Assembly: GCA_020725025.1 (NCBI GenBank)
Contig: DYFV01000024.1
Coordinates: forward strand, 1 to 64,000
Length of the DNA: 64,000 nucleotides
Direction of reading: 5' to 3'
Origin: Azoarcus sp.
GTDB lineage: Bacteria > Pseudomonadota > Gammaproteobacteria > Burkholderiales > Rhodocyclaceae
Under the pieces are notes generated by a model. That model was given only the letters and a program-made list of their open reading frames with translations. It ran no database searches and was not told the origin of the DNA. Both the position numbers and the translations under genes were made by a program. Below are positions 1-64,000 of the stretch, in pieces; the first letter of the stretch is position 1; each line of letters starts with the position of its first letter.

Positions 1-35
1 ACCTCTCGCGGCTGCTCGAGGAGCGGGTGTTCTGA
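1..35 (+). CDS. rfbA: 3' end of glucose-1-phosphate thymidylyltransferase (partial)
   Basis: Frame (t)ac-ctc-tcg-cgg-ctg-ctc-gag-gag-cgg-gtg-ttc-tga reads (Y)LSRLLEERVF*, resembling RfbA C-termini; it overlaps an rfbC-like start by one base. Confidence 0.5.
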   Translation, partial: LSRLLEERVF

Positions 36-142
36 TGCGCGTGATCCATACCGATGTTCCCGAGGTCGTCATCCTCGAGCCGAAGGTCTTCGGCTCTCGC
101 CCGAGGGCCGCACCGGCCTGCCGCGCTTCAAATGCGAGGTAG
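35..142 (+). pseudogene. rfbC: Truncated dTDP-4-dehydrorhamnose 3,5-epimerase (first ~20 codons only)
   Basis: MRVIHTDVPEVVILEPKVFG matches RfbC N-termini (…P.V.iiEPkvFgD.RG), then diverges to SRPRAAPACRASNAR* with a stop at 140-142. Confidence 0.6.
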
Positions 143-190
143 TCGATTGGCGCGACTGGCGAGTGGCGACGGGGTCGAGCGAGGGGCGTC

Positions 191-922
191 GTGATCTATC
201 CGATCGGAGGATCGCACGCGACGTGTTGGCGCATCGGGACGACGGCGCTCGTGGCCCTCAGCGTCATCGCCTCGGCAGTAGGGACGTTCGGCGAGCCGTC
301 ATACCGCGGGCTCGCTTCCGGGGAGTTCCAGGAATTCCCGTGGTTCGTGACGACCATGGCGATCGGGTGGGCCGGGGCGCTCGTTTGGGGAGTTCGCGCA
401 CTCGTGGGGTCGGCTGCTCGATGGTCGCGCGGCGTTTTCGTGGTCGCCTTCGTCGCTGTCTTGATTGGGGTATTGTTGCCCGGTGAAGCGAAGGTGTCGT
501 TGGAGGCTTGGGTGCTTGATCTGGTTGGCCCGAGGGATTACTTCGGCGGCTCGGTGTCGCCGAGTACGATCGCGCACGGACTGATGTTCGGGATATTGGC
601 GGCAGTGCTCGCCTTGGCGCGTATGGATCTTCGGGGCGGGGGGCTGGTGTTGGACCTCGCGCTGCTGGCGATCGCGACGGAGGTGCTGCAGCTCTTCGTG
701 GCAGGGCGCGAGGCGAGTCTGGTGGATGCCGGAGTGGATATGGTGGGGGTGGTCGTTGGTGTTGGTTTGGTGCGGGGGGCAGTGACGGTCGTTCGCATGG
801 CGACGAACCCGTCCCCCTCCTGTCCGGGAGTCTCCGCTTCGCTCCGCCGTTCGGCAGGCTGCGAGCAGGCTCGCCGAAACTCCTCCCTCACCCCCCTTGA
901 AGGGGGAGGGGCCTGCTCATGA
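191..922 (+). CDS. VanZ-like family membrane protein (GTG start); C-terminal tail reads into an intergenic repeat
   Basis: Multi-TM protein with VanZ-like SPSTIAHGLMFGILAAVLA…TEVLQLF…REASLVDAGVDMVGVVVG pattern; RBS-like gagggg upstream. Confidence 0.7.
   Translation: MIYPIGGSHATCWRIGTTALVALSVIASAVGTFGEPSYRGLASGEFQEFPWFVTTMAIGWAGALVWGVRALVGSAARWSRGVFVVAFVAVLIGVLLPGEAKVSLEAWVLDLVGPRDYFGGSVSPSTIAHGLMFGILAAVLALARMDLRGGGLVLDLALLAIATEVLQLFVAGREASLVDAGVDMVGVVVGVGLVRGAVTVVRMATNPSPSCPGVSASLRRSAGCEQARRNSSLTPLEGGGACS
824..915. repeat. Second intergenic repeat family, copy A, with C/G-rich hairpin
   Basis: gggagtctccgcttcgctccgccgttcggcaggctgcgagc…; contains ccccctt-g-aaggggg (892-906). Confidence 0.65.
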
Positions 923-974
923 CGTCGCCGTTAATCTCCGGCGTCGTCGAAATGTCGATTGCAATGCTATCAGG

Positions 975-1529
975 ATGAATGACCAATTGGCTTCCACTAC
1001 CTTGCGCACCACCGCCGTGGCGTTCGTGCTTGCGTTGAGCTCGGCGACCGGCTTTGCTTCCGACGATCGCTTCGATACGGCAAGCGATGTGCTCGCAGCC
1101 GGACTGCCGCTGGTCGCGGCGGGGATTTCCTATGCCCAGGATGATCGCGCAGGTTTGTACCAGCTCGCCAAGTCCGAGGCGGCGACGGTGGCCTTTACCG
1201 AGCTGCTGAAGCATTCGACGCAGAAGACCCGCCCCAACGGGCGGGACGACAAGAGCTTCCCCTCCGGCCATACCGCGGTCGCGTTCGCTGCGGCTCAGTA
1301 CATGCAGACGAGAGTAGGTTGGGAGGCTGGCGTTCCGGCCTACGTGGCGGCGTCCCTCGTGGGCTACAGTCGCGTACGCGCCGATCAGCATTATTGGCGG
1401 GACGTGGTGGTCGGCGCTGCGCTCGGGATCGGATCTAGTATGTATTTCACCGAGCCGAGGGAAAAAAGCCGGTTCAGCGTCCTGGCTGCGCCTGGCGCGG
1501 CCTATGTGCACTACTTTGCGGCGTGGTGA
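975..1529 (+). CDS. PAP2-family phosphatase with signal peptide
   Basis: PAP2 motifs KTRPNGRD, PSGHTAVAF and SRVRADQHYWRDVVVGA. Confidence 0.9.
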   Translation: MNDQLASTTLRTTAVAFVLALSSATGFASDDRFDTASDVLAAGLPLVAAGISYAQDDRAGLYQLAKSEAATVAFTELLKHSTQKTRPNGRDDKSFPSGHTAVAFAAAQYMQTRVGWEAGVPAYVAASLVGYSRVRADQHYWRDVVVGAALGIGSSMYFTEPREKSRFSVLAAPGAAYVHYFAAW

Positions 1530-1562
1530 AGGTTCGGAGCCGCTGCGCCTTGTCCGTTTGAA

Positions 1563-1934
1563 ATGTCCCTGTCCTCTTACCTGCGCGCTCGCAAGAACGG
1601 CTTCCGTTATGCCGCCAACGGCGTTCGTGTCGTGCTTGCGACCCAGGCCCATGCCCGGATTCATCTCCTCGCGGCGGTCGGCGTCGTGCTGCTCGCGTGG
1701 GGTCTGGACGTGTCGGCGGTGGAGTGGTGCATCCTGCTGCTGGCCATCGGCATGGTGTGGACCGGGGAGGCGGTCAACACCGCGATCGAGCTCACCATCG
1801 ATCTCGCGTCGCCCGACTACCATCCATTGGCGGGGAAGGCCAAGGATGTCGCGGCGGGGGCGGTGCTTCTGGCCTCGTGCCTCGCGGCGGTGATCGGGGC
1901 GATCGTGTTCGTTCCGAAGCTGGTCGCTTTGTAG
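1563..1934 (+). CDS. dgkA: Diacylglycerol kinase (DgkA family)
   Basis: RKNGFRYAANGVRVV…HLLAAVGVVLL…WTGEAVNTAIELTIDL…AKDVAAGAVLLA signature. Confidence 0.92.
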   Translation: MSLSSYLRARKNGFRYAANGVRVVLATQAHARIHLLAAVGVVLLAWGLDVSAVEWCILLLAIGMVWTGEAVNTAIELTIDLASPDYHPLAGKAKDVAAGAVLLASCLAAVIGAIVFVPKLVAL

Positions 1935-1949
1935 CGCGGTCGCAGCCGC

Positions 1950-1983
1950 GTAGCCAGGATGGCGCCGAAGGCGGAATCCGGGT
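1950..1983 (+). repeat. REP-like element copy 1
   Basis: gtagccaggatggcgccgaaggcggaatccggg; related copies listed below. Confidence 0.65.
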
Positions 1984-2000
1984 TATGGGGGCTGGGGTGG

Positions 2001-4097
2001 TCAGTCCTTGATTCGGCCGAAGTTCTGGTGGAAGAAGTCGACGTTGCGGCCTTCGGTCAGGTCGAAGAGGCGCCAGTCGCGGGCCAGGCGGGCGCCGCCG
2101 TCGCGGGTGAGGGGGGCGATGGCGATGTTCGCGCGGCGCAGCGTGGAGCGGGTGGCCATCTCGTCGAAGGGGATGGAGATGTAGAAGCCCTTGTCGAAGC
2201 TGCCTTCGCCGTACTCTTCCTTCGAGACGTTCGTCAGGGTGGCCCAGGCGCCGAAGCGCACGCCGTTGGTGAACTCCCGGGCGAGGTCCAGTGTTACGCC
2301 GTAGTCGCCGGCGAGGTAGCGGCCGGCGCTGGCGGTGACGAGCACGTTCGGGATGCCGCGGTAGTAGCCGCTGACGTGGCCGGTGAGCACGTCGTAGTCC
2401 CGTAGCCCGAAGCCGACGTCGAAGTCGCGTTGCTTGACCCAGTTGAGGTCCAGGCCGATCGCCCATGGCTCGTTGAGCGGGCGGTAGAGCAGCTCGCCGC
2501 CCACGCCGGCGAACATGACCTCCATGTAGCCGCCATAGACGATTCCGTAGAGACCTTCCCCGAGCCGGCGAGCGTGGTTCAGCTGCAGCAGCGGCAGGGT
2601 GACGTCCGAGGAGGTCCAGTACTCGCGCAGGAAGGTGCGCACGCGCGGGAGGCGGCTCGGCGCGGTGTAGCGGAACTTGTCGAAGTTGTTGTGGAGGTTG
2701 CCGCTGATGGTGCCGGCGAGCCAGGTGCCGGGCTCGAATTGGTACTCGGCGTTCAGGTTGGCGCTGAACTGGTAGAGGATGAAGCTGTCCGGGCCGCCGA
2801 GGTTCTGACGGTAGCCGACGCTGGCGCCGTAGGTGAGCCGGTCCTGGTCTTCGGGTTCGTAAAGCGTGGTCTCCTGGCGGGGGCGCGGCTCGACCTGCTC
2901 GGTGCTCCGCCGCAGCGTGTCGAGCGGGACGTCGTCCTGGAGCGCCTTGCGGAAGGTGTCGCGCTTCACGCTGGTTTCGGTAAGCGGCAAGCCGTCGCGC
3001 GACTCCGAAACGGTGAGCCAGTCGACCTCGGGGCCGGCGGCGTTGTCCAGCACGCGGGCACCGCGGCCGACGCCTACGGGGGCGTGGAAGAAGCGGGTCT
3101 GTTCGCCGTAGACGACCACCTCCCGCTCGCGCTGGGCGATACGCTGCACGCGGTAGCCGGCGCTGTCCTCGATCCGTTTCGCCACGTCGGCCCAATCGGG
3201 CGAGCCGGCCGGGCGTGCGGCGTCCGGACGGACCGCTTCGGGCGCCGGATCGGAGACCTTCGGGGGCGAGGGCGTGCGGCCGCCGACGTCGGTTTGCATC
3301 GTCAGCGCCAGCATCGCGGTGTTGCCGCGCTCCCAGCCCGCGTGGAGCGTCAGCCAGCTGTTGAGACGATAGGTCGCGCCGAGATTGAGGGGAGAGTCCT
3401 GCTTGACGCCCGGGCCACCGAACTCGTTGCGGTAATCGTTGCCGTCGTACTCGAGCTTCAGCTGCAGCGGCGCCCAGGGCGTCTGCCACTGTACGCCGCC
3501 GAAGAGGGCCACCGGGCCCCGAAAATAACTGTCTAGGTCGATATCGCCGACGGCAGCGTTGTCGACGGCGGGGCGCCTTCTGAACCTGTCGTCTAGCCAG
3601 CCCAGCGGGTTGTCGAAATGCGCCTGTTTGCCGAGATACCCCCAGCCGAGGCCGAGACTGAAATCGAAGTCTTCCCAGCGCTTGTTCGCGACGATGTACT
3701 CGCTGGCGAAGAGGCCGGTGCCGCCGATGTCGCGCGCGCCGACCGCGATCTCGGGCAGCCAGCGGCTTTCCTCCCAGAGACGCAGCTTGAGGTCGAAGGA
3801 CTTGTCCTTGTAGCTCTGGTCACCGCTGAGCGCCTCGGCTCCGTATAGCCGGCTGCTGACGGAGGTGTAGCGGTAGATGGCCTCGAGCCAGTCGAAGGGC
3901 TGGACGATGACGGCATAGCGCCCGTACGGCGCGACGCGGCTCAGGTTGAGGCCGAAGCTGCCCGCCGGCGCCATGCGCGCGGTCGGGGTCTGCAGGAGAC
4001 CGATTCCGCCGAAGTCGCCCTGGGTGGGCTCGGTCGCCGCCAGGCTCAGCTCGGCGCACGCGGCGCAGACCGCGAGTACGATCACGCGACGCTTCAT
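2001..4097 (-). CDS. gfcD: YjbH/GfcD-family exopolysaccharide outer-membrane lipoprotein-like protein
   Basis: EPTQGDFGGIGLLQTPTARMAPAGSFGLNLSRVAPYGRY… and C-terminal beta-rich repeats typical of YjbH; start overlaps the gfcC stop (ATGA). Confidence 0.85.
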   Translation of the reverse strand: MKRRVIVLAVCAACAELSLAATEPTQGDFGGIGLLQTPTARMAPAGSFGLNLSRVAPYGRYAVIVQPFDWLEAIYRYTSVSSRLYGAEALSGDQSYKDKSFDLKLRLWEESRWLPEIAVGARDIGGTGLFASEYIVANKRWEDFDFSLGLGWGYLGKQAHFDNPLGWLDDRFRRRPAVDNAAVGDIDLDSYFRGPVALFGGVQWQTPWAPLQLKLEYDGNDYRNEFGGPGVKQDSPLNLGATYRLNSWLTLHAGWERGNTAMLALTMQTDVGGRTPSPPKVSDPAPEAVRPDAARPAGSPDWADVAKRIEDSAGYRVQRIAQREREVVVYGEQTRFFHAPVGVGRGARVLDNAAGPEVDWLTVSESRDGLPLTETSVKRDTFRKALQDDVPLDTLRRSTEQVEPRPRQETTLYEPEDQDRLTYGASVGYRQNLGGPDSFILYQFSANLNAEYQFEPGTWLAGTISGNLHNNFDKFRYTAPSRLPRVRTFLREYWTSSDVTLPLLQLNHARRLGEGLYGIVYGGYMEVMFAGVGGELLYRPLNEPWAIGLDLNWVKQRDFDVGFGLRDYDVLTGHVSGYYRGIPNVLVTASAGRYLAGDYGVTLDLAREFTNGVRFGAWATLTNVSKEEYGEGSFDKGFYISIPFDEMATRSTLRRANIAIAPLTRDGGARLARDWRLFDLTEGRNVDFFHQNFGRIKD

Positions 4098-4945
4098 CGC
4101 GTGCTGCCCTCCGCCGGTAGCGGCTGCGTCGCGATGAAGGCCGCCAGATCGGCGTTGAGCGCCTCGGTCGCGTTTCCGGGGACGTCCCGGAGCGGGACAA
4201 GGATCCGCGCGCCGGGAGCCAGCGGCTGCGGCGCGGTTCGGTTCCATGCCGCATTGCCATGCCGGGAGACGGCGCCGTCCGGCTGGATGACGTAGATCCA
4301 GTCGGGATCCGCGTCGCCGTGCGGCGCGCATTCCTGCGCATAGTCGGCGGCCGGCTTGAGGCCCACGAAGGGCAGGGTGCAGTCTTCGGCGACCGCGCCC
4401 AGCACCGCGATGGTGTCGGGGCGGGAGGGGTAATACAGCTGATCGCCGGCGTGGATCGGGCGATTGTGCTTCAGCTCGAGCTCCAGGCGCACCGGATCGA
4501 GGTTGCCGGTCAGGCGGCCGGTCACCGGCAGGGCCTCGACCCGCTGTCGCAGTCGGTCACCGAGCGCCGCGCGGTCCCGGTGACCGACGAGGTGGGCGTG
4601 CCGGACCAGTACGGTGAGCTCGTGGATGAGCCCGACCTTCAGGCCGCGCTGGGTCGCCTCGGCCGGACGGTGAAACCAGGCGGCGCCGGTGAGGAAGGCG
4701 TCCGGGCGCACGCCTGCGGCCTGCGCCGCATCGAAGAGGCGCGAGCCGGGGGCGAGCTCGTGACGGCCGGGGTTGTGCACCATCCCGGTGACCCGAACCG
4801 GTATGGCGGCGGTCGGCGTGGCGACGGCTTCGGCGGCGAGCGCGGAGCCGTCGAGCATCAGCATGACGGTGATCGCAAGGGCAAGGTCGCCAATGCGCGG
4901 CCCGAATCGGAGGGCGAGTCTCAACGCTGCCCCTCCGGCCGCCAT
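4094..4945 (-). CDS. gfcC: GfcC/YjbG-family capsule biosynthesis protein
   Basis: VRVTGMVHNPGRHELAPGSRLFDAAQAAGVRPDAFLTGAAWFHRP…; between gfcB- and gfcD-like genes. Confidence 0.8.
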   Translation of the reverse strand: MAAGGAALRLALRFGPRIGDLALAITVMLMLDGSALAAEAVATPTAAIPVRVTGMVHNPGRHELAPGSRLFDAAQAAGVRPDAFLTGAAWFHRPAEATQRGLKVGLIHELTVLVRHAHLVGHRDRAALGDRLRQRVEALPVTGRLTGNLDPVRLELELKHNRPIHAGDQLYYPSRPDTIAVLGAVAEDCTLPFVGLKPAADYAQECAPHGDADPDWIYVIQPDGAVSRHGNAAWNRTAPQPLAPGARILVPLRDVPGNATEALNADLAAFIATQPLPAEGSTR

Positions 4946-5598
4946 GGGCGAAGGGCCGTGAGCACGAGGCGCAAGCTCGGGGTGACCTGCTGCTCGCTCT
5001 TGAGCACGGTGCCGTCCGACGGGTCGACCCAATAGTGATTGAGCGCCTCGAAGTCGGCGGAGGGCGAGGCGAGATGCTCGTCTACGCGCAGGAGATCGAA
5101 GCCTTCGCCCAGGATCTCGACCCGTTCCCGCCCCTTCGGTTCGAAACGGCCGTGGAGGGGGGCGCCGAACCGGTATCCGGGCATCCAGTCGGCCGTCCGC
5201 TCGACGGGCGTACCTGTCGCGACACGATGCAGGCCGGCCGCGAACGGGTCCGCACCCTCCACGCGCGTGCCCTCCAGCGTTTCGGGGAAGCCGATGATCC
5301 GGCGTACGAGTCCATTCTCGATCACCACCACGTGGCCGGTGGAGGCGACCCAGAACTGCTGCCCGTCGGTGACCCGTGCGAGCACGAGCACGGCCGAGCC
5401 GAGGGCGCTGTCGAGCCGAAGCTGATAGTACGGGCGCGAGAACACGGCCTCGCGGGTCACTTCGATCGGCGGTGGGCCGCGGAAGGCGACGATCGCGGTG
5501 TCGCGCGCCGCCTGCATGGCGGGCGTGCACCCCGCCGAGCCGAGCGCTGCCGCGAGAAGCACGATTGCCGTGACGATGCCGGACGGCATGAGGCGCAT
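4921..5598 (-). CDS. gfcB: GfcB/YjbF-family lipoprotein
   Basis: Lipobox LGSAGC; …QFWVASTGHVVVIENGLVRRIIGFPETLEGTR… typical of YjbF. Confidence 0.82.
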   Translation of the reverse strand: MRLMPSGIVTAIVLLAAALGSAGCTPAMQAARDTAIVAFRGPPPIEVTREAVFSRPYYQLRLDSALGSAVLVLARVTDGQQFWVASTGHVVVIENGLVRRIIGFPETLEGTRVEGADPFAAGLHRVATGTPVERTADWMPGYRFGAPLHGRFEPKGRERVEILGEGFDLLRVDEHLASPSADFEALNHYWVDPSDGTVLKSEQQVTPSLRLVLTALRPWRPEGQR

Positions 5599-5603
5599 CC
5601 CGG

Positions 5604-6707
5604 TCAGCGGGTACGAAGATCGGCTTCGAGGTCGGTGCCGGTCCGCAGCAGAGAACCCGTCGGGATCAGCTGGGTGATGACGCGGTTCCAGCGGGTGATG
5701 TCGGCCGGGCCGACGAACACCACGTCGCGCGGCATCACTTCGAACTGGGAGGCGAGGGCGAAGGCGACCGGCGACTTCGCTTCGAGCTGGAACACCCGCA
5801 CCGGGCGCTGCTCGACATCGTCGATGCCGCGGATCACATAGACCGCGTTGCCGTCCGACGTTTCCTGGCGCATGCCGCCGGCGTTGCCGAGCGCTTCGGT
5901 AAGGCTGATGCTGCGCGCCTTGAAGGTGATCGTGGTCGGGCGCAGGACTTCGCCCATCACGTAGGCCTTCCTGCGGTCGTTGTAGGGCAGGTGGATGTGG
6001 TCGCCGTGCTTCAGGTAGACCGCGTCGAGATTCGACCTGCCACGGTTGAGGGCGTCGAGATCGAGCCGGAACTCGCGTCCGTCGCGCTTCAGCGTCAGGC
6101 CGGTGAGATCGGCCTCGGCGGTCTTGATGCCGGCGGCGCCGAGGGCGGCGAGCAGGGTCAGGGGTGTCTGCGTGATCGGCTGTTCCGCCGCCTTCTCGAA
6201 GGCGCCCGAGAACTGCACCTTGGCGCTGTTGTAGCGGATGACGGCGACGTCTACCTGCGGCTGCTCGAGCCACTTGGTGAGACGGCTGGTGAGCGTCGCG
6301 CGGAGTTCGGCGAGGGTGGCGCCGCCGGCTTTCACGGAGCCTGCGTAGGGGAAGAACAGCGTTCCGTCCGCGTGCACGATGCGTCCGTTTGCCTCGGGCT
6401 GCTGCTGCTGGCCGGAGGGAACCGTCAGTTCGGGGTGCTCCCACACGGTGACGTGAAGGATGTCGCCGGCGCCGATGCGATATGGGCCGGGCTGGAATGC
6501 GAGCAATTCGTCGGGGATCTGTTCGGCGCTGCGTTCGGCCGACTGGACCGCGAGAAGCTTGGGCGTGATGGAGACGAGCTCGACCATGCTGCTTTCGGCG
6601 TCGTTCTTGTCAAGCAGGGCGCTGCGGTCGAGGTGCTGTCCCGGGGCGAGCATGCAGCCCGAAACGGTGGTGAGAAGTGCGAGCGCGACGGGAACGAGGG
6701 TTTTCAT
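5604..6707 (-). CDS. wza: Outer-membrane polysaccharide export protein (Wza/GfcE family)
   Basis: PYRIGAGDILHVTVWEHPELTVP…ADGTLFFPYAGSVKAGG…; lipobox VSGC. Confidence 0.92.
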   Translation of the reverse strand: MKTLVPVALALLTTVSGCMLAPGQHLDRSALLDKNDAESSMVELVSITPKLLAVQSAERSAEQIPDELLAFQPGPYRIGAGDILHVTVWEHPELTVPSGQQQQPEANGRIVHADGTLFFPYAGSVKAGGATLAELRATLTSRLTKWLEQPQVDVAVIRYNSAKVQFSGAFEKAAEQPITQTPLTLLAALGAAGIKTAEADLTGLTLKRDGREFRLDLDALNRGRSNLDAVYLKHGDHIHLPYNDRRKAYVMGEVLRPTTITFKARSISLTEALGNAGGMRQETSDGNAVYVIRGIDDVEQRPVRVFQLEAKSPVAFALASQFEVMPRDVVFVGPADITRWNRVITQLIPTGSLLRTGTDLEADLRTR

Positions 6708-6793
6708 GCAGCGATGACGATCGAGTTGGCGACGAAGGCGCGAAAAAATACCCGCAGCCGGTGGCCGCGGGTATTTCCGGGAAACGACAGAAA

Positions 6794-7093
6794 TCAGGGC
6801 GTCGTGCCGGTGGTCCCGGTCGTTCCGGTGGTGCCGGTGGAGCCGCTGCCGCTGCCGCCGCCGTCCGAGGTCGCGGCCGCGATGCCGCCGACCACGGCCA
6901 CGCCGAGGGCAACGGTGCCGCCGACGCCGAGGGTGGAGACGATCCCGCCCGTCTTGGCGGCGGTTACGCTACCGGTGGTGGCGGCGGTGGTTCCGCCGCC
7001 GTTCGCCGGGGGCGGGGTGTTGGTGCCGCTCTGGGCCAGCACCGGGGATGAAGCGAACAGCGCGGCGAGCGCAAGGCTGACGACTGCTTTCAT
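6794..7093 (-). CDS. gfcA: Small exported Gly/Thr-rich GfcA/YjbE-like protein
   Basis: Signal peptide, Gly/Thr-rich body, C-terminal (GTT)n; in a gfc-type operon. Confidence 0.6.
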   Translation of the reverse strand: MKAVVSLALAALFASSPVLAQSGTNTPPPANGGGTTAATTGSVTAAKTGGIVSTLGVGGTVALGVAVVGGIAAATSDGGGSGSGSTGTTGTTGTTGTTP

Positions 7094-7140
7094 GGATCGA
7101 GGGCTCCTGTATGTACGTTGTCGCACGGATGATTGTAAAG

Positions 7141-7178
7141 GAATACGGTAGGCGTGTTGTTGACAGATTTCCGTATTC
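7141..7178. promoter_or_regulatory. Inverted repeat gaatacgg-N22-ccgtattc in the wzc/gfcA gap
   Basis: Perfect 8-bp arms at 7141-7148 and 7171-7178. Confidence 0.4.
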
Positions 7179-7203
7179 GATAAGCAGATGTGTATAAGTA
7201 CCG

Positions 7204-9429
7204 CTACTTCTCGGACTTGTACTCGTACTGGTAGTAGCTGTACCCGCCGTACTTCCCGTAGACCGAGGCGCGCTTCTCCATGCCGTTGAAGATGGCGCCC
7301 TTGATCTCGATGCCGTTCTGCGCGAACCGGCGCACCGTGAGCTCCACCTCCTTGGCGGGATTCACGCCGAACCGGGTCACGATCAGGCTCGTGCCGGCCA
7401 GCCGGCCGACGATCGCGGCATCGGTGACGGCGAGCAGTGGCGGCGTGTCCACGATCACCAGGTCGAAGGCCGCGCTCGCCTGCTCCAGGAAAGCGCCGAA
7501 ATTGGGGTGCATCAGCAGCTCGGAGGGGTTGGGCGGGATCTTGCCGCGGGCGATCACGCTCAGGCCCGGGATGCGCGTTTCGCGCACCGCCTGCTCGAAA
7601 GTCACATCGCGCGCCAGGAGATTCGAAAGACCGCCCTCGGGTTCGATTTCGAAGAAGCGGTGCAGATGCCCCTTGCGCAGGTCCGCGTCCACCAGCAGCA
7701 CGCGCTGCCCCGCCTGGGCGATGATCGCGGCAAGGTTGGAGGACACGAAGGATTTGCCCACACCGGGGCTGGGGCCGGAGATCATGATCCGGTTGTTGCT
7801 CGCCTCCAGCATGGCGAAGTGCAGGCTGGTACGAAGGCTGCGCAGGGCTTCGACGGCGAGGTCGTGGGGATGGGCGACCGAGAGCAGGGCGCTCGCGCCC
7901 GATTTGCGTCCGCCCGCCTTCTGCAGGATGGTTTCGAAGGTGCGCTGCTGCTCGCTGAGGGGCACGGTGGCGTACACCGGCAGGCCGAGCTTCTCGATCT
8001 CTTCCGGCGATTCGACGCCCCGGTTCAGCGCACGCCGGACCAGCACGAAGGCCGAGGCAAGCAGGCCGCCGAGCAGGGTCGCGATGGCGACGATCAAGGC
8101 CTTCTTCGGGGCTACGGGGTGGCGGGTGTCGACGGCGGCGGTGTCGATGATGCGCGCGTTGCCGACGGTGCCGGCCCGCACGACGTCGAGCTCCTGCGCC
8201 TTGTTCAGGAGCTGGGTGTAGATCTGGGTGCCGACCTCCACGTCGCGGGACAGCCGCAGGACCTCCTGCTGGGTCTCGGGCAGGTTGCGGATGCTGCCGG
8301 ACAGCTCCCGCTGCTGGCGGGTGAGCTCGTCGATCTGGCGCAGCAGGGCCTGGTAGGTGGGGTGCTGGCGGGTGAACTTGCGGTCGAATTCCGCCTGCTG
8401 GAACTTGAGCTCGGTGAGCTTCGTCTCGATCGCCACCGACTTGTCGAGAACGGCCTGGGTCTCCAGGCTTACGTCGATCGACTGGGCTCGGCGCTGGAAG
8501 TCGTTGAGCGCGGCCTCGGCCCTTTCGAGCTGGGTGCGGACCTCGGGCAGCTGCGACCGCAGGAACTCCAGGCTGTTTGCCGCTTCCGCCGACATGCGCT
8601 CGACGTTCTGGCGGACGAACTGCTGGGCGATCTCGTCGAGGATGTGCGAGATCTTGTCGGGAACCGGCCCCTCGAGGCCGAGGCTGAGGATGCCCGAATC
8701 CTTGCCCCGCTCGCCGACCGCGAGCAATTCCTGATATTCGACGATGGTGTCGAGCCGCTTCTTGCGCATCAGGTCGAAACGGGTGCCGGGCCGCGCGTGA
8801 AGCTCGCGTACCTGGATGCGCACGCCGTTGCTCGCGACGTCACTCCCCACTTGCCCCTGGAGGATCAGGTTGTCCTCGTCGTCGAACAGGGTGAAAGACC
8901 CGGCTTCACCGGCGACCAGCGTGAGCTCGACGTCGAGGAGGTGTTCGGGAACCTGGAGCTCGCGGAGATCGATGCGCTCTCCGCCCCAGGCGTAATCGTC
9001 CAGGCCGAACAGGGGTTCGGCGAGCTGATCCGGGCTGTCCGGGCTGAAGCGCCGTGCGACGGCTTTTCCGAGCGCCGGCAGATGACGGGGCTCGGCTTGC
9101 AGGTCCAGCCGGAGCCGGTCGACCGCCTTGCCCACGACGTTGCGCGACTTGATGAGCTCGATCTCGGTCACCGCCTTGGATTCGGTGCCCAGGGCCTCGG
9201 AGATCTCCGACAGCCCCAGCATGCCGGAGCTCTTCTTCTCGATCTGGATCAGCGCGTTGGCACGATAGACGGGCTCGGCGAGCAGGCTGTAGGCGACGCT
9301 GCCGGCCATGAAGAGGGCGGTAACGCCCCCGATCAGCCATTTGTGATCGAGCAGGGTCCCGACGAGCGCGAGCAGATCGATTTCGTCATCGTCGTTATTG
9401 TCTTGTGAGGCGACTTGGTTCGTTTGCAT
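7204..9429 (-). CDS. wzc: Polysaccharide biosynthesis tyrosine autokinase (Wzc/Etk family)
   Basis: N-terminal Wzz domain, Walker A SGPSPGVGKSFVSSNLA, LLVDADLRKG, LVIVDTPP, C-terminal Tyr cluster YGKYGGYSYYQYEYKSEK. Confidence 0.95.
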   Translation of the reverse strand: MQTNQVASQDNNDDDEIDLLALVGTLLDHKWLIGGVTALFMAGSVAYSLLAEPVYRANALIQIEKKSSGMLGLSEISEALGTESKAVTEIELIKSRNVVGKAVDRLRLDLQAEPRHLPALGKAVARRFSPDSPDQLAEPLFGLDDYAWGGERIDLRELQVPEHLLDVELTLVAGEAGSFTLFDDEDNLILQGQVGSDVASNGVRIQVRELHARPGTRFDLMRKKRLDTIVEYQELLAVGERGKDSGILSLGLEGPVPDKISHILDEIAQQFVRQNVERMSAEAANSLEFLRSQLPEVRTQLERAEAALNDFQRRAQSIDVSLETQAVLDKSVAIETKLTELKFQQAEFDRKFTRQHPTYQALLRQIDELTRQQRELSGSIRNLPETQQEVLRLSRDVEVGTQIYTQLLNKAQELDVVRAGTVGNARIIDTAAVDTRHPVAPKKALIVAIATLLGGLLASAFVLVRRALNRGVESPEEIEKLGLPVYATVPLSEQQRTFETILQKAGGRKSGASALLSVAHPHDLAVEALRSLRTSLHFAMLEASNNRIMISGPSPGVGKSFVSSNLAAIIAQAGQRVLLVDADLRKGHLHRFFEIEPEGGLSNLLARDVTFEQAVRETRIPGLSVIARGKIPPNPSELLMHPNFGAFLEQASAAFDLVIVDTPPLLAVTDAAIVGRLAGTSLIVTRFGVNPAKEVELTVRRFAQNGIEIKGAIFNGMEKRASVYGKYGGYSYYQYEYKSEK

Positions 9430-9577
9430 TCGTTGTCAGGAGCTTTCGGTTTGCAGGGCTCGAACGGGGTTTCCCGTCTTCGTCGCCAGGACTGGCGCTG
9501 CAGGTTCGGTTGGCCGCGGTCCGCAGCTTAAACAGGTCGCGTTGCCGGCGCCTTGTCACATGGTGAATTCGTGTCGC

Positions 9578-10015
9578 TCAGCGAATGCGCGTGGCCCATG
9601 CCGCCACGCCCTCGCCGATGTAATCGTAGGCGGCCGCAAAGGCCGCGTCGTCCTTGCGGTACGGATCGGGTACTTCCCGTTCGCCCTGCCACTTGCCGAG
9701 CAGGAACACCTTTCCGCGCGCCTCGGGTGCCATGCGCTGGATGTGCTCGATGTGCGGCCGCTCCATCACGAGTACCAGGTCGGCCTCGCGCAACATCTCG
9801 CGGGTGAGTTGCCGGGCACGATGCTCGTGCGGCTGGTGCCCGCGGGCACGGAGGATCTCCTCCGCCTGTGGGTCGATCGGCTTGTCGACCAGCGCACCGA
9901 TACCGGCAGACGAAACGACGACGCCTCGATCGGAGAGTGCTTCGCGGAGGAGATTCTCGGCGGTCGGGCTACGGCAGATGTTGCCGATGCAGACGACGAG
10001 GATGTTCTTGAACAC
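9578..10015 (-). CDS. wzb: Low-molecular-weight protein tyrosine phosphatase (Wzb/Etp), GTG start
   Basis: FKNILVVCIGNICRSPTAENLLRE (CX5R loop) and VPDPYRKDDAAF. Confidence 0.95.
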   Translation of the reverse strand: MFKNILVVCIGNICRSPTAENLLREALSDRGVVVSSAGIGALVDKPIDPQAEEILRARGHQPHEHRARQLTREMLREADLVLVMERPHIEHIQRMAPEARGKVFLLGKWQGEREVPDPYRKDDAAFAAAYDYIGEGVAAWATRIR

Positions 10016-10395
10016 TTGCGCTTCTTGCTCTTGCTGATGCGCCCGCCCGTGCCGTACGAAGCACAAACGATGATGGCCGCCCCCTCGCATCCATCATCAA
10101 ACGAACGAAAGTCAAAAATCCGGTGGAGGGTATCCGAATCACTACAGCTAAACAAGTACGAAAATTACAAACGGCATGTACGGAGCCGCTAAACGGGGTA
10201 GAAGGCCCTGAGGGGGCGGTGCAGCCTGACCGCGCCGTCCTTGCGGTGAGCGTGACCGGCGCGATCGTCCGCACGCATGGCCTTTCGTGGCTGCCAGTGA
10301 TCGGGCGCGGCGATGTCCCGGGCTTGCGCCGGAGCCGCTGCAGAGCAGGTGGGTAGAATAGGGGGGCGTCATGACATGGGCTGCGTGAGAGGGGG

Positions 10396-11178
10396 ATGCG
10401 TGCGATGAGCGGCGTAGCGTGCAGTGACTTGCTGCAGCGGTTGGTGCCCATCGTGCGGGCCGCCGGTGACGTGGTGATGGCCGTATATCGTTCCGGCTTC
10501 TCCGTGCGCGGAAAGGACGATGCGTCGCCGGTGACGGAGGCCGACGAGAAGGCGGAGGAGCTCATCCTGCACGGGCTTTGCGCTCTTGCGCCCGATATTC
10601 CCGTCGTGGCGGAGGAGGCTGTCGCGGCCGGCAGAATACCCGACGTCGCCGACCGTTTCTGGCTGGTCGATCCGCTGGATGGAACGAAGGAGTTCATCAG
10701 CCGCAATGGCGAGTTCACGGTGAACGTGGCGCTGGTCGAACATGGCGTGCCCGTTCTGGGCGTCGTGCTGGCGCCTGCGCTGGGGCGGTTGTTCGGTGGC
10801 CTCACGGGGAAAGGAGCGTTCGTCGAGGACTCGAACGGACGGCGTCCCGTTCGTTGCCGCATGCCACCGCCGGAGGGATTGACCGTCGTGGCGAGCCGCT
10901 CCCATGGCGATGCAGTCGCGCTCGAGGCGTTTCTTGCAGGGCGCAAGGTGGCGAAGCTCGCGCGCGCCGGCTCGTCGCTGAAACTGTGCCTGATCGCCGC
11001 GGGCGAGGCCGACCTCTACCCGCGGCTCGGACGGACGATGGAGTGGGATATCGCGGCCGGCCATGCGGTGCTGGCTGCGGCCGGCGGGCGGGTCACGACC
11101 TTGGACGGTGAGGCGCTTACCTACGGCAAGCCGGACTTCGCGAATCCGCACTTCGTCGCGTGGGGCCTCGGGCACTGA
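10396..11178 (+). CDS. cysQ: 3'(2'),5'-bisphosphate nucleotidase
   Basis: SPVTEADEKAEE, FWLVDPLDGTKEFISRNGEFTVN, WDIAAGHAVL. Confidence 0.94.
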   Translation: MRAMSGVACSDLLQRLVPIVRAAGDVVMAVYRSGFSVRGKDDASPVTEADEKAEELILHGLCALAPDIPVVAEEAVAAGRIPDVADRFWLVDPLDGTKEFISRNGEFTVNVALVEHGVPVLGVVLAPALGRLFGGLTGKGAFVEDSNGRRPVRCRMPPPEGLTVVASRSHGDAVALEAFLAGRKVAKLARAGSSLKLCLIAAGEADLYPRLGRTMEWDIAAGHAVLAAAGGRVTTLDGEALTYGKPDFANPHFVAWGLGH

Positions 11179-11190
11179 CGGCCGGAGTGG

Positions 11191-11400
11191 ATGGGGCACA
11201 TCGGCTTCTCAGATCTGAAGATCAAGCTGATCGGCTCCATCGTGGCGATCTCGGGGATCGAGCTGCTGAAGGCCTTCATGAACGTGGGCAACCTTGACGA
11301 CCGCCACGTGGCCTGGATGGTCGGCATCCACCTCACCTTCGTCCTGTCGGGCGTGCTCTACGCCGTGATGGACCGGGTGCATCACAGCAACGGTCATTGA
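11191..11400 (+). pseudogene. C-terminal fragment of a UPF0114/YqhA-family membrane protein
   Basis: MGHIGFSDLKIKLIGSIVAISGIELLKAFMNVGNLDDRHVAWMVGIHLTFVLSGVLYAVMDR aligns to the C-terminal third of YqhA; the N-terminal ~100 residues are absent and the upstream in-frame codon is the cysQ stop. Confidence 0.75.
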
Positions 11401-11770
11401 TTCGCCCCGACACCGGGCGGACTCGGTGGAGGGAAGGCCGGGGGCGGAGGAGCGGCGCGATTCCCGCCGCCCGGCCGCGGGCTCCGGGAATGCGGGTGGC
11501 GAGGTTCCGTCCGGCGATTCTGTCGTGCCGCAACGACGCTCGGTGGCGAAGCGCCGCCCAATGGCTTGTTCCGCCCGGGCTCGACGTGTCGGCACACGGA
11601 GACATCCGCCTGTTTTCGGGCGGCCTCGCCGGGCAGGGCGTCCTGGTGGTGGAGTGGTCGCCGCGCTTGGGCACAAAGACCAAATAAAACAGCAGGTTGC
11701 GTGTCGGTTCGGCGAGTCGGTCGCGGCGCGGTTCTGCCATGGCGTGAAAGAGCTAGCCGTTATCCGTCGC

Positions 11771-11790
11771 GGCTCGCACCGGTGCGAGCC
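11771..11790. repeat. 20-bp perfect palindrome ggctcgcaccggtgcgagcc with outer tatccgt/acggata arms
   Basis: Self-complementary; flanking tatccgt (11761-11767) and acggata (11815-11821). Confidence 0.6.
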
Positions 11791-11993
11791 TGCCTCCGGC
11801 CGGCGCCGACTCGCACGGATAAAATCTCTTGAATTCAGTCTATTAGCTGTGTTCCGCGGCTGCCTCGGGAGTCGTTTCGTCATCCTTCCGGCAATCGGGC
11901 CCGCATCTTGCGAGATGGCCCGTGCGTCATGAACGGTCCTCGTCCCTCCGGGCGAGGCGATGCAACCTGAGCCGCAAGGCAGGAGGATGACAA

Positions 11994-12593
11994 ATGACCA
12001 CTATCTTTCGTAAATCGTTGATCGCTGGCGCCATTGCCGCTTTGATCAGCTCCCCGGGCTGGGCCGCCGGGACGAGCGCCGAGGCGGGTGCGCAAGGCGG
12101 CGCCAGCCCGGCCGCCGAAACCCAGGCGGGCACCCCGGCCGCGACCAACAGCCTCTACTCCATGACTCCCCAGCAACTGCGCCGGATGGACGTGGTAGGG
12201 GCGGCCGGCGAGGAGATCGGCGACGTGAAGCAGGTCGTACGCGGTCGCGACGAGGAGAAGATCCACGTCGTGATCAACGCGGGCGGTTTCCTGGGCGTGG
12301 GTGGCAAGGAGATCGCGGTGCCGCTGGAGGACCTTACCCTGGTCGAAGACAAGCTTCGCCTGAACGCGACCAAGGAGGAGCTGCAGGCGCGTCCGGAGTA
12401 TGTGGAAGAGCAGTATGTGGAGCTGCAGCCTTCGGACCAGCCGATCAGCGACTTCGCGGCCTTCGAGCCGACACCTGGGCAGGAAGGCCAGCAGCAGCCG
12501 CAGACGAGCCCGATGCCGGGTGAGCAAGGCGGCGCGACCACACCGGGCGTCCAAAGCGCGCCGATGGAGTCTCCCACTCAGGAGCAGCGTTGA
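11994..12593 (+). CDS. PRC-barrel domain exported protein
   Basis: Signal peptide; MDVVGAAGEEIGDVKQVVRGRDEEKIHVVINAGGFLGVGGKEIAVPLEDL. Confidence 0.85.
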   Translation: MTTIFRKSLIAGAIAALISSPGWAAGTSAEAGAQGGASPAAETQAGTPAATNSLYSMTPQQLRRMDVVGAAGEEIGDVKQVVRGRDEEKIHVVINAGGFLGVGGKEIAVPLEDLTLVEDKLRLNATKEELQARPEYVEEQYVELQPSDQPISDFAAFEPTPGQEGQQQPQTSPMPGEQGGATTPGVQSAPMESPTQEQR

Positions 12594-12691
12594 GCGATGC
12601 CGCTACCTGCCGGCGTGACCGCCGTGCGCTGAGCGCCGGGCGCTGATGCGTCGGGACTGCGACACGGCCCAGGGCCGGCAGACGGTGCGGC

Positions 12692-12726
12692 GGCCGGCGC
12701 GTCTTCGGGCGCGCCGGCCCTTATTT
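12692..12726 (+). terminator. Rho-independent terminator after the PRC-barrel gene
   Basis: ggccggcgcg-tcttcggg-cgcgccggcc followed by cttattt. Confidence 0.8.
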
Positions 12727-13233
12727 GTCGAGCGCGGCGACGTCGGCCTCTGTGACCGGGGCGGCCTGCCCGCAGTTGCTCAGCTGCAGGCGCGGCGGCT
12801 CGACCGAGAAGATGAAGGGCGCGGTGCGCTGCAGGGCGTTGAGGCCGAGAATGGGCCGCGTCTTGCCCGGGAACACGGCGACTTCGACGTCGTTGAGCCA
12901 GCAGTTGGCGCCGATGCTGATCGCCTCCACCATGTAAACGGGCACGTCGATCTCGCTGCCGTTGGCAAGGCGGCCGCGCAGCTGCCGCAGATAGCGCACG
13001 TCGCTGTTTCCCTGGAGGCGGGCGAGGATTTCCTCGTTGATCGTCGTATAGCCCGATCCCGTGTCGACCATGAGCTCGACCGGGCCGAGGCCCGCGATCC
13101 GGCTCTCGACGACGAAGGTCGCGGCGCCCTTGCCGCGCATATCTACCATGGTGGCGAAGTCGGCGGCCGCGACGGCCGAGCCGGCGGCGGCGCCGGCCAG
13201 AAGCCCTGCAAGCAGGCTCATCAGTTTCCGCAT
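12721..13233 (-). CDS. Retropepsin-like (clan AA) aspartic protease, exported
   Basis: PVELMVDTGSGYTTI active-site motif, …RPILGLNAL…, signal peptide. Confidence 0.8.
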   Translation of the reverse strand: MRKLMSLLAGLLAGAAAGSAVAAADFATMVDMRGKGAATFVVESRIAGLGPVELMVDTGSGYTTINEEILARLQGNSDVRYLRQLRGRLANGSEIDVPVYMVEAISIGANCWLNDVEVAVFPGKTRPILGLNALQRTAPFIFSVEPPRLQLSNCGQAAPVTEADVAALDK

Positions 13234-13568
13234 GAGTCGATTCCTTCCGCTAAAAATGCGCGCAGGAGTCCGCGGTCGCCGCTGGCTGCGGGGATCTATA
13301 CCCTGGGCCCGAACCGTCTCCTCCGTACTCGCCGCGCGGGCGGACGAGCGGAAAAAACCGTTTGAACTCAACGGAAAAGGACACGAACTCCGATTGGTCT
13401 GGAACGAGTATCGCGGACTTTGTGCGGTGCAATCAAGGCTCGATTCGGCTGGGGCCGACGAACGGCGGGCCGCTGCGCGCGGTGTCCGCACATTCGCGAA
13501 CTGCACGTCATTCAGGGGTGTTGCCCCTATCGCACCGCGGGGCGGGGCGATGCGCCGAGCTTGGAGTT

Positions 13569-14378
13569 TCAGGCTTTCGACGAAGCGAGTGAGACGTCAT
13601 TCGGCGTGATGCCGGACGAATCGGCGGAATTTTCCCGAACGGTCAGCCAGTCGCGAACCCGGCACGCGACCCAGCGCGGATCGTCGAGCGGCAGGTCGTG
13701 ACCTGCCAGGGGATGCTCGACGAGCCGGCACCCCCAGGGCGCGGCGATGTCGTGGCTCGCCCGGGGCGAGACGAGCGCATCGCGCGCGCCGCACAGCAGG
13801 AGCAGGGGCACGCCCGGGGCGGTTTCCGGCGCCCGGAAGCGGCTTGCCGCGGCCAGCTGGCGGAAGGCGTTGGCGGCCGAGACCGGATGCTCGGCGCGAT
13901 AACGTACCCAGTCCGGCACGACGCCCTCGTCCGCCATCCGGCTGGTGAGCCGGAAGACGGTGCGCTCGGCGCGCAGGCCGTCACTTCCCGCCAGGATGAC
14001 GCGAAGCAGCGCCGGGTAGCTCGCCGGGCGCAAGCGGCGGTAGAACGGGCTGAAGGGGCGCAGGCTGGTGTTGATCAGGACGCAGGCGCCGATCTCCCGG
14101 GGATGTGCCGCGGCCCAGGCCACGGCCGTCATGGCGCCGAGCGACAGTCCCAGGAGGTAGTAGGGCGGCGTCGCGCCCCGGCGCAGGACCTCGCCGCGCA
14201 CATGGGCGGCGAGCGCCTCGACCGTCGGGGGACTGGTCGCGCCGTTCAGGCGCCCGTTTCCGGGGAGGTCCAGGGCGAGGATGCGCGCGTCGGGCATCGC
14301 GTCCCGGAAGACCTCGGGGAAAGCGCCCCAGTGGCGGGCTTCGCGGGTGAGTCCGCGCAGGAAGACCCAGGTCCTCAT
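13569..14378 (-). CDS. Alpha/beta-fold hydrolase
   Basis: ALDLPGNGR, nucleophile elbow LGLSLGAM, LLLCGARDALVSP, HPLAGHDLPLDDP. Confidence 0.88.
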   Translation of the reverse strand: MRTWVFLRGLTREARHWGAFPEVFRDAMPDARILALDLPGNGRLNGATSPPTVEALAAHVRGEVLRRGATPPYYLLGLSLGAMTAVAWAAAHPREIGACVLINTSLRPFSPFYRRLRPASYPALLRVILAGSDGLRAERTVFRLTSRMADEGVVPDWVRYRAEHPVSAANAFRQLAAASRFRAPETAPGVPLLLLCGARDALVSPRASHDIAAPWGCRLVEHPLAGHDLPLDDPRWVACRVRDWLTVRENSADSSGITPNDVSLASSKA

Positions 14379-15400
14379 GGGAGCAGCCGCGGATACCAGC
14401 GGGCGAGGGCCTGCTCCCGGTGCCGCGCGCGGATCGAGCCGTCGGGCAGCCAGCGGAGGTAGCTGCAGGCCGAGCGTGCCAGGAAGTCGAGCAGGAAGAG
14501 GTGGCGCCGCAGCACCCGCGCCTGGCGATGTGCGATCAGCGGATTGAACATGCCCTCCCGGGAGAACAACTGGCGCGGATTCTTCTTCACCCAGAGCCAG
14601 GAGCCCATCTCCAGGGTGAGCGGGAGGAAGGCGCGCTGCGGATCGCCGCCGCCGCGCAGGTACAAGTAGTCCCACAGATCGCCGTGGGCGAGGTACTGGC
14701 GGCTCTGGGGCTCGATCACGTAGCGGTGGTTGCAGTAGCTTTCGTCGAGGATGACCTTGAGCGCGTGGACGTCGGCAAGGTGCGCGATCGGAAGCGCCGA
14801 GTGCGCATAGGGAAACCAGATCCGGTCGCACAGCCCGAAGCCGGAGTGGCAGTCCAGGGCGATGCTGAACGGGCGCGTCAGCAGCTCCTCTTCGACCACC
14901 CGGCACAAGGCGGCGCTTTCGGCCTCCATCGGTGCGCCGGGAAGTCCGCGGTACCAGGGCAGGGCGGCGCTGATCCGCTGGCCGCCCACAAGGAAGGCCA
15001 CCGGCTCGCGGGCCTCCAGCGGGGCGTTGCGCATGAGATCCACACCGTTCGGATTCGCCCGGGTGCCGCGCCACATGCCGCCCGGGTTGACCAGCGGCAC
15101 GAAGACCATGCGCAGGGTCTCGAGCATGCGGTGGAGGGAGGCGTCCCAGCGCAGGCGCATCAGCACGCTGCGCAGATAGGCGATCACGACCGCGCTGCCG
15201 ATGCGCTCGAGCCCGTGCACGCCGCCGAAGAAGCCCACCGAGGGGGCGTCGCGGTCGGTGCTGCCCAGACTCACCGCGAGGATGGGAAAGGCGCGTTCGT
15301 CCGACGTGACGCGGCCCACCACGCGCGCCTGCACATCGTCGCCGGCCATGTCGACCAGGCGTTCGAGTTCGTCGAGCTCGCTCAATGTGCCGCCGCCCAT
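14375..15400 (-). CDS. M14-family zinc carboxypeptidase-like protein
   Basis: GGVHGLERIGSAVV (HxxE), VPLVNPGGM, DCHSGFG; overlaps the downstream hydrolase by 4 bp. Confidence 0.75.
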   Translation of the reverse strand: MGGGTLSELDELERLVDMAGDDVQARVVGRVTSDERAFPILAVSLGSTDRDAPSVGFFGGVHGLERIGSAVVIAYLRSVLMRLRWDASLHRMLETLRMVFVPLVNPGGMWRGTRANPNGVDLMRNAPLEAREPVAFLVGGQRISAALPWYRGLPGAPMEAESAALCRVVEEELLTRPFSIALDCHSGFGLCDRIWFPYAHSALPIAHLADVHALKVILDESYCNHRYVIEPQSRQYLAHGDLWDYLYLRGGGDPQRAFLPLTLEMGSWLWVKKNPRQLFSREGMFNPLIAHRQARVLRRHLFLLDFLARSACSYLRWLPDGSIRARHREQALARWYPRLLP

Positions 15401-15487
15401 TGTTCCCCCCGCCGATCACACGTCGCCCGTCGCGTGCGGATGGCATGCGACGGGATCCCGGGCGGCCTCGAAGGCTCCACCGCCCTT

Positions 15488-15519
15488 CCCGGATTCCGCT
15501 GGGGCTCCATCCGGGGTAC
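15488..15519 (-). repeat. REP-like element copy 2
   Basis: cccggattccgctggggctccatccggggtac. Confidence 0.75.
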
Positions 15520-15600
15520 GAACACCGCCGGCGCCCCCTTAGGGTCGTCTGTGAACAGGAAAGCCGAGCGGTGGGTGCTGCGCAAGTGCGCCGCGAAAAA

Positions 15601-16437
15601 TCAGCGCTCCGGCCGTTCCACCACCGCCACGATCACGGTGACCCGCTCCTCGCGCAGGTTGTGCAGCAGGTTCTCGAACTTCGCCGGTGCGCTGGGACCC
15701 ATCAGGAGGTGCAGCCCGAGCGGTGGCCTGCCCTTGGTGCGAAAGCGCTCGAGCAGCACCTCGAACCAGTCAGCGGTGCGCGCCGTCGTGTCCTCCCACA
15801 TCCGCACGCGCAGTCCCATGCGCTCGAGCAGGGCCCGCACCTCGTCGGCGGCCGCGAGGTGGCTGATGTCCGGCGCCTCGGCCCAGGGCACCGGGAAGCG
15901 CGGCTCGCCGCCCGGTCCGCTGAAGACGTCGTGGAAGGCCACCCGGCCCCCAGGGGTGACCACCCGGGCCAACTCGCGGAAGAACCCCTCCTTGTCGGGG
16001 ATGTTCATCTGCGCGTGCTCGGTCCACGCCACGTCGAAGGTTTCGTCGGGGAAGGGGAGCTCGAGCGCGTTGGCCTGGCGGAACTCGGCCTGCCCGGCGA
16101 GGCCCACCATGGCGGCCAGCGCCTGCGCCGTCTCGATGTACTCCTGCGTGAGGTCCACCCCGGTGACCCGGCAGCCGTACTTCTCGGCCAGATAACGCGC
16201 GGACCCGCCCAGGCCGCAGCCGACGTCGAGCACCGTCAGGCCGGGCGTGAGCCCCGCGCAGGCGGCCAGCTCGGCGGTCGCCTCGCGGCCACGGACGTGG
16301 AATTCGTCCACCGGGGCGAGGTCGGCCAGGGTGAGTCGTGAGGGGTCCTTCCCCGTCGCACGCAGGGCCTCCACGATGGCGGACAGCAGGCCGCCGCAGG
16401 CGTAGTGGCGTTCGACTGGGTCGTGGGAGGTGCTCAT
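15601..16437 (-). CDS. Class I SAM-dependent methyltransferase
   Basis: LTVLDVGCGLGGSARYLAEKYGCRVTGVDLTQEYI motif I. Confidence 0.88.
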   Translation of the reverse strand: MSTSHDPVERHYACGGLLSAIVEALRATGKDPSRLTLADLAPVDEFHVRGREATAELAACAGLTPGLTVLDVGCGLGGSARYLAEKYGCRVTGVDLTQEYIETAQALAAMVGLAGQAEFRQANALELPFPDETFDVAWTEHAQMNIPDKEGFFRELARVVTPGGRVAFHDVFSGPGGEPRFPVPWAEAPDISHLAAADEVRALLERMGLRVRMWEDTTARTADWFEVLLERFRTKGRPPLGLHLLMGPSAPAKFENLLHNLREERVTVIVAVVERPER

Positions 16438-16570
16438 CGGGGATCTCCATCGCAAGGCCTGGAATCGTGTATTAGGCCTCGCGGTGGAGGGGAAGGCAAC
16501 CCATTCGGGGTTGTTCCGAAGCGGGCGAAAACCGCGAATTGCGGATCCGGCTCGCCGCGCGGCGCCCGGC

Positions 16571-18022
16571 TCAGAGCCCGCCCTGGCACAGGTACTTGAT
16601 CTCCAGGTACTCCTCGATCCCGTATCTCGAGCCCTCCCGGCCGATGCCCGACTGCTTGACGCCGCCGAAGGGTGCCACCTCGTTGGAGATGAGGCCGGTG
16701 TTGATTCCCACGATGCCGTATTCGAGCGCCTCGCCCACACGCACGCAGCGGGCCGCGTCGCGCGAGTAGAAGTAGGCGGCGAGCCCGAACTCGGTGTCGT
16801 TGGCGAGGTGGATGGCCTCGCGCTCGGTGTCGAAACGGAAGAGGGGGGCGAAGGGACCGAAGGTCTCCTCCTGCGCGCACAGCATCTCGGGTGTGGCGTC
16901 GGCGAGCACGGTGGGCTCGAAGAAGTTGCCGCCCAGGGCGTGGCGCTTGCCGCCGGCGAGGAGCCGCCCGCCCTTGGCTAGCGCGTCGGACACGTGCCGC
17001 TCCACCTTGGCCACGGCCTTGTCGTCGATGAGCGGGCCCTGCACCACGCCGGACTCCAGCCCGTTGCCCACCCGCAGCGCCGCCGCGCGGGCGGCGAGCT
17101 TCTCGCCGAAGGCCTCGTACACACCCGCCTGCACCAGGATGCGGTTGGCGCACACGCAGGTCTGGCCGGTGTTGCGATAGCGCGAGGTGAGCGCACCCTC
17201 GACCGCGGCATCGAGGTCCGCGTCGTCGAAGACGATGAAGGGGGCGTTGCCGCCGAGCTCGAGGGAGAGCTTCTTGATCGTCGGTGCACAGGCGGCCATC
17301 AGCTGGCGGCCGGTCTCGGTGGAGCCGGTGAAGGAGAGTTTGGCGACCTTGGGGTTGGCCGTGAGCTCGGCCCCGATCTGGGCTGCGCCGCCCGTGACCA
17401 GGTTCAGCACGCCCGCGGGCATCCCGGCGCGCAGCGCCAGGTCGGCCAGCGCCAGCGCGGTGAGCGGCGTCTGGGAGGCGGGTTTGGCCACCACCGTGCA
17501 GCCGGCCGCGAGCGCAGGTGCGGCCTTGCGGGTGAGCATCGCCGCCGGGAAGTTCCAGGGCGTGATCATCGCGCACACGCCCACCGGCTGCTTGACGACG
17601 TAGAGACGCTTGTCCGCGGTCGGCGAGGGGATGGTGTCGCCGTAGACGCGCTTCGCCTCCTCGGCGAACCACTCCACGAAGCTCGCCGCGTAGCCGATCT
17701 CGCCGCGCGCCTCGACCAGCGGCTTGCCCTGCTCGCGGGTCATGATGAGGGCGAGCTCTTCGGTGTGGACGGTGATGAGCTCGAACCAGCGCTTCAGGAT
17801 CGCCGCGCGCTCCTTGGCGGTGCGCGCGCGCCAGGCGGGCAGGGCGCGGTGCGCGGCGTCGATCGCCCGCGCGGTCTCCGCCCCGCCCATGCGCGGCACC
17901 CGGGCGAGCATCTCCCCGGTGGCCGGATCGTTCACCTCCAGGGTGGCGTTGTCGTCGGCCGCGACCCATTCCCCGTCGATCAGGCAGTGGTCGCGCAGCA
18001 GCGTCGTGTCTTGCAAGTCCAT
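16571..18022 (-). CDS. gabD: NAD(P)-dependent succinate-semialdehyde dehydrogenase
   Basis: [67 protein letters not shown]. Confidence 0.93.
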
Positions 18023-18105
18023 GGAGAAACCTCCTGCGCATTCATGGCAGGAGTGACTTGCCGGCGGGGCGATCGTTCTCGTGCCCGGCGCAGCCGCCTG
18101 GTCGC

Positions 18106-18137
18106 GTAGCCTGGATGCAGCCCCAGCGGAATCCGGG
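18106..18137 (+). repeat. REP-like element copy 3
   Basis: gtagcctggatgcagccccagcggaatccggg. Confidence 0.75.
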
Positions 18138-18163
18138 ATCGGCCTCTCACCGGGTGCCCCAGG

Positions 18164-18652
18164 TCACGCAGCCCCCGGCCCGCGCAGCTCCCGGTAGCGC
18201 TGCTCGAGCTCGCCGCGCAGCTGGCGGCGTACCTTGGCGGCCTCGAAGCGCCGCTTCTCGTCGGGCGAGAACGGGCGCAGCGGGGGGACGGGCGCCGGCT
18301 TGTGGTGCTCGTCGACCGCCACCATGGTGAAGAAGCAGCTGTTGGCGTGGCGCACCTCCTGGGTGGTGATGTTCTCGGCGAGCACCTTGATGCCGATCTC
18401 CATGGAGGAGGTGCCGGTGTAGTTCACCGAGGCGAGGAAGGTCACCAGCTCGCCCACGTGGATCGGCTGACGGAACATCACCTGGTCCACCGAGAGGGTG
18501 ACCACGTAGCGCCCGGCGTAGCGGCTCGCGCAGGCGAAGGCGACCTGGTCGAGAAGCTTGAGGAGCGCCCCGCCGTGCACATTGCCCGAGAAGTTGGCCA
18601 TGTCGGGCGTCATGAGGACGGTCATCGTGAGCTGGTGCGCGGGCAGATCCAT
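18164..18652 (-). CDS. Acyl-CoA thioesterase (YciA-like hotdog fold)
   Basis: DMANFSGNVHGGALLKLLDQVAFACASRYAGRYVVTLSVDQVMF. Confidence 0.9.
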   Translation of the reverse strand: MDLPAHQLTMTVLMTPDMANFSGNVHGGALLKLLDQVAFACASRYAGRYVVTLSVDQVMFRQPIHVGELVTFLASVNYTGTSSMEIGIKVLAENITTQEVRHANSCFFTMVAVDEHHKPAPVPPLRPFSPDEKRRFEAAKVRRQLRGELEQRYRELRGPGAA

Positions 18653-18762
18653 GGGGGCTCCTGTGGGGGTCGATGAGGCGCCCCTCGGTGGGGCGACGCG
18701 GCTTTTCCGCGAGTGTAATCGACCGCCCCTATCGAGGAGCTTTCAACGACCCGCCCGGTCCC

Positions 18763-19287
18763 TCAGGGGAAGGAGGGAATCGTCGGCTCGGTGCCTTCGA
18801 TCTCCGCCTCCGGATGGTGGCGGCGGATCATGTCCTCGAACTCGCCCACCCGGTCCTTGGGCACATCCACCATCATCAGGATCATCCCGTCCTCGATCGC
18901 CTGCTCGAAGCGTTCCAGCCGGGAATTGGGCAGGCTCACGCCGATCATCGACGACACCCAGGCGCCGAAGCCGGCGCCGCCCAGGGCCCCGAACAGGATC
19001 GCTCCGCCCGCAACCACGGGACCGACGGGCGGAAAGGCGAGGGCGAGCAGCCCGGCGAGCGCGCCGGCGGTACCGCCCACCGCGAGCCCGCGCTCGAGGG
19101 CCGGCACGAGATCGGTGCGCTGCGCCACCCCCGCCTCGGGCAGCTCCTCCAGCGGCGTGCCGGCGCGCGCGAGGACGTGCATGTGCTCGTAGGGGACGCG
19201 CGCCAGCAGCAGCTCGTCCACGATCTTCCGCGTCGTATCGACACCGGGCAGAAGGAAGTAAAGGCGCTTCAGACCTAACATGGACAT
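18763..19287 (-). CDS. DUF1269-like membrane-associated protein
   Basis: Central glycine/alanine-rich TM pair; …MILMMVDVPKDRVGEFEDMIRRHHPEAEIEGTEP. Confidence 0.65.
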   Translation of the reverse strand: MSMLGLKRLYFLLPGVDTTRKIVDELLLARVPYEHMHVLARAGTPLEELPEAGVAQRTDLVPALERGLAVGGTAGALAGLLALAFPPVGPVVAGGAILFGALGGAGFGAWVSSMIGVSLPNSRLERFEQAIEDGMILMMVDVPKDRVGEFEDMIRRHHPEAEIEGTEPTIPSFP

Positions 19288-19368
19288 CTCCTCGTCCCCT
19301 TCATCTTGCGGGATAGCCGGGGGAGGGGGATTTGGCAAGGAGGGGGCCTCCGCGCGGACCCGAATTCC

Positions 19369-19998
19369 CTAACCCTTCTCCCGTAACGCCTCTGCCGACG
19401 GCGGCGGAGGCGGCAGCGCCCCCGTGACTCCGGCGGTCAGCACGAAGCGCATGGCCTCGTCCATGCTCATGTCGAGCGGACGCAGGCGGCTGCGGGGCAC
19501 GAGGACGGCGTAGCCGCCGATCATGTAGCTCATCGGGAGGTACACCAGCACGCTGTCCACCTGTCCCAGCCCGGCGGGCAGGCGCGCGGGGTCGGGCTGC
19601 GTCACCAGTCCGATCACCTCCATGCCCGTTTCGCCCAAGGTCACCGCGACCACCTGCTGGAACTCCTTCTTCTTCATCGGCGAGAAGTAGTCGACGAAGT
19701 CGCGCAGCGCGGGATACACGAGCCGCACCAGCGGCAGGCGGTAGAGCAGCCGCTCGGTGCGGGCGAAGATGCGCCGCACCGCGTACGCGTTCATCAGCAC
19801 GCCGACCAGGAAGGCCAGCGCGAGCCCTGCCGCCACGCCCATGCCCGGTACGTAGAGGGTCCACGGCATCCACTGGGTGAGCTGCCGGCCGAGCAGAGCC
19901 TCGGTGCTCACCACCAGCCAGTAGAAGAGGTAGAAGGTGAGCACGATGGGCAGGATGGTGATGATCCCGATCAGGATGTTGCGTGTCACAACGGCCAT
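19369..19998 (-). CDS. DUF502 family membrane protein
   Basis: GIITILPIVLTFYLFYWL…RLPLVRLVYPALRDFVDYFS…VLVYLPMSYMIGGYAVLVPRSRLRPLDMSMDEAMRFVLTAG. Confidence 0.85.
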   Translation of the reverse strand: MAVVTRNILIGIITILPIVLTFYLFYWLVVSTEALLGRQLTQWMPWTLYVPGMGVAAGLALAFLVGVLMNAYAVRRIFARTERLLYRLPLVRLVYPALRDFVDYFSPMKKKEFQQVVAVTLGETGMEVIGLVTQPDPARLPAGLGQVDSVLVYLPMSYMIGGYAVLVPRSRLRPLDMSMDEAMRFVLTAGVTGALPPPPPSAEALREKG

Positions 19999-20150
19999 GG
20001 TTGTCGCCTGTTCCTTGAGGGTTGGGGTAGGGGTGCGGCGCGGTTCCCGCCGCGCGCGTCCAGCATATCGGGTCGCGGGCCGCGGGAGGAGCCGAACCCG
20101 GGCCCGGCGCTTGCTGTCGACTCGGAACCGTGCAAGCGAGGAGCCCGGCC

Positions 20151-20783
20151 ATGACCCCACCCGATCCCCCCGTCGCCGCCGTTTCCGGCGCGCGTCCGAC
20201 GCGCGAGCAGGCCGAAGAGGCGGTGCGCACCCTGATCCGCTGGGCGGGCGACGACCCGAACCGCGAAGGGCTGCGCGACACCCCGGGGCGCGTGGTGCGC
20301 GCCTACGAGGAGTTCTTCGCGGGCTACGACTGCGACCCGCGGGACATCCTGGCGCGGACCTTCACCGAGGTGGACGGCTACGACGAAATCATCGTTCTGA
20401 AGGACATCCGCTTCGAGAGTCACTGCGAGCACCACATGGTTCCCATCGTGGGCAAGGTGCATATCGGCTACCTGCCCGCCCATCGCGTGGTGGGTATCTC
20501 GAAGCTCGCGCGCCTGGTGGAGGTGTACGCGCGGCGGCTGCAGATCCAGGAGAAGATGACGGTGCAGATCGCCGACACCCTGGACGAGGTGCTGCGCCCG
20601 CGCGGGGTGGCGGTGGTGGTCCAGGCGGCCCACGAGTGCATGACCACCCGCGGCGTGCACAAGCCGGGCGCCGCCCTGGTGACGAGCCGCATGGTGGGCG
20701 CCTTCCGCGACGATCCCTCCACCCGCCGCGAGTTTCTCGGGATCATCGGGCTCGCGGGGGCGGGGGTGTTGAGCAACACCTGA
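20151..20783 (+). CDS. folE: GTP cyclohydrolase I
   Basis: [65 protein letters not shown]. Confidence 0.96.
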
Positions 20784-20808
20784 GGTCCTTCGGAGGGGCG
20801 GCGCCGTT

Positions 20809-20889
20809 CCCGGATTCCGTCGCACTCCATCCGGGCTACGGAGCGCAGCGGTCTGCGTAGCGCGGATGGAGCCCAGGCGGAATCCGGGG
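20809..20889. repeat. Inverted pair of REP-like elements (copies 4 and 5; outward orientation)
   Basis: ccggattccgtcgcactccatccgggctac … gcgtagcgcggatggagcccaggcggaatccgggg; lies between convergent folE and oprM-like genes. Confidence 0.85.
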
Positions 20890-20898
20890 ATTTGGGCG

Positions 20899-22335
20899 TC
20901 AATCGGCGCTTGGGTCTACCCAACCCCCGCCCAGCGCCTTCACCAGATCCGCGATCGCCGCGCGGCCGGCGCGCACGGCGTCGAGCCGGGCGAGCTCCGC
21001 CGCGAGGTAGCCGCGCTCCGCGTCGAGCGTCTCCAGCCGGCCGGAGAGGCCCGCCTCGTAGCGCTGCTCGGCGAGCCGCAGCGCCGCCCGCAAGGCTTCC
21101 GCGCGCTCGGACTCGGCAAGCGCCGTCTCGCGGGCGGCGCGCTGGGCGGCCAGGGCGGTGCGTACGTCGGCAAAGGCGTTGGCGACCGCGCGCCGGTACT
21201 CTGCCAGCGCCTGATCCCGCTGGGCCTCGGCGGCGGCGGTCGCGTAGCCCAGGCGGCCGGCGTTGAAGATCGGCTGGGCGAGGCCCATGGCGAACTGGAA
21301 CACGCCCGCCGGGCCGGTGAAGAGCCGCGCGAGTTGCTCGCTTTCCGAGCCGACGTAGCCGGTGAGGCTCACTGCCGGGAAGTATTCGGCCCGGGCCGCG
21401 CCGATGCGGGCGTTGGCGGCGACCAGCCGTTGTTCCGCTTCGAGGAGGTCGGGGCGGCGCAGCAGCAGGTCGGAGGGCAGGCCGGCGGGGACCATCGGGG
21501 CGTCGTCGATGCGCGCCGTAGCCTCCGGCGCGGTACGGGCGACGGCGCCCTGCATGGCGGCGCGCGGCGACCGTCCCAGCAGCACGGCGAGCGCGGCCTC
21601 CTGTGCCTCGCGGGCCCGTTCCAGATCGGCGAGCTGGCTGCGCGCGCTCGCCACCTCGGCCTCGGACTGGCGCAGATCGAGCTCGGACGCGATCCCGGCG
21701 TCGAGCCGCTGGCGCATGAGCTCCACCGTCTCGGCCCGGGTGGCGAGGACCTGGCGGACGGTCTGGACCTGGGCGTCCAGGGCGAGCAGCGCGAAGTAGC
21801 GCTGGGCCACCTCCGCGGCGAGGGCAAGCCGCACGGCCTCGCGCGCCGCCTCGGCAGCGAAGGCCTCGGCGTGCGCCGCTTCGGAAGCGCGCCGGTACTT
21901 GCCCCACAGGTCCAGCTCCCAGGCGACGTCGAGCGTCGCCCGGTGGGCGTTGGTCACCCGCGGCACGCCGGGCGGGGTGAAGGCCGTCTCGCGGCTGGAT
22001 TGGGTGCGGTTGGCGCCGACGTTCAGGCCCGCCGCGGGGTAGCGGTCGGCGTCCGCGATGCCGGCCCGTGCGCGCGCTTCGAGCACGCGGGCGGCGGCGA
22101 TCTGCGTGTCGGCGCCCTGCGCCAGGGCTTCGTCGACGAGGCGGTCGAGCGCCGGGTCTCCGTAGAGCGTCCACCAGCGCTCGGGGACGCGGGCGGGACG
22201 GGCCTCGGGAGCGGCCGCGGCGGACCAGCTCTCGGGCAGCTCGAACTCCGGCCGGGCATAGTCCGGTCCGGTGGCGCAGCCGGCCAGGATCAGGGCGGCC
22301 GCCAGGGCGGGGAGGGTGCGGAATCGGATGTTCAT
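20899..22335 (-). CDS. oprM: RND efflux outer-membrane factor (OprM/TolC-like lipoprotein)
   Basis: LAGCATGPDYARPEFELPESW, …WELDLWGKYRRASEAA…, …VSLTGYVGSES…. Confidence 0.93.
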   Translation of the reverse strand: MNIRFRTLPALAAALILAGCATGPDYARPEFELPESWSAAAAPEARPARVPERWWTLYGDPALDRLVDEALAQGADTQIAAARVLEARARAGIADADRYPAAGLNVGANRTQSSRETAFTPPGVPRVTNAHRATLDVAWELDLWGKYRRASEAAHAEAFAAEAAREAVRLALAAEVAQRYFALLALDAQVQTVRQVLATRAETVELMRQRLDAGIASELDLRQSEAEVASARSQLADLERAREAQEAALAVLLGRSPRAAMQGAVARTAPEATARIDDAPMVPAGLPSDLLLRRPDLLEAEQRLVAANARIGAARAEYFPAVSLTGYVGSESEQLARLFTGPAGVFQFAMGLAQPIFNAGRLGYATAAAEAQRDQALAEYRRAVANAFADVRTALAAQRAARETALAESERAEALRAALRLAEQRYEAGLSGRLETLDAERGYLAAELARLDAVRAGRAAIADLVKALGGGWVDPSAD

Positions 22336-22340
22336 GGCGA

Positions 22341-25300
22341 TCACTCCTCCGCGGCCTGACGGAACTGCGCCTCGCGCGCCGGGTGGCGATGCACCTCGCG
22401 TACCTCGGCGAAGAGCTCCTCGCTGCTGCGCGGCTCCGAGAGCCGCCGCTCGTAGATCAGGCGATAGAAGAGCGGCACGAAGAAGATGGCGAGGAAGGTC
22501 GCCGCCAGCATCCCGCCCATGACGCCCGTGCCCACCGCATGGCGGGCGCCGGCGCCGGCGCCGGTGGAGATGGCGAGCGGCACCACGCCCAGGATGAAGG
22601 CGAGCGAGGTCATCAGGATGGGGCGGAAGCGCAGGCGCGCGGCCTCGATCGCCGCCGCCGAGGCGCTCATGCCCTCGCGGTGCTTGTAGAGCGCGAACTC
22701 CACGATCAGGATCGCGTTCTTCGCGGCGAGCCCGAGCAGCGTCACCAGGCCGATCTGGAAGTAGATGTCGTTGGTGAGCCCGCGCAGCCACACCGCGGCC
22801 AGCGCACCGAAGGTGCCGAAGGGCAGGGCCAGCATCACCGCCAGCGGCAGGGACCAGCGCTCGTACTGGGCGGCGAGGATGAGGAAGACCATCACCGCGC
22901 CCATGGCGATCGCCAGGCCGGCGGTGCCGGAGGCACGCTTCTCCTGGTAGGAGGCGCCGCTCCAGTCGAGGCTGAAGTCTGCCGGCAGCACCTCGGCGGC
23001 GATCGCCTCGACGCGCGCGAGCGCCTGGCCGGAAGACACGCCCGGTGCGCCGCTGCCGAGGATCTTCACCGCGGGCAGGTTGTTGAAGCGCTCGAGGGTC
23101 TCGGGGCCGGTGTCGAAGCGCACGGTGGCCAGCGCCGAGAGCGGCACCATCTCCCCGTGGCTGGAGCGCACGTAGAGGCTGCCCACGTCGGTCGGGCGGC
23201 TGCGGTAGGCCGGGTCGGCCGACATCAGCACCTGCCAGGAGCGGCCGTACTTGTTGAAGTCGTTCACGTAGAAGCTGCCCAGGGTGGCGGCCAGGGTGTC
23301 GTAGAGACCGTCGAGGGGCACGCCCAGCGACTTCGCCTTCTCCCGGTCGAGGTCCACGTAGAGCTGGGGCGTGTTCGAGCGCCACAGGGTGGACACGCCG
23401 GCGAGCATCGGGTCCTGGGCTGCCTTCGCGAGGAAGGCCTGACTCACCTCGGCGAGCCGCTTGGGGTCCGAGTCGCCGCGGTTCTGCAGGTAGAACTCGA
23501 AGCCGCCCGCCGTGCCCAGCCCGAAGATGGCGGGCGGGTTGAAGGCGAGCACCAGCGCCTCGCGGATGTGGGCGGTCTTCATGAACACCTCGCCCACCAG
23601 CTCGGGCGCGGCGACGTCGCGCTCGTCCCAGTGCTTGAGGGTGACGAAGAAGGTGGCCGCGTTGTTCTTGAAGCTGCCGCCGAGGAAGTCGAAACCGGTG
23701 AAGGCGATGGTGTTCTTCACCACCGGGTTCTGGCGGATGAGGGCGTCCACCTCCTTCACCACCGCATCGGTGCGCTGCAGGCTCGAGCCGTCGGGCAGGA
23801 ACACCGCGGTGATGAAGAAGCCCTGGTCCTCGTCGGGCACGAGGCTGCCCGGGGTGATGCGCCATAGCCCGGCGGCGAGCGCCACCATGCCGGCGAAGAG
23901 CAGGAGCCCGATGGCGCCGCGCCGGATCATCCACGCGACACCCCGCGTGTAGCGGTGCGTGGCCCGCGCGAAGAAGCGGTTGAAGGCGGCGAAGAAGCGG
24001 TTCTCGGCCTTGTGCTCGTGCTTGAGGATCAGCACGCACAGGGAGGGCGTCAGGGTGAGCGCCACCAGGCCGGAGATGGCCACCGCGATGGCGATGGTGA
24101 CCGCGAACTGGCGGTAGAGCTCGCCGGAGAGCCCGCCCAGGAAGGCGATGGGCACGAACACCGAGGTGAGCACCAGCACGATGGCGATCACCGGGCCGGT
24201 CACCTCGCGCATCGCCTGGATGGCGGCCTCGCGCACCGGCTTGTGCTCCTCGTGCATGATGCGCTCGACGTTCTCCAGGACGACGATGGCGTCGTCCACC
24301 ACGATGCCGATGGCGAGCACCATGCCGAAGAGGGTGAGCGTGTTGATCGAGTAGCCGAGGAGCAGCAGCCCGGCGAAGGTGCCGATGAGGGACACCGGCA
24401 CGGCGACGAGGGGGATCAGGGTGGCGCGCCAGTTCTGCAGGAACAGGAAGACCACCAGGAAGACCAGCAGCATCGCCTCGGCGAGGGTCTTCAGCACTTC
24501 GCGTATGGAGACCTTCACGAAGTCGGTCGTGTCGTACACCACCGAGTAGGTGAGGCCGTCGGGGAAGCGGGTGGAGAGCTCCCCGACGGTGGCGCGCACC
24601 TCGTCGGCGACGTCCACCGCGTTGGCCCCGGGGGCGAGGAAGATGCCGACCAGGGTGGCCGGGCGGCCGTTCTCGCGGCCGATGAAGTCGTAGTCCTTGG
24701 AGCCGAGCTCGACCCGGGCCACGTCGCCCAGGCGCAGGATCGAACCGTCGCCGTTGGCGCGCAGCACGATGTTCTCGAACTCGCCCACTTCCGAGAGCCG
24801 CCCGCGGGTGTTGATGGTCAGCGCGAGCTCCTGGCCGCTCAGGGTGGGCGGCTGGCCGATGCGCCCGACCGCGTACTGGGCGTTCTGCTCGTTGATCGCG
24901 GCGGCGAGGTCCGCCGTGGTGAGTTTCAACTGCGCGAGCCGGTCCGGGCGCACCCACACCCGCATCGCGTAGTCCTTGGCGCCGAAGATCTGCACGTTGG
25001 TCGTGCCCGGGATGCGCTTGAGGACGTCCAGGACGTTGAGGGTGACGTAGTTGGAGGTGAAGAGGTCGTCGTAGCGGCCGTCCGGCGAGGTGAAGGAGAG
25101 CACCTGCAGGAAGGAGCCGGAGGCCTTCTCCACCTCGATGCCCTGGCGGCGGACTTCCTGCGGCAGCCGCGCCTCGGCCTGCTTGACGCGGTTGTTGACG
25201 TTGATCACCGCCTGGTCGATGTCGGTGCCGATGTCGAAGGTGACGTAGATCTCCACCCGGCCGTTGGAGGCCGAGGTGGAGTTCATGTAGATCATGCCCT

Positions 25301-25520
25301 CGACCCCGTTGATCTGCGTCTCGAGGGGCGCGGCCACGGTGCGCTCGAGGACTTCGGAGGAAGCGCCCGGATAGTTGGCGGCCACCAGCACCTGCGGCGG
25401 TGCGATCTCCGGGTACTGGGCGAGCGGCAGCACGCGGATGGCGGCGAGCCCCGCGAGCACGATGAAGAGCGAGATCACCGCCGCGAAGATCGGGCGGTCG
25501 ATGAAGAAGCGGGAGAACAT
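22341..25520 (-). CDS. acrB: RND multidrug efflux permease (AcrB/MexB family)
   Basis: MFSRFFIDRPIFAAVISLFIVLAGL…QYPEIAPPQVLVAANYPGAS… and full-length RND domain. Confidence 0.96.
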   Translation of the reverse strand: MFSRFFIDRPIFAAVISLFIVLAGLAAIRVLPLAQYPEIAPPQVLVAANYPGASSEVLERTVAAPLETQINGVEGMIYMNSTSASNGRVEIYVTFDIGTDIDQAVINVNNRVKQAEARLPQEVRRQGIEVEKASGSFLQVLSFTSPDGRYDDLFTSNYVTLNVLDVLKRIPGTTNVQIFGAKDYAMRVWVRPDRLAQLKLTTADLAAAINEQNAQYAVGRIGQPPTLSGQELALTINTRGRLSEVGEFENIVLRANGDGSILRLGDVARVELGSKDYDFIGRENGRPATLVGIFLAPGANAVDVADEVRATVGELSTRFPDGLTYSVVYDTTDFVKVSIREVLKTLAEAMLLVFLVVFLFLQNWRATLIPLVAVPVSLIGTFAGLLLLGYSINTLTLFGMVLAIGIVVDDAIVVLENVERIMHEEHKPVREAAIQAMREVTGPVIAIVLVLTSVFVPIAFLGGLSGELYRQFAVTIAIAVAISGLVALTLTPSLCVLILKHEHKAENRFFAAFNRFFARATHRYTRGVAWMIRRGAIGLLLFAGMVALAAGLWRITPGSLVPDEDQGFFITAVFLPDGSSLQRTDAVVKEVDALIRQNPVVKNTIAFTGFDFLGGSFKNNAATFFVTLKHWDERDVAAPELVGEVFMKTAHIREALVLAFNPPAIFGLGTAGGFEFYLQNRGDSDPKRLAEVSQAFLAKAAQDPMLAGVSTLWRSNTPQLYVDLDREKAKSLGVPLDGLYDTLAATLGSFYVNDFNKYGRSWQVLMSADPAYRSRPTDVGSLYVRSSHGEMVPLSALATVRFDTGPETLERFNNLPAVKILGSGAPGVSSGQALARVEAIAAEVLPADFSLDWSGASYQEKRASGTAGLAIAMGAVMVFLILAAQYERWSLPLAVMLALPFGTFGALAAVWLRGLTNDIYFQIGLVTLLGLAAKNAILIVEFALYKHREGMSASAAAIEAARLRFRPILMTSLAFILGVVPLAISTGAGAGARHAVGTGVMGGMLAATFLAIFFVPLFYRLIYERRLSEPRSSEELFAEVREVHRHPAREAQFRQAAEE

Positions 25521-25533
25521 GGCGGTCCTCCCG

Positions 25534-26757
25534 TCAGCGTTGCGCAGCCGGGGCGACGGGCTCGCCTTCGGTGGCGGCGGCGGGGGCGTTGGGGGCCTCG
25601 GCGGCCACCGGGGCTCCCGGTCCGAGCTTGAGCACGCCGTCGGTGATGACCCGGTCGCCCGCGGCGAGCCCGCCGTGGATCACCCAGTCGTCGCCCGACC
25701 AGTCGCCCACCTCGACCGGCCGCATCGCGGCCTTGCCGTCCTTGTCGATCACGTACACGTACTTGCCCTGGGGGCCTTCGAGCACCGCGCGCTGGGGCAC
25801 CTTGAAGGCGCCGTGGCGCTCCGCGCCGGTGAGGCGCACGCGCACGAACTGCCCAGGATGGAGCAGGCCGGCCGGGTTGGGCACCTCGGCGCGGGCCTCT
25901 GCGGTGCCGGTCTCGCCGCTGATGCGCACGTCGGCGAAGTCCACCACGCCGGCCTGCGGTGCCTCGCTGCCGTCCGAGAGGATCAGCGTGGCCTTGAAGC
26001 GGCCGTCCTCGGGCAGGCGCACCCGCCCATCGGCGATCTCGCGGCGCAGCTTGAGGCGCTCGCTGTCGGGGATGCCGAAGAGCACGTGCATCGGATCCAT
26101 CTGCGTCACGGTGGTGAGCAGCATGTCGGGTCCGGACACGAGAGAGCCTTCCGAGGCCAGGGCTCGGCTGGCGACGCCGGCGATCGGGGAGGTGACCCGG
26201 GTCCAGTCGAGGTTGAGGCGCGCCTCGTCGACACGCGCCCGGGCCGCCTGCACGTCGGCTTCGGCGATCGCCTGGGCGGAGACCGCGTCGTCGTACTCGC
26301 GCTGGCTCACCGCGCGGGACGCGATCAGCGGGGCGAGCCGCTCGGCCTCGCGCTTCGCCTGGGCGAGGCGCGCCCGGGCTCCGGCGAGGTCGGCCTCGGC
26401 GCGGGCGAGGGCGGCGCGATAGGGTGCGGGATCGATGGTAAACAGCGACTGGCCGGCCTTCACCGGCTGGCCTTCGCGATAATTGCGCGATTCGAGGATG
26501 CCGGTCACCCGCGCGCGGATCTGCGCCTCGCGCGAGCCCTTGATCTGTCCGGTGTATTCGTAGGTGACCGGGACCGTCTGAGGGTGTACGGTGACCGCCT
26601 TCACGGGCACGGGGCCGCCGAACATGCCGGCGGGACCGTTGCCGGCGCCACTGTCGGCACCGCAGCCGGCGAGCAGGGCGAGCGAGACGACGAGGGGGAG
26701 GGCGAGCCGACGTGTCGCGCGGCGCCCGGGTGTCGGGCGCTGGGTGAGTCTTGTCAT
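25534..26757 (-). CDS. acrA: RND efflux periplasmic adaptor (AcrA/MexA family)
   Basis: Lipobox LLAGC; YEYTGQIKGSREAQIRARVTGILESRNYREGQPVKAGQSLF. Confidence 0.94.
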   Translation of the reverse strand: MTRLTQRPTPGRRATRRLALPLVVSLALLAGCGADSGAGNGPAGMFGGPVPVKAVTVHPQTVPVTYEYTGQIKGSREAQIRARVTGILESRNYREGQPVKAGQSLFTIDPAPYRAALARAEADLAGARARLAQAKREAERLAPLIASRAVSQREYDDAVSAQAIAEADVQAARARVDEARLNLDWTRVTSPIAGVASRALASEGSLVSGPDMLLTTVTQMDPMHVLFGIPDSERLKLRREIADGRVRLPEDGRFKATLILSDGSEAPQAGVVDFADVRISGETGTAEARAEVPNPAGLLHPGQFVRVRLTGAERHGAFKVPQRAVLEGPQGKYVYVIDKDGKAAMRPVEVGDWSGDDWVIHGGLAAGDRVITDGVLKLGPGAPVAAEAPNAPAAATEGEPVAPAAQR

Positions 26758-26856
26758 TGTTTTTCCTCGAATACGTTGCGAGGGCGCGCTTCGTGAGCGC
26801 TCCCCGCGGGGTCAGGGGCGATGCCAGGGGGAAGCCGAATCCTACGCGCAGGCTGT

Positions 26857-26876
26857 CATACATTCAAGCATGTATG
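26857..26876. promoter_or_regulatory. AcrR/TetR-type operator between divergent regulator and efflux operon
   Basis: catacat-tcaagc-atgtatg inverted repeat, close to the E. coli AcrR operator TACATACATTTGTGAATGTATGTA. Confidence 0.75.
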
Positions 26877-26953
26877 TAAAATAGTCTTTGCCGGCGTCGC
26901 AATGCCGCAACACCGGGGAGGATGGGCCGCAACGATTGCGGAGGAGTGAAAGA

Positions 26954-27613
26954 ATGGTCCGAAAAACCAAGGAAGAGGCGCTGGAAACGCGGGAACGCAT
27001 CCTGGATGCGGCCGAGCGGGTGTTCCAGCAAAAGGGCGTGTCGCGCACCTCGCTGCACGAGGTGGCCGCCGCGGCGGGCGTCACCCGCGGGGCGATCTAC
27101 TGGCATTTCCAGAACAAGGCCGAGCTCTTCGACGCGATGATCGAGCGCGTCTGCGCGCCCTTCGAGAACCTGTGCTCCGGCCCGCAGATCCTGGTCGGGC
27201 GGGAAGACAAGCTCGGCTTCGTGCGCGAGATGGCGATCGACTTCCTGCGGCGCGTGGAGAGCGACCAGCGCTACGGCCAGGTCTTCGAGATCGCGTGGCA
27301 CAAGTGCGAGTACGTGGATGAGATGTGCGCCATCCGCGACAAGTATCTGGAGGTGGGCAACCGCTATCTCGCGGTGCTGGAGACGGCGATCCGGGACGCC
27401 CAGGAGAAAGGGCGCTTGCGGGCGGACGTCGATCCCCGCCAGGCGGCGATCGGCTTGCACGCCCTGGTGGACGGGCTGGCGATCAACTGGACGCTGGCAC
27501 CGGGCGGGTTTCCCCTGGGGGAGATGGCTCCGGGGATCATCGATGCGTATCTGGCGGGGTTGGGGACGGCGTGCATGGTTGGGGGCGGCGCCGTCCATCC
27601 ATCCCCACCCTGA
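26954..27613 (+). CDS. acrR: TetR/AcrR-family transcriptional repressor
   Basis: MVRKTKEEALETRERILDAAERVFQQKGVSRTSLHEVAAAAGVTRGAIYWHFQNKAELF. Confidence 0.95.
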   Translation: MVRKTKEEALETRERILDAAERVFQQKGVSRTSLHEVAAAAGVTRGAIYWHFQNKAELFDAMIERVCAPFENLCSGPQILVGREDKLGFVREMAIDFLRRVESDQRYGQVFEIAWHKCEYVDEMCAIRDKYLEVGNRYLAVLETAIRDAQEKGRLRADVDPRQAAIGLHALVDGLAINWTLAPGGFPLGEMAPGIIDAYLAGLGTACMVGGGAVHPSPP

Positions 27614-27616
27614 CCC

Positions 27617-27668
27617 GGGAGCCTCCGCTTCGCTCCGTCGTTCGGCAGGCGGCGAGCGGTGCTTCGCG
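27617..27668. repeat. Second intergenic repeat family, copy B
   Basis: gggagcctccgcttcgctccgtcgttcggcaggcggcgagcgg… matches 829-866 over ~38 bp with few differences. Confidence 0.65.
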
Positions 27669-27675
27669 CCGGTTG

Positions 27676-30261
27676 TTACACCTGCAAGCGCTCCAGCAGC
27701 TCCCGCTCGATCTTCACCACCCGCGCCTCCTGCGACAGCCCGCGGCCGGTGAGCAGGAAGGTGTCCTCCACCCGCTCGCCCAGGGTCGCGATCTTGGCCG
27801 TGTGCAGGTCGATGTCGTTGCGCGCCAGCACTTCGGCCACCGAATACAGCAGGCCGGGGCGGTCGGCGGCGGTCAGCGAGAGGATGTAGTACTTGCCCGA
27901 CTCGTCGGGCAGGATGCTCACCTGCGGGGTGATCGGGAAGTGCCGCACCTGGCGGGACAGCCGGCCGCCGGCGGGGCGGTCGGGCGGGCCGGGGTGGCGC
28001 AGGCGCTCGGTGAGCTCGTGCTCGATCAGCGCGATCACGTCGCGGTAGTGCTCGGCGTTGCCCGGGTCCTGGAGCATGAAGCTGTCGAGCGCGTAGCCGT
28101 GGCGGGTGGTGTGCACCTTGGCGTCGAGGATGGTGAAGCCCATGCGGCCGAAGAAGCCGGTGAGCCGCACGAAGAGATCCTTCTGGTCGGGGGTGAACAC
28201 CATCACCTGCACGCCCTGGTCCTCCTCCGACACGCGGGCCTTCACCACCGGCTCGTCCGATGTCGGGCGGTAGTAGAGCAGGCGCGTGTGCCAGGCGATC
28301 TCCTCCGGGGAGTGGCGCATGAAATAGACCGCGTCGAGCTCCGACCATAGCTCGTCTTCCACCCCGGGACGCAGACCGTGGAAGCGCAGCATCCGCCGCG
28401 CGTCCTCCTGGCGGTCGTCGAGGCCCAGGGCCTGCTGAGGCGTCGCGCCGCGCAGCAGCCGCTGGGTGGCGAAGAAGAGATCCTCGAGGAGCTTGCCCTT
28501 CCAGCCGTTCCACACTTTCGGGCTGGTGCCGCGGATGTCGGCGTGGGTGAGGAGGTAGAGCGCGGTCAGGCGCCGCTCGGTCTGCACCACGTCGGCGAAG
28601 CGGCGGATCACCGCCGGGTCGTAGGTGTCCTCCTTCTGCGCCACGTGGGACATGGTGAGGTGGTGCTCCACCAGCCACACCACCAGCGCGGTGTCTTCCG
28701 GGGCCAGGGCGTGCTGCTCGCAGAACTCCCGCGCGTCGGCCATCCCGAGCTTGGAGTGGTCGCCTCCGCGGCCCTTGGCGATGTCGTGGAAGAGGGCCGC
28801 CACGTAGAGCAGCCAGTGCCTGTCGAATCCCAGGATGAGCCGCGTCATCAGCGGATACTCGTGGGCGTGCTCGCCCATGGTGAAGCGGCGCACGTTCCGC
28901 AGCACCATCAGGATGTGCTGGTCCACCGTGTAGACGTGGAACAGGTCGTGCTGCATCTGGCCCACGATGCGGCGCCAGGGCGGGATGTAGCGGGACAGGA
29001 TCCCGTACTGGTTCATGCGCCGGAACTCGTGCACGATGCCGCGCTTCTGCTGCAGGATCTGCAGGAAGAGGGCGCGGTTGGCCGGATCCGCACGGAAGGC
29101 GGCGTTGACCCGGGTGCGGTTGAGCCACAGGGCACGCAGCGTGCGCGCCGTCATGCCCTTGAGCTCGGAGCGCTGCTGCAGCAGCAGGAAGCATTCGAGC
29201 AGCGCCGACGGATGGCGCTGGAAGGTGTCCTCGGCGCGGATATCGAGCAGCTCGCGCACAGCCTGGAAGTGGTCGTTGATGACGATGGCGGTGCCGCCGC
29301 GGTCGGGGAAGAACTCGGTGGCGTAGTTCTGCAGCAGGATGATGTTGGTCTGGGTGACCTTCTTCGCCGTCAGGTAGTAGCGCTGCATCAGCACTTCCGA
29401 GGCGCGCTTGGCGGCCGTGCCCTCGATCCCCAGGGCGCGGGCGAGCTTCTCCTGATAGTCGAAGAGGAGCCGGTCCTCGGCGCGCCCGGTGAGGTAGTGC
29501 AGCCGGATGCGCAGGTGCTGCAGGAAGCGCTCGATGCTGCGCAGGTCACTCGCTTCGGCACCGGTGATCAGGCGCCGCCGGGCGAGATCGCGCCAGTTGT
29601 GCCCGAGGCCTGCGGCGCGGGCGATCCAGCCCAGCATCTGCAGGTCGCGCAGCCCCCCCGGGCTTTCCTTGCAGTTCGGCTCGAGCGAGAAGGGGGTGTC
29701 GTTGTAACGGGCGTAGCGCTGCTCCTGCTCGAGCTGCTTGGCCTTGTAGAAGGCGCGCGGATCGAGCATGGCGTGATAGCGCTCGTCGAAGGCGGCGAAG
29801 AGTTTCGCGTTGCCGTGCAGCAGGCGCGCCTCGAGCAGATTGGTCTGGACCGTGATGTCCTGGGCCGCCGCCTCGAGGCATTCGTCCAGGGTGCGCACGC
29901 TGTACCCGATCTCGAGACCGACGTCCCACAGGGCGCCGACCAGGGTCGACAGGCGCGCCTGGAGGTCGCCGTCGGCGGGGGACGGCAGCAGGACCAGCAG
30001 GTCGACGTCCGAGTGGGGAAAGAGCTCGCCCCGGCCGTAGCCGCCCACCGCAAGCAGGGCTCCGTTGCGCGGCATCCCGCACACTTCCCAGAGCGCGACG
30101 ATCGCCTGGTCCACCAGCCTGGCCCGGCCCTTGAGCACCGTGGCGGTGGCCGGCCGCGCCTCGTAGGCGGCGCGGATCGACGCGGAGCCCTCGACCAGGC
30201 CGGCGCGAGCGCGCTGGATGGCCTCCTGGATCTCGTCGGTGGAGATGGGCAGCGAGCTCAT
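27676..30261 (-). CDS. glnD: [Protein-PII] uridylyltransferase / uridylyl-removing enzyme
   Basis: GGYGRGELFPHSDVDLL, HD domain LFHDIAKGRGGDHS, two C-terminal ACT domains. Confidence 0.96.
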   Translation of the reverse strand: MSSLPISTDEIQEAIQRARAGLVEGSASIRAAYEARPATATVLKGRARLVDQAIVALWEVCGMPRNGALLAVGGYGRGELFPHSDVDLLVLLPSPADGDLQARLSTLVGALWDVGLEIGYSVRTLDECLEAAAQDITVQTNLLEARLLHGNAKLFAAFDERYHAMLDPRAFYKAKQLEQEQRYARYNDTPFSLEPNCKESPGGLRDLQMLGWIARAAGLGHNWRDLARRRLITGAEASDLRSIERFLQHLRIRLHYLTGRAEDRLLFDYQEKLARALGIEGTAAKRASEVLMQRYYLTAKKVTQTNIILLQNYATEFFPDRGGTAIVINDHFQAVRELLDIRAEDTFQRHPSALLECFLLLQQRSELKGMTARTLRALWLNRTRVNAAFRADPANRALFLQILQQKRGIVHEFRRMNQYGILSRYIPPWRRIVGQMQHDLFHVYTVDQHILMVLRNVRRFTMGEHAHEYPLMTRLILGFDRHWLLYVAALFHDIAKGRGGDHSKLGMADAREFCEQHALAPEDTALVVWLVEHHLTMSHVAQKEDTYDPAVIRRFADVVQTERRLTALYLLTHADIRGTSPKVWNGWKGKLLEDLFFATQRLLRGATPQQALGLDDRQEDARRMLRFHGLRPGVEDELWSELDAVYFMRHSPEEIAWHTRLLYYRPTSDEPVVKARVSEEDQGVQVMVFTPDQKDLFVRLTGFFGRMGFTILDAKVHTTRHGYALDSFMLQDPGNAEHYRDVIALIEHELTERLRHPGPPDRPAGGRLSRQVRHFPITPQVSILPDESGKYYILSLTAADRPGLLYSVAEVLARNDIDLHTAKIATLGERVEDTFLLTGRGLSQEARVVKIERELLERLQV

Positions 30262-30274
30262 GGGGCGGGGCGGG

Positions 30275-31090
30275 TCAGGCAAACCGCTCGGCGACGAGCG
30301 GAGGCGGGGGCGGGCATTGCTCCGACACGGTGAGGACCTCGACGCCGCTGTCGGTCACCAGCACGGTGTGCTCCCACTGGGCGGACAGGCTGCGGTCCTT
30401 GGTCACGATGGTCCAGCCGTCGGGCAGCTCCGAGATGGCGGCCTTGCCGGCGTTGATCATCGGCTCGATGGTGAAGATCATGCCGGATCTGACCTCGACG
30501 CCGGTGCCGGGCTTGCCGTAATGCAGCACCTGGGGCTCCTCGTGGAACTTGGCGCCGATGCCGTGGCCGCAGAACTCGCGCACCACGGAGAAGCCGTTGC
30601 CCTCGGCGTGCTTCTGGATGGCGTAGCCGATGTCGCCCAGGCGGGCGCCCGGCCGCACCGCGGCGATCCCGAGCCACAGGCACTCGAAGGTCACGTGGCA
30701 CAGGCGCTTGGCGAGGATGCTCCCCTCGCCGCCGACGATGAACATGCGGCTCGTGTCGCCGTGGTAGCCGTCCTTGATGACCGTGATGTCGAGGTTGACG
30801 ATGTCCCCGCGCTTCAAGGCCTTGTCGCCGGGAATGCCGTGGCACACCTGGTGGTTCACAGAGGTGCAGATGGACTTCGGATAGGGGACGTAGCCGGGCG
30901 GGGCGTAGTTGAGCGGCGCCGGGATCGTGCCCTGCACGTTCACCATGTAGTCGTGGCACAGGCGGTCGAGCTCGCCCGTGGTGACGCCTGGCTTCACGTG
31001 CGGCGTGATGTAGTCGAGCACTTCGGCGGCCAGGCGGCCGGCTACGCGCATCTTCTGGATTTCTTCCGGAGTTTTTATGGTGATGCTCAT
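30275..31090 (-). CDS. map: Methionine aminopeptidase type I
   Basis: ICTSVNHQVCHGIPGDKALKRGDIVNLDITVIKDGYHGDTSRMF, FCGHGIGAKFHEEPQVLHYG. Confidence 0.97.
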   Translation of the reverse strand: MSITIKTPEEIQKMRVAGRLAAEVLDYITPHVKPGVTTGELDRLCHDYMVNVQGTIPAPLNYAPPGYVPYPKSICTSVNHQVCHGIPGDKALKRGDIVNLDITVIKDGYHGDTSRMFIVGGEGSILAKRLCHVTFECLWLGIAAVRPGARLGDIGYAIQKHAEGNGFSVVREFCGHGIGAKFHEEPQVLHYGKPGTGVEVRSGMIFTIEPMINAGKAAISELPDGWTIVTKDRSLSAQWEHTVLVTDSGVEVLTVSEQCPPPPPLVAERFA

Positions 31091-31189
31091 CGTGTGGGGG
31101 TCGGACGCAAAGGTGGAAGGCTAGCGCATGCCCGATTCGCGGGCAAATTCGCAGGGTTGGCGACTTAAGGCCGATTGCATGAGGCCGGC

Positions 31190-31219
31190 TTGAGGCGGTG
31201 CTCCGTTAGCTGCTATTAT
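31190..31219 (+). promoter_or_regulatory. Putative sigma70 promoter of rpsB
   Basis: ttgagg-N18-tattat upstream of a ~150-nt leader. Confidence 0.5.
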
Positions 31220-31226
31220 CTCGCGC

Positions 31227-31375
31227 TTGCCTGCCGAAGGTGGTAGGCAAAATCCCCACGCCCGGCTTCAGAGCCGATTGGGTCCGTCGCGAACGGGGCA
31301 GAGCCCCGCGGCGGTCGATAGGCCGCGCAAGCGGTCGGGTCGGGCGGAGGTTCAACCCTTAGACTCGGAGTTACC
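31227..31375 (+). promoter_or_regulatory. Structured rpsB 5' leader (candidate autoregulatory RNA)
   Basis: Three consecutive hairpins: ttgcctgcc-gaaggt-ggtaggcaa, cggct-tcag-agccg, cggggc-aga-gccccg. Confidence 0.5.
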
Positions 31376-32131
31376 ATGACTGTCACGATGCGTCAGATGC
31401 TCGAAGCGGGCGTCCATTTCGGCCACCAGACCCGTTTCTGGAATCCGCGCATGGCCCCCTATATCTTCGGCCAGCGCAACAAGATCCATATCGTCAACCT
31501 CGAGAAGACCATGGCCATGTACACCGAGGCCATGAACTTCGTGCGCAAGCTCGCTGCGAACCGCGGAACCATCCTGTTCGTGGGCACCAAGCGCCAGGCG
31601 CGCGAGATCGTCGCCGAGGAAGCCCGCCGCGCCGGCATGCCCTACGTTGACGAGCGCTGGCTGGGCGGCATGCTCACCAACTTCAAGACCGTCAAGCAGT
31701 CGATCAAGCGCCTGAAGGAAATGGAGGCGATGGTCGAGGACGGTTCCATCGAGCGCCTGTCCAAGAAGGAAGCGCTGATGGCCACGCGCGAAATGGAGAA
31801 GCTGCAGAAGTCGATCGGCGGCATCAAGGACATGGGCGGCCTGCCCGATGCGCTGTTCGTGATCGACGTGGGCTACCACAAGATCGCCATCACCGAAGCC
31901 CAGAAGCTCGGTATCCCGGTCATCGCCGTGGTCGATACCAACCACTCGCCCGAAGGCGTCGATTACGTGATCCCCGGCAACGACGACTCCTCGCGCGCCA
32001 TCCGCCTGTACGCCCGCGGCGTCGCCGATGCGGTGCTGGAAGGCCGCAACCAGGTGCTGCAGGACATCGTCGCCGCCGGTTCCGACGAATTTGTCGAGGT
32101 CGAGGAAGAGGGCTCGGGCGACGAGGCCTGA
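31376..32131 (+). CDS. rpsB: 30S ribosomal protein S2
   Basis: [32 protein letters not shown]. Confidence 0.99.
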
Positions 32132-32180
32132 TCTCCGCGATCCGCGACCGTACCGAAACGATTAAGACTCAGGAGTTAGC

Positions 32181-33068
32181 ATGGCGGAAATTACCGCGAG
32201 CATGGTCAAGGAGCTGCGCGAGAAGACCGACGCGCCCATGATGGAATGCAAGAAGGCGCTGACGGAAGCGGCCGGCGACATGGCCAAGGCCGAAGAGATC
32301 CTGCGCGTCAAGCTCGGCAGCAAGGCGAGCAAGGCCGCCTCCCGCGTCACCGCGGAAGGCGTGGTCGGCACCTATCTGTCGGCCGACGGCAAGCTCGCCG
32401 CAATGGTGGAAGTGAACTGCGAGACCGACTTCGTCGCCAAGAACGACGATTTCCTGGCGCTCACCGCCTCGCTCGCCGAGCTGGTGGCCACCAAGAACCC
32501 GGCCGACGTGGCGGCGCTGTCGGCGCTGGAGCTCGACGGCCAGACCGTCGAGGCCGTGCGTACCGCGCTGGTGGGCAAGATCGGCGAGAACATGACGATC
32601 CGCCGCTTCGTGCGTGTCGAGGCGAAGGGCCAGGTGGCGAGCTATGTGCACGCCGGCGCCAAGATCGGCGTGCTGATCGACCTGGTCGGCGGCGACGAGC
32701 AGCTCGGCAAGGATCTGGCGATGCACATCGCCGCCTCCAAGCCGAAGGCGCTCACCGCGGCCGAGATCCCGGCCGAGCTGACCGACGCCGAGCGCCGCAT
32801 CGCCATCGAGAAGGCGCGCGAAGCCGGCAAGCCGGAAGCGATGCTGGACAAGATCGCCGAAGGCTCGGTGCAGAAGTTTCTGAAGGAAGTCACGCTGCTC
32901 GGCCAGCCCTTCGTCAAGGACGACAAGCTCACCGTCGAGGCGCTGCTGAAGTCCAAGGGCGCTTCGGTCGCGAGCTTCGCCCTCTACGTGGTGGGCGAGG
33001 GCATCGAGAAGAAGGTGACCGACTTCGCGGCGGAAGTCGCCGCCCAGGCCGCGGCCGCGCAGAAGTAA
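32181..33068 (+). CDS. tsf: Elongation factor Ts
   Basis: [35 protein letters not shown]. Confidence 0.99.
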
Positions 33069-33079
33069 GGAAGCATCCG

Positions 33080-33796
33080 ATGACTGTCGCCGCCTACAAG
33101 CGCATCATGTTGAAGCTCTCTGGCGAAGCCCTGATGGGCGACGACCAGTACGGCATCAACGAAGAGGTGGTCAGCCGCATCGTGACCGAGATCGCCGAGG
33201 TCATCCGCCTCGGCGTGCAGGTCGGGGTGGTGATCGGCGGCGGCAACATCTTTCGCGGGATGAAGGGCGCGGCCTCCGGCATGGACCGCGCCACCGCCGA
33301 CTACATGGGCATGCTCGCGACCGTCATGAACGCGATGGCGCTCGCGGACGCGATGCGCCGCGCCGACGTGGAGGCGCGCGTGCAGTCGGCGCTGCGCATC
33401 GACCAGGTGGTCGAGCCCTACATTCGCGGACGTGCCATCCGGCACATGGAAGAAGGCCGTGTCGTGATCTTCGCCGCCGGTACCGGCAACCCCTTCTTCA
33501 CCACCGACACCGCGGCGGCGCTGCGCGGTTCGGAGATGGGGGCGCAGATCGTGCTCAAGGCCACCAAGGTCGACGGCGTCTATACGGCCGACCCCAAGAA
33601 GGATCCGCAGGCGCAGCGTTATCACCGCATCAGTTTCGACGAGGCCATCGGGCGCAACCTGGCGGTGCTCGACGCGACCGCCTTCGCCCTGTGCCGCGAT
33701 CAGAAACTGCCGATCAACGTGTTCTCGATCTTCAAGCCGGGCGCATTGAAGCGCGTGGTGCTGGGCGAAGACGAGGGCACGCTGGTCCATTCCTGA
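33080..33796 (+). CDS. pyrH: UMP kinase
   Basis: [35 protein letters not shown]. Confidence 0.98.
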
Positions 33797-33806
33797 GGAC
33801 TCGACG

Positions 33807-34364
33807 ATGATTCCGGAACTCAAGAAGACGACCGAACAGAAGATGCAGAAGTCGGTCGAGGTGCTCAAGACCGACCTCGCCAAGGTGCGCACGGGTCGCG
33901 CGCACACCGGCCTGCTCGATCACGTGCAGGTCGAGTACTACGGCAGCATGGTGCCGGTCAACCAGGTGGCCAACGTCACCCTGATCGACGCGCGCACCAT
34001 CGGCGTGCAGCCGTGGGAAAAGAACATGGTGTCCAAGGTCGAGAAGGCGATCCGCGACAGCGACCTCGGGCTGAACCCGGCCACCATGGGCGAGCTCATC
34101 CGCGTGCCGATGCCCGCGCTCACCGAGGAGCGCCGCCGCGACCTCACCAAGGTCGTGCGCCACGAAGGCGAGACCGCCAAGGTGGCGGTGCGCAATCTTC
34201 GCCGCGATGCGAATCAGCACCTGAAGGACGGCGTCAAGGACAAGACGATCTCGGAGGACGAGGAGCGTCGTGCCCAGGACGATATCCAGAAGCTCACCGA
34301 CAAGTACATCGCCGAAATCGACAAGCTGCTCGCTCAGAAAGAGCAGGAACTGATGCAGATCTGA
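33807..34364 (+). CDS. frr: Ribosome recycling factor
   Basis: [43 protein letters not shown]. Confidence 0.98.
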
Positions 34365-34411
34365 TCCGGTCCGGATCCGATCTTCGACTCTGCGACTCGC
34401 GGGAGGCCTGC

Positions 34412-35227
34412 ATGGCGGACCGAAACTTCACCAGTTCGACGCGTGAGATCCCCGACGTGTCGGCCGCTCCGCGCCACATCGCGATCATCATGGACGGCAA
34501 CGGGCGTTGGGCGCGCAAGCGCTTCATGCCCCGCGTGGCCGGTCACGGCCGCGGCGTGGAAGCAGTGCGCAACGTCATCCGCGGCTGCATGGAGCGGGGC
34601 GTCAGCCATCTCACGCTCTTCGCCTTCAGCTCCGAGAACTGGCGTCGCCCGGCCGACGAGGTCTCCTTTCTGATGCAGCTCTTCATGCGCTCGCTGCAGA
34701 AGGAGGTGGACCGGCTGCACCAGAACGGCATCCGCTTCCGGGTGATCGGCGACCTCTCGCGTTTCGAGGCGCCGCTCGTGGAGATGATCCGCAATGCCGA
34801 GCGCGTCACCGCCGACAACGACAAGCTGACCCTCACCGTCGCCGCCAACTACGGCGGGCGCTGGGACATCATGCAGGCGGTCAACCGCATGCTGGCGAAG
34901 CATCCGGAGCGGCGCGACGACTTCACCGAAGAGGAGCTCGCCGCGGAGCTCTCGCTCAACTACGGCCCGGAGCCCGATCTCTTCATCCGTACCGGCGGCG
35001 AGAAGCGCATCAGCAACTTCCTGCTGTGGCAGCTCGCCTACACCGAGCTCTATTTCACCGACGTCCTGTGGCCCGACTTCGACGACGCCGCGCTCGACGA
35101 GGCGATCCGTTCCTACCAGTCGCGCGAGCGGCGCTTCGGTCGCACCAGCGAGCAGGTGCAGGCAGCGGCGAAGGACCCGAAGGCGCAGGCCGAATCTCGC
35201 AGCCGCCGCTCGGGTGGCCATGCTTAG
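34412..35227 (+). CDS. uppS: Undecaprenyl diphosphate synthase
   Basis: [39 protein letters not shown]. Confidence 0.98.
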
Positions 35228-36047
35228 AACGCGGGTCATCACCGCACTGGTTCTCGTCACCGCGCTGCTCGCGGCGCTGTTCCTCCTTCCGGCCGCCGGC
35301 TGGCTCGTGCTCGCCGCCCTGGTCTGCGCCGGAGCGGCGTGGGAGTGGGGCGGCCTGAGCGGCTTCTCGGTGCGCGCGCGCGTCGTTTTCGCGGCGCTGA
35401 TGGGCGCCACCTGCCTGCTCGTCGGCGTGATGAGCGGGCTCGCCGTCGACGGCGGTGCGGCGACCGGCGGCCTGGCCGCCCTGTATGCCGCCGGCGGACT
35501 CTTCTGGCTCCTCGTGGCGCCGTTCTGGCTGTCGCGGAAATGGCGCCTGCAGGGCGCGGGCGCCGCGGTGGCGGTCGGGTTGATCGTGCTGCTGCCGCCG
35601 GCGCTCGCGTTCGCGCACCTGCGCCTGGTGAGCCCCTGGGTGCTCCTGGCGGCGATGGCTTTCGTGTGGGTGGCGGACATCGCCGCCTACTTCGCCGGAC
35701 GCGCCTTCGGCCGCCACAAGCTGGCGCCCGCCATCAGCCCGGGCAAGACCTGGGAAGGGGCGGGTGGGGCCGTGATCGGGGTCGTGCTCTTCGGGCTGCT
35801 CCTGATCGTCACCGCGCTGCCGGCTGCGCTCGACGCGGTATCCCTCGTCGCGGCGGTGCTGCTGCTTGTCGCGCTCACCGCGCTGAGCATCCAGGGCGAC
35901 CTCTTCGAGTCCCTGCTCAAGCGCCAGGCCGGGGTGAAGGACAGCGGAACGCTGCTGCCCGGCCACGGCGGCATCCTCGATCGTATCGACAGCCTGACTT
36001 CGACCTTGCCGCTGGTCGGCCTCCTGACCCTCTGGTTCGCCCGCTGA
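35220..36047 (+). CDS. cdsA: Phosphatidate cytidylyltransferase
   Basis: C-terminal [13 protein letters not shown]…[40 protein letters not shown]; overlaps uppS by 8 bp. Confidence 0.97.
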
Positions 36048-36050
36048 TTC

Positions 36051-37247
36051 ATGCCTGAGTCCCTGCCCCAACGCATCACCGTGCTCGGCGCCACCGGCTC
36101 CATCGGCACGAGCACCCTCGATGTCATCGCCCGCCATCCCGAGCGCTTCGAGGCCTTCGCGCTCACCGCGCACGTGCAGGTCGATCGCCTGTTCGAGCTC
36201 GCAGTGCGCTTTGCGCCGCGCTACGCCGTCCTCGGCGACCCGGCCGCCGCGGCAGAACTCAGGTACCGGCTGACGGCGCACGGGTCGCGCACCGAGGTGC
36301 TGGTGGGCCCCGAGGCGCTGCTCGAGGTCGCGGCGCACCCGGAGGTGGACGCGGTCATGGCGGCCATCGTGGGCGCAGCCGGGCTCGCCCCGACGCTGGC
36401 CGCCGCGCGTGCCGGCAAGCGGGTGCTGCTCGCCAACAAGGAGGCGCTGGTGCTGTCCGGGCGCCTCTTCATGGATGCGGTCGCCGCGAGCGGGGCGGTG
36501 CTGCTGCCCATCGACAGCGAGCACAACGCGGTCTTCCAGGCGCTGCCCCACGGTTATGCGCGCGATCCCCAGGCGTGCGGCGTGCGCCGCGTGCTGCTGA
36601 CCGCGTCGGGTGGTCCGTTCCGCGAACGGCCCGTCGACACGCTCGAGGCGGTCACGCCCGAGGAGGCCTGCGCCCACCCCAACTGGGTGATGGGGCGCAA
36701 GATCTCGGTCGATTCGGCGACAATGATGAACAAGGGTCTCGAGGTGATCGAGGCGCACTGGCTCTTCGGCGTGTCCGCTCGGCGCATCGAGGTGGTGATC
36801 CATCCGCAGAGCGTGATCCATTCGCTGGTGGACTACGTGGACGGCTCCGTCCTCGCGCAGCTGGGCAATCCCGACATGCGCACGCCCATCGCGCATGCGC
36901 TCGCGTGGCCGCAGCGCATCGACGCGGGGGTCCGGCCGCTCGATCTGTTCGAGATCGCGCGACTCACCTTCGAGCGTCCCGATCTGACGCGCTTCCCCTG
37001 CCTGGCGCTCGCCTACCGTGCGCTGGAAGCAGGTGGTGCCGCGCCGGCGGTGCTCAATGCCGCCAACGAGGAGGCGGTTGCGGCCTTCCTCGATCGCCGT
37101 CTCGGCTTCCGTCGAATCCCCGAGGTGATCGCGGCGACCCTGGAACGCGCCTCGGGGCTGTCGGTCGACTCCATCGAGGCGGTCATGGAGGCGGACGCCC
37201 GGGCGCGGGATCTCGCGCGAGACGAAATCCGCCTCCGCCAAGGCTGA
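36051..37247 (+). CDS. dxr: 1-deoxy-D-xylulose-5-phosphate reductoisomerase
   Basis: [63 protein letters not shown]. Confidence 0.98.
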
Positions 37248-37250
37248 CGA

Positions 37251-38615
37251 ATGAACATCTTCGAATACCTGATCCCCTTCATTCTCGCGCTGGGGCTGCT
37301 GATCCTGGTGCACGAGCTCGGCCACTACCTCGTCGCGCGCTGGTGCGGGGTGAAGGTGCTGCGCTTCTCGATCGGCTTCGGACGTCCGCTGGTAAGCTGG
37401 CGCGCCGGCCGCGACCGCACCGAATGGGCGCTCGCCGCCTTCCCGCTCGGCGGCTACGTGAAGATGCTCGACGAGCGCGAGGGCGAGGTTCCCGCCGGCG
37501 AGCTGCAGCGAGCCTTCAACCGGCAGTCGGTGTGGCGGCGCTTCGCCATCGTGGCGGCCGGGCCGCTTGCCAATTTCCTGCTCGCCATCGTCCTCTACTG
37601 GGGGCTGTTCGCGACGGGCAGCCAGGAGCTGAAGCCGCGCGTGGCCCTCATGCCCGGCGACAGCGTGGCGATGGAGGCGGGCGTGCAGGAGGGCGACCTG
37701 GTGAAGGCGGTCGACGACGAGCCGGTGCGCAGCTGGCAGGAGCTGCGCTGGGTGCTGTTGCGCCATGCGCTCGACGCTCGTCAGGTGGTGCTGCGGGTGG
37801 AGACGGCGTCCGGTGGCGAGGGGCTGCGCCGGCTCGATCTTTCCGGCATCAGCATCGACGAAGGCGAGACGGATCTCATCGCCACCATCGGCCTGCGCCC
37901 CTGGCGTCCGGCCATTCCGCCCGTGGTCGGCCGCATCGTCGACGACGGTGCCGCCGCGAAGGCGGGGCTGCAGCCGGGCGACCGTTTCGTCTCGCTCGAC
38001 GGCGCGCCGATCGATTCGTGGATGGATCTCGTCGAGCAGGTCCGCAATCGTCCCGGCCAGTCGCTTCCCGTGACGGTGCTGCGCGGTGATCGGACAATCG
38101 AAACGACCCTGGTGCCGGATGCCGCCGAAGAGAACGGCACGCGGATCGGACGCATCGGCGTGGCGGTGGCCGAGCCGGACGACGTGCAGGAGAGCCTGTT
38201 CACCGTGGTCCGCTACGGGCCGGTCGAAGGCTTCGTCAAGTCGCTGCGCCAGACCTGGGAGACCAGCGCGCTGAGCCTCAAGATGATCGGGAGGATGATT
38301 ACCGGAGACGTGTCGTGGAAGAATCTGTCCGGCCCGGTCACGATAGCCGATTATGCCGGGCAGACGGCCAAGCTCGGGCTCAGCCACTATCTGAAGTTCG
38401 TGGCGCTCATCAGCATCAGCCTGGGAGTGCTGAACCTGCTGCCCATTCCGGTGCTGGATGGCGGGCATTTGCTGTATTATACGATCGAGATTATAAAAGG
38501 CGGTCCCATCCCCGAGCGCGTCATGGAGATCGGCCAGCAGATCGGTCTGATCGCGCTCGCGATGCTCATGGCATTCGCCTTCTACAACGACATCAATCGT
38601 CTCATTTCCGGCTGA
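37251..38615 (+). CDS. rseP: RIP metalloprotease RseP (site-2 protease)
   Basis: [29 protein letters not shown] repeats, [15 protein letters not shown]. Confidence 0.97.
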
Positions 38616-38622
38616 CTCCCTG

Positions 38623-40932
38623 ATGAAAGTGAAGCTCCTGTCCGGGCTGATGGCAGCCCTGTTCGCGGCTGCGCCCGCGCTCGCCTTCGATCCGTTCGTC
38701 GTCAAGGACATTCGGGTAGAGGGCATCCAGAGAACGGAAGCTGGAACGGTCTTCAACTATCTTCCGGTGAGGGTGGGCGAGACCTTCACCGAGGAGAAGG
38801 CGGCCGAGTCGATCCGCGCCCTTTTCGCCACCGGTTTTTTTCGTGACGTTCGCATCGAAGTCGAGGACGGCGTGCTCGTCGTGCTGGTCGACGAGCGGCC
38901 CGCCATCGCCCAGATCGACTTCACCGGGGTGAAGGAATTCGACACGGAGGCGCTGCGCAAGGGCCTGCGCGAAGTGGGACTGGCCGAGTCGCGAATCTTC
39001 GACCGTGCGCTGCTCGAGCGTGCCGAGCAGGAGCTCAAGCGCCAGTATCTTTCCCGCGGGAAGTATGCGGCGGTGATCACGACGACGGTCACGCCGCTGG
39101 AGCGCAACCGGGTGGCGGTGAATTTCAACGTGCTGGAAGGCGATGTCGCCAAGATCCGCCAGATCCGGATCATCGGCAACAAGGCCGTCGACGAGGACGA
39201 TCTGCTCGACCTCTTCCAGCTCACCACGCCTGGCTGGCTCACCTGGTATACCAAGAACGACCAGTATTCCCGCCAAAAGCTCGCCGCGGATCTGGAGACC
39301 CTGCGCTCGTATTACCTCAACCGCGGCTACCTCGATTTCAATATCGATTCCACCCAGGTTTCGATCACGCCCGACAAGAAGGACATCTACATCACGGTGA
39401 GCATCACCGAGGGCGAGAAGTACACCGTGTCCGGCGTGAGCTTCGCGGGCGACCTGGTGCTGCCGGAAGAGGAGTACCGCGCGCTCGCGACCATTCGGCC
39501 CGGCGACGTGTTCTCGCGCGAGCGTCTGAACGAGACCACCAAAGCGGTGGCCGACCGGCTTGGCAACGAGGGCTACGCCTTTGCCAACGTCAATGCCGCG
39601 CCCGAGGTCGATCGCGAGAAGCGCCAGGTGGCCTTCACCATCTTCGTCGATCCCGGCCGGCGGGTGTACGTGCGTCGCATCAACATCGGCGGCAACACCA
39701 AGACGCGCGACGAGGTGATCCGTCGCGAGATGCGTCAGCTGGAAGGCGCGTGGTACGACGCGGAGAAGATCAACCGCTCGCGCACCCGCATCGACCGGCT
39801 GGGGCACTTCGAGGAGGTAACGGTGGAGACGCCTGCGGTACCGGGCACCACCGACCTTGTCGACGTCAATTTCGGGGTGAAGGAGCGCGCGACCGGCAAC
39901 CTTTCCCTCGGGGCGGGCTTCTCCAGCTCGGAAAAGGTCGTGCTGTCGGCGTCCGTCTCGCAGCAGAACCTGTTCGGCACGGGCAACGCGCTTTCGCTGT
40001 CGGTCAACACCAGCAAGGCGAGCCGTACCTACGCGCTGTCCTTCACCAACCCGTACTACACGGTCGACGGCGTGAGTCTCGGCTGGGACCTCTACCACCG
40101 GACCTTCGATCCGTCCACCTCCTACACGGTGGCGCGCTACAAGACGGTGTCCACCGGTGCCGGTCTGCGTCTCGGCTGGCCCATCGGCGAAGAGGATTCG
40201 ATCAACTTCGGATTGGGCGTCGATCGCACGGTCATCACGACCTACGCCGACAGCCCCAGCCAGTACATTCAGTTCTGCCAGGACTTCGGTTGCAGCGAGC
40301 CGAACGGTATCGGCGACGTCACCGTGAACAGCCTGCTCGCGACGGCCGGCTGGGCGCGCGACTCGCGCGACAGCTTCCTCTATCCGCGCAAGGGCACTTA
40401 CCAGCGCGTGTTCGGCGAGGTGGCGGTGCCGCCGGGTGAGCTGCGCTACGGCAAGTTCAGCTACCAATATCAGCACTGGTTCCCGATCGGGCGCGACTTC
40501 GCGTTGATGCTCAATGGCGAAGTCGGCTACGCCAAGGGCTACGGCGGCAAGCCGCTTCCCTTCTACAAGAACTTCTACGCGGGCGGTATCGGCTCGGTAC
40601 GCGGCTTCGAGCAGAGCTCGATCGGTCCGAAGGACAGCGACGGGGATGCGCTCGGCGGCAACCGGCGAGTGGTCGGCAATGCCGAGTTCTACTTCCCGCT
40701 GCCGGGTTCGGGCATGGACCGCTCCTTCCGCATGTCGGCCTTCTTCGACGCCGGCACGGTCTGGGCGGAGGACGGCCGGGCGAACTTCGGCGACCTGCGC
40801 TACAGTACCGGTTTGGCGTTCTCGTGGAGCTCGCCCATCGGCCCCCTGAAATTCAGCCTGGGTTTCCCGCTGAAGAAGCAGGACGACGACGAGCTGCAGA
40901 AATTCCAGTTCCAGTTGGGCACGGTGTTCTGA
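38623..40932 (+). CDS. bamA: Outer membrane protein assembly factor BamA
   Basis: POTRA repeats, [16 protein letters not shown] (VRGF/Y), C-terminal FQFQLGTVF. Confidence 0.98.
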
Positions 40933-40967
40933 CAGGCCCGCTCCGCCCGATCCCGTTGGAGGCATAA

Positions 40968-41471
40968 GTGAAAGTTAGCACCCTATCCGTTCTTGCCGGC
41001 ATCGTGCTCGGTGTGGCCGCGATGCCCGCCGCGGCCGAGTCCAAGATCGGCTTCGTCAATTCCGACCGGGTCATGCGCGAGGCCGCGCCCGCGGTGCGTG
41101 CCCAGCAGCGGCTGGAGAAGGAGTTCGAGAAGCGCGACCAGGAACTGCAACGCATGGCGAAGGACCTGCAGGCGCTGCAGGAGGATCTCGAGCGCAACGG
41201 CATGACCATGGCCGAGAACGACCGGCGCAACAAGGAGCGCAGCTTCAACGAGCTCAACCGCGACTTCCAGCGCAAGCAGCGCGAGTTCCGGGAGGATCTG
41301 AACCAGCGCCGCAACGAGGAGCTGGCCTCGGTCCTCGAGCGAGCCAACCGTGCGATCAAGCAGATAGCCGAGTCGGAGAAGTACGACGTGATCCTCCAGG
41401 AAGCGGTGTATGCCAGCCCGCGCATCGACATCACCGACAAGGTGATCAAGGCGCTCGCCGACGGGCGCTAG
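40968..41471 (+). CDS. skp: OmpH/Skp family periplasmic chaperone (GTG start)
   Basis: Signal peptide, [37 protein letters not shown]. Confidence 0.95.
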
Positions 41472-41484
41472 GCCGGCGCAGCGC

Positions 41485-42507
41485 ATGTTCCGGCTCGACG
41501 AACTGGTCGCCCGCCTCGGCGGCGAGGTGGTGGGCGACCCCGCGATCCGCATCGGCCGGGTCGCCACCCTGGATCAGGCGAGCGAGGGTGATCTCGCCTT
41601 CCTCGCGAACCCCAAGTACGTCTCGAAGCTGTCCGCCTGCCGGGCCTCGGCGGTGATCGTCGGGCCGGCGGCGCGCGAGCTCACCGACCGGCCGCGCATC
41701 GTGGCGCCGGATCCGTATCTCTACTTTGCCCGTGTGGCGCAGCTGCTCAATCCCGCCGAGGTATTCGCGCCGGGTGTGCACCCGCTCGCGAGCGTGGCCG
41801 CTCCACTGCCTGCCAGCGTCACGGTCGGGCCCGGTGCCTCCATCGAGGAGGGGGCGGTGATCGGCGAGCGGGTGGTGATCGGGGCCGGCTGCCGCATCGG
41901 GCGCGGCGCAAGGATCGGCGACGACAGCCGCCTCAATCCCAACGTGACGATCTACCACGACTGCGTTCTCGGCCGGGGCTGCCTGGTGCATTCCGGCGCG
42001 GTCATCGGCAGCGACGGCTTCGGCTTCGCGCGCGAGCGCGACGGGCGCTGGGTGAAGATTCCCCAGGTCGGGCGCGTGATCGTGGGCGACGAGGTCGAGA
42101 TCGGCGCCAACACGACGATCGACCGCGGCGCCCTCGACGACACGGTGATCGGCGACGGGGTGAAGCTCGACAACCAGATCCAGATCGGCCACAACGTGAG
42201 GATCGGCGACCACACCGCCATCGCCGGCTGCGTCGGGATCGCGGGCAGCACCACGATCGGCGCGCGCTGCATGATCGGCGGCCAGGCGGGCATCATCGGC
42301 CATCTGGCGATCGCCGACGACGTGGTGATCTCGGCCGGCACCCTGGTGACCAAGTCGATCCGCCAGGCCGGCGTCTATACCGCCAACCTTCCGGTGCAGG
42401 GGCACGCCGAGTGGGTGAAAAACTTCGCACACCTGCGCCATCTGGACGCGCTGGTCGATAGAATACGCGCCCTCGAACAACGCCTCGAAGAACGGAAAGG
42501 CTCCTGA
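41485..42507 (+). CDS. lpxD: UDP-3-O-acylglucosamine N-acyltransferase
   Basis: Left-handed beta-helix hexapeptides; [28 protein letters not shown]. Confidence 0.97.
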
Positions 42508-42512
42508 TCGCC

Positions 42513-42947
42513 ATGAACATCAACGAGATCCTCGAATACCTCCCGCATCGCTACCCCTTTCTCCTGGTCGATCGGGTGGTCGAGATGGAAGAGGGCAAGC
42601 GCATCCTCGCGCTCAAGAACGTGACCATGAACGAGCCGTTCTTCCCTGGCCATTTCCCCCATCACCCGGTGATGCCGGGCGTGCTGATCGTGGAAGCCAT
42701 GGCGCAGGCCGCCGCTGTGCTCTCGTTCAAGAGCATGGGCATCAAGCCGGACGCGAACTCGGTGGTGTACTTCGCCGGGATCGACAACGTGCGCTTCAAG
42801 CGGCCGGTCGTCCCGGGCGACCAGCTGCTGCTCGACGTGGAGATCACCCAGAGCAAGCGCAACATCTACAAGTACAAGGGGGTCGCCCGCGTCGGAGAGG
42901 AAGTGGCGACCGAGGCCGAACTGATGTGCGCGCTCAAGACCCTGTGA
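42513..42947 (+). CDS. fabZ: 3-hydroxyacyl-ACP dehydratase FabZ
   Basis: [40 protein letters not shown]. Confidence 0.98.
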
Positions 42948-43717
42948 TGATTCATCCGACCGCCATCATCCATCCGGGCGCCAAGCTCGGCGCCAACGTA
43001 TCCGTCGGGCCGTACTCCATCGTCGGCGAGCACGTCGAGATCGGCGACGGCACCCGCATCGGTCCCCACGTGGTGATCGAGGGGCGTACCCGCATCGGGC
43101 GTGACAACGAGATCTTCCAGTTCTGCTCCATCGGCGCGGTGCCTCAGGACAAGAAGTACGACGAGGAGCCCACCGAGCTCGAGATCGGCGACCGCAACAC
43201 CATCCGCGAGTTCTGCTCCTTCAACGTCGGCACCAGCCAGGATGCCCATGTGACCCGCATCGGGAGCGACAACTGGATCATGGCCTACGTGCACATCGCG
43301 CACGACTGCCAGGTGGGCGATCACACCATCTTCGCCAACAACGCGACCCTCGCGGGCCATGTGCACGTGGGCGACTGGGCGATCCTCGGCGGCTTCACCG
43401 GCGTGCACCAGTTCGTGCGCGTGGGTGCGCACAGCTTCTGTGGCGTGGGCACGGTGCTGCTGCAGGACCTGCCGCCCTTCGTCACGGTGGCGGGCAACCC
43501 GGCCAAGCCCCACGGGATCAACAGCGAGGGTCTGCGCCGGCGCGGCTACTCGGCGGAGGCGATCGCCGGCATCAAGCGCGCCTACCGGGCACTCTACCGT
43601 TCGGGCCTGTCCCTGGACGAGGCGCGCCAGGCGATCGACGCGATCGTCGCCGAGCGGCCCGAAGTCCAGCCCTTCCGCGAATTCATCTCCTCTTCCGCGC
43701 GCGGCGTCGTGCGGTAG
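42947..43717 (+). CDS. lpxA: Acyl-ACP-UDP-N-acetylglucosamine O-acyltransferase
   Basis: [50 protein letters not shown]. Confidence 0.98.
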   Translation: MIHPTAIIHPGAKLGANVSVGPYSIVGEHVEIGDGTRIGPHVVIEGRTRIGRDNEIFQFCSIGAVPQDKKYDEEPTELEIGDRNTIREFCSFNVGTSQDAHVTRIGSDNWIMAYVHIAHDCQVGDHTIFANNATLAGHVHVGDWAILGGFTGVHQFVRVGAHSFCGVGTVLLQDLPPFVTVAGNPAKPHGINSEGLRRRGYSAEAIAGIKRAYRALYRSGLSLDEARQAIDAIVAERPEVQPFREFISSSARGVVR

Positions 43718-43744
43718 CCCGGATCTTTCGTCAGACCTGAATCC

Positions 43745-44920
43745 ATGGGCAAGCGCATCGCGATGGTGGCGGGGGAGGCCTCCGGGGATCTCCTCGCCGC
43801 GCACCTGATCCGGGCGCTGAAGCAGCACCTGCCCGATGCCGAGTTCTTCGGCATCGGCGGGCCCAAGATGCAGGCCGAGGGCTTCGAGGTGCTGTGGCCC
43901 TGTGAGCGGCTCGCGGTGCATGGCTACGTGGATGCGCTGAAGCGCTACCGCGAGCTGTCCGGGATCCGCAAGGCGCTGCTCGCCCGCATCCGCCGCGAGC
44001 GTCCCGACGCCTTCATCGGGGTCGACGCGCCCGACTTCAACCTGTGGCTCGAGCGCAAGGTGCGCGAGGCCGGGATGCCGGCGGTGCACTTCGTGAGCCC
44101 CTCGATCTGGGCCTGGCGGGGCGGGCGCATCAAGACGATCGCGCGCTCGGTCAGCCACATGCTTTGTCTCTTCCCCTTCGAGCCGGCGCTCTATGAGAAG
44201 GCCGGAGTTCCGGTGAGCTACGTCGGCCATCCCCTCGCCGATGTGTTCCCGCTCGAGCCCAAGCGCGCGCTGGCACGCGAGGTGCTGGAGCTGCCGCCCG
44301 AGGGGATGGTCGTCGCGCTCCTGCCGGGCAGCCGCCAGTCGGAGGTGCGCAACCTCGCGCCCACCTACATCGAGACGGCACGCATCCTCCTCGAGCGCCA
44401 TCCCGGCATCCGCTTCGTGGTGCCCCTGGCCACTCGCGAGACCCGCGAGCTCTTTCTCGCCGCATTGGCCGAGGCGCAGGCCGAAGACCTGCCCATCCGC
44501 CTGCTGTTCGGGCACGCGGTGGAGGCGATGACGGCCTCCGACGTGGTGCTGGTGGCGAGCGGCACCGCAAGCCTGGAGGCGGCGCTGCTCAAGCGGCCGA
44601 TGGTGATCAGCTACCGCATGGGCAAGTGGCAGTACCGGCTGATGAAGCGCATGGCCTACCTGCCATGGGTGGGGCTGCCCAACATCCTGTGCAGCGAGAC
44701 GGTCGTGCCGGAGCTTCTGCAGGACGCGGCCACGCCTCTCGCACTCGCCGACGCGCTCGATCGCTGGCTCGCCGACCCGGAGGCCCGTGCGTCGCTCGAG
44801 CAACGATTCACCGAGTTGCACCTGAAACTGCGGCAGAACACCGCGGAGCGTGCCGCCGCGGCGATCCTGCCCTATCTGAAGGGAGATGCAGCATGGAAAC
44901 CGTCCCCGCGCGCGGCCTGA
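43745..44920 (+). CDS. lpxB: Lipid-A-disaccharide synthase
   Basis: [50 protein letters not shown]. Confidence 0.98.
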
Positions 44921-45507
44921 TCTGCGGCGTCGACGAGGCCGGGCGCGGTCCGCTTGCCGGCCCGGTGGTGGCGGCCGCGGTCATCCTCGATCCCGCCCGT
45001 CTCATCCCGGGGCTCAACGACTCCAAGAAGCTCACCGAGACCGCGCGCGATCGCCTCGCGGTGCAGATCCGCGAGCATGCCGCGGCGTGGGCGGTGGCCG
45101 AGGCGAGCGTGGAGGAGATCGACCGCCTCAACATCCTGCACGCCACCATGCTGGCCATGCAGCGGGCCGTGGCGGCGCTCGGCCGCGTGCCCGATCTGGT
45201 GCGGGTGGACGGCAATCGTTGCCCGGAGCTCCCCGTGCCGAGCGAGGCGGTGGTGGGGGGCGACGCATCGGTGCCGGCCATCGCCGCCGCCTCCATCCTC
45301 GCCAAGACCGTGCGCGACGCGCGGATGTGCGAGCTCGACGTGCTGCATCCCCAGTACGGCTTCGCCGCCCACAAGGGCTACCCGACCCCGGCCCACCTCG
45401 CCGCGCTGCGGGTCCATGGCGTGATCGCGTGCCACCGCCGCAGTTTCGCACCGGTGCGCGACGTGCTCGTCAATCCGGAGCTGTGGCCCGCAGGGAGCCT
45501 GACATGA
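44893..45507 (+). CDS. rnhB: Ribonuclease HII
   Basis: [32 protein letters not shown]; overlaps lpxB by 28 bp. Confidence 0.97.
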
Positions 45508-45959
45508 CCTATCACCACCTGATGCTCTTCCTGCACGTTGTCGGCGTGGTGGTCTGGGTCGGTGGCATGGCCTTCGCCTACCTGTGCCTGCGCCCGGCGG
45601 CCTCGGCGCTGCCGCCTGCGCAGCGGCTGCCGCTGTGGGCCGCGGTGTTCGCCCGCTTCTTTCCGCTGGTATGGATCTCGGTCGCGCTCATCGGCGTCTC
45701 GGGGCTCGGCATGCTCCTCGAGGTGGGCTTCGCCGGCGCGCCGCGGGCCTGGCACGTGATGATGGTCACCGGCGCGGTGATGATCGTGGTGTTCGTGTCG
45801 CTGTGGGTCGACCCGTGGCGGACGCTGCGCGGGGCAGTGGCGCGCGAGGACTGGGCGGCCGGCGCGGTGGCGCTGAACCGGATCCGCCAGCGGGTGGGTT
45901 TCAATCTCGTGCTCGGCATGGTCACGATCGCGATCGCCACCCTCGGGCTGGGGCTCTAG
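45504..45959 (+). CDS. CopD-family-like membrane protein
   Basis: [34 protein letters not shown]…, four predicted TM segments; start overlaps rnhB stop (ATGA). Confidence 0.75.
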
Positions 45960-45965
45960 CCCGGC

Positions 45966-46745
45966 ATGAAGGAGATCAGCTCCCGCGCCAATCCCGTGGT
46001 CAAGCGCCTGCATGCGCTCGCCACGTCCGCACGGGCGCGCCGCGACGCCGGCCAGACCCTGCTCGACGGCCCCCACCTGGTGCAGGCGGCGCTCGAGGCC
46101 GGTTGGCCGATGCGGGAGGTGGTGGTGAGCGAGCAGGGGCTCGCCCGGGCAGAGATCTCGGATCTCGTGGCACGGCTTCCGTGGCTGCCCGCCTTGCGCC
46201 TGCCCGATCCGCTCTTCGCCCACGTGAGCCCGGTGGAAACGCCTTCGGGCATCCTCGCCGTCGTCGATCTGCCGGCAGCGCCTCCGGCCGGCCCGCTCAC
46301 CGACTCCGTGCTCGTGCTCGACGGGGTGCAGGACGCCGGCAACCTGGGCACGATCCTGCGCAGCGCTGCGGCGGCCGGCGTGCGCGACGTGCTTCTCACC
46401 CCGGGCTGCGCCCAGGCATGGTCGCCGCGGGCGCTCCGCGCCGGCATGGGCGGGCAGTTCCGGCTGCGCATCCAGGAGCACGCCGACGTCGCGCAGCGCC
46501 TCGCCCATTACCCCGGGCTCATTCTCGCGACCGCCCTCGACGACGCCGCGCGCTCGCTCTACGCGCTCGACCTGCGCGGCCCGGTGGCCTGGCTTTTCGG
46601 CGCCGAAGGCCGCGGCCTGTCGCCCGAGATCGCGGCGCTTGCGAATGCCCGGGTCGCCATCCCCATGCCCGGCGCCCTCGAATCCCTCAACGTCGCCGCG
46701 GCCGCGGCGGTCTGTCTCTTCGAGCAGGTCCGGCAACGCCTTTGA
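45966..46745 (+). CDS. TrmH/SpoU-family RNA 2'-O-methyltransferase
   Basis: NPVVKRLHAL, VLDGVQDAGNLGTILRSAAAAGVRDVLLTPGCAQAWSPRALRAGMG, GAEGRGLSPE, IPMPGALESLNVAAAAAVCLFE. Confidence 0.95.
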   Translation: MKEISSRANPVVKRLHALATSARARRDAGQTLLDGPHLVQAALEAGWPMREVVVSEQGLARAEISDLVARLPWLPALRLPDPLFAHVSPVETPSGILAVVDLPAAPPAGPLTDSVLVLDGVQDAGNLGTILRSAAAAGVRDVLLTPGCAQAWSPRALRAGMGGQFRLRIQEHADVAQRLAHYPGLILATALDDAARSLYALDLRGPVAWLFGAEGRGLSPEIAALANARVAIPMPGALESLNVAAAAAVCLFEQVRQRL

Positions 46746-46756
46746 CCACGGTCAAA
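46741..46756. promoter_or_regulatory. FNR/Crp-family-like inverted repeat tttgacc-ac-ggtcaaa
   Basis: TTGAC-N4-GTCAA symmetry; overlaps the stop of the upstream gene, ~150 bp before the next gene. Confidence 0.35.
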
Positions 46757-46907
46757 GGCGCCGTTTGTCCGGCGTGCATCGTCCGAGGTTGACAGCTTGC
46801 CCCACTGGACGCACTCTTGCGCCCTGACTCGATTCGCATCGGATATTCAGGAGGAGTGAGACCGCAAGAACTTTCGCGTATGCGAATTCGCACGGAGGAG
46901 ACAAGGA

Positions 46908-47423
46908 GTGACTTACTTCAAGACCCGCAAAGGGCAGGAAGAGATCGAGAGCCGAAGTGGAGGCCTGACCCCGCGCGCCCGGCGCCTCCTGATCATGATC
47001 GACGGCAAACGTCCGGTCGACGAGCTTCGGGCGCTCATCGCCGATCCTGCCCTGGACGAGACCCTGGCGATGCTTGAGGGCGAAGGCTATATCGCCCAGC
47101 CGGAGGTCGCGGCGCCGGAACCGCCGCCCGAAACGCCGGAGCCCGCGGAGGATGCCGCGCCTGCCGCCTTCGACCCGAAGCAGCTCGAGATGGCCCGCAA
47201 CTTCATGATGAACACGATCACCAAGTTCAACGGGCCGTACACCAAGCTCGGCCTGATGAAGAAGGTGCACGAGTGCCGCCATCCCGACGAGCTCGACGGC
47301 CTGTTCGAGGAATGGCTGCGCGCCATCTGCGAGACACGCATGGGCAAGATGCGGGCCGACGAGCTGAAGGCACGACTGCGCGAGGTGCTCGACGCTGCCC
47401 GGAGCGTAGCGGCTCAGGCATAG
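46908..47423 (+). CDS. Conserved-looking hypothetical protein (GTG start)
   Basis: N-terminal GLTPRARRLLIMIDGKRPVDELRALI…LAMLEGEGYIA module, Pro/Glu linker, C-terminal alpha-helical domain; RBS-like aggag before the start. Confidence 0.7.
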   Translation: MTYFKTRKGQEEIESRSGGLTPRARRLLIMIDGKRPVDELRALIADPALDETLAMLEGEGYIAQPEVAAPEPPPETPEPAEDAAPAAFDPKQLEMARNFMMNTITKFNGPYTKLGLMKKVHECRHPDELDGLFEEWLRAICETRMGKMRADELKARLREVLDAARSVAAQA

Positions 47424-47443
47424 CCGGGCTGCGAGGAGACGGA

Positions 47444-48121
47444 TTACGCCGGGAGCGTGAGGGCATCCGCCGCGGCGGCCGGGTCGCCGTCGGCGACGTG
47501 GGGAAGCGTGCCCAGCAGCGGGGCCTCGAGGCGCGCTTCGAGTGCCTCCCGGTTTTCCTCGAAGCGCAGCATTGCCGGGTCGACGCGGTTGGCGATCCAG
47601 CCCGCCAGGGTGAGCCCGCGGGCGGCGATGGCCTCGGCGGTGAGCAGCGCGTGGTTGATGCAGCCCAGGCGCATCCCGACCACCAGGATGACCGGCAGAC
47701 CGAGCGCCCGGGCGAGATCGGCGCTGTCCCAGTCCGGCCCCAGCGGCACGCGGAATCCGCCCACGCCTTCGACGATCACCACCTCGGCGCGCGCGCGCAG
47801 CGCTTCGAACCCGGCGACGATGCGCGCCGGATCGAGATCGACGCCCTCGACTGCGGCAGCGATGTGCGGCGCGACCGGCTGTTGCAGACAATAGGGATTG
47901 ATGGCCGCCAGGCCGGGGTCGAAGCTGCCTGCGGCGCGCAGCCGCGCGGCATCCTCGTTCACCCACTCTCCGTTCAGCCACTCTGCGCCGGCGGCCACCG
48001 GCTTCATGCCGAGCGCGGTGAGTCCCTGCCTTCGAGCGGCGTGGAGCAGGGCGCAGGTGGTGAAGGTCTTGCCGATCTCGGTGTCGGTTCCGGTAAGGAA
48101 CCAGGCTCGGGATGTGGTCAT
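47444..48121 (-). CDS. bioD: Dethiobiotin synthetase
   Basis: [39 protein letters not shown]. Confidence 0.96.
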
Positions 48122-48128
48122 GGGGCGT

Positions 48129-48926
48129 TCAGCTCCGGACGAGGGCGAGGTGGATGACGTCGTAGGTGGCCACGAGGAGACCGTCGGCACGCCTGTGGGT
48201 TTCGTAGCGGGCTTCCAGGGTGCGCCAGGCGGCGCGGCCCAGGGGCTGGCGCCGGCGGCCAGCGCCAACGCTGTGGGCCCCGATCGCCTTGATGTCGTGG
48301 AGGAGGTGGCGCAGATCCGTGCCGGTGGCCCAGGCCGGGGCGTTGTCGCTCGCCTGCACCGAGAACCCCGCGCCGGTCGCGGCCTCGATCCAGCGGGCGA
48401 GCGGATGGAAGGCGATGACGTGGTCGGCGTCGTCGACCGCGCCGAAGGCCTCCCGCAGCTCCCAAAGGGTGCGCGGGCCGAGGGTGGCGATCCAGGCGCT
48501 GCCGCCTGGGCGCAGCACCCGCGCGAGCTCGGCGAGCGCGACCGAGGGATCGCACCACTGCATCGCAAGACTGGACCAGGCGGCGTCTATCGAGGCGTCG
48601 GCGAGCGGCAGCGCCTCCAGGTCGCCGCACAGCGCGGCGGGAGCGGTCCCGGAGGCCGGGACGAGGCGGGCCAGCATGGCGGGTGCGAAGTCGAGGGCGA
48701 TGCACGCGGCTCCCGGAAAGCGGCGCGCGAGGAAGGGCAGGCCGTAACCTGTGCCGCAGCCGGCATCGAGCACCCGGCTCACCGGGCCGCTCGGCCCGTG
48801 GGGCGCGGCGAAGGCCGCCAGATGGCCGCAGATCTCCCGCTGCACCGCCGCCGCGCTGTCGTAGCTCGGTGCGGCGCGGTCGAAGGCGCGCCGCACGGCG
48901 CGCTTGTGTTCGCGGCGATCAGGCAC
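48129..48926 (-). CDS. bioC: Malonyl-ACP O-methyltransferase
   Basis: [54 protein letters not shown]. Confidence 0.95.
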
Positions 48927-49668
48927 GGGCGGCAGCCTCGACGAGGGCCGCGATCTCGACCGGCCGGGACAGGAGCGGGGCGTGGCCGCAGTCGTCGTAT
49001 ACCGTAAGCGTGGCGTTCGGCAGGGTCTCGGCGAGGCGGCGGGCGCCGGCCACCGGCATCAGCGCATCGCCCGTCCCGTGCGCCAGTGCGACCGGTTGGG
49101 CGACGCCGGGAAGTCCCGCGCGCAGATCGGTGTCCGCCAGGATGCGCAGCCCCTCCGCGAGCGCCGCCTGGCGTGCCGGGGCGACGGTGGCGAGCGCTTC
49201 GGCGAGACCTCCGCTCACCGCCCGCCGGCGGGCATCGCCCATCGCTTGCAGGGCGATGAAGCGGCGCAGGGTGGCGGCGGGGTCGTGGGCGAAGCCGTCC
49301 ATGAAGCCTTCGACCGTGGCGGCATCGAGTCCGTGCGGCCAAGGCGGCTCGCCCGTGCTCGAGACGAAGCAGGGCGAGGTGTCGACGAGCACCAGGCGTG
49401 CGACGCGGGTCGGGTGGCGGCGGGCGAGGTCGAGGGCGACAAGGCCGCCCAGGGACCAGCCGCAGAGCAGGCAGTTCTCCGGAATGGCGGGCGCGAGGGC
49501 GTCGCTCCAGGCGGCGAGGCCCGATCCGGCGTCCGGGGCGTCGGCGTCGTGGCCGGGCAGGGCGAGGGCGGACACCGGCAGATCGGCGGGAAGCGCCGCG
49601 CGTACCGCCGACCAGACGCGAGGGGTGAGGCCCCAGCCGTGGAGCAGGACGATTCGGGGAACGCTCAC
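48919..49668 (-). CDS. bioH: Pimeloyl-ACP methyl ester carboxylesterase
   Basis: IVLLHGWGLTPRVW, LLCGWSLGGLVALDLA, DDCGHAPLLSRP. Confidence 0.94.
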   Translation of the reverse strand: MSVPRIVLLHGWGLTPRVWSAVRAALPADLPVSALALPGHDADAPDAGSGLAAWSDALAPAIPENCLLCGWSLGGLVALDLARRHPTRVARLVLVDTSPCFVSSTGEPPWPHGLDAATVEGFMDGFAHDPAATLRRFIALQAMGDARRRAVSGGLAEALATVAPARQAALAEGLRILADTDLRAGLPGVAQPVALAHGTGDALMPVAGARRLAETLPNATLTVYDDCGHAPLLSRPVEIAALVEAAARA

Positions 49669-49695
49669 CTCGACTCCTCCGGCGAGGGCGCCATG

Positions 49696-49790
49696 GGTAG
49701 CCCGGACGGAATGTAACGGAATCCGGGGCCGGCCTCCTTGATCCAGTCGCCCTCGATCCCGGATTCCGCTGGGGCCCCATCCGGGCTACG
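49696..49790. repeat. Inverted pair of REP-like elements (copies 6 and 7; inward orientation) inside the bio operon
   Basis: gtagcccggacggaatgtaacggaatccgggg … tcccggattccgctggggccccatccgggctac. Confidence 0.85.
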
Positions 49791-49819
49791 CGGGCGCGGC
49801 GCGCGGGATGTGGCGTGTC

Positions 49820-50980
49820 TCATGCCCTTCGCTCCAGCTCGTTCAAGGTCTGTGCGAGGCGGCGCACGTCCTCCTCGGTGTGCGCGGCGGTCAGCGAGAT
49901 GCGCAGGCGGGCGCTGCCGTGGGGCACAGTGGGCGGGCGGATCGCCGGCACCCACAACCCTTCGTCCCACAAGGCGCGGGCGAGCGCGACCACCTCGGCG
50001 TTGTCGCCCACCACCACCGGCTGGATCGGCGTGCGCGAGGCCATCAGTTGCCAGCGCTCGAGGGCGAGCTCCTCGCGCAGGAGCCCGATGAGCGCGGCAA
50101 GGTGTGCGCGGCGGGCCGTGCCCGACTCGATGAGGTCGATGCTCGCGAGCAGCGCGTGCGCCAGCGCGGGCGGCGCTCCCGTGGTGAAGACGTAGGTGCG
50201 CGACTTCTGCAGGAGCCACTCGATGACTTCGGCCTGCCCGGCGACGAAAGCGCCGGACACGCCGGCGGCCTTGCCGAGGGTGCCCATGTAGACGATGCGC
50301 CAGGAGGCGAGGCCGGCCTCGGCGAGGGCGCCGCGTCCCTCGGGGCCGAGCACGCCGAAGCCGTGGGCGTCGTCGATCACCAGCCAGGCGTCGAAGCGTT
50401 CGGCGAGCTCGAGCAGCGCCCGCAGCGGCGCCACGTCCCCGTCCATGCTGAACACCGTGTCGGTGACGATGAGCTTGCGCCGCGCTTCGCTCGCGGCCAG
50501 CGCCCGCTCCAGGGCAGCCATGTCGCAGTGCGCGTAGCGGTGCAGGTCGGCCCGTGCGAGGAGCGCGCCGTCCACCAGCGAGGCGTGGTTCAGCCGGTCG
50601 GCGAAGATGGCGTCGCCCCGCCCGACCAGCGCGGGCAGGATGCCGCTGTTGGCCATGAAGCCGGTGGAGAAGTAGAGCGCCCGCTCGCAGCCGACGAAGG
50701 CCGCCAGGCGCGCCTCCAGGGCGTCGTGCACCGTGTAGTGGCCGCTCACCAGGTGGGAGGCGCCGGAGCCCGCACCCCAGCGCCGGGCACCCTCCTGCAG
50801 CGCCTCGGCGAGCGCGGGCTCGCCGGCGAGGCCCAGGTAGTCGTTGCTGCAGAAGGCAAGCATGTCGCGGCCATCCACCCGCGCGTGCGGTCCGCAGACC
50901 GTGTCGAGGCTGCGGCGGATGCGGCGCAGGGAACGGGCATCGAGCTCGGCCAGGTCGGCCCGCAGTTGATCGAGCAGCAT
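49820..50980 (-). CDS. bioF: 8-amino-7-oxononanoate synthase
   Basis: FCSNDYLGLAGEPAL, GSGASHLVSGHYTVHDALE, VIDDAHGFGVLGPEGRGAL, GTLGKAAGVSGAFVAG. Confidence 0.97.
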   Translation of the reverse strand: MLLDQLRADLAELDARSLRRIRRSLDTVCGPHARVDGRDMLAFCSNDYLGLAGEPALAEALQEGARRWGAGSGASHLVSGHYTVHDALEARLAAFVGCERALYFSTGFMANSGILPALVGRGDAIFADRLNHASLVDGALLARADLHRYAHCDMAALERALAASEARRKLIVTDTVFSMDGDVAPLRALLELAERFDAWLVIDDAHGFGVLGPEGRGALAEAGLASWRIVYMGTLGKAAGVSGAFVAGQAEVIEWLLQKSRTYVFTTGAPPALAHALLASIDLIESGTARRAHLAALIGLLREELALERWQLMASRTPIQPVVVGDNAEVVALARALWDEGLWVPAIRPPTVPHGSARLRISLTAAHTEEDVRRLAQTLNELERRA

Positions 50981-50985
50981 GGGCG

Positions 50986-52305
50986 TCAGGCCAGGGCGGC
51001 GGCGAGCGCGGCGGCCGCACCATCCATCAGGTGGGCGATCTCGCCGTCGTCCACCACGTAGGGCGGCATGAAGTAAACCGTGTTGCCGATCGGGCGCAGC
51101 AGCACCCCGTGCTCCAGGCCGGCGGAGAAGAAGCGCCGCGCGAAGTCCGAGGCGCCGGTCTCCACGTCGAAGGCGAGGATCATGCCGCACTGGCGCAGGT
51201 GGTGTACGGCCGGGTGGCCGGCGAAATGCTTCCGCGCGGCCTCGCCCAGTCGCTCGGCGCGGGCCCGGTTGGCCACGAGCACGTCGTCCTGCTCGAAGAT
51301 GTCCAGCGTGGCGAGCGCGGCGCGGCAGGCGAGGGGATTGCCGGTGTAGGAGTGCGAATGCAGGAAACCGCGCACGGTGGCGTCGTCGTAGAAGGCTGCG
51401 TACACCGTGTCGGTGGCGAGCACCAGCGAGAGCGGGAGATAGCCCCCCGAGATGCCCTTGGACAGGCACAGGAAGTCGGGCCAGATGCCCGCCTGCTCGC
51501 AGGCGAAGAAGGTCCCCGTGCGCCCGCAGCCCACCGCGATCTCGTCCGCCACCAGATGCACTTCGTAGCGGTCGCACAGCGCCCGCGCGAGGCGCAGGTA
51601 TTCCGGGTCGTACATCACCATGCCGGAGGCGCCCTGCACCAGTGGCTCCACGATCAGCGCGGCGGTGTCGGCGTGATGTTCGGCGAGATGGGCCTCCAGC
51701 GCCGCGGCGGCGCGGCGGGCGACGTCGGCGGCGCTCTCGCCCGGCCCGGCGAGGCGGGCGTCGGGGCAGGGCACGGTGGCGCCGGCGCGCACCAGCGGTG
51801 CATAGGCGTCGCGGAAGATGGCGACGTCGGTCACGGCGAGGGCCCCCACCGTCTCGCCGTGGTAGCTCCCGGCGAGGCTCACGAAGCGCGACTTTTCCGG
51901 GCGACCGGTGTTGCGCCAGTAGTGCGCGCTCATCTTGAGCGCGATCTCGGTCGCCGAAGCGCCGTCCGAGGCGTAGAAGGCATGGCCGAGCCGGTGCCCG
52001 GTGAGCGCGGCGAGCCGCTCGGAGAGCCGCACCACCGGCTCGTGGGTGAAGCCCGCGAGCATGACGTGCTCGAGGGTCTCCAGCTGCTCGCGCAGCGCCG
52101 CGTTGATGCGCGGGTTGCAGTGGCCGAAGAGGTTCACCCACCAGGAGCTCACGCCGTCGAGCAGCCGCCGGCCGTCGGCGTCGACCAGCCACGCGCCCTC
52201 GCCACGCACGATGGGCACGAGCGGCAGCGTCTCGTGCTGCTTCATCTGGGTGCAGGGATGCCAGACGCTGCGGAGCGAGCGCTGGAGCAGGGGGGATGAG
52301 GACAT
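50986..52305 (-). CDS. bioA: Adenosylmethionine-8-amino-7-oxononanoate aminotransferase
   Basis: VWHPCTQMKQHETLPLVPIVRGEGAWLVDADGRRLLDGVSSWWVNLFGHCNP, HLVADEIAVGCGRTGTFFACE. Confidence 0.97.
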   Translation of the reverse strand: MSSSPLLQRSLRSVWHPCTQMKQHETLPLVPIVRGEGAWLVDADGRRLLDGVSSWWVNLFGHCNPRINAALREQLETLEHVMLAGFTHEPVVRLSERLAALTGHRLGHAFYASDGASATEIALKMSAHYWRNTGRPEKSRFVSLAGSYHGETVGALAVTDVAIFRDAYAPLVRAGATVPCPDARLAGPGESAADVARRAAAALEAHLAEHHADTAALIVEPLVQGASGMVMYDPEYLRLARALCDRYEVHLVADEIAVGCGRTGTFFACEQAGIWPDFLCLSKGISGGYLPLSLVLATDTVYAAFYDDATVRGFLHSHSYTGNPLACRAALATLDIFEQDDVLVANRARAERLGEAARKHFAGHPAVHHLRQCGMILAFDVETGASDFARRFFSAGLEHGVLLRPIGNTVYFMPPYVVDDGEIAHLMDGAAAALAAALA

Positions 52306-52504
52306 CTGGGGTTCGAACCGTCCGTAGGCGCCGAATGGTGCGCAATCGGGGCGGGTGTGTCAAATGCCCAAGAATGAGTAAAGAGGGATATACCAATATT
52401 CAGGTACAGGATACACTTTCAGCCTGACCCGCATGGCATTCCAGGACGTCAACAGGCTGCGAGACCGAAAGGCGAAACGCGGCGACCAAATACCCCTGAG
52501 AGAG

Positions 52505-52545
52505 GCTCGGTTTACAGCCGAGCACGACGACGAAATGTCGCGTCG
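52505..52545 (+). promoter_or_regulatory. Two adjacent hairpins in the 5' leader of the autotransporter gene
   Basis: gctcgg-tttacag-ccgagc (52505-52523) and cgacg(a)cga-aatg-tcgcgtcg (52525-52545). Confidence 0.4.
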
Positions 52546-52579
52546 GACGAAGGCAAATCAACAAGAAAAGGGGAAGCAC

Positions 52580-54346
52580 ATGAGCACTCGATTGCAGGTC
52601 GAAAGGAAGGGATGGTGTGGCGTATCGCTCAGGCGCATTTCGCTGGCGCTTGCCTGTTCGGGCCTGGTCTCCTACGGATCTCCCGCGCTTGCGGGCACGA
52701 TCGGCTACGTCGTGCTGGGCAGTCCGGGGAGCACGTCCCCCGAGACCGCCATCACCGCCGCAGGCCATACGCCGCTCTCGCTCGGTACGCTCGCCGGAGC
52801 GAACCTGGCGAACGTGGACGTGCTGTGGATACTGAACCCGAGCAACAGTGGCTACGCGGCCGATCTGACGAGCAGTCAGGCGGCGGTCAATGCTTTTGTC
52901 GCCAACGGCGGTACTTTGTTGTTCCACGACCGGCGCGTCACCGAGGCTTCAACGGTGATTCCGGGCGCATCGGCCATCACGTTCGTGAGAGATTTCACCG
53001 ACGACGCCGAAATCCAGACGACCTCCGCCGCTCCCGACTTGCTCGATGGCCCGGGCGGGGTGATCACCGACGACACGCTCGACGGGGGAAATTCCTCCAG
53101 CCACGGGTACGCGCTGGTGGCGACACTGCCGGACGGGACGGTGGTCACGCTGACCCGGACCGATCCGAATCACGCCGTGGACGTACATTACGCGGTGGAT
53201 GGCGGGCACGTTTACTACTCGACCATCCCGCTCGACTTCTACCTTGGCGGAGCGAGCGATTTTGCGCAGATCTACGCGGTCAATCTCGCGGCCTACATCT
53301 TCAATCTGACCGGCGGTGCGGGCGCCGTCCCGACGCCCGTGCAGCATGTGCAGCAACCGGTGTTCTGGAACGCTGCAGGACGCATGGGCGACATCCGGCA
53401 TCGTCTGGCCAATATGCCGGGTTCGGGGCGCGACCGCGTGCTCGCCGCCTACGGTCCGATCAAGCTCGCCGCGGCCGGCCCGGTCTCGCTCGGGGCGAAT
53501 TCCCCGAGCGCGGGCGATCTGTTTGTCGAGGTGTCGGGCTCGGATAATTTCCGGGACGCCCACGGTACGCTGAACGGCTTCAAGAGCAGTACCGAGAGCA
53601 TCACCGTCGGCTACCAGAAGGCGCTCCGGCGCGATCTCTCGGTGGGCTTCGCGTTCGGCTACGATGACACGCGCTCCGATACCTCCGGCGCCGTCGGCAA
53701 GAGCAGCTCGGAGCTTTACGGTCTGTCCGCGTTCGGCCGGAAGTACCTGTCCGACCTCAACGCTGCCAAGGCGACCGACTGGTACGTGGACGGCGTCTTC
53801 GGCGTACGGAGCGGTGAAATCGACATTTCGCGGGGGAGCGGCATCAGCGGGGACACGGACGCGCTGCAGGGGCTGCTCTCGGTGAGCCTCGGTGCGGAAT
53901 ACGTCGTGAACGACACCCTGACCCTCTCGCCGTATGCCGGCACGCAGTACGTGCATACGACGATATCCGGCTTTACCGAAAGCGGGGCGGGAGCACTCGA
54001 GTATGGCAGCCAGGAGACGTCGCAGTGGGAGGCGTTCCTGGGCGGGCGTCTTGCGAAGAGCTTCCAGGCGGGTCCGCTGGACCTGACGGCGTCCGCTGCG
54101 CTAGAAGTGCATCAAGCGCTCGATCAGCGCAATCCCGACTTGAATGCGGGACTTGCCGGTATCGGCGGGACGACCTCCCGCATCGCGATGCACGACCTGC
54201 CGGAGACCTACGCCTCGGCGAAGCTCGGACTGCAGTTCTCGACGGGCAGGAAGGTTGCCGGCTACTTGGACCTCAGCGGCTACTCGAGTGAAAACGGTTC
54301 TGCCGACGGCTACTCCGTCGCGGCCGGTGTGCGTGTGAGTTTCTAA
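52580..54346 (+). CDS. Autotransporter-type protein with a non-beta-helical, GATase1/ThuA-like passenger
   Basis: Signal peptide ending PALAG; passenger TIGYVVLGSPGS…NVDVLWILNPSNSGY…AVNAFVANGGTLLFHDR…GGHVYYSTIPLDFYLGG…YAVNLAAYIFNLTG; ~290-residue C-terminal barrel region ending YSVAAGVRVSF. Confidence 0.75.
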   Translation: MSTRLQVERKGWCGVSLRRISLALACSGLVSYGSPALAGTIGYVVLGSPGSTSPETAITAAGHTPLSLGTLAGANLANVDVLWILNPSNSGYAADLTSSQAAVNAFVANGGTLLFHDRRVTEASTVIPGASAITFVRDFTDDAEIQTTSAAPDLLDGPGGVITDDTLDGGNSSSHGYALVATLPDGTVVTLTRTDPNHAVDVHYAVDGGHVYYSTIPLDFYLGGASDFAQIYAVNLAAYIFNLTGGAGAVPTPVQHVQQPVFWNAAGRMGDIRHRLANMPGSGRDRVLAAYGPIKLAAAGPVSLGANSPSAGDLFVEVSGSDNFRDAHGTLNGFKSSTESITVGYQKALRRDLSVGFAFGYDDTRSDTSGAVGKSSSELYGLSAFGRKYLSDLNAAKATDWYVDGVFGVRSGEIDISRGSGISGDTDALQGLLSVSLGAEYVVNDTLTLSPYAGTQYVHTTISGFTESGAGALEYGSQETSQWEAFLGGRLAKSFQAGPLDLTASAALEVHQALDQRNPDLNAGLAGIGGTTSRIAMHDLPETYASAKLGLQFSTGRKVAGYLDLSGYSSENGSADGYSVAAGVRVSF

Positions 54347-54385
54347 GCGTTCAGCGCGGGCGCGAGCCCGCGCCCGCAAGAAGGG

Positions 54386-54417
54386 AAGGGGCCTCCGGGT
54401 GTCATCGGAGGCCCCTT
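54386..54417. terminator. Strong hairpin terminator downstream of the autotransporter
   Basis: aaggggcctccg-ggtgtcat-cggaggcccctt, 12-bp perfect stem; weak U-tract. Confidence 0.75.
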
Positions 54418-54531
54418 CGTCGTCTGAATTCCGTGTGCCGCGAGCGCGGATACCGGAAGCAGGGTGCGCAAAGCATGGCGAGAGACGGGCGGTGCTAACA
54501 TGTCCCGCTCTTCGATCCTCAACCCCTATCC

Positions 54532-55317
54532 ATGATCTTCGTCATTTCTCCGGCCAAGGCGCTGGATTTCGAATCACAAATAACCATACCGACCCACACC
54601 CAGCCCGACTACCTCGACGATGCGGCGGCGCTGGTCGACATCCTGCGCGAATACTCGCCGGCCCAGGTGGCCGAGCTCATGAGCCTCTCGGACCAGCTGG
54701 CGACCCTGAATGTCGCCCGCTATGCGAGCTGGTCGCGCCCCTTCGGCCCGGACAACGCACGACCGGCGCTGTTCGCCTTCAACGGCGACGTCTACGATGG
54801 CCTGGACGCGAAGAGCCTGGACGCGGACGAGGTGGCCTGGGCGCAGGAGCGGCTGCGCATCCTCTCCGGCCTGTACGGCCTCCTGCGGCCCCTCGACCTG
54901 ATTCAGGCCTACCGGCTGGAGATGGGCACACGGCTACCCAACCCGCGCGGGCGCAACCTCTACGCATTCTGGGGCGAGACCCAGACCACGGCCCTGAACC
55001 GGCTCCTGTCCGCGCGCCGCGAGGCGGGCGGCGAGGCGGTGCTGGTGAACCTCGCCTCCGAGGAGTACTTCAAATCGGTGAAGCCGGCGCGGCTCGTGGG
55101 ACGGGTCGTCACGCCGGTCTTCGAGGACTGGAAGGACGGGCGCTACCGCATCATCAGCTTCTACGCCAAGCGCGCGCGGGGACTGATGGTCCGGCACGCG
55201 ATCCGCAATCGGGTGGAGGAGGTGGACGGCCTGCTCGACTTCGCCGCGGACGGCTACGCCTTTGCGCCCGAAGCCTCCGACGGCGACACCCTGGTGTTCC
55301 GCCGACGCCTGATGTGA
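54532..55317 (+). CDS. yaaA: Peroxide stress protein YaaA
   Basis: MIFVISPAKALDFES, ALFAFNGDVYDGLDA, VNLASEEYFKSV, ARGLMVRHAI. Confidence 0.96.
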   Translation: MIFVISPAKALDFESQITIPTHTQPDYLDDAAALVDILREYSPAQVAELMSLSDQLATLNVARYASWSRPFGPDNARPALFAFNGDVYDGLDAKSLDADEVAWAQERLRILSGLYGLLRPLDLIQAYRLEMGTRLPNPRGRNLYAFWGETQTTALNRLLSARREAGGEAVLVNLASEEYFKSVKPARLVGRVVTPVFEDWKDGRYRIISFYAKRARGLMVRHAIRNRVEEVDGLLDFAADGYAFAPEASDGDTLVFRRRLM

Positions 55318-55339
55318 AGGGGCAACCCCAGGAGAAGGC

Positions 55340-56479
55340 ATGAGCCTCAAGATCAGCCACAACTTCGACGCCGGCGCCATCGAGGTGCTGAGCCTCGCCG
55401 ATCCGCAGGACATCCGGCTGCGGCTGCGGGCCGACAACGCCGCCGACTTCCGGCAGTGGTTCCACTTCCGCCTGCTGGACGCCGCCGGCCAGCGTATCCG
55501 CATGGTGTTCGAGAACGCCGCCGCGGCGGCCTATCCCGACGGCTGGCCGGGCTACCGCTGCGTCGCGTCCTACGACCGGCGCAACTGGTTCCGCGTCCCC
55601 GGCACGCGCTATGAGGACGGACAGCTCGTCGTCGAGCACACGCCCGATCGCAACAGCATCTACTACGCCTACTTCGAGCCGTATTCCTACGAGCGCCACC
55701 TGGATCTGCTCGGACGGGTGGAGATGTCCCCCTTCGCCCAGGTCGACAGCCTGGGGGCGACGGTGGAAGGGCGCGACCTGGACCGGGTAGTGGTCGGACG
55801 CGCCGCACCGGCGCGCCGGCCGGTGTGGATCATCGCGCGCCAGCACCCGGGCGAGACGATGGCGGAGTGGTTCGTCGAGGGGCTGCTGGAGCGCCTGCTC
55901 GACGCCGCCGATCCGGTCGCGCGGCGGGTGCGGGAGCGGGCGGTCCTGCACATCGTGCCCAACATGAACCCGGACGGGGCGGTGCGCGGCAACCTGCGCA
56001 CCAACGCCGCGGGGCGCAACCTCAACCGGGAATGGCGCGAGCCGGATCCGGTGCACTCGCCCGAGGTCTTCCTGGTGCGCGAGGAAATGGAGAAGACGGG
56101 CTGCGCGCTCTTCCTCGATATCCATGGGGACGAGACGCTGCCCTACGTGTTCTTCTCGACCGCCGAGGAGGTGCCGGGCTTCACCGAGGTGACGGCGCGG
56201 CAGCAGGCGCGCCTGGTGGCCGCGCTCGCGGCGGCGAGCCCCGACTTTCAGACCGAGCACGGCTACGAGCGCGGCCGCTTCGGCGAGGAGTTGCTCACCC
56301 TCGCCAGCAAGTGGGTGGCCCACCGTTTCGGCTGCGTGTCGCTCACCCTGGAGATGCCCTTCAAGGACAACGCCAACCTGCCCGATGGCCAGACCGGCTG
56401 GAACGGCCAGCGCAGCAAGCGGCTGGGCGGGGCCATGCTCAACGCCATCCTCGCCCATCTCGAAGGCGCGGACGCTTAG
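55340..56479 (+). CDS. M14-type cytosolic carboxypeptidase
   Basis: WIIARQHPGETMAEWFVEGLLERLL, VPNMNPDGAVRGNLRTNAAGRNLNREW, FLDIHGDETLPYVF. Confidence 0.9.
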   Translation: MSLKISHNFDAGAIEVLSLADPQDIRLRLRADNAADFRQWFHFRLLDAAGQRIRMVFENAAAAAYPDGWPGYRCVASYDRRNWFRVPGTRYEDGQLVVEHTPDRNSIYYAYFEPYSYERHLDLLGRVEMSPFAQVDSLGATVEGRDLDRVVVGRAAPARRPVWIIARQHPGETMAEWFVEGLLERLLDAADPVARRVRERAVLHIVPNMNPDGAVRGNLRTNAAGRNLNREWREPDPVHSPEVFLVREEMEKTGCALFLDIHGDETLPYVFFSTAEEVPGFTEVTARQQARLVAALAAASPDFQTEHGYERGRFGEELLTLASKWVAHRFGCVSLTLEMPFKDNANLPDGQTGWNGQRSKRLGGAMLNAILAHLEGADA

Positions 56480-56485
56480 GCGCGG

Positions 56486-56551
56486 CGGAAGACGCGAACA
56501 TCCGCTCGCGCCTGCTCTCGCCGGCGCAGCTCAATGCCGGTGCGTCTTCCG
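56486..56551. terminator. 10-bp inverted repeat between convergent M14 peptidase and NosL-like genes
   Basis: cggaagacgc (56486-56495) and gcgtcttccg (56542-56551), 46-nt separation; no U-tract. Confidence 0.25.
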
Positions 56552-57151
56552 ACCCCGGTCGAAGACGCTCAGCAGCTCGTCCGTCACCGCGCCGGCGGCG
56601 AGCACTTCGCCGCCCCGTTCGGCGGCGAAGGCCTCGGCCGCTTCTCGGGTGGCGAAGGCGGGGAGATTGCCGTCGCGCATCGGACCCGCGGCGTCCGAGC
56701 CGTGCACGAAATGCGCGGCGTCTGCGGGCGTCCACTCGCCTGTCGTCGCGTCGGTGACGAAGCTCGCCGCCACGTCCGCGGCCGTATAGGCGCCGGTGTA
56801 GCGGCTCATGTTGCGCAGGTAGATGAAGAGATTCACCGGCGAGTCGAAGAACTGCGCCGCGCCGTCGCGGAAGATGAGCTGGGCCGCCCAGCGGGGCGAG
56901 CGCGCCGGGAACATGCCGCACACCGGGCAGCGGGCCTGGGGCGGGATGGGGCGCGGCGCGAGCATCGCCAGCCCGGAGGCAGGGTCGTAGGGAATCGGCG
57001 GGGCGACGATGCAGACTTCCTGGTCGAGCGGATCGAAGCTTGCGGTGCGCGGGCTGCCTGCCGGTACGGCGAGGGCGGCGGCCCCCGCCGCCAGGGCGAG
57101 GAGGGCCCCGGCGCCGAGCAGGCGGGCGGCGCGCACGCGCATCGGGCTCAC
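56531..57151 (-). CDS. Second NosL-like protein with CPVCGM motif (GTG start)
   Basis: QARCPVCGMFPARSPRWAAQLIFRDGAAQFFDSPVNLFIYLRN; N-terminal hydrophobic signal; overlaps upstream stop (GTGA). Confidence 0.75.
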   Translation of the reverse strand: MSPMRVRAARLLGAGALLALAAGAAALAVPAGSPRTASFDPLDQEVCIVAPPIPYDPASGLAMLAPRPIPPQARCPVCGMFPARSPRWAAQLIFRDGAAQFFDSPVNLFIYLRNMSRYTGAYTAADVAASFVTDATTGEWTPADAAHFVHGSDAAGPMRDGNLPAFATREAAEAFAAERGGEVLAAGAVTDELLSVFDRGRKTHRH

Positions 57152-57777
57152 ACCCCGGAGCCGAGCGTCGGCTCCGCGGTCAGGCGGTGCACGAGCCGGA
57201 TCACGTTCTCCGCGGGCGCGGCCTTCGGGTCCGTCACGGGGTCGGCCAGCGTGCGGCCGGCCGCGTCATGGAAGTGGTTGGGGGAGGTGGCGAGGTCGCG
57301 GTGCACGGGCGCGGTGTCGATGCCGCACTCGGCCTCCCCGCGCGTCCAGCGCAGGGAGTAGGCGTCGGGCGCGGCGTAGCGCACGGTGAGCTCGATGCCG
57401 TTCGCCAGCCGCAGCACGAGGGCGTCCAGGGCCGGCTGGGGCGCGGCCGCGAGCTCGGCGCCGAGCGCCTCGCCCAGGGTCTCGGCGAGCTCCAGATGCA
57501 GGCTCGCCGGAACGGCGGTGCCCTTCAGGTGCTCGGCGAGGGCCGTGCGCGCCGCCTCGCGGGTGTCGGCCAGGATGCGCGCGCCCAGGTAGTGCTCCCA
57601 GGCCGGATGTTCATCGAGCTCGCCGCACTCGATGCGGGCGCGCAGCTCGGTCTCGTCCGCGGCGCCGTAGTGAGCGAGCACCTGGTTGCGGTAATGGCGC
57701 AGCTCGAACAGCAGGCGCGAAAGGCGGTCGAGCTCGACGGCCTGCTCGGGGGGAAGAACGGAGCGGAAGGCGTCCAT
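57148..57777 (-). CDS. Hypothetical protein with a possible DUF6516/TumE-like C-terminal half, embedded in the nos operon
   Basis: RLANGIELTVRYAAPDAYSLRWTRGEAECGIDTAPVHRDLATSPNHFHDAAGRTLADPVTDP; coupled to nosL (5-bp gap) and the NosL-like gene (4-bp overlap). Confidence 0.55.
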   Translation of the reverse strand: MDAFRSVLPPEQAVELDRLSRLLFELRHYRNQVLAHYGAADETELRARIECGELDEHPAWEHYLGARILADTREAARTALAEHLKGTAVPASLHLELAETLGEALGAELAAAPQPALDALVLRLANGIELTVRYAAPDAYSLRWTRGEAECGIDTAPVHRDLATSPNHFHDAAGRTLADPVTDPKAAPAENVIRLVHRLTAEPTLGSGV

Positions 57778-57781
57778 GGGC

Positions 57782-58318
57782 TCACATCCTGCTGTCGTGG
57801 AGGGCGCCGCCGTCGAGCACCACCATGTCCGGGGTGATCTCGGCGAAGCGCAGGACCTTGCCGCCATGCTCGGCGGCGAAGCGGTTCGCATCCTCGACCT
57901 GGGCGAAGCTCGCGATGGTGGGCCCCATGGAGCCGCGGCGCTTGCTGCCTTGCACGTACACTGCGGTCTTCGCGTCGATCCAGTGGCCGCGCGGCTCGTC
58001 CCAGTCGGCCTTGCCCATGTCCTGGACGTAGACCGCCTGCACCGGGCGGATCTGCTCGGGGCTGAGGATCATGTGGAACATCTCCACCGTGTCGCAGAAG
58101 AACTCCGGCTCGGCCTGGTTGGCGAAGTGGATCTGCGCCTTGGGGCCGCCGTAGTCGGCGAGCAGCATCCCGTCGAGGGCGCACGAGGTGTGGTGGTCGA
58201 TCTCCACGGGGACGAGGGCGGTGGCCTTGTCGGCGGGTTCGCCGCAGGCGGTGAGGAGGACCGCCGCAAGCGCGGCGGCGAGCGTGGTGGCGAAGGGGGT
58301 GCGTCGGGTTCGAATCAC
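57782..58318 (-). CDS. nosL: Nitrous oxide reductase accessory lipoprotein NosL (GTG start)
   Basis: Lipobox LLTAC; HTSCALDGMLLADYGGPKAQIHF, EFFCDTVEMFHMILSPEQ. Confidence 0.9.
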   Translation of the reverse strand: MIRTRRTPFATTLAAALAAVLLTACGEPADKATALVPVEIDHHTSCALDGMLLADYGGPKAQIHFANQAEPEFFCDTVEMFHMILSPEQIRPVQAVYVQDMGKADWDEPRGHWIDAKTAVYVQGSKRRGSMGPTIASFAQVEDANRFAAEHGGKVLRFAEITPDMVVLDGGALHDSRM

Positions 58319-59130
58319 TTGCGGAATCTCCAGGCGGCCACGCCCAGGGGCGCGGCGATCCATGCGGCCATCACCAGACCGAGCAGCCAGGGCTCGGCCA
58401 GTGCGGGCGGGAACACGGTGGCGAGCCCGTACAGGGTACGGACGTCGTCCAGCGAAAAGATGTTGAGGATGCGGAACACGTCCGCGGGGTTGGCGAGCAG
58501 CAGGTAGGGGAAGATCTCGCCGCCCCAGGCACCGCCGGTGACGACCAGCCCGCCCAGGAGGATGAGGTCGAACACCAGCACGAAGAAGAACCACAGGGCG
58601 ATGGCGAGCCCCGAGGCGCGGGTGCGGTCGGAGGCGAACACCGAGACCATCACCGCGAGGCTGAGGAAGGCCATGCCCAGCAGGACCGAGCTCGCCATGA
58701 AGCCGAAGAAATGGAAGAGCGAGCCGACGTCCAGCTGCGCGGCGAGCACCACCGCCACCAGGCCGAAGCCGGCCACGGTGGAGAAGGCCAGCGCGGCAGC
58801 GAGGCCCAGGTATTTGCCCAGCAGGAGCTCGAAGCGGGTGATCGGCATCGACAGCAGCAGGTCGAGGGAGCCACGCTCGCGCTCGCCCACCACCGCGTCG
58901 AAGCCCAGCACAAGCGCGATGAGCGGGATGAGGTAGATCACCAGGCTCACCAGGCTCGCGATGGTGAACTCGATGGAGCGGAAACCCACTGCGCCCTGCT
59001 GGGCGCCGCCGAAGTAGGCGATCACCAGCGCGAACACGGTGAACACCAGCGCCACCGCGAGCACCCAGCGGTTGCGGATGCGGTCCCAGAATTCCTTGCC
59101 GGCAATCGTGCCGATCTGCCTGAGTTCCAT
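58315..59130 (-). CDS. nosY: ABC transporter permease NosY
   Basis: MELRQIGTIAGKEFWDRIRNRWVLAVALVFTVFALVIAYFGGAQQGAVGFRS. Confidence 0.93.
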   Translation of the reverse strand: MELRQIGTIAGKEFWDRIRNRWVLAVALVFTVFALVIAYFGGAQQGAVGFRSIEFTIASLVSLVIYLIPLIALVLGFDAVVGERERGSLDLLLSMPITRFELLLGKYLGLAAALAFSTVAGFGLVAVVLAAQLDVGSLFHFFGFMASSVLLGMAFLSLAVMVSVFASDRTRASGLAIALWFFFVLVFDLILLGGLVVTGGAWGGEIFPYLLLANPADVFRILNIFSLDDVRTLYGLATVFPPALAEPWLLGLVMAAWIAAPLGVAAWRFRK

Positions 59131-59135
59131 GGGTT

Positions 59136-60077
59136 TCAGTCCGAAAAGCCGAAGAAGACGTCCTCGAGGGAAGGCTCGTCCACGTGCAGGTCGAGCACCC
59201 GGCCGTCGAGGGCGGCGAGCGCCTCGAGCACGACCATCTTCGATTCGCGCCGGCATTGCACGGCGACGTGGTCCTCGCGCGCCTCGACCGCAGTGACCGG
59301 CAGCCCGCCCAGCACGGCGCGCACCGGCTCGAAGTCCTCGCGGGCGAGCTTCACCCGGAACCACAGGGGCAGGTCCATCGCTTCGCGCAGGGCCTGCACC
59401 GTGCCGGCGGCCTGCACCTTGCCGGCGGCCATGATGGCGAGCCGGTCCACCCGCTCCTGGATCTCGGCGAGGATGTGGGAGGTGAGGATCATGGTGACGC
59501 CCTCGGCCTTGAGCCCGCGCAGGACGGCGTAGAACTCGCGGATCGCCTCCGGATCCAGGCCGGTCGTCGGCTCGTCGAGGAAGAGGATCTGCGGCCGGCC
59601 GAGCAGGGCCTGGGCGAAGCCCAGCCGCTGGCGCATGCCCTTGGAGTATTCGCGCACGCGCCTGCCGGCGGCGTGGGCGAGCCCCACGCGCTCGAGGGCC
59701 GGCGCGCATTCGGCGGCTGCCACCCCCTTGAGCTTCGCGAAGAAGGCCAGCGTCTCCAGTCCGGTGAGGTTGTCGTAGAGCACCACGTTCTCGGGCAGGT
59801 AGCCGATGCGCCGGCGCACCGCGCGGAAGTCCCGCCCGGTCACCGCCGCGCCGTCGATGCGGATCTCCCCCGAGGTGGCGGGGATGAGCCCCAGCATCAT
59901 CTTGAACAGCGTGCTCTTGCCCGCCCCGTTGTGGCCGATGAGGCCGAAGAGCTCCCCGCGGCCGACGCTGAGGTCGACGCCGTCGACCGCGCGCACCGCG
60001 CCGTAGTGCCGGGCGGCGTTGCGGACCTCGATCACCGCGTCGTTCGCCTCAGCGCGTGCCGGGATAGTGCTTGCCAC
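59136..60077 (-). CDS. nosF: ABC transporter ATP-binding protein NosF
   Basis: LIGHNGAGKSTLFKMMLGLI, YSKGMRQRLGFAQALLGRPQILFLDEPTTGLDP. Confidence 0.95.
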   Translation of the reverse strand: MASTIPARAEANDAVIEVRNAARHYGAVRAVDGVDLSVGRGELFGLIGHNGAGKSTLFKMMLGLIPATSGEIRIDGAAVTGRDFRAVRRRIGYLPENVVLYDNLTGLETLAFFAKLKGVAAAECAPALERVGLAHAAGRRVREYSKGMRQRLGFAQALLGRPQILFLDEPTTGLDPEAIREFYAVLRGLKAEGVTMILTSHILAEIQERVDRLAIMAAGKVQAAGTVQALREAMDLPLWFRVKLAREDFEPVRAVLGGLPVTAVEAREDHVAVQCRRESKMVVLEALAALDGRVLDLHVDEPSLEDVFFGFSD

Positions 60078-61335
60078 GCCATTCGCTCCAGTTGGTGTTG
60101 TGCGGCGCGAGCCGCGGGTTGGGATCGACCACGCTCGGCGCCCGCAGCAGGGGAAACTGCCGGCCCACCAGGCGCAGGGTCTGCACCGCGGGGCTCGCCA
60201 GCAGCAGCTTCATCATCGGGTGCCGCCACGAGAGCCGGTCGACCAGGTCGTTGGCCTCGTAGGGCACGTCGCCCAGGCCGTCTCCGTTGCGGTCCCAGCC
60301 AAGATAATTGCTCCAGTGGTTGCCGTCCTTGATTCCCCACAATTCGTCCCGGGCGCCGATGTAACGGACCTGCTCGCGGTTGGCCACGAAGTCGTTCATC
60401 TCGACCTGGTTGTTCTTGGAGCCCGCCGAGATGTGCACGCCCACCACGTTGTCGGTGACGAGGTTGCCCCGCAGCGCGTTGTACTCGGCGTCGTAGATGA
60501 AGAAGCCGCGGGCGTTGCCCGCCACGATGTTGTTCTCCACCACCGCGTCCTGGATGGTGCGCAGCATGATCCCGTGGTCGGAGTTCCCCCACACCCGATT
60601 GTTGCGCACCAGCTGGTCGCGCACTTCCATCAGCGCGAGCCCGCCCCGGTTCATCCACACCTCGTTGTCCTCCCACAGGTTGCGGTAGGAGTTCATGTAG
60701 TGGGTGCCGTAGCGGCTGTGGTGCAGCTTGTTGCCGCGGAAGACCGCGTCGTGGGAGACGTCCACATAGACCGCGTCGCGCACGAAGCTCACCCGGTTGT
60801 GGAGGATCTGGGCGCGCCGCGTGTTGTAGAGCTGGATCCCGTTGCCCCGCTGGCTGGAGAGGTAGTCGCGCTTGCCGGTGATGTTGTTGCCCTCGATCAC
60901 CACGTCGTTGGCCTGCTCGATCCACAGGCCGAAGAGGTTGTAGGCGAGGTCGCAGTCGCGCACCACCGCGCCGTGGGCGCCGGGCTGGATGTAGATCCCC
61001 GCGTTCTGGTCCCGCAAGCTGTCGCCCGAGTCGGAGACGATGAGCCCTTCGATGGTCACGTTCTCGGCGACGACGCGGATCGTGTCGCCGGCCAGGCCGC
61101 CGCTGAGGGTGGGGCGGTTGATGCCGCGGAGGGTGAGCGCTTTCTCGATGCGCAGGTTCTCGGTGTAGCGGGCGCGGGCGATCTCGACGACGTCGCCGGG
61201 GGCGGCGCGGTCGATGGCGGCCTGGATTGATTCGCCGGGGGCGACGCTCCAGGTGGCGGCGATCGCGCCGGCCGGCAGCAATGCCAGCAGGCAGAGCCAG
61301 GCGAGGGCGACGCGAAGGGGCAGCGAATGCATCAT
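60049..61335 (-). CDS. nosD: Periplasmic copper-binding beta-helix protein NosD
   Basis: ESIQAAIDRAAPGDVVEIARARYTENLRIEKALTLRG…; repeated beta-helix turns. Confidence 0.95.
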   Translation of the reverse strand: MMHSLPLRVALAWLCLLALLPAGAIAATWSVAPGESIQAAIDRAAPGDVVEIARARYTENLRIEKALTLRGINRPTLSGGLAGDTIRVVAENVTIEGLIVSDSGDSLRDQNAGIYIQPGAHGAVVRDCDLAYNLFGLWIEQANDVVIEGNNITGKRDYLSSQRGNGIQLYNTRRAQILHNRVSFVRDAVYVDVSHDAVFRGNKLHHSRYGTHYMNSYRNLWEDNEVWMNRGGLALMEVRDQLVRNNRVWGNSDHGIMLRTIQDAVVENNIVAGNARGFFIYDAEYNALRGNLVTDNVVGVHISAGSKNNQVEMNDFVANREQVRYIGARDELWGIKDGNHWSNYLGWDRNGDGLGDVPYEANDLVDRLSWRHPMMKLLLASPAVQTLRLVGRQFPLLRAPSVVDPNPRLAPHNTNWSEWRGKHYPGTR

Positions 61336-61348
61336 CGGGCGATTCGGC

Positions 61349-61774
61349 TCAGGCGAGCAGCAGGCCGGCGGACTTCAGGGCAAGGAACAGGCTCGCCCCG
61401 ACCAGCAGGTTCTTGAAGCCCACGTAGCACACCATGTCCATGGTGTTCGCCACCCGGTAGCGGCGGCCCCACCAGGGTCCTTCCTTCACGTAGGGCTTGG
61501 AGCCCATCCGCACCGCCACCTCGAACACGCTCCAGCCGAACCACCAGCCGATCACTGCGCCCGCTTCCAGCTGGCCCATTGCGGCGAGCACCCATACCAC
61601 GGTGGCGGCGAGGGCCAGGGCGAGGCCGCCGGCCTGGACCGCCCGCTGCCGCTGAAAGCCGCGGCGGCTCCAGGGCCACAAGTGGTCGCCGATCTCGGCG
61701 GCGAGGAGGGCTACTCCGCTGCGGGCGGCGTAGGGCGGCTCGGCAGGGTCGGTCATCATGCGTGGATCGACCAT
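61349..61774 (-). CDS. Small multi-TM protein between nosR and nosD
   Basis: Two to three hydrophobic segments; …GSKPYVKEGPWWGRRYRVANTMDMVCYVGFKNLLVGASLFLALKSAGL. Confidence 0.65.
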   Translation of the reverse strand: MVDPRMMTDPAEPPYAARSGVALLAAEIGDHLWPWSRRGFQRQRAVQAGGLALALAATVVWVLAAMGQLEAGAVIGWWFGWSVFEVAVRMGSKPYVKEGPWWGRRYRVANTMDMVCYVGFKNLLVGASLFLALKSAGLLLA

Positions 61775-61793
61775 GATTTCGATCTCCAGGGGC

Positions 61794-63965
61794 TCAGTTC
61801 CGGCCGGACGCGGCCGGGACGGGTTTGATGGGGATGAAGTAGCCGTCGGCGCCGATCGGGGTGAGCGCGAGGCCGGCCTTGGCGCGGCGCTTGCGCTCCT
61901 GGGCGAGGGGCGGGCAGGCGTGGTCGTCGGTGTAGAGCACCATGCAGTCGAGGCAGTGCAGGCACTCGCGCTGGTCGATGCGCCCGTCCGCGTCGATCGC
62001 CTGGGAGCCGCAGCCCGCCGCGCAGGCGTGGCAGTGGTCGCACTCCTGCTTGCGCTTGAGCCCGAACCAGCGGAAGGTCGAAGGCATCGCCAGCGAGGCG
62101 CCGAGCGGGCAGAGGTACTTGCAGAAGGGCCGCTCCATGAAGATGGACAGGCCCAGCAGCCCCGCGGCGAAGAGCGTGTACGGCCAGCTGCGGTTGAAGA
62201 GCCCGACGAGGAAGGTGGTCTTGAAAGGCTCCACCTCGGCGAGCTTCTCCGCCAGGCCCATGGAGAAGAAGGACACCGCCAGCAGCCCGAAGAACACGCC
62301 GTATTTCACCCATTTCAGCCGGTCGTGCCAGGGCTTGGGCAGCTTGAACTGGAAGCGCTTCAGGCCGATCGCGCCGCCCACCTTGAAGAGGAGCTCGGAG
62401 AGCGAGCCGAAGGGGCACAGCCAGCCGCAGAACAGGCCCCGTCCCCACAGGAAGACGGTGACGATGATGAAGATCCAGAACAGGAAGATGAAGGGGTCGG
62501 TGAGGAAGAGCTCCCACGTCCATTGGAAGAGCAGGGCGTGGAACCAGGTGAGCACCTGGGTGATCGAGGGCTGGGCGAGCAGCCCGAAGCCCACGAAGCC
62601 GATACTCGCGACCCAGGCGGTGTACTTGAAGGCGTTGACCGGCCACTTGTTCTTGCGCGTCGAGCGGCGGGTCAGCGCGTCGCGCTTGGCGTACACCACC
62701 GCCACCGCCACGAGCAGCGCGGCGAAGAGCGCGATCTCCAGCGCGCGCGTCTTCCACACCTTCACCCACGGCGCGTCGGGCTTCACGACCTCCGGGCGGC
62801 CGCCCTCGAGATAGCTCTCGGGCAGCCAGTACTCGGTGTCGAAGTTGGCGAAGCTCCGCGCCCCGGTGGCCCGGTCGATGCGGTTGCCGAGGAAGACGAA
62901 TTTCCACGGATAGGCCGCGGAGAAGGCCTCCGAGCGCACGATGAAGATGGCCGACTCGTCGAAGGCCGGCGCGCCGGCGGCGGCGACGCCGTACAGGTTG
63001 CGGTAGTCCAGGTCGCGGAAGGTGAAGGCGTCCATCCCCTGACGGAGCTGGACGCGGTCGTAGATGCCGCCGCGCACGAAGCCCGAGCCCTTGAAGGACT
63101 CCACGCCGCCGGTGCGGATAACGAAGATGGCGTGCTCGCCCTCGGCGAGCTGGTTCATGAGGTTGCGCCAGCTCGAATCGCCGAGGATGGCGCGGCCGAC
63201 GTCGGGCTGGTTGAGATACCCGAACCACAGGTCGATGAAGGGCTCGCCGGTGCGCGGCAGGCCCACCTGCTCGGGCTTCACGGTCAGGCGCCGGACGCTG
63301 CCTTCCTCGGCGAGGGTGGCCCAATCGGGCCGGTGGCCCCGCTCGACGAAGCGCGCCTGCTCGCGCACGGTGGGCTCCAGGATGCCGACCTGGCGGGCGA
63401 CCGCGGCGCCGGAGGTCATCATCACCTGGTTCTGCGCGATCACGGTTACGGTGGCGCCCGAGATCGCGTCCAGGCCGATGATCTCCTCCTCGGGGCGGGA
63501 GCGGCCGATCTCGATGTTGCTGCCCACGAACTTGCCGAGATACTGATCGTTGAAGCGCACCAGGGCGGATTCCGGGATGCCCAGCAGCAGGATGGGCTCG
63601 GAGTGCTTGAGGATCTTCACGCCGGCGAACTTGCCGGCCGTGTCCATGCCGATCAGCGTGATCACCGGCTTGCCGGAATAGGCGGGGATGTCGGTGATGT
63701 CGGTGGACAGCATCACGTAGCCCACCAGGCGCCGCCGGCCGTTTTCCTCCGCGTAGCCTTCCACGTAGTGCGGGCGCCCCTTGCGCTCCGAGAACACGGT
63801 GGCACCCGGCAGCACCTCGGCGCAGGGCGCGTAGTCGCAGAGCGCGGGCGCGGTATCGATCTCGGGCGGAAGCTTCGCCTCGTAGGCGTCCGCGTGGGCT
63901 GCGCCGGACACCAGGATTGCGGCGAACGCGAGCAATGCGGACCTGATTGAAGCCAGGATTCTCAT
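61794..63965 (-). CDS. nosR: NosR/NirI-family membrane flavo-iron-sulfur regulatory/electron transfer protein
   Basis: N-terminal FMN-binding domain with DAISGATVTV; TM domain with CGWLCPFGSLSEL; CDHCHACAAGCGSQAIDADGRIDQRECLHCLDCMVLY ferredoxin-type cluster region. Confidence 0.95.
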   Translation of the reverse strand: MRILASIRSALLAFAAILVSGAAHADAYEAKLPPEIDTAPALCDYAPCAEVLPGATVFSERKGRPHYVEGYAEENGRRRLVGYVMLSTDITDIPAYSGKPVITLIGMDTAGKFAGVKILKHSEPILLLGIPESALVRFNDQYLGKFVGSNIEIGRSRPEEEIIGLDAISGATVTVIAQNQVMMTSGAAVARQVGILEPTVREQARFVERGHRPDWATLAEEGSVRRLTVKPEQVGLPRTGEPFIDLWFGYLNQPDVGRAILGDSSWRNLMNQLAEGEHAIFVIRTGGVESFKGSGFVRGGIYDRVQLRQGMDAFTFRDLDYRNLYGVAAAGAPAFDESAIFIVRSEAFSAAYPWKFVFLGNRIDRATGARSFANFDTEYWLPESYLEGGRPEVVKPDAPWVKVWKTRALEIALFAALLVAVAVVYAKRDALTRRSTRKNKWPVNAFKYTAWVASIGFVGFGLLAQPSITQVLTWFHALLFQWTWELFLTDPFIFLFWIFIIVTVFLWGRGLFCGWLCPFGSLSELLFKVGGAIGLKRFQFKLPKPWHDRLKWVKYGVFFGLLAVSFFSMGLAEKLAEVEPFKTTFLVGLFNRSWPYTLFAAGLLGLSIFMERPFCKYLCPLGASLAMPSTFRWFGLKRKQECDHCHACAAGCGSQAIDADGRIDQRECLHCLDCMVLYTDDHACPPLAQERKRRAKAGLALTPIGADGYFIPIKPVPAASGRN

Positions 63966-64000
63966 GGTGCGTTCCGTTTGACGGTCGGGAGCAAGTCTAA

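What the first reader, a model, noticed from the sequence alone, without database searches (positions are those of the whole stretch)
57148..57777. Undescribed protein with a possible TumE/DUF6516-like C-terminal half, translationally coupled inside a nitrous oxide reductase maturation operon
The sequence shows a 209-aa ORF between nosL (5-bp gap) and a second NosL-like gene (4-bp overlap). Its C-terminal ~80 residues (LANGIELTVRYAAPDAYSLRW…CGIDTAPVHRDLATSPNHFHDAAGRTLADPVTDP) resemble, by eye, the compact beta/His-rich fold of DUF6516/TumE toxin-like proteins. The ~100-residue N-terminal helical part (LDRLSRLLFELRHYRNQVLAHYGAADETELRARI…HPAWEHYLGARIL) is unfamiliar. No cognate TumA-type HTH antitoxin lies next to it, so a nos-related role (copper handling, sensing, nuclease control) or a domesticated toxin fold is possible.
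Basis: partly seen in the sequence, partly recalled or inferred. Interest (0 to 1): 0.72.

Follow-up and report, generated by a model that had tools for sequence, protein, structure and literature searches.

The report
Toxin-like gene pair in nos operon
In many beta- and gammaproteobacteria the operon that builds the enzyme destroying the greenhouse gas N2O carries, right after nosL, an undescribed two-gene module (fused into one protein here) whose second half belongs to the TumE toxin superfamily and which is almost never found anywhere else, so it is probably a toxin-derived module recruited to N2O respiration.

Summary
The ORF is real: 209 aa on the minus strand (57777-57148), between nosL and a second nosL, and under purifying selection in relatives. 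Its C-terminal half matches Pfam TumE (E 5e-4 to 1e-3 for the window itself, 50 of 52 relatives, best 3e-9) and folds confidently (pLDDT 93.5) as the helix - seven strands - helix layout published for TumE. The main discovery is that the protein is a fusion. In nearly all relatives the two halves are separate adjacent genes, usually overlapping by 4 bp (ATGA): a ~90-aa helical-hairpin protein, then the TumE-like protein, a toxin-antitoxin-like layout. In 106 of 106 homologous loci the pair sits directly behind nosL. It occurs in 30 of 36 relatives with a clade-I-like nosD and in none of 17 with only the other type. Fusion recurred; separate copies always keep the D...HxH core (90 distinct proteins), half of the fused ones lost it. 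So the TumE lead and nos linkage hold; the 'missing antitoxin' is probably the N-terminal half. Likeliest role: a recruited effector/inhibitor pair serving N2O reductase expression or assembly. Activity is untested, and direct similarity to the HTH-paired TumE group is undetectable.

The parts
57148..57777 (-). 209-aa fusion gene (N partner + TumE-like domain), stop codon included
   Evidence: ORF and translation; fusion recognised
57520..57777 (-). N half (residues 1-86): helical-hairpin partner domain, separate ~90-aa gene in most relatives; conserved EHPxYExYL-type motif
   Evidence: no known family
57151..57519 (-). C half (residues 87-209): TumE (PF20126)-like domain with conserved R, Y, W, D-T-A-P-x-H, P-N-H-x-H
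57782..58318 (-). nosL (first copy, lipoprotein-type, GTG start, 178 aa), directly upstream
56531..57151 (-). second NosL-like gene (PF05573), overlaps the fusion gene by 4 bp (GTGA)
58315..59130 (-). nosY, ABC permease of the Cu/S maturation machinery
   Evidence: ORF; conserved synteny
59136..60077 (-). nosF, ABC ATPase
   Evidence: synteny
60049..61335 (-). nosD, TIGR04247
61794..63965 (-). nosR
   Evidence: ORF; synteny in relatives; named from general knowledge of nos clusters

Best explanation
The feature is a TA-derived effector/inhibitor module built into the nos operon. SHOWN: two small genes without evident export signals, N then C, usually coupled by ATGA, found together directly behind nosL; C has the TumE superfamily sequence signature and fold layout; the two have been fused repeatedly, as in this window. 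INFERRED: N binds C and holds it inactive, as upstream partners do in TumE loci; C keeps a TumE-type active core (D...HxH) and acts on RNA or the translation machinery; because the pair is placed to be made together with NosDFYL, it probably serves as a cytoplasmic checkpoint that tunes nos expression or translation while N2O reductase is being assembled, rather than as a free-standing addiction module. In fused forms such as the window's the effector is permanently tethered; half of the known fused forms have lost the core, so the window protein may be an attenuated version.
For: TumE profile in 50/52 C proteins, no other family; C model pLDDT 93.5 with helix-seven strands-helix, as described for TumE in PMC10584680. 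Partner gene upstream, most often with a 4-bp overlap (51 of 74). NosL directly upstream in 74/74 named and 32/32 unnamed loci. 30/36 genomes with the higher-scoring, clade-I-like nosD have the pair, 0/17 with only the lower-scoring type. In a further sample of 260 genomes of the order, 12 of 13 N-positive genomes have NosD; the 13th (G980, fragmented) shows nosY-nosL beside N. Four fused lineages lie on four different branches of a NosDFY tree: Rosetta-stone evidence for physical association. Purifying selection. D and HxH kept in every separate C (90 distinct proteins) but HxH lost in 4 of 8 fused genomes.
Against: No toxicity, RNase or binding data. hhalign against proteobacterial TumE of the downstream-HTH type (the kind I take to include the tested toxins) is not significant. 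N has no recognised DNA-binding domain and no known antitoxin relative. At least one close relative (G042) has nosL1-nosL2 with no pair between, so the module is dispensable for carrying nos. One N-like orphan without C lies outside nos (G959). The checkpoint role itself is inference from context.
Confidence: 0.4

Rival explanations
1. TumE-fold protein turned into a catalytically inactive Nos accessory factor: N+C form a stable cytoplasmic complex that assists assembly (for example at NosF, or of NosZ/NosR before export, or by holding metal at the His cluster), with no nuclease function.
For: Strict nos linkage; repeated covalent fusion, hard to reconcile with a partner that must be degraded to free the toxin; loss of the core in four fused genomes whose gene is still retained, beside nosL where the flank was recovered.
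Against: All separate copies (90 distinct proteins) keep D...HxH, which suggests the core matters there; no conserved Cys for sulfur or Cu transfer in N or C (alignments); pair absent from some apparently intact nos clusters.
Confidence: 0.3
2. A genuine type II toxin-antitoxin (addiction or stress) module that happens to be fixed behind nosL; it stabilises the operon or arrests growth under denitrifying stress, with no nos-specific job.
For: TumE superfamily membership; two-gene coupled layout with partner upstream, as in PMC10584680.
Against: Not found elsewhere except one N-like orphan, whereas ordinary TumE copies in related genomes are scattered, patchy and paired with a downstream HTH antitoxin; repeated fusion with core loss is odd for a free TA.
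Confidence: 0.2
3. Chance resemblance: the C half is an unrelated small alpha+beta protein and the TumE hit is spurious.
For: Window protein scores below Pfam's cut-off; hhalign to the HTH-paired TumE type not significant.
Against: 50 of 52 family members hit TumE, best 2.6e-9, no competing family, several above the curated cut-off; fold layout agrees with the published TumE description; MAFFT puts Y, D and HxH in register with TumE.
Confidence: 0.04

Closest known systems
TumE-TumA toxin-antitoxin superfamily (DUF6516, PF20126; PMC10584680)
   Same: C half hits PF20126; helix-seven strands-helix layout; two-gene arrangement with the partner upstream (the paper reports this for clusters 1, 2, 4 and 6) or fused in cis (its subcluster 5); D...HxH core in register.
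   Different: Partner is a ~90-aa helical hairpin with no known family, not the RelB-like or winged-helix partner; locus fixed behind nosL; not alignable with the HTH-paired proteobacterial TumE by hhalign; toxicity untested.
Ordinary TumE genes of Rhodocyclales and other Pseudomonadota (e.g. L062, L065, L169)
   Same: Same Pfam family, small, two-gene operons.
   Different: Toxin first, HTH antitoxin downstream, scattered genomic positions, motif RYDNE-GKGDHRH instead of IDTAPLH...PNHLH.
nos accessory genes after nosL (tatE in Pseudomonas stutzeri, nosX/apbE; from general knowledge)
   Same: Same 3'-terminal position in a nosDFYL operon.
   Different: No sequence relation; N and C lack any known accessory-family signature.

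Membership tests
TumE superfamily (PF20126) | Match to the family profile | tested here: met
   Family level: 50/52 members at E<=0.01, best 2.6e-9; several over the 23.4-bit cut-off. Window protein alone is below the cut-off (19.3 bits; 20.5 for the C half).
TumE superfamily (PF20126) | Two helices packed on a seven-stranded antiparallel sheet | tested here: met
   AF2 model of the C half: H5-17, about seven short strands, H101-114, pLDDT 93.5, compared with the text of PMC10584680. No superposition on a TumE model was possible; no PDB relative, as the paper also reports.
TumE superfamily (PF20126) | Direct profile similarity to the HTH-paired proteobacterial TumE group (taken to include the tested toxins; not a requirement for Pfam membership) | tested here: inconclusive
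   hhalign probability below 1%; only the core residues align in MAFFT. Membership rests on the Pfam profile, so this marks distance from that subgroup rather than exclusion.
TumE-TumA type II TA system | Adjacent cognate partner gene in a bicistron | tested here: met
   N gene next to C in 107/107 loci (split or fused), 51/74 with a 4-bp overlap. That N is the cognate partner biochemically is inferred.
TumE-TumA type II TA system | Partner is a recognised antitoxin family | tested here: not met
   No convincing Pfam, NCBIfam or PDB match for N; a phylum-wide profile search found only nos-linked relatives. It is therefore not filed as a TumE-TumA TA system, only as a TumE-superfamily protein with a partner.
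TumE-TumA type II TA system | Toxin inhibits growth/translation and the partner neutralises it | not testable with these tools
   Needs expression assays.
nos operon component | Conserved co-location with nos genes across lineages | tested here: met
   NosL directly upstream in 106/106 loci; 30/36 versus 0/17 genomes by nosD type.

The most novel reading that the evidence does not exclude
A toxin-antitoxin pair was domesticated, became a fixed part of the clade-I N2O reductase operon of beta/gammaproteobacteria, and acts as a translational or RNA-level checkpoint coupling nos expression or cell growth to successful copper-enzyme assembly; repeated fusion then converts the toxin into a tethered, finally catalytically dead, regulator.
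Probability: 0.3. Interest if true: 0.85.

Novelty: new variant of a known kind. Interest (0 to 1): 0.62.

Why it matters
N2O reductase is the main known biological sink for N2O, and which accessory genes it needs is still being worked out. A conserved, undescribed gene pair sits inside its maturation operon in dozens of denitrifiers (Aromatoleum, Azoarcus, Thauera, Zoogloea, Thiobacillus, Ralstonia, Polaromonas and others), annotated only as hypothetical in the one public record checked. It also gives a natural series, from separate genes to fused to core-lost, for watching a toxin-like module being domesticated.

Tried and rejected
PDB sequence search: nothing for the fusion or C; only chance coiled-coil hits for N. 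PADLOC and PHROGs: nothing. MukF_C hits of a few N members (E 4e-4, 4/20) judged helical chance similarity. HEPN (R-x5-H, 'RNQVLAH') considered by eye: the motif is not conserved in the N alignment, rejected. Foldseek against PDB and BFVD: no match with E<=0.001. Attempt to reach other TumE subgroups through viral contigs with a WDNAPHH pattern: mostly methyltransferase-like proteins, no TumE; through plasmids: the six regions opened, archaeal ones included, have a downstream regulator/HTH gene; the archaeal phylum could not be searched. Whether N is homologous to other upstream TumE partners is therefore open. Large mixed N+C alignments for folding misaligned, so an 11-row alignment was used. 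My first NosL1 query was in the wrong frame, as was the NosY slice; NosL counts were redone with the right frame. Papers: no description of the pair found.

Full report
What is there. The ORF at 57148-57777 reads on the minus strand and encodes 209 aa. The order on that strand is nosR, a 141-aa membrane protein, nosD, nosF, nosY, nosL, the 209-aa gene, a second nosL. nosL stops 4 bp before the gene; the gene's stop overlaps the GTG start of the second nosL (GTGA).

C-terminal half. Pfam PF20126 (TumE) is the only family hit: E=1.1e-3 for the whole protein, 4.7e-4 for the C half, below the curated cut-off. Among 52 orthologues 50 hit TumE, best 2.6e-9, and some exceed the cut-off in a whole-genome search. 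AlphaFold2 with 52 sequences gives pLDDT 93.5, with a helix, about seven strands and a second helix. PMC10584680 describes TumE as two helices packed on a seven-stranded antiparallel sheet, with no confident PDB match; I find no PDB match either. The invariant residues are D31, Y53, W57, I66, D67, T68, P70, H72, P79, H81, H83, D92, N104 and P116. Direct hhalign with TumE proteins of the same order and phylum, which have a downstream HTH partner, is not significant, although MAFFT places Y, D and HxH in register. So this is a distant, distinct TumE subgroup.

N-terminal half and the fusion. Whole-genome searches showed two hits side by side in most relatives: a ~90-aa gene matching residues 1-86 and a ~120-aa gene matching the rest. 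In 74 named loci from genome contigs the commonest spacing is a 4-bp ATGA overlap (51 of 74). In the window the ATGA is gone and one base has been gained net, giving one frame; with both the stop and the start codon changed, a simple sequencing indel is unlikely. N is predicted as a helical hairpin (helices 10-36 and 56-84, full model pLDDT 85.7, pTM 0.58) with a conserved EHPxYExYL stretch, and matches no known family.

Linkage to nos. With the correct NosL query, NosL lies directly upstream in 74/74 named and 32/32 unnamed loci (some genomes occur in both sets), and nosY within 1.5 kb in 71 and 31. Hosts include Aromatoleum, Azoarcus, Thauera, Zoogloea, Thiobacillus, Sterolibacterium, Hydrogenophilus, Ralstonia, Polaromonas, Rhodoferax, Trinickia, Paludibacterium and several gammaproteobacterial MAGs. 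In Ralstonia wenshanensis both genes are annotated 'hypothetical protein' right after nosL. Among 101 relatives, 36 carry the higher-scoring NosD type (above 415 bits), which I read as clade I, and 30 of these have the pair; 17 carry only the lower-scoring type and none has it (my count from the tables; the clade label is an inference). In 260 genomes of the order, 13 have N; 12 have NosD and the 13th, a fragmented genome, shows nosY and nosL beside N. Exceptions: six genomes with the higher-scoring NosD lack a detected pair, e.g. G042 with nosL1 directly followed by nosL2, and one genome has an N-like orphan outside nos (L216).

Evolution. Four fused genes fall on four different branches of a NosDFY tree, so fusion recurred. 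Every separate C keeps D and HxH (109 loci, 90 distinct proteins), whereas four of eight fused genomes (G947, G980, G1007, G1017) have lost the HxH loop (two of the four scored by eye because they are too divergent for the profile alignment; Fisher p 2e-5, not corrected for phylogeny; G947 and G980 share a genus). dN/dS within the genus is 0.14 for N, 0.21 for C, 0.15 for NosL and 0.09 for NosY.

How it probably works. The layout, coupling, superfamily and fusion history point to an effector (C) with a dedicated inhibitor or partner (N). Conservation of the core while the genes are separate, and its loss only after fusion, fits an activity that matters when the effector can be released and becomes moot once it is tethered. 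The fixed position behind nosL suggests the pair serves N2O reductase production. The molecular target (RNA, ribosome or a Nos protein) is unknown; the translation-checkpoint reading rests on the reported translation block by a TumE protein (PMC10584680). The window's own copy is fused but keeps D67, H81 and H83.

Status of claims. Shown: ORF, TumE signature, fold layout, two-gene arrangement in relatives, nos linkage, purifying selection, recurrent fusion, core loss in some fused forms. Inferred: complex formation, inhibition, RNA/translation target, nos-related role. Not tested: toxicity, RNase activity, phenotype, and homology of N to other TumE partners.

Noticed in passing
window 61349-61774 (-): 141-aa predicted membrane protein between nosR and nosD with no convincing Pfam or NCBIfam match, yet conserved at the same place in most related nos clusters; an undescribed nos-linked gene.
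   Followed up: partly
window 56531-57151 (-): Second NosL-like gene after the fusion; such a copy follows the pair in about 46% of named loci (34 of 74).
   Followed up: partly
L180 (G042), 7150-8201 (-): Close relative whose nosL1 is followed directly by nosL2 with no N/C pair: a natural absence useful as a comparison.
   Followed up: partly
L216:8823-9107 (+): N-like orphan outside nos, without a C partner and without the EHPxYE motif.
   Followed up: no
L217, L218, L219, L213: Fused homologues whose TumE-type HxH loop has been lost, in at least three families.
   Followed up: partly
window 48129-52305 (-): ORFs that look by eye like a biotin synthesis operon (bioA/F/H/C/D-like); not searched.
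   Followed up: no
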